From Acidobacteriaceae bacterium (GTDB taxonomy: Bacteria; Acidobacteriota; Terriglobia; Terriglobales; Acidobacteriaceae): a stretch of 32,302 nucleotides of DNA. The DNA is taken from positions 2,193-34,494 of the forward strand of contig PLFY01000037.1 of assembly GCA_003138365.1 (NCBI GenBank). The letters are read 5' to 3'. Position numbers and translations under genes: made by a program. The notes under the pieces were generated by a model, which saw nothing but the letters and a program-made list of their open reading frames with translations, ran no database searches and had not been told where the DNA came from. Below are positions 1-32,302 of the stretch, in pieces; position 1 is the stretch's first letter, and every line of letters starts with the position of its first letter.

Positions 1-144
1 GAGTCCGTCAAGTTCTGCCACAAAATCGGCCTCAACTACGTCTCCTGCTCGCCCTTCCGGTTGTTGACGGCAAGGCTCGCAGCCGCGCAGGCCGCCCTCC
101 AGGAAATTCAGACAGGCCCCGACATTCACAGCGGCACCTGCTGA
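1..144 (+). CDS. ppdK: Pyruvate, phosphate dikinase, C-terminal fragment (5' truncated by window edge)
   Basis: Frame 1 reads [47 protein letters not shown], matching the PPDK C-terminal signature (E-S-V-x-F-C-H-x-I-G-L-x-Y-V-S-C-S-P-x-R, [10 protein letters not shown]). Confidence 0.9.
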
Positions 145-165
145 TCGCCTAACCCGTAAAAACCA

Positions 166-195
166 CAAGGGCGTCCGCCGCGGCGGACGCCCTTG
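166..195. terminator. Perfect 30-bp palindrome (stem-loop), candidate terminator at the ppdK 3' end
   Basis: caagggcgtccgccg|cggcggacgcccttg, 15-bp arms with no spacer, 22 bp after the ppdK stop. No T-tract on the + strand; a T5 tract follows the stem on the - strand. Confidence 0.6.
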
Positions 196-332
196 GTGCA
201 TCTGGCGCCAACCAAAAACAGTCTCCCCCAACCAATGCGCCGGACGGTATACTGACCCGCAATCAGGAAACCGGCGCTTACCCACGGCTCAGGCAAGACC
301 AACCGAAGCCGAAAGCTCCCTGAGGAGGCTAC

Positions 333-3233
333 ATGGCGGAGATTCGGCGCAATCCATTCATGCAATGCCTTCTCTCCGCAGTCATCGCCGTCGCCTGCCT
401 GACGCGATGCTTCGCCGCGCAGGCCCCGATTGATGCGCAGAGCCTCCACAAGAGCATGATTGCCTGGTTTGAAGAAAAGCTTGAAAAGGCGCAGGTTGAC
501 AACAACTATAAGGAAATGGCGTCGGACCTTCTCCTTCTCGCTAGCACCCATTCTGTGCCGGGCGAGGAAAAGCAAGCCGTGGACTGCTACACCCGGGCAT
601 TGCCCCTGCTGCGTTTGATCGGCGACCAGGCAGGCGAAGCGAAAGCCCTGTCTTCGCGCGCCAGGCTCTATTCAGGGATGGAGCTGAAGCAACTGGCCCT
701 GGAAGACTTCAACCAGGCATTGATGATTCAGCGCTCGGCAGGCGACCGCAGCGGCCAGGGCGAAACCCTCAGGGAAATCGCAGCCGTCTACTCCGATCTT
801 GGTCAGAAGCAGAAGGAACGGGATTACCTGGGGCAGGCCGCGAAGCTTCCACCTCCACGGCGAAATCCGCCGCCGATTATTTCCCCGGAGCCGCCGCCCC
901 AATCTTCGCCCTCGTATGGAACTTCGGCCCAGGGCCCTGCGGCTGCGGGGTATTCTCCTCAGTTCAACTCCTCTGTGTCTGCCAGCCCCCCAGCAGAGCG
1001 CACCACCACTGAAGCGGAGAGGCGGGAACAGGCTGCCCAGGCCAAAGCCGCTGAACGGGCTGCCAATAAGGCGCGCGCCCAAGAGGAGCAGAATCTGAGA
1101 TTGGCGCAGTCAATACAGGCGCAACAGCCTCCGCACCCACCGCCAGCGGAGCTGGACCACACCCCGCTCACTCTGGCCAGCGCGTCACCGGCCGGCAGCC
1201 CCCCTGGGGCCTCTGTGCCCTTTCCGCCCCCTCCGACCCCTGGAGCCACTGGCGCGCTCAACCCAGCAAGTGAAATGCCGGAGCCGAATCGTCCTGTCAA
1301 TTCCGAAAGATCCACTCCCGACGCTCCGGCGCAGGCCGAACACGCACAGGCCGTGGCCGAACTTGATCGGGCGCGGGCCAAAAACGAACAGGAGCAAGCG
1401 CAGGGAATTAAGCAAGCTGCCGCGCAACAGCCCCAACAAGCAACGCCAGCGGAGCCGGACAGCACCGCGGACCTCACGCCCCTTCCCGCCGAAAGGGCCT
1501 GGATTGGCAGCGACCCAACGGACCGCGACTCCAAAGCCGCTCCTCTGCCAGCATCGAATCTGCCGCCCGTTGAGCGCTACCCGAACATTGAAGCTCCAGA
1601 CACCGTAAGTGTCAGCCAGGAGATCGCCGTCCAGGTTTCCCTTACCGCGGAGCAAATCTCCCCTGAGACAAAGGTCCTCTCCGGCGCCCAGAACCAGGGC
1701 AAAGTGCAGTTGCAGATGGCCGAAGGCGAGCGCCAATGGACCCTCACCGTCAACCTCACCGCCCCCGGCATGGAGATCACCCGCGGCGGCGCAAACACCG
1801 CCGAAATCACCATCAATCGCGAAGGCGACTCCACTTTTGCCGCGTTCTATATGCGAGCCTTGCCTCTCCCTCCATCCAATACGGACGGCAAGCGGGACAC
1901 CCGCATTTTTGCAACCCTCTGGCATAACGGCGCTTTCCTCGCCCGCATTGCCCGGCCCTTGACCATCCTCGCCCCCGCCTCGCAGGCCACCGCCGGCAAC
2001 CAGGCTCCCGCTCCTTCGCCAGTTCCCGTCGCGCGACCCATGTTCAGATCTTTGCCGCCCAGTTCTGTGTCGCCGCATCCAGCTTCAACCGCGCTGAATC
2101 TCGATCCCGCAATCGTCGCTCCTGACCTCACCATCGTTGAAAACCGCGTCGGCAGCACCCTCCGCATCATCTTCTTCCCCTCCGGCTCCGCCGCCCCGGT
2201 TGAAGCGGACATCACCAATCCCGACGAACTGCACGACTGGATCAACGCACATTTTTCGCAAATGGCCAACCGCACCCGAGCCATCACGCCTGAGCCGCCC
2301 AGCCCTGAGCAAGCCCGGATTGACCGGCTTCACGCCTACGACCACCTCAACGCGTTTGGCGCCGAACTCTATGACCGCTTCGCGCCTCCAGCTTTCAAGA
2401 CCCTCTTCTTCGATCTCTTAAGCAGGCGCACCAGCGACCGCGCGCTCACCATCCAGATCCTCAGTGACGACCCATCCCTGCCCTGGGAGCTGATGCGGCC
2501 CACCGACCCCGACAGCAACAGCCGCATGGACTTCCTCGGGGCCACTTACTGGATGGCTCGCTGGCCGCTTTCCCGCCGCGGCAGCACTCGCCCGCCCCAG
2601 TCGCTCACCGTCGAACGCTCCGTGGTGATTGCGCCCACCTATCGAGGCACACAATCGCTCGCCGCCGCAAACCAGGAACTCGCCACTCTGAAATCCATCC
2701 GCGGCTTTACTCAAGTTGCTGGAGACTACGAGTCCGTGCGCAATTTGGCAGGGCATCCCCCGCAAGGTATCGTGCACTTCGCCGGTCACGGCCAGGTCTC
2801 TGAAGAGCACGGCGTGCCCCGGTTCGCGATTCTGCTTGAGGACAGCGAGATGGACCCGGCGACCTGGCAGGCGCTCGGAACCGCTGCCGGCGCCACGCAT
2901 CCGCTCTTCTTCTTCAACGCATGCGACGTGGGCGAGTCGCGCCAGTTTATGAACGACGTGGATGGCTGGGCGCCCGCCCTGCTCGGCAACGGCGCAAGTG
3001 GATATATTGGCGCATTATGGCCCGTCAAGGACTCGACCGCCGCCCTTTTTGCCTCTACATTTTATGCATTTCTCGATAAGTCCCTGGCCACCGGCCATTA
3101 CCTCAACGTAGCCTCTCTGCTGGCTCACACCAGGGCACAGGTATTCCGCGAAACCGGCGACGCCACCGCTCTGGCCTATGTCTTCTATGGAGATCCGAGG
3201 CTCGTCCTCGCCATGCCCCTGGCCAAGCAATAA
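333..3233 (+). CDS. Exported TPR / low-complexity linker / C-terminal CHAT-domain protein (caspase-like fold)
   Basis: N-terminal hydrophobic signal (MQCLLSAVIAVACLTRCFAAQA), TPR-like helices (aa ~50-170), long Pro/Ala/Gln/Glu-rich linker, beta-rich middle region, C-terminal HFAGHG...FFFNACDVGES...GYIGALWPVKDSTAALFASTFY typical of CHAT (His/Cys dyad). Confidence 0.85.
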   Translation: MAEIRRNPFMQCLLSAVIAVACLTRCFAAQAPIDAQSLHKSMIAWFEEKLEKAQVDNNYKEMASDLLLLASTHSVPGEEKQAVDCYTRALPLLRLIGDQAGEAKALSSRARLYSGMELKQLALEDFNQALMIQRSAGDRSGQGETLREIAAVYSDLGQKQKERDYLGQAAKLPPPRRNPPPIISPEPPPQSSPSYGTSAQGPAAAGYSPQFNSSVSASPPAERTTTEAERREQAAQAKAAERAANKARAQEEQNLRLAQSIQAQQPPHPPPAELDHTPLTLASASPAGSPPGASVPFPPPPTPGATGALNPASEMPEPNRPVNSERSTPDAPAQAEHAQAVAELDRARAKNEQEQAQGIKQAAAQQPQQATPAEPDSTADLTPLPAERAWIGSDPTDRDSKAAPLPASNLPPVERYPNIEAPDTVSVSQEIAVQVSLTAEQISPETKVLSGAQNQGKVQLQMAEGERQWTLTVNLTAPGMEITRGGANTAEITINREGDSTFAAFYMRALPLPPSNTDGKRDTRIFATLWHNGAFLARIARPLTILAPASQATAGNQAPAPSPVPVARPMFRSLPPSSVSPHPASTALNLDPAIVAPDLTIVENRVGSTLRIIFFPSGSAAPVEADITNPDELHDWINAHFSQMANRTRAITPEPPSPEQARIDRLHAYDHLNAFGAELYDRFAPPAFKTLFFDLLSRRTSDRALTIQILSDDPSLPWELMRPTDPDSNSRMDFLGATYWMARWPLSRRGSTRPPQSLTVERSVVIAPTYRGTQSLAAANQELATLKSIRGFTQVAGDYESVRNLAGHPPQGIVHFAGHGQVSEEHGVPRFAILLEDSEMDPATWQALGTAAGATHPLFFFNACDVGESRQFMNDVDGWAPALLGNGASGYIGALWPVKDSTAALFASTFYAFLDKSLATGHYLNVASLLAHTRAQVFRETGDATALAYVFYGDPRLVLAMPLAKQ

Positions 3234-3287
3234 ACTCTGCTGTCCTTCTGCCCGAATCGCGCAACTGCACGTTGAAGGCCGCTGCTT

Positions 3288-4166
3288 CTACGCCGCCGCA
3301 ATCCGCGCAATCAAATCCCGCTGCTCCGCCCGATTCGCCGCCCCGATCGTAAACGCATCCAGCAGCCCCAACCCCAGCGCATAATTGATCGCCTCATCCT
3401 GCCGATTGCGCAATTCGCCCTGCCCCAGAATCTTCATCCCGATGATGCCTTTCCCCGCAGCCCTCATCTCTTTGATCACCCCAGCCACCGTCTCCGGATC
3501 GGCATCCATATACGCGCCCACGGGATTCATGCGCACCAGATCCACTTCCACCCACGGCTCCGCGGCGGCCGTCCGCAGCGCCTCGATCGAGTGGCAGCTC
3601 ACGCCATGCGTCCTGATCACTCCCTTTTCCCTGGCCTCGGACAGCACGTCCATCACGCCCCGATAGCGCGTCGTCCAATCCGCCTCGGTGACGCAATGCA
3701 TCAGGCAGATATCGATGTAATCCGTCCCCAGCTCCCGCCGATACCGGTCCAGATCAGCCCGCACGCCCTTCGCGTCCCGCGTATCCGTCTTGGTCATCAC
3801 CACAACCTTGTCGCGCGGAACATGCTTCAGTGCCGACGCCACACCCGAGTGACTCCCATAGCTGTCCGACGTGTCGAAAAACCGCAGCCCGTCTTCATAG
3901 CCGTTCACCAGCAGCGCGGTCAGCCCCGACATCCCCAGCTTGACCTGATCGGAACTTTGCCCGCCTCCATGCGTCCCCGTGCCCATCGCCAGCCGGCTCG
4001 TCTGGATGCCCGTCTTGCCCAGCGTCACCGTGTCGTGCGCGTTGAACTTCTGCGGCAGCCGCGGCAGCTCAGCCGCAAACCCCGCGCCCTTGCTTGAAAG
4101 CTTTTGTGCAAGCCACACCGATCCCAAACCGCGTGCGGCGTTAACCAGGAATTCTCTGCGCTTCAT
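3288..4166 (-). CDS. Aldo/keto reductase family protein with twin-arginine signal
   Basis: MKRREFLVNAARGLGSVWLAQ Tat-like leader; TLGKTGIQTSRLAMGTGT, FFDTSDSYGSH, DYIDICLMHCV, GVSCHSIEALR AKR motifs. Confidence 0.85.
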   Translation of the reverse strand: MKRREFLVNAARGLGSVWLAQKLSSKGAGFAAELPRLPQKFNAHDTVTLGKTGIQTSRLAMGTGTHGGGQSSDQVKLGMSGLTALLVNGYEDGLRFFDTSDSYGSHSGVASALKHVPRDKVVVMTKTDTRDAKGVRADLDRYRRELGTDYIDICLMHCVTEADWTTRYRGVMDVLSEAREKGVIRTHGVSCHSIEALRTAAAEPWVEVDLVRMNPVGAYMDADPETVAGVIKEMRAAGKGIIGMKILGQGELRNRQDEAINYALGLGLLDAFTIGAANRAEQRDLIARIAAA

Positions 4167-4275
4167 AGGTTCTCCGAGGAAGTGAGGGGTCCGAACTTGA
4201 CCTGCATTCTACCCCCACATTCCCATCCCCCGCTAGCCTTCTATCTCGCGACCTGTACCCTGTTCCCTGCGAGCA

Positions 4276-4301
4276 CCCAGGTCTCGCCGTTGAGGCCTGG
4301 G
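4276..4301. other. Intergenic stem-loop, 10-bp arms
   Basis: CCCAGGTCTC-GCCGTT-GAGGCCTGGG: 10-bp stem with one G:U (+ strand RNA) or A:C (- strand RNA) pair, downstream of the PanE-like gene. Confidence 0.45.
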
Positions 4302-4320
4302 AAACCAGAATCGCCAAACA

Positions 4321-5229
4321 TCACGGTCGGCCCCTGACCCCTGATCCCTCATCTCTGTTCCCTGCTTCCAGCACCGCCACCGCCATGCGATTCAACGGCG
4401 TCGCAATCCCGTGCTTCTCTCCCAGCCGCACAATCACGCCATTCCGCGCGTCCGTCTCCATCCGCCGTCCCGCCATCCTGTCCGCCAGCAGAGAATTCAC
4501 CGAATCCCTTGGCTGCCCCCGATACATATCCAGCACCTGCTGCCCCACGCTGTCGTCCAACCTCGCGCCTTCCGCCCGTCCCACCGCCACGCATTCGGCT
4601 ACCATCTCCAGCGCCAACCGTCCCAGCGCCTCATCGTGCAACACCCCAGCCGGCTTCATCGTCAGCGCGTTGATCGCCCCCGCCGCGTTGGTGCATAGCT
4701 TCCGCCACGCAGCCGTCTTGAAGTCCCCCACCAGCTCAATCTCCACCTTGCTTCCCCTGAACAGCTCCTTGAATTCCGCTCCCAGCGGCCCCTCTTCCAC
4801 CTTCATCGTCACCTTCCCGCGCTGCACCACCGTGCCATCCGCCTGCCGTTCCACCGGGCAATCGATCACCACCGGCACAATCCGTTCCTCCTCTACATAC
4901 GGTGCAAGCCGCTCCCGATGTTCCACTCCGTTCTGCACCACCGCCACCACGGCCCCGTCCTTCGCCAGACCCCGCAGCCACTCCCCCGCACCAGCCGCGT
5001 CATAGGTCTTCGTCGCCACCAGCACCCAATCCACCGCACCGGCCTGTTTCGGATCGGTCAGATTCCGCGCCTTCACGGTCACCGCACCCTCCGGCGTCTT
5101 GACCGTCAGTGGCTCCACTGCCCGCCGCGTACACAGCGTGATCTCATGCAATCCCGTCGTCTCCAGCAGCGCCGCCAGCACCCCTCCAATCGCCCCCACC
5201 CCCACCACAGCCACTCGCGCCATCTCCAC
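4321..5229 (-). CDS. 2-dehydropantoate 2-reductase family (PanE/ApbA-like)
   Basis: Rossmann VAVVGVGAIGGVLAALLE; VKARNLTDPKQAGAVDWVLVATKTYD; WRKLCTNAAGAINALT; typical PanE C-terminal domain. Start could also be the ATG at 5223. Confidence 0.85.
   Translation of the reverse strand: MEMARVAVVGVGAIGGVLAALLETTGLHEITLCTRRAVEPLTVKTPEGAVTVKARNLTDPKQAGAVDWVLVATKTYDAAGAGEWLRGLAKDGAVVAVVQNGVEHRERLAPYVEEERIVPVVIDCPVERQADGTVVQRGKVTMKVEEGPLGAEFKELFRGSKVEIELVGDFKTAAWRKLCTNAAGAINALTMKPAGVLHDEALGRLALEMVAECVAVGRAEGARLDDSVGQQVLDMYRGQPRDSVNSLLADRMAGRRMETDARNGVIVRLGEKHGIATPLNRMAVAVLEAGNRDEGSGVRGRP
4331..4365 (+). repeat. Heptanucleotide tandem array, 5 degenerate units
   Basis: cccctga cccctga tccctca tctctgt tccctgc in exact 7-bp phase. 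A more decayed run sits at 4250-4270 (gacctgt accctgt tccctgc). Confidence 0.8.
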
Positions 5230-5332
5230 CCCTCCCGGTTTCCGTTACCACTCAAAAATACACGCACGACCCACTCATTCCGGTCCCTGTTTGCTTATCC
5301 CCATTCTCCGTCTGCACTAAACTGAATACGTC

Positions 5333-6925
5333 ATGGAATCCGCCTCTCTCACCACCCAGATTCAGCCGCTCTCACCGGAGGGCGTCTTCGCCAACGAGCC
5401 TTTCATCGACTTCAAAGCCCCTGAAAGCACCCGCAATATGCAGGCCGCATTGGACTTGGTCCAGAGCCAGCTAGGCCGCGAATACGACCTCATCATCGGC
5501 GGCCGCCGCCTCAAGACCGAGTCCAAAATCCGCTCCCTCAACCCTGCCCGCCCGGCCCAGATCGTCGGCGTCCACCAGAAAGCCGGCGCGGAGCACGCCG
5601 AAGAAGCCATGCAGGCGGCCCTCCAAGCCTTCGAGTCCTGGAGCAGAACCCCTGTAGAAACAAGAGTTTCCCTGATCCTCACCGCCGCCGCCATCATCCG
5701 CCGAAGAAAATTCGAGTTCTGCGCCTGGCTCACCTATGAAGTGGGCAAGAACTGGGCTGAAGCCGACGCCGACCTTGCCGAAACCATTGATTTCCTTGAG
5801 TTTTACTCGCGCGATGCCCTCCGCCTCGCCGCCGCGGCCACCCCCATCCAATACCCCGGCGAGCGCAACGAACTCTTTTACATCCCCCTCGGTGTCGGCG
5901 CCGTCATCCCCCCCTGGAACTTCCCCTTTGCCATCATGGCCGGCATGACCGCTGCCGCCATCGTCACCGGCAACACCGTCGTTCTAAAGCCCTCCAGCGA
6001 CGCTCCCACCATCGCCGCCAAGTTCATCGAAGTCCTGGAGCAGGCCGGAATTCCTGGCGGCGTCGTCAACTTCTGCCCCGGCTCCGGCGCAAGCTTCGGC
6101 AACGCCATCGTCGAGCACCCCAAAACCCGCTTCATCGCTTTCACTGGCTCCAAGACAGTTGGATTGGAGATTCACGAGCGCGCCGCCCACACCAAACCCA
6201 ATCAAATCTGGATCAAACGCACAATTCTGGAAATGGGCGGAAAGAACTCCATCCTCATCTGCGCCGATGCCGATCTCGATCTGGCCGTCGACGGAGTGGT
6301 CGCTTCTGCCTTTGGGTTCAGCGGCCAAAAGTGTTCCGCCTGTTCCCGCGCCATCATCGAAGCTCCAGTTTACGAGGTATTCACCGAGCGCATCCGCGAG
6401 CGCGTGGCCCAGTTGACCGTAGGCGACCCCACCGCCAACCACAACCTTGGCCCGGTGGTAAACGAAAGTGCCCTCAAGTCAATACTGGCCTATATAGAGA
6501 CAGGCAAGCTGGAAGGCAGCCTGATCGCAGGCGGTCACGCCCTCGAAACCCCTGAAGGTGGCTACTTCCTTGAGCCCACAGTCTTTGCGGACATTGCACC
6601 CGACGCCGTGCTGGCCCAGCATGAGATCTTCGGCCCCGTCCTCGCCCTCATCAAAGTGGAAAGTTTCCAGGAAGGCCTCCGCGTAGCGAACAACACTGAA
6701 TACGGCCTGACCGGCTCCATCTACACCGCCGATCGTGAGCGGCTGAATCGCGCCCGGCTTGAATTTCACGTGGGCAATCTCTACTTCAACCGCAAGTGTA
6801 CGGGCGCAATGGTGGGCGCACACCCATTTGGCGGGTTCAACATGAGCGGGACCGACTCCAAGGCCGGCGGCCCGGATTACCTGGCCCTCTTCACTCAGGC
6901 CAAGAGCGTGGCGGAGAAGCTCTGA
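5333..6925 (+). CDS. rocA: L-glutamate gamma-semialdehyde dehydrogenase (1-pyrroline-5-carboxylate dehydrogenase)
   Basis: PWNFPFAIMAGMTAAAIVTGNTVVLKPSSDAP, FTGSKTVGLEI, LEMGGKNSILI, FGFSGQKCSACSRAI, ALDH motifs characteristic of the RocA/PruA group. Confidence 0.9.
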   Translation: MESASLTTQIQPLSPEGVFANEPFIDFKAPESTRNMQAALDLVQSQLGREYDLIIGGRRLKTESKIRSLNPARPAQIVGVHQKAGAEHAEEAMQAALQAFESWSRTPVETRVSLILTAAAIIRRRKFEFCAWLTYEVGKNWAEADADLAETIDFLEFYSRDALRLAAAATPIQYPGERNELFYIPLGVGAVIPPWNFPFAIMAGMTAAAIVTGNTVVLKPSSDAPTIAAKFIEVLEQAGIPGGVVNFCPGSGASFGNAIVEHPKTRFIAFTGSKTVGLEIHERAAHTKPNQIWIKRTILEMGGKNSILICADADLDLAVDGVVASAFGFSGQKCSACSRAIIEAPVYEVFTERIRERVAQLTVGDPTANHNLGPVVNESALKSILAYIETGKLEGSLIAGGHALETPEGGYFLEPTVFADIAPDAVLAQHEIFGPVLALIKVESFQEGLRVANNTEYGLTGSIYTADRERLNRARLEFHVGNLYFNRKCTGAMVGAHPFGGFNMSGTDSKAGGPDYLALFTQAKSVAEKL

Positions 6926-6972
6926 ACTATTTTCACCGATAAGCGAATTGTCCTGCGAAAAGGCTCGCCCTC

Positions 6973-6993
6973 CGTAATGACGCGGTCATTACG
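6973..6993. promoter_or_regulatory. Palindromic operator candidate of the RHH/GNAT toxin-antitoxin pair
   Basis: CGTAATGAC-GCG-GTCATTACG (9-bp perfect arms) just upstream of a TATACT -10-like hexamer at 7000-7005 and ~36 bp before the antitoxin ATG. Confidence 0.75.
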
Positions 6994-7028
6994 TTCTGCT
7001 ATACTAGCCTTTCACGGGAAGGAATCTG

Positions 7029-7316
7029 ATGAACACGCTTCAACCCGCAAAAGTCAGACGCGATACTCTGAACCTCCGCATCAAGCCCGAGTTGCGCGGG
7101 CTCATTGATCGTGCGGCGGAGCTTACAGGCAAGAATCGGACGGATTTTGTACTGAACGCCGCCCGCCATGCCGCCGAGGATGCGCTGGTGGACCGCACGG
7201 TATTTGCGGTGAGCCCCAAAGCGTATGCCGAGTTCCTGGCGAGGCTTGATGCGCCACCCCAACCCAATCCCCGCCTACGCCGCTCACTCGAGACCTCCGC
7301 TCCATGGGAGAAGTAG
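7029..7316 (+). CDS. DUF1778 / RHH-type antitoxin (TacA/AtaR-like)
   Basis: KVRRDTLNLRIKPELRGLIDRAAELTGKNRTDFVLNAARHAAEDALVDRTVF is the classic DUF1778 signature; overlaps the downstream GNAT gene. Confidence 0.9.
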   Translation: MNTLQPAKVRRDTLNLRIKPELRGLIDRAAELTGKNRTDFVLNAARHAAEDALVDRTVFAVSPKAYAEFLARLDAPPQPNPRLRRSLETSAPWEK

Positions 7317-7810
7317 CCGAACTTCTGCCGCCCGCACCGCTGGCCGACGCCCATGAAGTCGGAGATTTCCGCTGCGGCGAGGCCTCTCTGGACGATTGGC
7401 TGAAGCGCCGGGCGCGCGCCAACCAGGCCAGCGGCGCTTCGCGCACCTATGTCGTTTGCAAGGATAAGCACGTAATTGGGTACTATGCGCTGGCTTCCGG
7501 CGCGGTCACCGTGGAAAGTGCTCCCGGCCGCTTCAGGCGCAATATGCCAAACCCAATTCCAGTGGCTGTGCTGGCGCGTCTCGCCGTGGATCGCGATTGG
7601 CATGGGAAGGGCATCGGACGCGCCCTGTTCCGAGACGCCGCGCGCCGAGTGGCACATGCCGCCGACGCGATCGGAATTCGCGGCATCGTGGTTCACGCAA
7701 TCTCGGAGGAAGCCACAAACTTCTATCGATCGCTTGGTTTCGACCCAAGCCCGCACGAGCCAATGACGCTCATGGTAACTCTGTCCGACGTTCGGGCTGC
7801 TCTTCCATAA
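7304..7810 (+). CDS. GNAT-family acetyltransferase toxin (TacT/AtaT-like)
   Basis: FRCGEASLDDWLKRRARANQASGASRTYVV, VAVLARLAVDRDWHGKGIGRALFRDA, GIVVHAISEEATNFYRSLGFDPS; overlaps the antitoxin gene by 13 bp. Confidence 0.9.
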   Translation: MGEVAELLPPAPLADAHEVGDFRCGEASLDDWLKRRARANQASGASRTYVVCKDKHVIGYYALASGAVTVESAPGRFRRNMPNPIPVAVLARLAVDRDWHGKGIGRALFRDAARRVAHAADAIGIRGIVVHAISEEATNFYRSLGFDPSPHEPMTLMVTLSDVRAALP

Positions 7811-7871
7811 AAGGCTTGGCGGCCATGGGCACAGTTACGCTGATTTCAGTCTTGCTGGTTTTCTGGGGCTG

Positions 7872-8558
7872 CTATGCCACGGCAGCCGGAACGGCGGCGG
7901 CCAGTTCCTCAGCCTCGAGTCGGCTGCCTACCTCGGCCGCGGCTTGCGCCAGAACCCGGTGGTGGATGGTAAAAAGCGCCAGTTCCAATCGGTCGCTCAC
8001 CCCGGTCTTGTCGTAAATCGAGCGCAAGTAGTTCTTGATCACCTGCTCGGTGGTCTTGAGCCGCATAGCGATCTCGCGGTTCTTGCAGCCCTGAACAATC
8101 AGGGCCACGATCCGCATCTCCTTGGGCGTGAGCCGGTCCCGGACGCGCGTGCCCACCATATCCTCTTCCGGCGAGTCGGGCTGCATCAGCTTGGGCGGGA
8201 CCCAGGTCTCTCCATCCGCAACGCGGCGAACACACTCCACCAACGCCGCCCCGGTCACGTTGCGAAAAATCACGCCGCGGAAACCCTGTTGCAAATATGT
8301 TGCGGCAACCTCGTTGTTCTCTGCAATCACAATGCCCCGGCTGTTCGCGTCGTCCAGCAGAAGGCGGAGCCGGGTCAGATCGGGCCGCAGCGCAGCGGCA
8401 AACAGAACAATGGAACCAGGGAAAGTCGTGATGGCATGGTGCATTCGATCAAGATCCGTGCATTGAGCAATAATGCGCAACTCTTCGTTCATTGCCAGCA
8501 CCTTGGCGGTACCTGCACGAAAAATTGCCTGCGAATCGGCCAGAATGATCTTGTTCAT
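7872..8558 (-). CDS. LuxR/NarL-type response regulator with degenerate receiver domain
   Basis: C-terminal HTH RLTPKEMRIVALIVQGCKNREIAMRLKTTEQVIKNYLRSIYDKTGVSDRLELALF; N-terminal receiver-like fold starting MNKIILADSQAIFRAGTAKVL. Confidence 0.85.
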   Translation of the reverse strand: MNKIILADSQAIFRAGTAKVLAMNEELRIIAQCTDLDRMHHAITTFPGSIVLFAAALRPDLTRLRLLLDDANSRGIVIAENNEVAATYLQQGFRGVIFRNVTGAALVECVRRVADGETWVPPKLMQPDSPEEDMVGTRVRDRLTPKEMRIVALIVQGCKNREIAMRLKTTEQVIKNYLRSIYDKTGVSDRLELALFTIHHRVLAQAAAEVGSRLEAEELAAAVPAAVA

Positions 8559-8590
8559 GATGTTCGCCTCGTATCCCCAGTTTCACTTTT

Positions 8591-8604
8591 TTGAGCCGGC
8601 TCAA
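8591..8604. promoter_or_regulatory. Perfect 14-bp palindrome upstream of the LuxR-type regulator
   Basis: TTGAGCCGGCTCAA, 33 bp upstream of the regulator start codon (minus strand). Confidence 0.5.
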
Positions 8605-8812
8605 TCCCCATTTCCGGCAAAACCATACACTGCAACTCGACTTCAGGCGCCTGCTTCCGCCTCTTCCGGCATCATCGGCAAAACTCTTCAGAGTCTTGCG
8701 CCTGACTGCATTTGCGACAGTGAGAAGTGGATTGGATGCCTTTCGTAACCGATTGAAACCGCAAAAACAACTACACTCAAGTAACTTTCCTACAAGAGAG
8801 ATTACAGCCATC

Positions 8813-8827
8813 TGACCCGCCGGGTCA
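8813..8827. promoter_or_regulatory. Inverted repeat upstream of the receiver-TrxR fusion gene
   Basis: TGACCC-GCC-GGGTCA in the divergent intergenic region. Confidence 0.45.
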
Positions 8828-8898
8828 CGAAGATTCTTCAATCCAAACAGGGATCCCTCTGCACCTATTGGGGTACCAAGGCCCTAAACTGAGTGATA

Positions 8899-10550
8899 TG
8901 GCAAGGCCGATTCTCCTGGCAGTGGACGACGACGTAAGCGTTTTGGAAGCGGTAGTGCAGGACCTGCGCCGGCACTATGGGGCCACCTACCGGGTCATGC
9001 GCGCGGCCAGCGGTCAGGCCGCGTTGGACACGCTGGCTCAACTGACAACGCGCCAGGAGCCAGTGGCGCTGATTTTGAGCGACCAGCGCATGCCGGGCAT
9101 GACTGGCGTCGAGTTTCTGGAGAGGGCGCGGGCGCTTTATCCCGAGGCACGGCGCGTGTTGCTGACGGCATACGCTGACACCGAAGCCGCCATCCGCGCC
9201 ATCAACACCGCCCGCATCCACTACTACCTGAACAAACCGTGGGACCCGCCTGAGGAAAAGCTGTATCCGGTGTTGACTGACCTCCTGGAGGATTGGCTGG
9301 CCGGCTACCAGCCGCCGTTTGAGGGGCTGCGTGTCATCGGGAATCGCTGGTCGCTCAAGGACCATAAGGTGCGCAGCTTTCTCTCCCGCAACCATGTGCC
9401 CTACCGCTGGCTCGACATCGCCGGCAACAAGGATGCCCTGAAGCTGCTGAGTGACCGGCAGCTCGATCCTGACCTTTTGCCTGTGGTGCTGTTTGCGGAT
9501 GGCAGTTCCCTGGTGGACCCGGATGTGGCGACGCTGGCTGGCCGAGTGGGCCTGAGCACTCAGGCCGCCCAGGAGTTCTATGACATCGTCGTGGTGGGCG
9601 CCGGTCCGGCAGGGCTGGCGGCCGCGGTCTATGGCGCCAGCGAAGGCCTCCGCACGCTCGTCATCGAGCCGGAAGCGCCCGGCGGACAGGCCGGCTCCAC
9701 TTCAAGGATCGAGAACTACCTCGGATTCCCGTCGGGCGTCACCGGAGCGGACCTGGGACGCCGCGCGCATATCCAGGCGTCGCGGTTTGGCGCGGAGTTT
9801 CTCACCCAGCGGGCCACGGGACTGCGCATCGAAGGCCAGTACCGTTTTGTGGAACTGGTCGATGGCCGCGAGGTCTCAAGCCACGTGGTGCTGTTGGCCA
9901 CCGGCGTTTACTACCGCAAGCTTGATATTCCAGGCGCGGAGCGGCTCACCGGCCGAGGCATCTACTACGGAGCCGCGCTGGTTGAGGCATTGGCTTGCAA
10001 GGATGAGGAAGTATTTGTCGTGGGCGGCGCCAACTCCGCCGGCCAGGCCGCCCTGCACTTTGCCAACTTCGCCTGCAAGGTGACCATGCTGGTGCGCGGC
10101 AACGGACTTTCGGCCACCATGTCGAAATACTTGATCGATGAGATCGAGCGCACATCCAATATTGTGTTGGAGGCGAAAACGCAGGTGCTGGAAGCGATCG
10201 GCGAGGAACGTCTCGAAGGGCTCCGGCTGCTCGGTCCTCAGGGGGAGTCGGTGGTGCCGGCTTCGTCGCTGTTCGTGTTCATCGGAGCAGAGCCGGGAAC
10301 AGGTTGGCTGCCGCCCTGCATTCTCCGCGATGAGAAAGGATTCATTTTGGCAGGCCCTGATTTGCGCACCGAAGGCAAGTTGCCGGCAGCTTGGAAGGAG
10401 CCGCGCGAGCCGTTCTTGCTCGAGTCCAGCGTACCCGGAGTCTTTGTGGCCGGCGATGTTCGCCACGGCTCAGTGAAGCGCGTGGCCTCGGCGGTGGGCG
10501 AGGGCTCCATCGCGGTACAGTTTGTGCACCAGTACTTGGCGGGATTCTAA
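8899..10550 (+). CDS. Response-regulator receiver fused to a Grx/Trx-like domain and a thioredoxin-reductase-like FAD/NAD(P) oxidoreductase
   Basis: Receiver: ILLAVDDDVSVLEAVV...LILSDQRMPGMTGVEFL...LLTAYADTEAAI...YYLNKPW. Oxidoreductase: DIVVVGAGPAGLAAAVYGASEGLRTLVIE, GGQAGSTSRIENYLGFP, VFVVGGANSAGQAALHFA, GVFVAGDVRHGSVKRVASAVGEGSIAV. The ORF opens at 8868; the ATG at 8899 fits the receiver N-terminus better. Confidence 0.88.
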
Positions 10551-10570
10551 GAGGTGTTGAGAAAGCGGAA

Positions 10571-12064
10571 ATGAGCCAGGGCGAGCAACCGATCGAGATT
10601 GAATCGATCCCCTTGCGGGAGGTCGCCGAGGCTCTGCGCCGCACTCGTCCCTTCGCTGAAACGGACGTAGGCGCGCTGAGCGGCGTGGAGGTTGTGGATC
10701 GCGTAAAAGTCAACGCTGGCGGCGTGCTGGTGGAGCCAGGGCAGCCCCTGAGTTTCTATTGGCTCGTGCTTGAGGGCGAGGTTCGCGCCGAGAGACCGGA
10801 GCCTGACGGCACGCGGACCGTGGTGGGAATGGCCGCCGCTGGCGATGGCTTTGGCGAGACGCCTCTGCTGACTGGAAAGACCCACTCGCCTTTCTTCATC
10901 CTGGCAGCGCAAGACTCGCTGCTGTTGCGCTTCACCGAGCAAGACTTTTGGGCGTTGCTTGCTTGCTGCCCCGCGGTGCGCAAAGTGATCCTTGCGAATA
11001 TGGCTCAGCGGCTGCAGGCCTACCAGGTTGAGGCGTTGCACCGCGAGAAGCTGGTCTCCCTGGGTACACTCGCCGCCGGGCTCATGCATGAGTTGCACAA
11101 CCCCGGCTCGGCTGCCAAACGCGCCACCGCTCAACTGCGCGGAAATCTGTTGCGCTTGCAGCAGTTGAGCCTGCGTTTCAGCGACCAGCAGAAGACCCCC
11201 ACCCAGCTTGATTGCATGCGCGCTCTGCTTGAAAAGACACTGAGCGGCTGCCATGCCCCTGTCATGAGTACCCTGGAGCAGTCGGACACGGAAGAGGCAT
11301 TGGCCGAGTGGCTGGCATCGGCTGGAGTGGAAAACGCATTCACCATTGCCCCGGCGCTTGTCGCCATCGGCCTTGAGCAGCAGGAACTCGCCTGCGCCAG
11401 AGACGCCTTCCAGGCCGGCAGCTTCTCTGACGCGATCAACTGGCTTGAGGCGCTGGTTTCCAGCGTCAGTCTGGTCTGCACCATCGAGGAGAGCATTACG
11501 CGCGTCTCCGACCTGGTGATGGCTGTCAAGATATTCGCCTACGACGATCGGTCGCAGGCCAGGGAACTGGACGTGCATGACAGCCTGCAGAGCACCCTCA
11601 CCATCCTGGGCCACAAGCTGCGTCTCAAAAAAATCTCCGTCGAAAAGCGCTTTGAGGCCTCGCCGTCCACCATCCAGACCCGCGGCTCCTCGCTCAGCCA
11701 GGTGTGGACCAACCTGATCGACAACGCCGTGGACGCCTCACCCGAGAGCGCCCAGATCGAGATCGCTACGTGGACAGAAGCGGGGACAGAAGCGGAGATC
11801 GACCCGGCCTGGCTCGCAGTGAGCATCACAGATCACGGCGCCGGGATTCCGCCCGAATTGCTGCCGCGGATTTTCGACGCGTTCTTTACCACCAAGCCGC
11901 TGGGCTCGGGCACCGGCCTCGGCCTGGAGATCGTTCACCGCATCGTCACGCAGAAGTTCGGCGGCACGATCGATGTCGAGTCCGAACCGGGAAAGACCCG
12001 GTTTATCGTGCGCCTGCCGCTACGCGGGCCAGGCGAGTCCGGGAAGCCCGCTCCTGCGATTTGA
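10571..12064 (+). CDS. Cyclic-nucleotide-binding-domain sensor histidine kinase
   Basis: cNMP-like beta roll ([29 protein letters not shown]...[10 protein letters not shown]), H-box [25 protein letters not shown], HATPase N/G boxes ([57 protein letters not shown]). Track ORF opens at 10391 but overlaps the upstream gene; the ATG at 10571 (MSQGEQ) is the likely start. Confidence 0.85.
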
Positions 12065-12560
12065 GTTCGACGCTTTCCGAGTTGCGCCTGCGAGTTTTCC
12101 GCATGTCCAATGACGCTCACTTCCGAACAGCGGATCAGTTTCCGAGTTGCCGGCCAATCGGCCGTGGCTCCGGTGCAGAATCCAACGCTTCACACATTGA
12201 CAAGAAAATACGCAATTTTACAAAAAAGTTGAGGAGGGTGGGGGTTAATTCTTGGGTCCATACGGTACGGGGCGGAGGTGTCCCGGCTTTCTCCGTTCGC
12301 CCTTCTATTGACCATTGTGCGCCGAGGGAGGATTATTTTGCGCAAGGCGGCAAAGGGGGGCGGATTCCCAGGAGGCCGCAATCGGCGCATCCCTGTTCGT
12401 TAACGGACGGCCTGCGTCGAAACCGGACATCCAATTCGGTTCCCGTTCACCTGAGATATGCGGCAAGAGGCTTTGTTCTCATCAAGTTGCATTTTCCGCA
12501 TTTTGGCCTTTGAATTGCTTTTCTTTCCCATGTAGACCGAGCGTCACCCGGAGGCCGGCC

Positions 12561-14990
12561 ATGAACAACCTGCTGCAGGACCTGCGATTCACTATGCGCC
12601 AGTTGCGCAAATCTCCCGGATTCGCCCTCACCGCGCTCCTTACCCTGGCATTGGCCATCGGCGCCAACGCCGTGGTCTTCGGAATCTTCAACGGCATGAT
12701 TCTGCGGCCGTTGGATGTGCCCCAGGCGGAGAGCCTCTACGGAACCGAGTACGGGAATAATCCGGGGTGGCAGTCGTATCCCAACTATCTCGATCTGCGC
12801 GACCGCAACCGCAGCTTCGACGGTCTGGCGGCGTTTAGCTTCATCTTTCCGGGCTTCGACACGGGCAAGGATCCCTCCGGTTCTTCAGGCTTCACAACCA
12901 GCGGCAATTACTTCGATGTGCTGCGGATTCAGCCCTATCTCGGCCGTTTCTACCATGCCGCCGATGAGCACGGCCACAACAGCGCGCCCTATGTTGTGTT
13001 GACCTACGCCTTTTGGCACAGCCGCTTCCAGGACGATCGCGGCGTGGTGGGCCGCACTGTCTTTTTGAACAAGCATCCATTTACGATTCTCGGCGTGGCC
13101 CCGCCCGGCTTCCACGGAACAGTGGCCTTTGCCTTTATCGATTTCTTCATGCCGATGGTCAACGAGGGGCAGCTCTACGGCGGGAGCACACTCGACAAGC
13201 GCGGCAGCAACAATACGGTTTTTGAGATCTTCGGACATCTGAAGCCGGGTGTGACTCTCGCTCAGGCCACGGCGGATGTGAACGCCGTGGGCGCGTATCT
13301 GGAAAAGACCTATCCTCAGGACTTCAGCCACAAAAGCACTCCACTCTCCCGCCAGGGACTGACCGCGTTTGGCGGCGCGGTGACGGCCTTCGTGGCGGGA
13401 TTGATGCTGCTGGCCGGATTGATTCTGCTGGCCGCCTGCGCCAACCTGGGCAGCCTCTTTGCCGCGCGCGCCGCCGACCGTTCCCGCGAAGTGGCGCTGC
13501 GGCTGGCGCTGGGTTCAAGCCGCCAACGCATCCTGCGGGGACTGCTTACCGAAGCCTTGCTGATCTCCCTTGCCGGCGGCGCTCTGGGAGTTCTGGGCAG
13601 CGTCGCGCTCTTGCGCCGGCTGAGCACATGGCAGCCCGTCGCCGGCGCTCCCGTCCATCTGCCCGTCACTCCAGACGCAAAAGTCTACCTCGTCGCTTTG
13701 CTGCTGGCGGTGGTCAGCGGATTGCTCTTCGGAATCGTTCCGGTGCGTCAGGTGCTCCGGGCCAATCCCTATGAGATCGTCAAAGCGGGATCAAGCGCCA
13801 GGGGTGGGCGGCGCATCACCGTGCGCGACGTGTTGCTGGTGGTGCAAATTGCCATCTGCGCCGTGCTGGTCACTTCTTCGCTGGTGGCCGTGCGCGGATT
13901 GGCGCGCTCGCTGCACGGCAACTTCGGGTTTGAGCCGCGCAACGCCATGCTGCTCAATGTCGATTTGGCCATGGCCGGCTACAGCGGCGACCAAACGCCC
14001 GCGATGAAAAGACGCATCTTCGATGCGATGGGGACGATTCCCGGAGTCGAGCATGTGGGATGGGTGAACGATTATCCTCCGCTCGCCTACGGCTCCAACT
14101 TCAGATCGAATGTCTATAAGGATGAAACCACCGATCTGCGCCAGGCAAATACCGCCGCCACGCCTTTCCGGTACAACATCTCTCCCGGATACTTCGAGGC
14201 GGCCGGCACCAGCCTGTTGACCGGCAGGAGTTTCAGTTGGAATGACGACAAAGGAGCGCCATCCGTCGCCGTCGTTAACCGCGAGTTCGCCGTGAAAATC
14301 TTCGGCTCCGTCCCCCAGGCCATGGGCAGAGATTTCAAGCTGCAGGATGGAACGCGCGTCGAAGTCGTGGGCGTGGTCGAAGACGGAAAGTATCTGAGTC
14401 TCAATGAAGATCCACAGCCGGCGATCTTTCTTCCCGCCCTGCAATCGCCTTCGGGCTCTTTTTATATGGCGGTGCGCTCGCAGCGCGATCCCGAACAGTT
14501 GGCCGCGGCCATGAGGAGCAAGCTGCGCGAACTGGATGCGGGTCTGCCGGTTACCATCACTACTTGGAAGACCGTGCTGTCGCTTGTTCTGTTTCCTTCG
14601 CAAATGGCCACGGTGTCGCTGGGCGTGCTGGGGATAATGGGCGGCATGCTGTCGATTACCGGCATCTTTGGAATGGCTGCGTACTCGGTCAGCAAGCGGC
14701 TGCGGGAGTTGGGAATTCGCATCGCCCTGGGCGCGCAGCGCAAGGAACTGTTGCAGGCAGCGTTGGGGCGGCCATTGAAATTGCTGGCTATAGGTTCGGC
14801 GACAGGATTGATCCTCGGACTACTGGCGACCAGGGTGCTGGCTTTCATTGTGTATCAGGCGACTCCCCGCGATCCGCTGGTGCTGGGCGGCGTTGTGCTC
14901 GCCATGCTGCTCCTCGGCCTGCTGGCCACATGGATTCCAGCGCAACGCGCACTGTCGGTCGATCCTTTGATCCTGCTCCGCGAGGAGTGA
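12561..14990 (+). CDS. MacB/FtsX-type ABC permease of the acidobacterial duplicated orphan permease (ADOP) type
   Basis: MNNLLQDLRFTMRQLRKSPGFALTALLTLALAIGANAVVFGIFNGMILRPL start; SYPNYLDLRDRNRSFDGLAAF; duplicated FtsX-like TM blocks; SKRLRELGIRIALGAQRKELLQAAL; C-terminal DPLILLREE. The upstream ORF extension (12315-12560) is probably not translated. Confidence 0.88.
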   Translation: MNNLLQDLRFTMRQLRKSPGFALTALLTLALAIGANAVVFGIFNGMILRPLDVPQAESLYGTEYGNNPGWQSYPNYLDLRDRNRSFDGLAAFSFIFPGFDTGKDPSGSSGFTTSGNYFDVLRIQPYLGRFYHAADEHGHNSAPYVVLTYAFWHSRFQDDRGVVGRTVFLNKHPFTILGVAPPGFHGTVAFAFIDFFMPMVNEGQLYGGSTLDKRGSNNTVFEIFGHLKPGVTLAQATADVNAVGAYLEKTYPQDFSHKSTPLSRQGLTAFGGAVTAFVAGLMLLAGLILLAACANLGSLFAARAADRSREVALRLALGSSRQRILRGLLTEALLISLAGGALGVLGSVALLRRLSTWQPVAGAPVHLPVTPDAKVYLVALLLAVVSGLLFGIVPVRQVLRANPYEIVKAGSSARGGRRITVRDVLLVVQIAICAVLVTSSLVAVRGLARSLHGNFGFEPRNAMLLNVDLAMAGYSGDQTPAMKRRIFDAMGTIPGVEHVGWVNDYPPLAYGSNFRSNVYKDETTDLRQANTAATPFRYNISPGYFEAAGTSLLTGRSFSWNDDKGAPSVAVVNREFAVKIFGSVPQAMGRDFKLQDGTRVEVVGVVEDGKYLSLNEDPQPAIFLPALQSPSGSFYMAVRSQRDPEQLAAAMRSKLRELDAGLPVTITTWKTVLSLVLFPSQMATVSLGVLGIMGGMLSITGIFGMAAYSVSKRLRELGIRIALGAQRKELLQAALGRPLKLLAIGSATGLILGLLATRVLAFIVYQATPRDPLVLGGVVLAMLLLGLLATWIPAQRALSVDPLILLREE

Positions 14991-15259
14991 ATCGGCTTTC
15001 TTGAGAGAGTGGATGCTGGGTGTGGTCAGGAAACCTGCGGACCCATTTTCGGTTGATGCAAAATCGCCAGTTCACTCGTCGAAGGCCGCAGCCGCCGGTA
15101 TTGGAGAAATGCTCATTTTCCGAGTTCCGGGTCGTTGACGGGCAACTCCGAAACTGCGCCGCTGCTCATCTCCGCACATTCTTAAGCGCCATAAATCAGG
15201 CAAGCGGCAGGCTCCTTCCCGTTAAGAAACTCCAACCCTTTCTCTGCGCGCCGCGACGA

Positions 15260-15286
15260 TAAAGCTGCTCCGCCCCATGCCGATGA
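15260..15286 (+). promoter_or_regulatory. Sigma-28 (FliA)-type flagellar promoter
   Basis: TAAA-N15-GCCGATGA (taaa gctgctccgccccat gccgatga) against the FliA consensus TAAA-N15-GCCGATAA, directly upstream of the PAS-GGDEF/motA/motB operon. Confidence 0.75.
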
Positions 15287-15304
15287 GAAGACTGAGGGGC
15301 TTGG

Positions 15305-16198
15305 ATGTCGGAACGCTCGGAACTTCTTGAAGCTACGCTGGACTGTCATCCTGAAGGCATTGCCCTCATCGGTCAGGAGCGCAACGTGGTCTTATGGAAC
15401 CGGGCCGCGGAGGCGATTACCGGATACCTGGGCCTGGACTTGGTGGGGCGTCCTGTGCCGGAGCCGCTCAAACCCCTTCTGCAGTGGTGCGATGAGCAGC
15501 GGGAGCCTGAACCCGATTCATATCCCCAGCCAGAGCGCGGATGCCTGCTGCACATCCGCCATAAACTCGGCCATGAAATGTCTGTGTTTGCCCGAGCGAC
15601 GCTGCTCCGTGCCGAACTGGGTGGGCGCATCGGCACGGCGGTCATCTTTCATCCCGCTGAGAGCCTGGACGCTCTGCCGCACGGGGAAAGTAGCGAAGGC
15701 TCCGGCGGCGAGGCCAGCCAGGCGGATTTCGAGGATCGCCTCACGGCTCTGTTTGAAGACTTTGCGCACGGCGGCCTGCCCTTCGGCGTGCTATGGGTCA
15801 CCGTCGATCAAGCCCACGAATTGCGCAAGACTCACGGCGTCGGCGCCTGCGAGGCGATGCTCGAAAAAGTTGAGGGGTCGCTGGCGCGCGGGTTGCGGCC
15901 GGGCGAAGAGTTGCGGCGCTGGGGCGACGATGAGTTTCTCATCCTGTCCCACGAGCGCACTCCGGAAATGCTTGCCGCTCATGCGCAGCTTCTGGCCGGG
16001 TTGGCCAGAACGGCGGACTTTCGCTGGTGGGGCGACCGTGCATCGCTCACCGTAAGCATCGGCGCGGCCCAGGCGGACCTGGCCGGAACTTTAGCTGGTC
16101 TGCTGGAACGGGCGAAAGCCGCAATGTTTTCCAGTTTTCACGCGGGCGGAAACCGCATTACGTCGGCGCCGGGGGAGAACTCATGTTTGCCATCATAG
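15305..16198 (+). CDS. PAS domain + GGDEF-like domain protein in the motor operon
   Basis: PAS: LLEATLDCHPEGIALIGQERNVVLWNRAAEAITGYLGLDLVGRP. GGDEF-like: ELRRWGDDEFLILSHERTPE... LTVSIGAA. Its 3' end overlaps the motA start by 16 bp. Confidence 0.8.
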   Translation: MSERSELLEATLDCHPEGIALIGQERNVVLWNRAAEAITGYLGLDLVGRPVPEPLKPLLQWCDEQREPEPDSYPQPERGCLLHIRHKLGHEMSVFARATLLRAELGGRIGTAVIFHPAESLDALPHGESSEGSGGEASQADFEDRLTALFEDFAHGGLPFGVLWVTVDQAHELRKTHGVGACEAMLEKVEGSLARGLRPGEELRRWGDDEFLILSHERTPEMLAAHAQLLAGLARTADFRWWGDRASLTVSIGAAQADLAGTLAGLLERAKAAMFSSFHAGGNRITSAPGENSCLPS

Positions 16199-17061
16199 GC
16201 ATTGTCATTGTCTTTGCAGCAGTCATCGGCGGCTTCCTGATGGAGAAGGGCCACATCATGGTTCTCCTTCAGCCGGCCGAATTGCTCATCCTCGCCGGCG
16301 CAGCCGTCGGCACGCTGCTAGTGGCAAATCCTCTCCACATCATCAAAGGAATCATTGCCGGTCTGATGGGCGTGCTGAAGGGGTCTACATTCGGCAAGCC
16401 GCGCTACTTAAGCACGCTCAAAATGATGTACCAGTTTCTGAACAAGGTGCGTAAAGAGGGATTGCTGAGCGTCGAGATGGACGTCGAGAAGCCAAGTGAG
16501 AGCTCGATCTTCAAGAATTATCCCGAGTTCCTCAACGACCACCATGCCCGGGACTTTGTGTGCGATACGCTGCGCACGGCCATTACCGGAGGCGTGGAAC
16601 CGTTCGACATGGACCAGATGATGGAACTGGACATGGAAGTGCATCACCATGCCTCAATGCAACCCGTCAACGCGCTGACCACGGTGGCGGATGCGCTGCC
16701 GGGGCTGGGCATTGTGGCCGCGGTGCTGGGCGTGGTCATCACCATGGGTTCGCTTGGCGGTCCGCCCGAGGAGATCGGCGAAAAGGTAGCTGCCGCGCTG
16801 GTGGGCACGTTCCTCGGCATTCTGCTTTGCTACGGTGTGGCCGGTCCCCTCAGTTCGAACATGAGCAAGACCGCGGACGAGCACAATGAGTACCTGCACG
16901 TGCTTCGGGTGCTGATGCTTTCATTTCTGAAGGGCGCGGCGCCCATGATCGCCATCGAGATGGGACGGCGCGCGATTCCCGCGCATGTGCGGCCCAGCTT
17001 CGACGAAATGGAAAAGAACTGCAAGAGTGGCGCTGCGAGCGTTGAAGCGGCCGTTGCCTAG
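16183..17061 (+). CDS. motA: Flagellar motor stator protein MotA
   Basis: MFAIIGIVIVFAAVIGGFLMEKGHIMVLLQPAELLILAGAAVGTLL, VADALPGLGIVAAVLGVVITMGSLGGPPEEIGEKVAAALVGTFLGILLCYG. True start at 16183, not the ORF start at 16027. Confidence 0.93.
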   Translation: MFAIIGIVIVFAAVIGGFLMEKGHIMVLLQPAELLILAGAAVGTLLVANPLHIIKGIIAGLMGVLKGSTFGKPRYLSTLKMMYQFLNKVRKEGLLSVEMDVEKPSESSIFKNYPEFLNDHHARDFVCDTLRTAITGGVEPFDMDQMMELDMEVHHHASMQPVNALTTVADALPGLGIVAAVLGVVITMGSLGGPPEEIGEKVAAALVGTFLGILLCYGVAGPLSSNMSKTADEHNEYLHVLRVLMLSFLKGAAPMIAIEMGRRAIPAHVRPSFDEMEKNCKSGAASVEAAVA

Positions 17062-17112
17062 AACCGCCGGCATTTTTGATCCGGCAACCCTTATTGGGGA
17101 GAACAGAGCATC

Positions 17113-18099
17113 ATGGCAGCCAAGACTCAACCGATCATCGTCATCAAGAAGAAGAGTGGCCACGGCGGCCACCACGGTGGCGCATGGAAGGTTGCCTACG
17201 CCGACTTCGTCACCGCCATGATGTCGCTGTTCATCGTGCTTTGGCTCATGGGCTCAAGCGAGAAGGTGAAGAGGGCGGTCGCCGGCTACTTCAACGATCC
17301 CAAGGGAATCGCAAGCCAGCTCGGAACCACCATGACGGGGACCGGCTCAACCGTGTCCCAGGTAAGCACCGACGAGCTGCAGAAGCTGAAAGACAAACTC
17401 GAGCAGGAGATCAAGGCGAGAAAAGAGCTGGAGAAGCTCTCCAAGCAGATTGAGATTACGATCACGCCCGAGGGGCTGCGCATTGAGCTCATCGAGGGCA
17501 AGGACGGAACATTCTACGAGATCGGCAGCCCGAAACTCAGTTCAAGCGGTCAGGAACTGCTTGCGCTGTTGGCCACGGAGTTGAAGACCTTGCCCAATTC
17601 GCTGTTGATCGAAGGCCACACCGACTCCACTCCCTATTCGGATGACGCCGGCTACAGCAACTGGGACCTTTCGGCTGACCGCGCCAACTCCGCAAGGCGG
17701 CTGCTCCAGCAAGACGGTGTGCGCACCGATCAGGTAACTCAGGTGCGCGGGTACGCCGACCAGATGCTGCGCGTCAAGAACAACCCAACCGACCCCTCCA
17801 ATCGGAGAATCTCGATCCTGGTAAAGAACGACAACGAGGCAGTGCCGACAATCTCCGCAGCCAAAATCGTGGATGGAACCACTCCGCTGCCAGGTGCTCA
17901 AAAGCAATCCACCCCGGCAGAGGACAAAGGGAAGGCGCAAGGCGCCCAGCCCACCACGGAACCCGGCGCAAAACCGGCGGCTCAGGCTCCTGCGGAGACT
18001 CAGGCCCAGGCTCAAACCAAGCCTTCGCCGGCAACTCCGGCAGCCAAGCCCAGCTTGATAGATAAGCTCAAGAGCATGATCCCAGGCAAGAAAACGTAG
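17113..18099 (+). CDS. motB: Flagellar motor protein MotB (OmpA-like peptidoglycan-binding C-terminus, Ala/Pro/Gln-rich tail)
   Basis: IVIKKKSGHGGHHGGAWKVAYADFVTAMMSLFIVLWLMGSS (plug/TM with conserved Asp), LLIEGHTDSTPYSDDAGYSNWDLSADRANSARRLL OmpA motif. Confidence 0.93.
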   Translation: MAAKTQPIIVIKKKSGHGGHHGGAWKVAYADFVTAMMSLFIVLWLMGSSEKVKRAVAGYFNDPKGIASQLGTTMTGTGSTVSQVSTDELQKLKDKLEQEIKARKELEKLSKQIEITITPEGLRIELIEGKDGTFYEIGSPKLSSSGQELLALLATELKTLPNSLLIEGHTDSTPYSDDAGYSNWDLSADRANSARRLLQQDGVRTDQVTQVRGYADQMLRVKNNPTDPSNRRISILVKNDNEAVPTISAAKIVDGTTPLPGAQKQSTPAEDKGKAQGAQPTTEPGAKPAAQAPAETQAQAQTKPSPATPAAKPSLIDKLKSMIPGKKT

Positions 18100-18123
18100 C
18101 GCGCCAACAAATCAACCACCAGT

Positions 18124-18172
18124 TCCCTATTCCCTGATCCCTGATCCCTATTCCCTGATCCCTGATCCCTGA
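18124..18172 (+). repeat. Heptanucleotide tandem array, 7 units, with 21-bp higher-order periodicity
   Basis: tccctat tccctga tccctga tccctat tccctga tccctga tccctga: 49 bp in exact 7-bp phase; first 42 bp = (TCCCTATTCCCTGATCCCTGA)x2. Confidence 0.95.
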
Positions 18173-18227
18173 AATGGTGTACTCTGGTTTGCGTGCGGGA
18201 AAGCGTTTACTTAGAGGTGCTTATTCC

Positions 18228-19835
18228 ATGACCATCGTCGCCGGTGTTGACTTCGGCACACTCAGCGTTCGCGTGACTCTTGTCGACAGCCAAAAAGGCC
18301 CGATCGGAACCGCGTCGGCCTCTTACCCGCTGCACCGCCGCCGCGAAGACCCGAATTTTGCTACTCAGTCCCATGCCGACCAGATGGCCGCTCTGGCTGC
18401 CGCAACTCGCGACGCGCTTCTGGCCACCGGCGTCGATGGCAGCGCAGTCGCGGCCATTGCGCTCGATACAACCGGTTCAAGTGTGATTCCCGTCGGTAAG
18501 AGCCCCGAAACGGAACTTGCCCCGCTGGACGAGTATTACCTCTGGTGCGATCATCGCGCTCACGCCGAAGCCGAAGAGATCACCGCCAAGGCCCACGCCA
18601 CCGGCCTCGAAGCAATTGATTGGTGTGGCGGGGTCTACTCCTCCGAGTGGGGATTTTCCAAGCTGCTCCATTGGCTGCGCCACAATCCTGACAAGCGCTC
18701 CCGCTTTGTCACTGCGCTCGAGCATTGCGACATGGTGGCAGCCACGCTCTGCGGCATCAAGACCGTCGCCGAGTTGAAACGCAGCGTCTGCGCCATGGGC
18801 CACAAGTGGATGTGGAATCCCAAGTGGGACGGGCTGCCGCCGGAGGAGTTTCTGGTCGCAGTCGACCCGCTCTTCGCCGGTGTGCGCGCCAAGATGGGCG
18901 GCGAATATCTGACCAGCGATCATCTGGCCGGCCATCTTTCTCCTCAGTGGGCCGAGGCGCTGGGTCTGCGCGCCGGAATTCCCATTCCCGTTGGCGCATT
19001 CGACGCCCATTGGGACGCCATCGGCTCCAACATCCGCGAAGGCGACGTGGTCAACGTCGTCGGCACTTCAACCTGCATCATCGCCATGGCGCGTGAGGCG
19101 CAACTGGTTCCCGGCGTCTGCGGCGTGGTGCCGGGCAGCGTGCATCCGGACTATACCGGCATCGAGGCGGGCCTCTCGGCCACAGGTGACATCTTCGATG
19201 CCGTGGCCCGCCGCGCCAATACCAGCGTGGCCGCGCTCTCTGAAGGCCTGGACGCCTACAAGGCCGGGCAAACCGGCCTGCTGCGCCTGAGCTGGGACAA
19301 CGGAGACCGCACCGTGCTCGTCAATCCCGAACTGGGCGGCGTCACGCTGGGCTGGAACCTCGTCAACACCGCACAGGATGAGCTTTTCGCAGCCATTGAG
19401 GGCACTGCCTTCCACACCCGCATCATCCTCGAGCGCATGGCCGAATACGGTGTTCGCGTGGACCGCGTCATCAACGCCGGCGGCATTCCGCAGAAGAGCG
19501 AAGTGCTCAACCAGGTCTACGCCAACGTACTGAACAAGCCGGTGCTGGTGCCAGCGGGCATTCCCACCAGCCTGGGCTCAGGCATCTTTGCACTGCTCGC
19601 CGCCGGCGCGTACAAGACCATTGAGGAGGCGCAGGCAGCGGTCTGCCTGCCCTTGCGCACGGTCCAGCCCGATCCCAAGGCCGCCGCGGTCTACGAACAG
19701 CTCTACCGGCATTATCGCGATGTGTATTTTGCCCTCGGCCGCCGCGATGCGGAACCGCACCCAGAGGGTACCCGGCTGGGTCGTGTCTTGCCGGAACTTA
19801 GAAAGATTGCTGCGCAGGCGCGAAAGACTGATTGA
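18228..19835 (+). CDS. araB: FGGY-family carbohydrate kinase, ribulokinase (AraB)-like
   Basis: MTIVAGVDFGTLSVRVTLVDSQKG, ALDTTGSSVIPV, DEYYLWCDHRAHAEAEEI, VVNVVGTSTCIIAMA, RVDRVINAGGIPQKSEVLNQVYANVL, GSGIFALLAAG. ATG at 18228 preferred over the ORF start at 18174. Confidence 0.85.
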   Translation: MTIVAGVDFGTLSVRVTLVDSQKGPIGTASASYPLHRRREDPNFATQSHADQMAALAAATRDALLATGVDGSAVAAIALDTTGSSVIPVGKSPETELAPLDEYYLWCDHRAHAEAEEITAKAHATGLEAIDWCGGVYSSEWGFSKLLHWLRHNPDKRSRFVTALEHCDMVAATLCGIKTVAELKRSVCAMGHKWMWNPKWDGLPPEEFLVAVDPLFAGVRAKMGGEYLTSDHLAGHLSPQWAEALGLRAGIPIPVGAFDAHWDAIGSNIREGDVVNVVGTSTCIIAMAREAQLVPGVCGVVPGSVHPDYTGIEAGLSATGDIFDAVARRANTSVAALSEGLDAYKAGQTGLLRLSWDNGDRTVLVNPELGGVTLGWNLVNTAQDELFAAIEGTAFHTRIILERMAEYGVRVDRVINAGGIPQKSEVLNQVYANVLNKPVLVPAGIPTSLGSGIFALLAAGAYKTIEEAQAAVCLPLRTVQPDPKAAAVYEQLYRHYRDVYFALGRRDAEPHPEGTRLGRVLPELRKIAAQARKTD

Positions 19836-19867
19836 GGCTGAGGTCCCTGGAGACAGGGCATGATGTT

Positions 19868-19920
19868 GTGGCATCCCACACTAGCCGCAAAAACAAAGAC
19901 GCGGCGAGGGTGGGGCACCC
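19868..19920. repeat. REP-like intergenic stem-loop element
   Basis: gtggcatCCCACACTAGCCGC-aaaaacaaagac-GCGGCGAGGGTGGGgcaccc: 14-bp arms (19875-19888 / 19901-19914) with 2 mismatches around a 12-nt A-rich loop, between convergent genes. Confidence 0.65.
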
Positions 19921-19943
19921 AGGCTGTCGAGGTGTTGCTCTGT

Positions 19944-19964
19944 TCCCTGTTCCCTGTTCCCTAC
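19944..19964 (+). repeat. Heptanucleotide tandem array, 3 units
   Basis: tccctgt tccctgt tccctac, running into the stop codon of the minus-strand transglutaminase gene. Confidence 0.75.
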
Positions 19965-20950
19965 TGTTGTTGCTGCTGCATCTGCTGCAAGTCGATGAAC
20001 GGAATAGCGGGCGGATCAGGAGGCTGTTGGGCGCGCTCAACCAGCACGCTCCAGTCTTCGGGGATGGGAAGCTGGCGGTCCAGCGCCGGCGGCTGTTCAC
20101 CGGCTTCGACGTGTACGGCAACATACAGTTCGCTATCGGTCTTGCCGCGGAAGATGCCGTGTGTGGGAGGCACATCGGCGTAATCGCGGCCCACCGCCGT
20201 TCTAATGTGTCTATGGTGGGCCACAAGATTGTTGGTCGGATCGAAACCAACCCAGCCCAGATGAGGCATGAGCGCGTCGACCCAGGCATGGGTAGCATCC
20301 GGCGTGGAGCGGTCGTGGTCCTCGCGGCTCCGGTAGAGATAGCCGGAAACGTAGCGAGCCGGAATCCGCACATGGCGCAACAAGGCGATCATGGTGTGGG
20401 CAAAATCCTGGCAGACGCCCTCGCCGCTGATGATGGCCTCGTCGATCGGCGAGTCCACGCGCGTTGACCGGGGCACATACTTGAAGTAGTCGAACAAGCG
20501 CTGGTTCAGCTCCTGCACCAGCATCAGCGGATCGTCGCGGCGGGTAACGCCCATCTGAGCAGCAAGCAGCTTGACCGCAGGCGTCTCCACGGCAAAAGTG
20601 CTGGGCAGCAGCATCTCCCAGTAATCGCCGGCCTCGATCAAGTCGTCCAGCGCGCCCCACGCATCGGGCGACAAAAAAGCGGGCACGTCGGGCAGCACCT
20701 GTTGCTCCACAACCGACTCGGCCACAATGACGAGCTGGTTGTGCTCGTTGGGAATATCGAAATGCTGCACCGTGTTGCCCTGATGGTCGCGATAGCTGAA
20801 CACGCGGCAACGCGGACTTACCGAAAGCGAGAACGTGAGGCAGTGCTGATTCAAGTCCGAACGCGGGTGCATGCGCGTCTCCATGATGCTCTCGCTGATG
20901 GGCTGCGAATAGCGGAAGCGCGTAAGGTGCCGGATGGAATAAAAATTCAT
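19961..20950 (-). CDS. Transglutaminase-like cysteine peptidase-fold protein (bacterial TGase N-terminal + core)
   Basis: MNFYSIRHLTRFRYSQPISESIMETRMHPRSD; catalytic triad region GEGVCQDFAHTMIALLRHVRIPARYVSGY...DATHAWVDALMPHLGWVGFDPTNN. Start MNFYS at 20950 preferred over 21001. Confidence 0.9.
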   Translation of the reverse strand: MNFYSIRHLTRFRYSQPISESIMETRMHPRSDLNQHCLTFSLSVSPRCRVFSYRDHQGNTVQHFDIPNEHNQLVIVAESVVEQQVLPDVPAFLSPDAWGALDDLIEAGDYWEMLLPSTFAVETPAVKLLAAQMGVTRRDDPLMLVQELNQRLFDYFKYVPRSTRVDSPIDEAIISGEGVCQDFAHTMIALLRHVRIPARYVSGYLYRSREDHDRSTPDATHAWVDALMPHLGWVGFDPTNNLVAHHRHIRTAVGRDYADVPPTHGIFRGKTDSELYVAVHVEAGEQPPALDRQLPIPEDWSVLVERAQQPPDPPAIPFIDLQQMQQQQQ

Positions 20951-20963
20951 GCTTGCTCCCGTT

Positions 20964-21926
20964 CTAGATGGCCAGCGCGGACTGGATGGAGTAATGCACA
21001 TAGTAGCGGTAAATGAGCTCGTGGATTCTCATGCACTGCTCGCGGATCGTGTGCAGAAAGGCTCCGGTGTCTCCAGCCAGAATTTCGCCGATGGTGGTAT
21101 AGCCCAGCATGGCGTGCAGCCGGCCGATACCCGAGGTCAATTCCTCCGGGGGGCGGCGGCCGCCGCTGCGCTGGATCGATTCGATTGCATCGCGTATCCC
21201 GTCCACGCAGTAGCGGATCGCGTGGGGAAAGTCCCGGTTCAGAAGCAGAAACTCCAGAATGCGGTCAGAAGACAGGTCGGCGGTATACACCTGGCAATAC
21301 GCTTCGAACGACGTGCAACAACGCAACAGCCCCACCAGTTCAAGGTATTGGTATCCGGAGTTGTCCTGCTCCTGCACCTGGAAGAGCTCCGGCTGATAGA
21401 CCTCGAGCAGCGTCGCGGTTGCGTAAGACCGCTCAAGGTAGCGCCCCAGCCGGATGAACTGCCAGCCCTGGCCATGGATCATGGTCGTGTCGCTCACACC
21501 TTTGAACAGGTGAATTCCATCCACCACCGAGGCCAGCAAATCGTTGATGCTGGAACGGAACTGAGCCTGCGCGTGCTGCGAGTGCATCTGGTGAAACAAC
21601 CGGTTCAGCCGCTGCCACTGCTCGCTTGAAATCTCCTCGCGCACCTGGCGAGCGTTCTCCCGCGCCCCGTTGATGCAAAACGTCACCGCGGCTGGGTTGA
21701 GGCTGTCGAAGATCAGTGTCCGGGCCATCGCATCCAGATCCCCGTTCCACTCCATCCGCGACGCTTTGCCCAGCGAGGCTATCAGCCGCTGCCAGCGCGT
21801 CTCCGCGCTCGTGCCGCTGGTGTCCAGCATCAGGCCCATGGTCACATCGAGCTGGCGCACGGTGTTCTCTGCCCGCTCCAGGTAGCGGCTCATCCAGTAA
21901 AGACTGTCGGCAACCCGCGATAGCAT
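20964..21926 (-). CDS. Alpha-E domain (DUF403) protein
   Basis: MLSRVADSLYWMSRYLERAENTVRQLDVTMGLMLD is the typical alpha-E start; all-helical; second gene of the ATP-grasp/alpha-E/TGase operon. Confidence 0.9.
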   Translation of the reverse strand: MLSRVADSLYWMSRYLERAENTVRQLDVTMGLMLDTSGTSAETRWQRLIASLGKASRMEWNGDLDAMARTLIFDSLNPAAVTFCINGARENARQVREEISSEQWQRLNRLFHQMHSQHAQAQFRSSINDLLASVVDGIHLFKGVSDTTMIHGQGWQFIRLGRYLERSYATATLLEVYQPELFQVQEQDNSGYQYLELVGLLRCCTSFEAYCQVYTADLSSDRILEFLLLNRDFPHAIRYCVDGIRDAIESIQRSGGRRPPEELTSGIGRLHAMLGYTTIGEILAGDTGAFLHTIREQCMRIHELIYRYYVHYSIQSALAI

Positions 21927-21955
21927 GGTCGTACTCTCCCGAACTCCGTGCTGAA

Positions 21956-23431
21956 TTACTGTTCCAGAACCCATGTGTCTTTGCTTCCGCCGCCTTGAGA
22001 TGAATTGACCACCAACGAGCCTTTTTCGAGCGCCACGCGGGTCAGGCCGCCGGGCACGATGTTCACCTTCTCGCCAAAAAGTATGTAGGGCCGCAGATCC
22101 ACGTGGCGCGGCTCAAGATGATTGCCGATCAAGCACGGCGCGCGCGAAAAATCCAGCGTCGGCTGGGCGATATAGTTGCGCGGGTTGGCTTCAATCTGGC
22201 GGGCAAACTCCTCTCGCTGCATCGCTGTCGAATGCGGCCCGATCAACATTCCGTAGCCGCCGCTCTCGCCCACCGCCTTCACCACCAGCTTGTCCAGGTT
22301 GGCCAGCACGTGCTTGCGCTGCTTCTCCTCGCTCAACAGAAAAGTCTTCACGTTGGGCAGGATCGGATCTTCATTCAAATAGTAGCGAATCATGTCCGGC
22401 ACATAGGCGTACACCGCCTTGTCGTCGGCCAGGCCTGTCCCAAAGGCGTTGGTCACCGTCACGTTTCCGGCGCGGTAGGCATTGAACAGCCCTCCGCAGC
22501 CCAGGGACGAGTCGGCGCGGAAGACAAGCGGATCGCTGAAGTCGTCGTCCACCCGGCGGTAGATCACATCCACCCGCTTCAACCCGTCGGTGGTCCGCAT
22601 GTACACAATGTTGTCGTGCGTAACCAGGTCGCGGCCCTCGACCAGGTCGATGCCCATCTGCCGCGCCAGATACGTGTGCTCGAAGTACGCCGAGTTGAAG
22701 ACGCCCGGCGTGAGCAGAACGATATTCGGCTCCGGCCGTCCCTCCGGCGCCAACGAACGCAGCGTGGCCAGCAAAAGTTGCGCGTAGTGCTCGATGGGCC
22801 GCACTCCGTAGCTGTGGAAGAGCTGCGGGAACGTCCGCTTCATGACCCTGCGATTGGTGAGCATGTAGCTCACTCCCGAGGGAACCCGCAGGTTGTCCTC
22901 CAGCACCACATACTCGCCGGTGTTCAGCCTGAGCAGATCGGAACCCACAACAGCGATGTATACGTTGCGCGGCACCTGCAAGCCTCGCATCTGGCGCCGG
23001 TAATGCTTGCAACTGTAGACCAGTTCGCGCGGAATCACCCGGTCGCTCAGTATCTTCGCGTCGGAGTAGACATCGCGGAGAAAAAGATTCAGCGCGGTAA
23101 TCCGCTGGGTCAGGCCGCGCTCAATCCGATCCCACTCCTGGGCGGTAATCAGCCTCGGTAGCAGGTCGTAAGGAAAGATGCGCTCGGTGCCCTCATCGCG
23201 TCCGTAAACCGTGAAGGTGATGCCTTGCGTCAGAAACGACAGATCGGCGGACTGCTTGCGCCGCTGCAGCTCTTCTTGCGGCAGCCGCGCCAGGGTCTCG
23301 GCCAGCGCACGGTAATGTGGCCGCACGTCCCCATTGGCCTCGCGCATCTCGTCGAATGCCTGGTCGAGAGGGTAGTCACCGAAGAGCGAATCCACTTCCA
23401 CTGCCAATTTCTCTGTAGGGCCAGCGTTCAT
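21956..23431 (-). CDS. Circularly permuted ATP-grasp protein (DUF404/DUF407 type)
   Basis: [140 protein letters not shown]. Confidence 0.93.
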
Positions 23432-23759
23432 GAGGGGCCGTGGGCTTCCTTCAACGTGAATTCAGGGCTCCAAGGACGAATGATCTGTAGCCCGCCGGGC
23501 AGATGCTACCCACCCGTTCCGCTCCAGCTTCGAAGCCCGCGCCGCCTGGACCCTGTTCTTTAGCTTGTAACACACGGGATATAAAGGCGCCATTAGGAAA
23601 CGGTGAAGGGTGTGGCGCTCGGAGGCTTTGCCCGAGTTGGTCAGGATGATCGACCGTACCCCGGATTCCAGGCCTTCGCTCATAGAGGGAGATTCCCTTT
23701 GCGTGAAACTGTTATCCAGCCGAAGCAAAAAGGGTTACGATGAAGATGAAGGTAAAGAC

Positions 23760-24008
23760 ATGGCGAGCGTGGACACAGATTTAGAGATTGATTGGATGGC
23801 TTGCGAGTTGATCGAAAAAGTCCCCGGAAAGGTGTCTGGAAGGCCCATCGTGCGCGGAACGCGCATCATGCCCGACGGCATTTTGAACAGCTATGAGCTT
23901 GGCGACAGCATTGACGAAATTCATGAGGGCTTCCCCGCTCTTTCCATTGTCCAGATCAAGCGGCTGATCGACTTCGGTCTAGACCAGCTCAAGCAGCGCC
24001 GCCTGTGA
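23760..24008 (+). CDS. DUF433 antitoxin
   Basis: KVPGKVSGRPIVRGTRIMPDGILNSYELGDSIDEIHEGFPALSIVQIKRLIDFGLDQL; ATG at 23760 within the longer ORF from 23610. Confidence 0.85.
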   Translation: MASVDTDLEIDWMACELIEKVPGKVSGRPIVRGTRIMPDGILNSYELGDSIDEIHEGFPALSIVQIKRLIDFGLDQLKQRRL

Positions 24009-25867
24009 AGGTGTTGCTCGACGAAAACCTTGACCACCGGTTGCGCAGGAATCTCGGCTCACATGAGGTGTTCACCACCAGCTATAAGGGGTGGGATGGA
24101 CTCAAGAACGGCAAACTCTTAGTGGCAGCCGAAAGCGACGCCTTTGAGATACTCCTTTCGGGAGATCAATCCCTCTACTATGAGCAAGACTTGAGCAGGC
24201 GGCGGCTCGCGATTATAACGCTGTCCTCGGTCGAATGGCGCATCATCAAGAACCACCTGCCAAAGATCGTCACAGCTATCGACAACGCCGCGCCAATCGC
24301 CGGCCTAACGTGTGTCGGATGCCAGAACAAAAGCGGCGCGTCTCTACGAGCCCGCACCGCCCTTGTTGTTCTTGCCCCGATTCGTTTCCGGGCAGGTTCT
24401 GTAAAGCTCGCCCTAGAACAAATTCCAGAGCGACTGGTTATAGACCGAGTGGTGGAACTGCACCTCGGAGCCTTTGACGATGGTTCCCAACTCGCGCGGG
24501 CTGCGGTTTGCCGCGGCCTGCTTCAGCTCGGCATAGCGCCCCTGCACGTCGGAGCCCAGAATCTTGGCAATCCAGGCCGACGACTGGAAATCGTCGATCG
24601 CCTTCTGGATGTTGTCTGGCAGGTAACGCCCGCCCGCCCGAAGATTCTCCGCGCTGGAGATATCCCCGTCGACGCCTGTCTTGAAGATGCCGTAAAGCGA
24701 CAGGTACGGGTTGGCGTCCGGCGCAACAGCCCGAACTTCGGTGCGCATGGACCTGTGGTTGCCGATGGGAACGCGGACCATCGCCCCGCGATCTACGGCC
24801 GAGGCCCGAATCTGGTTGGGCGCCTCGAAGTGCGGATCCAGACGCCGGTAGGCGTTCACGCTCGAATTGAACACCAGGCAAAGGTTCAATGCATGGGTCA
24901 GGATGCGGTCAAGGAAGTTCCAGCCAAAGGTGGAAAGCTGTTCCTCTCCCTTTTCGTCCCAGAACAGGTTGGTCTTGCCTTGGGAGACGGACACGTTGGT
25001 GTGCATACCGCTGCCGTTCACTCCCACCACCGGCTTGGGCAGGTAGCAGGCCGTGTAGCCCATGTTGTTGGCGATCTGGCGGGTCAGCAGCTTGTAAAGC
25101 TGAATCTGGTCCGCCGCCGCCACCACCTCGGAGTAGCCGTAGTTGATCTCAAACTGGCTTGGCGCCACCTCGGGGTGATCCTTTTCGTTCTGGAACCCCA
25201 TCGCCCGCTGCACTTCGGCAGAAGTGTCGATAAACTGGCGAAGCGGATCGAGCGGCAACACGTGGTAGTAGCCGCCGGTGTTGATGAACTCGAACTTTCC
25301 CGTCTCGTGGTACTTCTGTTCCGCGTCCTTGCCTGCAAACAGAAATCCCTCGATTTCGGTAGCCGCGTTCAGCGTGTACTGCTTCTCCGCATACAACTTG
25401 TCGGAGTAGTCCTTGAGTACGCCGCGCAGATCGCCGGTATAGGCAGTCCCGTCCTTGTCCAGCACCGTGCCAAAGACCAGCACCTTCCCGGTCCCGAACA
25501 CATCGGCCGGCACCCAGTAGAAGGCGCCCCAGTCGATGCCCAGGCGCAGGTCGCTCTCCTTCTGCGCCGTGAACCCGCGAATCGACGAGCCGTCGAAGGT
25601 CAGGTTCTCGTAGGCTCCAAGCAGAAACTTCTTGTCGTAGTCGAGCAGGTGCAACCGGCCCTCGAGGTCGCTGAACAGCACGGTCACGGCTTTAATCCGC
25701 TTCTCGTCGGTCAGATATTTCAGACGCTTTTCGCGGATTTCGTCGGCGGCAACCCGGCTGGTCCGTTCGGCCTTGGCAGCCAGGTTGAGCTCTTCAAGCT
25801 CCTCATACGGGAGCGCGAGAAAGTTTCGATACTCAGTAGACATGGTTCTCCTTCCAATGGGAAATGA
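24005..25867 (+). CDS. DUF5615 PIN-like toxin (domain ~24005-24310); the open frame runs on antisense through the glutamine synthetase gene
   Basis: GTG start in a 4-bp GTGA overlap with the antitoxin stop; MKVLLDENLDHRLRRNLGSHEVFTTSYKGWDGLKNGKLLVAAESDAFEILLSGDQSLYYEQDLSRRRLAIITLSS is DUF5615. Residues beyond ~100 look like non-coding antisense translation. Confidence 0.55.
   Translation: MKVLLDENLDHRLRRNLGSHEVFTTSYKGWDGLKNGKLLVAAESDAFEILLSGDQSLYYEQDLSRRRLAIITLSSVEWRIIKNHLPKIVTAIDNAAPIAGLTCVGCQNKSGASLRARTALVVLAPIRFRAGSVKLALEQIPERLVIDRVVELHLGAFDDGSQLARAAVCRGLLQLGIAPLHVGAQNLGNPGRRLEIVDRLLDVVWQVTPARPKILRAGDIPVDACLEDAVKRQVRVGVRRNSPNFGAHGPVVADGNADHRPAIYGRGPNLVGRLEVRIQTPVGVHARIEHQAKVQCMGQDAVKEVPAKGGKLFLSLFVPEQVGLALGDGHVGVHTAAVHSHHRLGQVAGRVAHVVGDLAGQQLVKLNLVRRRHHLGVAVVDLKLAWRHLGVILFVLEPHRPLHFGRSVDKLAKRIERQHVVVAAGVDELELSRLVVLLFRVLACKQKSLDFGSRVQRVLLLRIQLVGVVLEYAAQIAGIGSPVLVQHRAKDQHLPGPEHIGRHPVEGAPVDAQAQVALLLRREPANRRAVEGQVLVGSKQKLLVVVEQVQPALEVAEQHGHGFNPLLVGQIFQTLFADFVGGNPAGPFGLGSQVELFKLLIREREKVSILSRHGSPSNGK
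24413..25843 (-). CDS. Glutamine synthetase family protein
   Basis: NLTFDGSSIRGF, ATEIEGFLF, EVAPSQFEINYGYSEVVAAADQIQLYK, VVGVNGSGMHTNVSVSQG, NSSVNAYRRLDPHFEAPNQIRASAVDRGAMVRVPIGNHRSMRTEVRAVAPDANPYL. Confidence 0.88.
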   Translation of the reverse strand: MSTEYRNFLALPYEELEELNLAAKAERTSRVAADEIREKRLKYLTDEKRIKAVTVLFSDLEGRLHLLDYDKKFLLGAYENLTFDGSSIRGFTAQKESDLRLGIDWGAFYWVPADVFGTGKVLVFGTVLDKDGTAYTGDLRGVLKDYSDKLYAEKQYTLNAATEIEGFLFAGKDAEQKYHETGKFEFINTGGYYHVLPLDPLRQFIDTSAEVQRAMGFQNEKDHPEVAPSQFEINYGYSEVVAAADQIQLYKLLTRQIANNMGYTACYLPKPVVGVNGSGMHTNVSVSQGKTNLFWDEKGEEQLSTFGWNFLDRILTHALNLCLVFNSSVNAYRRLDPHFEAPNQIRASAVDRGAMVRVPIGNHRSMRTEVRAVAPDANPYLSLYGIFKTGVDGDISSAENLRAGGRYLPDNIQKAIDDFQSSAWIAKILGSDVQGRYAELKQAAANRSPRELGTIVKGSEVQFHHSVYNQSLWNLF

Positions 25868-26115
25868 TAGCGCAGTCCCAGCGTTCGATGGCGCTGGCGC
25901 TGTTGTTGGGCTTGTGGATATAGGGTAACGCCGTTCTCCCCTCCGCGCACATCAAAATTGCGGATTCGCCCAACTTCCCGTCCAATCTCTCGCCCGGTTC
26001 CCGGCCTGTTTTGTCGATCTGCCCAGCGCAAGCCAGTGGGGAGGCGAAAAGCGCCCCCCCCAACCGAACCCCACCCGATGCGGTAATCTGAGATTCTCAG
26101 GAGACCCCGTTTCCA

Positions 26116-28059
26116 ATGAACAAGCTGCTCCCCCTTCCGGCCGCCTTTCTAGCTTTCCTCTCGCTTGGCTGCGCCCTGGCCCCCGCGCTTGCGCAGAAGA
26201 CCCCGATCCAGATTACGGCCGACTTGTCCGACGCGCCGCGCAAGCTCTATCACGCGGATATCGATCTGCCCGTCGCCGCCGGGCCGCTCAACCTCACCAC
26301 GCCCCAGTGGATTCCCGGCCACCACCGGCCTATCGGTCCGGTGGACGAGATCACCGGCGTGGTCTTTACCGCCAATGGCCAGACTATTCCGTGGCGGCGC
26401 GACGACGTGGACCTCTACCAATTCCACCTGGTGGTTCCCCATGGCGTAACCACCATCCATGCCCATCTCGACTGCATCGTGACGGCGCGCGTGAGCCAGA
26501 AGCTGGCCGTCCTTGAATGGGAAAAACTGCTGCTCTACCCCGCCAACACGCCGGTCCGCGACATCGCCATCCAGCCGTCGCTGATCGTTCCCGCCGGCTG
26601 GGGTATCGGCACCGCGCTCACGCCCATCGGCTCCGGTGCTTATCCGGTCCCGGCCGCCGGCGCCACCACCCACTATGCCGCTACCAACGTCGAACAGCTC
26701 CAGGACTCGCCAGTCATCACCGGCCAGTACTTCCACGAGTTTCCCCTGGCGCCGGAGATCGCACCCAAGCATTTCATCGATGTGGTCTCGGACTACCCCG
26801 AGGACTCGAATCTGCGCCCGGCTGTGCTGGCCGCACTCAACAACCTGGTGCGCGAGGCCGATGCCCTTTACGGTTCACATCACTACAATGTCTACCATTT
26901 CCTGCTCACGCTCTCTGACGTGGCCGGTGGAGAGGGCCTCGAACACGGCCAGTCTTCAGACAACGGCGTGCGCGAGAAGGGATACGCGGACGACGCCCAC
27001 CAACTTTTCGAAGCCGAACTGATGCCCCATGAATTCAGCCATTCCTGGAACGGCAAATACCGCCGGCCGGCGGGCCTGTATCAGCCTGACTTTGCCACCG
27101 CGCAGCAAGGCGCTCTGTTGTGGGTTTACGAGGGAATGACCGAGTATCTGGGCGACGTGCTGGCCGCGCGCTCCGGCCTGGAGACACAGGCGCAGTATCG
27201 TGACCTCCTGGCCATCTCCGCCGCCGATCTCGACTACCGCCCCGGCCGCGATTGGCGCTCCACCAGCGACACAGCCGTTGCCGCCAGCATCCTGCGCGAC
27301 GGCAGCCCCGCATGGTCCAACCGGAAACGCGGCCAGGACTACTACCAGGAAGGCGAATTGCTCTGGCTCGATGCCGATACCCTCATCCGCAAACTCACCC
27401 AGAACAAGAAATCGCTCGACGACTTCCAGAAGATTTTCCTGGGCAAGGGAGGGAATACCGGGCCGCTCATCGTCCCCTATAACTTCGATGAGTTGGTTCA
27501 GGATCTCAACGCGGTTGTCCCCTATGACTGGGCCACGTTCCTCCATGAACGCGTGGACAAGATCAACCCGCGCGCCGATCTGGCCGGAATCGAGCAGGGT
27601 GGCTACAAGCTGGTTTTCAAAGACAAGCCCAACGCCTCTGAGCGCACCATCGCTGCCGCGAGCGGAATGGGCGGTCCGCGAGGCAGAGGACTGGACTGCT
27701 GGTTCTCCATCGGCCTGCGCATTGGGGCCGACGGCAGCATTGCCGACGTGCGCTGGAACGGCCCAGCCGACAAGGCTCGCCTCGCCCCCGGCGAAAGAAT
27801 CATCGCCCTGAACGGACAAATATTCTCCAGCGATGCACTGCGGTCGGCCATCCGCTCGGCAAAAGGCAATACCGAACCAATTCATCTCATTGTGCAAGCC
27901 GATTCCTTTGTCTCCACGGTCGAGCTCGACTACCACGATGGCGAGCGCTACCCGGCCCTCGAACGCGTGGATGCCACGCCGGCCTACCTCGACGACATCA
28001 CCAAGCCGCTGACAGTGCTGGAGAAGCCGCCAGCAGAGCCGAAAAAGGATGACGAATAA
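26116..28059 (+). CDS. Exported M61 (glycyl aminopeptidase-like) family metallopeptidase with C-terminal PDZ region
   Basis: Signal peptide MNKLLPLPAAFLAFLSLGCALAPALAQ; zinc motif LMPHEFSHSWNGKYRRPAGL; YEGMTEYLGDVLAARSG; PDZ-like C-terminus (GADGSIADVRWNGPADKARLAPGERIIALNGQ). Confidence 0.9.
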   Translation: MNKLLPLPAAFLAFLSLGCALAPALAQKTPIQITADLSDAPRKLYHADIDLPVAAGPLNLTTPQWIPGHHRPIGPVDEITGVVFTANGQTIPWRRDDVDLYQFHLVVPHGVTTIHAHLDCIVTARVSQKLAVLEWEKLLLYPANTPVRDIAIQPSLIVPAGWGIGTALTPIGSGAYPVPAAGATTHYAATNVEQLQDSPVITGQYFHEFPLAPEIAPKHFIDVVSDYPEDSNLRPAVLAALNNLVREADALYGSHHYNVYHFLLTLSDVAGGEGLEHGQSSDNGVREKGYADDAHQLFEAELMPHEFSHSWNGKYRRPAGLYQPDFATAQQGALLWVYEGMTEYLGDVLAARSGLETQAQYRDLLAISAADLDYRPGRDWRSTSDTAVAASILRDGSPAWSNRKRGQDYYQEGELLWLDADTLIRKLTQNKKSLDDFQKIFLGKGGNTGPLIVPYNFDELVQDLNAVVPYDWATFLHERVDKINPRADLAGIEQGGYKLVFKDKPNASERTIAAASGMGGPRGRGLDCWFSIGLRIGADGSIADVRWNGPADKARLAPGERIIALNGQIFSSDALRSAIRSAKGNTEPIHLIVQADSFVSTVELDYHDGERYPALERVDATPAYLDDITKPLTVLEKPPAEPKKDDE

Positions 28060-28176
28060 CGCTGCTCTGAATGGAAACGCGTCGGCTTTCATGGGTAATG
28101 TCCTCGCCAGGGATTGTCCGCCGGCCGCTGACTGCCGACCGCGAATCTGCGGTACACTGGGTCAAACGGGGGCACC

Positions 28177-28434
28177 ATGAGCGTCATCGAAGATACCCGC
28201 AAGCTGATCCAGGATTTCCTCGCCCCGGAACTGCGCTCGATTGCTGTAAGGCTGGACGCCCTGGAAGCGCGAATGGACGAGCGCTTCAAGACGCAGGACT
28301 GGCGCATGAGTTCCGCCGAGCAGGTGGCTTCCGACCGCCATGCCCAGTTGATGCAGGCAATCGCGCGCCTGGCCGATGTCTATGAGTTGAAAGAGCGGGT
28401 GGCCCGCATCGAAGGTCGGGAAAGAGCCGGCTAG
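28177..28434 (+). CDS. Small coiled-coil protein, unknown function (85 aa)
   Basis: MSVIEDTRKLIQDFLAPELRSIAVRLDALEARMDERFKTQDWRMSSAEQVASDRHAQLMQAIARLADVYELKERVARIEGRERAG: heptad-like pattern, in-frame between two genes on the same strand. Confidence 0.65.
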   Translation: MSVIEDTRKLIQDFLAPELRSIAVRLDALEARMDERFKTQDWRMSSAEQVASDRHAQLMQAIARLADVYELKERVARIEGRERAG

Positions 28435-28471
28435 GCCGATGTTGGCCGTATTGCCAAAACGGATCGGTTGT

Positions 28472-28485
28472 TCCCTGCTCCCTGC
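28472..28485 (+). repeat. Heptanucleotide repeat, 2 units
   Basis: tccctgc tccctgc just upstream of the CocE/NonD hydrolase gene; same orientation as the other arrays. Confidence 0.5.
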
Positions 28486-28503
28486 CTCACAGGAGTAATC
28501 TGG

Positions 28504-30453
28504 ATGCTCAGGAGACTCTCGCCCACGATGCAAAAACCGCGCCTCTTTGTCTTCGCCCTTCTGGCCTTACTTGCTCTTCCATTCAGCGCCGCCCAAGCCC
28601 AGCAGCCAACTGGCCTTGCGCCTGCCGAGGATTACGTCCGCGCCCACTACACCAAGTACGAGTTCCGCATTCCCATGCGCGACGGCAAGCACTTGTTCAC
28701 CGCGGTCTATGTGCCCAAGGATGCCAGAGGCGGTCCGTACCCGTTCCTGATGGACCGGACCCCCTATAGCGTCGCCCCGTACGGCGAGGATCAGTATCCA
28801 AAGCACCTTGGCCCCTCGGATGAGTTTGAAAAAGGCGGCTACATCTTTGTCTACCAGGACGTGCGTGGCCGCTGGATGAGCGAGGGCGATTTTGTCGAGA
28901 TGCGCCCCCACATCGACGACAAGAAATCCCCCCAGGACGTCGACGACGCATCCGACACCTACGACACCATCGAGTTCCTGCTCAAGCACGTCGCCAACAA
29001 CAACGACAAGGTGGGCATATGGGGCATCTCCTACCCAGGCTTCTATACGTCGGCCTCCATCATCGACTCCCATCCCGCGCTGGCTGCCGCCAGCCCCCAG
29101 GCGCCCATGACCGACCTTTTCCTGGGCGACGACAGCTATCATGGCGGAGCCTTCATGCTCTCCGCCGGTTTCGGCTTCTACGCCCCGTTCTTCCATCCCC
29201 AGACCAATCCGCAGGCTCCCGGACCCACAACTCCCTTCAACTTCGGCACTCCGGATAGTTACAAGTTCTATCTCCAGGCCGGTAACATCGCCAACCTCGA
29301 CAAGCTCTACCTGAAAGGCTCCAACTGGCTGTTCAACGACCAGTTCAAGCACGACACGTATGACGACTACTGGCAGTCCCGCGATCTCTCGCGCCACATG
29401 AAGAACGTGCACTGCGCGGTGCTGGTGGTGGGCGGCTGGTATGACGCTGAGGACCTTTCCGGACCCTACCGCACCTTTTATGCCATCGATAAGTTCAACC
29501 CCGTAACTCCCACTACGCTGGTCGAAGGACCCTGGGTTCACGGCGGCTGGGCGCGTGGCGACGGCAGCCATCTGGGCGATGTGCAATTCAACGCCAAAAC
29601 CAGCGATTATTTCCGCACCAACATCCAGTTCCCTTTCTTCGAGCATTACCTCAAGGGCAAGGGCGCGGCGCAGCCCAAGGCCGTGGTCTTTGAGACCGGA
29701 ACCGACGTCTGGCGCAACTTCGATACATGGCCGCCCAAAGCGGCCGCACCCAAAACACTCTACTTCCACTCTGGCGGCAAGCTCAGCTTCGACCCGCCTG
29801 GCGAAGCCAAGGGGGTGGACGAATACGTGAGCGATCCCAACCATCCGGTGCCCTTTGTCGGCTACACCACTGACACTGTGCCCCAGCGTTACATGGTGGA
29901 CGACCAGCGCTTCGCCACTTACCGGCCCGATGTGCTGGCCTACCAGACCGACCCGCTCGAAGAGGACCTGACCATCGCCGGCCCCATCTCGCCCAAACTG
30001 AAGATCGCCAGTTCCGGCGCCGATTCCGATTTCGTCGTGAAGCTCATCGACGTCTATCCGGAGAACTTCCCTGGCCCGGATGATTCATTGACCGGCAGCA
30101 AACGCATCCTCGATGCGCCGCCGCTGCTGATGGGCGGCTACCAGGAGTTGCTGCGCGGTGAACCTTTTCGGGCCAAGTTCCGTAACAGTTGGGAGAAACC
30201 TGAGCCACTCACGCCCGGCAAGCAGGCCGACATCGACTTCACGATGCCAGACCTCTTCCACACATTCCGCCGCGGACATCGCATCATGATCCAGGTTCAG
30301 AGTTCCTGGTTCCCGCTCGTTGACCGCAATCCACAAACATTCACTGACATTCCCTACGCCAAACCGGAGGATTTTCAAAAAGCAACGGAACAAATCTTCC
30401 GCCAGAAAGACGCAGCCTCCGGCGTGGAAGTGCTGGTGCTGCCCAAACCGTAA
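28504..30453 (+). CDS. Exported CocE/NonD family hydrolase (X-Pro dipeptidyl-peptidase-like alpha/beta hydrolase)
   Basis: Signal peptide RLFVFALLALLALPFSAAQAQ; RIPMRDGKHLFTAVYVPKDARGGPYPFLMDRTPYS; YQDVRGRWMSEGDF; nucleophile motif VGIWGISYPGFYTSAS. Start at ATG 28504 or 28528, not the TTG at 28468. Confidence 0.9.
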   Translation: MLRRLSPTMQKPRLFVFALLALLALPFSAAQAQQPTGLAPAEDYVRAHYTKYEFRIPMRDGKHLFTAVYVPKDARGGPYPFLMDRTPYSVAPYGEDQYPKHLGPSDEFEKGGYIFVYQDVRGRWMSEGDFVEMRPHIDDKKSPQDVDDASDTYDTIEFLLKHVANNNDKVGIWGISYPGFYTSASIIDSHPALAAASPQAPMTDLFLGDDSYHGGAFMLSAGFGFYAPFFHPQTNPQAPGPTTPFNFGTPDSYKFYLQAGNIANLDKLYLKGSNWLFNDQFKHDTYDDYWQSRDLSRHMKNVHCAVLVVGGWYDAEDLSGPYRTFYAIDKFNPVTPTTLVEGPWVHGGWARGDGSHLGDVQFNAKTSDYFRTNIQFPFFEHYLKGKGAAQPKAVVFETGTDVWRNFDTWPPKAAAPKTLYFHSGGKLSFDPPGEAKGVDEYVSDPNHPVPFVGYTTDTVPQRYMVDDQRFATYRPDVLAYQTDPLEEDLTIAGPISPKLKIASSGADSDFVVKLIDVYPENFPGPDDSLTGSKRILDAPPLLMGGYQELLRGEPFRAKFRNSWEKPEPLTPGKQADIDFTMPDLFHTFRRGHRIMIQVQSSWFPLVDRNPQTFTDIPYAKPEDFQKATEQIFRQKDAASGVEVLVLPKP

Positions 30454-30457
30454 ACCG

Positions 30458-30508
30458 AGCGGAGCTGGTGGAGTTAGCGTGGTTAACACCGCTAGCTCCG
30501 CTAACTCG
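30458..30508. repeat. Nested inverted repeat built from ~9-mer units
   Basis: AGCGGAGCT (30458-30466) / AGCTCCGCT (30494-30502) and GAGTTAGCG (30471-30479) / CGCTAACTC (30499-30507), all perfect arms, in the intergenic gap. Confidence 0.7.
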
Positions 30509-30527
30509 CCAACCCATGAGGACCCCA

Positions 30528-32302
30528 ATGTCGATTCGCAGTTTTCGCTCCGCCGTTCTGCTGCCGGCCGCGCTTTTGTTGGCGGCGGCGCCTATCGTTC
30601 ACGCCGAAGAAGGTATGTGGACCTTTGACAATCCACCTCTGAAGTTGCTCAAGGCCAAGTACGGATTCACACCCACTCAGGCCTGGCTCGACCATCTCCG
30701 GCTCTCCAGCGTCCGGCTCAACGACGGCGGATCGGGCTCCTTTGTCAGCCCCGACGGGTTGCTGCTGACCAATCATCACGTGGCGCGCGGCCAGTTGCAG
30801 AAAAACTCGACAGCCGACCACGACTACCTGCGCGACGGCTTCTATGCCACCACTCCGGAGCAGGAGATGAAGTCTCCCGATCTCGAGATCAACGTGCTCG
30901 TCGGCATGCAAGACGTGACCGCGCGCGTGCAGGGAGCGGCCAAGGGCATTGCTGACGACGCCAAGGCACTCAAGGCCCGCGACGCCGAGATCGCCCTCAT
31001 CGAAAAGGAAAGCAAAGACAAGACCGGCTTCCGCTCCGACCTCGTCTCTTTCTACCAGGGCGGCGAATACTGGCTCTACCAATACAAGGTCTACACGGAC
31101 GTGCGCCTGGTCTTTGCGCCGGAGCAGCAAGCCGCCTTCTTCGGCGGCGACCCGGATAACTTCACCTATCCGCGCTACGACCTCGATATGGCTCTCTTCC
31201 GCGTCTACGAGAACGGCAAGCCGCTGCACACGGATAACTTCCTCAAGTGGAGCGCAAAGGGGGCGGCGCCGGGCGAGTTGATCTTCATCTCCGGCCATCC
31301 CGGCTCCACCAGCCGCGATGACACAATGGCCCAGCTACAGGTCGAGCGCGACGTCATCGAGCCGGCCGTAACCGAGTACCTGCAACGTCGCATCGCGACC
31401 GCTCAGGCCTTCGCCGAGCTGGGGCCAGAGCAGGCTCGGCTGGTCGGCAGCCTTATCTTCGGTCTGCAAAACAGCCTCAAGGTCTACCTGGGCCGCGCCG
31501 ATGCGCTGGCCGACAAGGCCATCCTCGTCAAGAAGCAAGCCGAGGAAACTGACTTCCGCCAGAAAGTGGCCGCCAATCCCCAGTGGCAAAAGCAATACGG
31601 CGACGCCTGGGACCTCATCGCCGGCGCGGAAGAGCAGCTCAAGCCTGAAATCAAAGTCCAGTTCTTCCGCCGCACTGACAGCCGGCTCTTCACTCTCGCG
31701 CTTTCCATCGTGCAATACGTCGCCGAGATCAAGAAGCCCGACGGTGAGCGGCTCCCCCAGTTTCACGATGCCGGCCTCGAGTCGCTCAAGTTTCAGTTGT
31801 TGTCCCCAGCCCCGATTCCCGTCGCCACGGAGAAACTTTACATGGCGGCAGCACTCAAATTGGGCCAGGAGAAGCTGGGCAAAGACGACGCATTTGTGCA
31901 GGCCATCCTGCAGGGAGGCGAGGTTGACCCTACCGTCAATTCCCTCATCGATGGAACCAAGCTCGCCGACCCAGCCCTTCGCAAATCGCTGATCGATGGC
32001 GGCGAAGCCGCCGTTGCAGCCTCCACCGATCCCATGATCGTGGCGGCGCGCCGCGTCGACCCCATCGTGCGCGCCACCAACCGGCGCCTCCGTGACACCA
32101 TCTCAAGCGTCCTTACCCCCGCTGGCGAAAAGATCGGCAAAGCCCGCTTCCTGGTCTACGGAAAGGACGCCTATCCCGACGCCACCTTTACCCTGCGCCT
32201 CAGCTATGGCTCTGTGAAGGGATACCCCTACAACGGCACCATCGCTCCGCCCTTCACCACCTTCTATGGGCTCTACGACCGCGCGGCCAGCTTCAGCAAC
32301 AA
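30528..32302 (+). CDS. S46 family peptidase (dipeptidyl-peptidase 7/11-like), 3' truncated by window edge
   Basis: Signal peptide MSIRSFRSAVLLPAALLLAAAPIVHA; EGMWTFDNPPLKLLKAKYGF; GSGSFVSPDGLLLTNHHVARGQLQ; FFGGDPDNFTYPRYDLDMALFRVYENGKPL. Not in the supplied ORF track because it has no stop in the window. Confidence 0.93.
   Translation, partial: MSIRSFRSAVLLPAALLLAAAPIVHAEEGMWTFDNPPLKLLKAKYGFTPTQAWLDHLRLSSVRLNDGGSGSFVSPDGLLLTNHHVARGQLQKNSTADHDYLRDGFYATTPEQEMKSPDLEINVLVGMQDVTARVQGAAKGIADDAKALKARDAEIALIEKESKDKTGFRSDLVSFYQGGEYWLYQYKVYTDVRLVFAPEQQAAFFGGDPDNFTYPRYDLDMALFRVYENGKPLHTDNFLKWSAKGAAPGELIFISGHPGSTSRDDTMAQLQVERDVIEPAVTEYLQRRIATAQAFAELGPEQARLVGSLIFGLQNSLKVYLGRADALADKAILVKKQAEETDFRQKVAANPQWQKQYGDAWDLIAGAEEQLKPEIKVQFFRRTDSRLFTLALSIVQYVAEIKKPDGERLPQFHDAGLESLKFQLLSPAPIPVATEKLYMAAALKLGQEKLGKDDAFVQAILQGGEVDPTVNSLIDGTKLADPALRKSLIDGGEAAVAASTDPMIVAARRVDPIVRATNRRLRDTISSVLTPAGEKIGKARFLVYGKDAYPDATFTLRLSYGSVKGYPYNGTIAPPFTTFYGLYDRAASFSN

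What the first reader, a model, noticed from the sequence alone, without database searches (positions are those of the whole stretch)
18124..18172. Heptanucleotide tandem array (TCCCTRW) with 21-bp higher-order structure between motB and araB; one of at least four intergenic arrays in the window
Seven exact-phase 7-mers occupy the motB-araB gap, and the first 42 bp is a perfect duplicated 21-mer. Related in-phase arrays occur at 4331-4365, 4250-4270, 19944-19964 and 28472-28485, with a possible eroded one at 5284-5311 (tccctgt ttgctta tccccat tctccgt). All lie at gene ends or in gaps, and all read CCCTG on the + strand regardless of flanking gene direction. This resembles the cyanobacterial short tandemly repeated repetitive (STRR) heptamers in concept but has a different sequence. 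The shared orientation hints at a strand- or replichore-linked process, or insertion as a family, rather than a transcription terminator.
Basis: partly seen in the sequence, partly recalled or inferred. Interest (0 to 1): 0.72.

Follow-up and report, generated by a model that had tools for sequence, protein, structure and literature searches.

The report
Polar seven-base repeats at gene edges
The tandem seven-base repeat before the araB-like gene is one of very many in this soil Acidobacterium; they sit at the very edges of genes, nearly always point into the gene, and belong to a repeat class already described in cyanobacteria and Xanthomonas, but relatives here show that their sequence is rewritten while their place and their pairing partner are kept.

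Summary
The array is real: seven in-phase heptamers at 18124-18172, with a perfect 21-bp duplication. The window lies in an Acidobacteriaceae MAG with 81/97 such runs genome-wide (control 9/11). De novo, period 7 (with multiples) is the only enriched period, 28 of 31 noncoding. The rule is polarity: the C-rich strand reads into, and abuts, the nearer gene (38:4 in this genome), usually 1-9 nt from the stop codon. Two arrays facing each other across a gap are inverted. This geometry is published for the Xanthomonas and Nostoc G-rich heptamers (Rehm 2015, PMC4692102). New here: (1) the class in Acidobacteria, with several unit types, about half not G4-capable; (2) in close relatives the sites stay while the unit type changes, in both arms together, around a homologous middle; (3) in one complete relative orientation is replichore-linked. 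Reverse transcriptase and Y1 transposase do not track the arrays. Best reading: slippage-driven STRR-type arrays anchored between gene boundary and terminator or promoter, with paired arms kept complementary by fold-back copying or by selection. The motB-araB array is a single arm abutting the conserved araB promoter block.

The parts
18124..18172 (+). seven in-phase heptamers TCCCTRW, C-rich strand on +, pointing to araB
18124..18165 (+). perfect 21-bp duplication inside the array (TCCCTATTCCCTGATCCCTGA x2)
   Evidence: TRF period 21, 100%; string check
18174..18227 (+). block conserved in about 35 relatives directly 3' of the array: -10-like TGGTGTACTCTGG, LacI-type GGAAAGCGTTTAC, SD; araB promoter/leader (promoter function inferred)
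   Evidence: orthologous gaps
17113..18099 (+). motB-like gene (MotB_plug, OmpA), upstream neighbour
18228..19835 (+). araB-like FGGY carbohydrate kinase, downstream neighbour
19940..19963 (+). second array CTGTTCCCTGTTCCCTGTTCCCTA; its last CTA is the stop codon (TAG) of the minus-strand transglutaminase-like gene 19961-20950
4331..4365 (+). array forming the last about 13 codons of the minus-strand ApbA/PanE ORF 4321-5214 (the Pfam domain ends at residue 284 of 297)
4250..4270 (+). degenerate short run CTGTACCCTGTTCCCTG in the same gene-3' gap
   Evidence: sequence; below the strict threshold
28472..28485 (+). two-unit array just upstream of the SD of the S15-peptidase gene called from 28528; relative G177 has a longer array at the same place

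Best explanation
It is a polar heptanucleotide tandem array of the short-tandemly-repeated-repetitive (STRR) / G-rich-heptamer class. Shown: a strict 7-nt period with a CTR core; noncoding; the C-rich strand runs into and abuts a constrained gene boundary (stop codon, SD or promoter); two arrays facing each other across a gap are inverted; sites are conserved between species while units turn over; both arms of a pair change together. Inferred: units are gained, lost and homogenised by replication slippage; in paired sites one arm is rewritten from the other by fold-back (hairpin) template switching, or the pairing is selected in the RNA; purifying selection on the adjacent gene, promoter or terminator fixes where an array can end. 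The motB-araB array is a single arm that fills the spacer up to the araB promoter; no separate function has to be assumed for it.
For: Period 7 and multiples only, 28:3 noncoding:coding. CTG end to stop codon: 45 of 54 within 9 nt or overlapping; lead <=15 nt in 49 of 85 against 12.4 expected for random placement. Polarity with strand set by C>G alone 147:49, 38:4 in this genome. Slippage signs: 21-mer duplication, stepwise unit gradient ATCT>ATCA>ACCA>ACAA in L130 3404-3518, and runs of about 15 identical units in G191. Site conservation: a relative has an array at 11 of 22 orthologous gaps where G000 has one, at 5 of 45 where it has none (p=0.0014). At motB-araB, G200 (L034) has ACTGACC/ACTGAAA units ending in the same CTGAAATGGTGTAC. 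Arms: 27 pairs, similarity 0.62 against 0.44+-0.06 when permuted within genome; within-species duplex -1.43 against -0.67 kcal/nt cross-species over 5 sites; middle and flanks homologous while both arms switch type.
Against: Drift plus slippage does not explain why the same small unit vocabulary (CCCTRWT, CACTGAY, CTGATAA, AGCTNNN) recurs at many sites and in cyanobacteria, nor the sporadic distribution (same genus 0 to 243 matches). Only about a quarter of array gaps show a clear opposite arm (19 of 77), so fold-back copying is not general. Polarity is not significant in the small cyanobacterial sample (13:11) and weak in G200/G201 (16:12, palindromic AGCT units blur strand). No strain-level data, so slippage was not seen directly.
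Confidence: 0.6

Rival explanations
1. RNA-level function at gene 3' ends: the array lies between stop codon and terminator, and with its inverted partner forms a long intercistronic hairpin (REP-like mRNA stabiliser or terminator extension, or an insulator against transcription entering the gene). Pairing, not sequence, is selected.
For: Compensatory switching of both arms; arrays lie between a conserved terminator hairpin and the stop in gap 5 of L113 in three species; T-runs at the trailing end 11 of 63 against 4.1% (p=5e-5); divergent gaps depleted, 3 of 85 (p=2e-4).
Against: Most arrays have no visible partner; the motB-araB array is single; G174 has arrays almost only on one strand per replichore, whichever gene end they meet. 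Fold-back DNA copying gives the same covariation.
Confidence: 0.25
2. G-quadruplex control element, as proposed for Xanthomonas/Nostoc heptamers: four GGG tracts with 4-nt loops fold on the G-rich strand.
For: The TCCCTRW array has seven GGG tracts on the minus strand; Rehm 2015 shows G4 folding for similar oligonucleotides (PMC4692102).
Against: Arrays of CACTGAY, which cannot form G4, obey the same placement and polarity (28:8; not-G4-capable 73:33 against G4-capable 74:16), and orthologous sites swap between G4-capable and incapable units.
Confidence: 0.08
3. Mobile or templated insertions: arrays written or inserted by a dedicated enzyme (telomerase-like RT such as DRT10, RAYT/Y1 transposase) at gene edges or break ends.
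For: Sporadic distribution; G-strand polarity away from the gene on both sides resembles telomere addition to two ends; DRT10 shows bacterial RTs can make short tandem repeats (PMC12632851).
Against: RVT_1 absent from array-rich G083, G008, G181, G174, G188, G187, G166 and present in array-free G021, G028; Y1_Tnp in all 32 genomes; array sites shared between species.
Confidence: 0.07
4. Phase-variable SSR switching araB expression by changing promoter spacing.
For: The array abuts the araB promoter block and covers the -35 position.
Against: Most arrays sit at stop codons; neighbours in the window are ordinary genes; many relatives have araB without any array.
Confidence: 0.03

Closest known systems
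G-rich heptamer repeats GGGAATC / GGGGAYT of Xanthomonas and Nostoc (Rehm 2015, PMC4692102)
   Same: 7-nt units, dispersed, about 90% intergenic, G-strand runs away from the nearest ORF whichever way the ORF points, hugging the stop codon, depleted between divergent ORFs, inverted pairs, sites conserved between sister species (83%)
   Different: unit sequences differ (GGGAACA, GGGATCA, GGGAATA); about half of the arrays here cannot form G4; unit type switches at conserved sites; replichore-linked orientation in one relative, whereas Rehm saw no leading/lagging preference
Cyanobacterial STRR heptamers (Mazel 1990, recalled; STRR fingerprinting papers)
   Same: tandem heptanucleotides dispersed in noncoding DNA; one array here contains (AGTCCCC)3, the GGGGACT unit
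   Different: most units here are TCCCTRW or CACTGAY; different phylum
TAACTGA direct repeats of Beggiatoaceae, cyanobacteria, Bacteroidetes (MacGregor 2015, PMC4679880)
   Same: 7-nt, intergenic, CTGA core, close to gene boundaries; the identical unit occurs in G000 (L116 8898: CTGATAACTGATAA)
   Different: there mostly before start codons and unit fixed; here mostly after stop codons and unit variable
REP/BIME elements
   Same: intergenic, inverted pairs, between stop codon and next gene
   Different: no fixed palindrome; heptamer arrays; Y1 transposase not informative

Membership tests
STRR / polar G-rich heptamer class (by geometry) | tandem 7-nt units, many dispersed copies, period specific | tested here: met
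STRR / polar G-rich heptamer class (by geometry) | noncoding location | tested here: met
   28 of 31 in 82%-coding DNA
STRR / polar G-rich heptamer class (by geometry) | G-strand reads away from the nearest ORF; convergent pairs | tested here: met
   38:4 in G000; arms of the 27 pairs match in inverted, not direct, orientation (0.62 against 0.03)
GGGNATC family of Rehm 2015 (by sequence) | unit GGGAATC or GGGGAYT | tested here: not met
   units are GGGATCA/GGGAACA/GGGAATA; one exception, (AGTCCCC)3 in L116
GGGNATC family of Rehm 2015 (by sequence) | G4 folding | not testable with these tools
   needs CD or G4-seq; non-G4 arrays follow the same rule
TAACTGA repeats (MacGregor 2015) | repeated TAACTGA unit | tested here: not met
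   the finding's units are TCCCTRW; TAACTGA occurs only in another array (L116 8898)
Intrinsic terminator | array itself is hairpin plus T-run | tested here: not met
   by its sequence the C-rich array cannot pair with itself, and there is no partner arm upstream; terminators lie next to some other arrays
REP/RAYT system | Y1 transposase tracks the repeat | tested here: not met
   PF01797 in all 32 genomes, array-rich or not
Telomerase-like RT product (DRT10) | RT present in array-rich genomes | tested here: not met
Known structured RNA (Rfam) | match at gathering score | tested here: not met
   no match in the window

The most novel reading that the evidence does not exclude
One mechanism, shared across phyla, actively rewrites heptamers at gene edges: sites are ancestral, but an unknown trans-acting process (template switching from other arrays, or a dedicated polymerase) replaces the unit type in both arms in concert from a small common vocabulary, with polarity set by the gene boundary and, where strand asymmetry is extreme, by the replication fork.
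Probability: 0.15. Interest if true: 0.85.

Novelty: new variant of a known kind. Interest (0 to 1): 0.52.

Why it matters
Heptamer repeats have been described in separate phyla under separate names and explained by G-quadruplexes or unknown binding proteins. The Acidobacteria give pairs of close species in which the same site carries different units, so sequence-specific explanations (G4, one binding protein) can be separated from explanations based on pairing, period or mutation. They also supply a complete genome in which orientation follows the replichore, which makes a replication contribution testable.

Tried and rejected
RT/DRT10 and Y1/RAYT as agents: no tracking. Cassette insertion with array TIRs: rejected at the site where the middle is homologous although both arms differ. 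Hairpin as a general requirement: only 19 of 77 gaps. An array beside the only RT gene of G031 (L201) looked suggestive, but it points at the neighbouring gene as the rule predicts. Rfam: nothing. Literature on Acidobacteria with heptamers/STRR: none found in the held library.

Full report
Observation. The array at 18124-18172 is as described: seven 7-mers in one phase, the first 42 bp a perfect 21-mer duplication. In the window, 4 strict runs of two or more units occur against 0.07 expected. The window is part of a 4.78-Mb, 230-contig Acidobacteriaceae genome with 81 forward and 97 reverse 3-unit matches against 9 and 11 for the reversed pattern. One search also lists inverted pairs about 60-150 bp apart; in C146 the two arms are identical 27-mers including a variant unit.

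Broader family. A scan for any period in 372 kb of this genome (sampled around known arrays, so the density is biased towards them) found period 7 and its multiples, and almost nothing else from 4 to 30: 28 noncoding against 3 coding in 82%-coding DNA. Units include CTGATCC, CTGTTCC, CTATTCC, CTGATCT, CTGATCA, CTGACCA, CTGACAA, CTGATAA and AGTCCCC; relative G191 adds AGCTAAC, AACTCGC and octamers CTTCACCN. The shared element is a CTR core every 7 nt.

Placement rule. Reading the C-rich strand 5'->3', an array runs into the nearer gene and ends at its boundary: 45 of 54 stop-side arrays end within 9 nt of, or overlap, the stop codon; start-side arrays mostly leave about 9-30 nt or more, room for an SD. 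Lead distance <=15 nt in 49 of 85 against 12.4 by random placement (maximum 25 in 5000 trials). With strand set only by C>G the count is 147:49 over all genomes, 38:4 in G000, 42:14 in G191 and 27:5 in G174; weak in G200/G201 (16:12) and absent in a small cyanobacterial set (13:11). Divergent gaps are depleted, 3 of 85 (p=2e-4). Gene calls are from a simple coding-score caller written here, so starts are approximate. In the window all four arrays read '+', but each points into the gene on its right, whose strand varies: chance with four sites.

The motB-araB site. The neighbours are MotB and an FGGY kinase. About 35 relatives share a block TGGTGTACTCTGG...GGAAAGCGTTTAC...GAGG before the kinase start at 18228: a -10-like element, a LacI-type operator half and an SD (function inferred). 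The array ends about two bases before this block. In G200 (L034) the same place holds ACTGACC/ACTGAAA heptamers ending in the identical CTGAAATGGTGTAC; in G201 (L031) there is almost no spacer; most relatives have no array. The array is a single arm; no G-rich partner lies after motB.

Conserved sites, changing units. Three 20-kb stretches were compared with the close array-rich relatives G200 and G201. Where G000 has an array the relative has one in 11 of 22 comparisons, where it has none in 5 of 45 (p=0.0014). Unit types often differ: gap 4 of L113 is CACTGAY, AGCTAGA and CCCTGAY in three species. In gap 5 the array lies between a conserved terminator hairpin and the stop codon in all three. 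In gap 12 of L116 the flanks and middle of G201 and G200 align (middle score 71, shuffle maximum 30), while both arms have changed from CAGTGGT/ACTGACC to TAGCTTC/GCTGAAA (direction of change not known), keeping the CTR phase. Over 27 pairs, arms resemble each other more than permuted arms (0.62 against 0.44, sd 0.06). Over five sites, arms pair better within than across species (-1.43 against -0.67 kcal/nt; arms were cut out by eye from array positions, a possible bias). So the arms are coupled, by fold-back copying at the DNA level or by selection for pairing; these data do not separate the two.

Strand and replication. Single-contig relative G174 has an extreme GC skew (mean |skew| 0.22 over the sampled stretches); its 56 arrays are 36 '+' and 1 '-' left of about 2.05 Mb, 5 '+' and 14 '-' right of it, with the flipped cluster at 2.69-2.78 Mb and the lone left exception at 1.61 Mb in locally flipped skew. 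They still mostly abut the gene they point to. Its congener G158 has both orientations and inverted pairs. G000 shows no clear link (21:16). Orientation is therefore gene-edge-linked in general and replication-linked only in some genomes.

Agents tested. RVT_1 is missing from seven array-rich genomes and present in two array-free ones; Y1_Tnp is everywhere. No Rfam family matches the window. Distribution is sporadic: 61 of 200 family members have any match, and within the genus counts run from 0 to 243.

What is known. Rehm et al. 2015 (PMC4692102) describe for Xanthomonas and Nostoc heptamers the same proximity to the 5' ORF irrespective of ORF direction, the same stop-codon and divergent-gap bias, convergent pairs and 83% site conservation. 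MacGregor 2015 (PMC4679880) describes TAACTGA heptamers. Plasmids of Nostoc, Brasilonema, Gloeothece and Fischerella carry the same kinds of unit, 22 noncoding against 3 coding at period 7 in a set that also includes one Mycetohabitans plasmid. The finding therefore belongs by geometry to a known class, not to the sequence-defined GGGNATC family. New here, as far as the held literature shows, are the phylum, the breadth of units, the arm-coupled switching and the replichore locking in G174.

Mechanism. Shown: period, polarity, anchoring, site conservation, coupled arms. Inferred: slippage for unit turnover, fold-back copying or RNA pairing for arm coupling, and purifying selection on gene, promoter and terminator for the end points. 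G-quadruplex formation is unlikely to be the common function, because arrays unable to form one follow the same rule and stand in for G4-capable ones at orthologous sites.

Noticed in passing
window 19858-19922: REP-like hairpin element (GGCATCCCACACTAGCCGCAAAAACAAAGACGCGGCGAGGGTGGGGCACCC), repeated many times at about 82-92% identity in sister genomes, lying between the araB stop and the second heptamer array; also next to an array in L007.
   Followed up: partly
G174 (L213-L244): Unusually strong GC skew, -0.34 to +0.30 per 20 kb, with local flips near 1.60 and 2.68-2.78 Mb that look like inversions.
   Followed up: partly
window 18174-18227: Conserved promoter-like plus LacI-type operator block before the araB-like kinase across Acidobacteriaceae.
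   Followed up: partly
window 4321-4365: The ApbA/PanE ORF runs through a heptamer array for its last about 13 codons; the G-rich reading of CAGGG units has no stop codon, so arrays can extend ORFs.
   Followed up: partly
L138, L143, L137 (G191); L273 (G200): Octamer arrays CTTCACCN and CTNACTCG, some running in the same direction into heptamer arrays, so the period is not strictly 7.
   Followed up: no
L358 24007-24141 (Mycetohabitans rhizoxinica megaplasmid): Long (CTGATTA)n/(CTGATCA)n array directly followed by (TCGTCGG)n: the same heptamer types in a betaproteobacterium.
   Followed up: no
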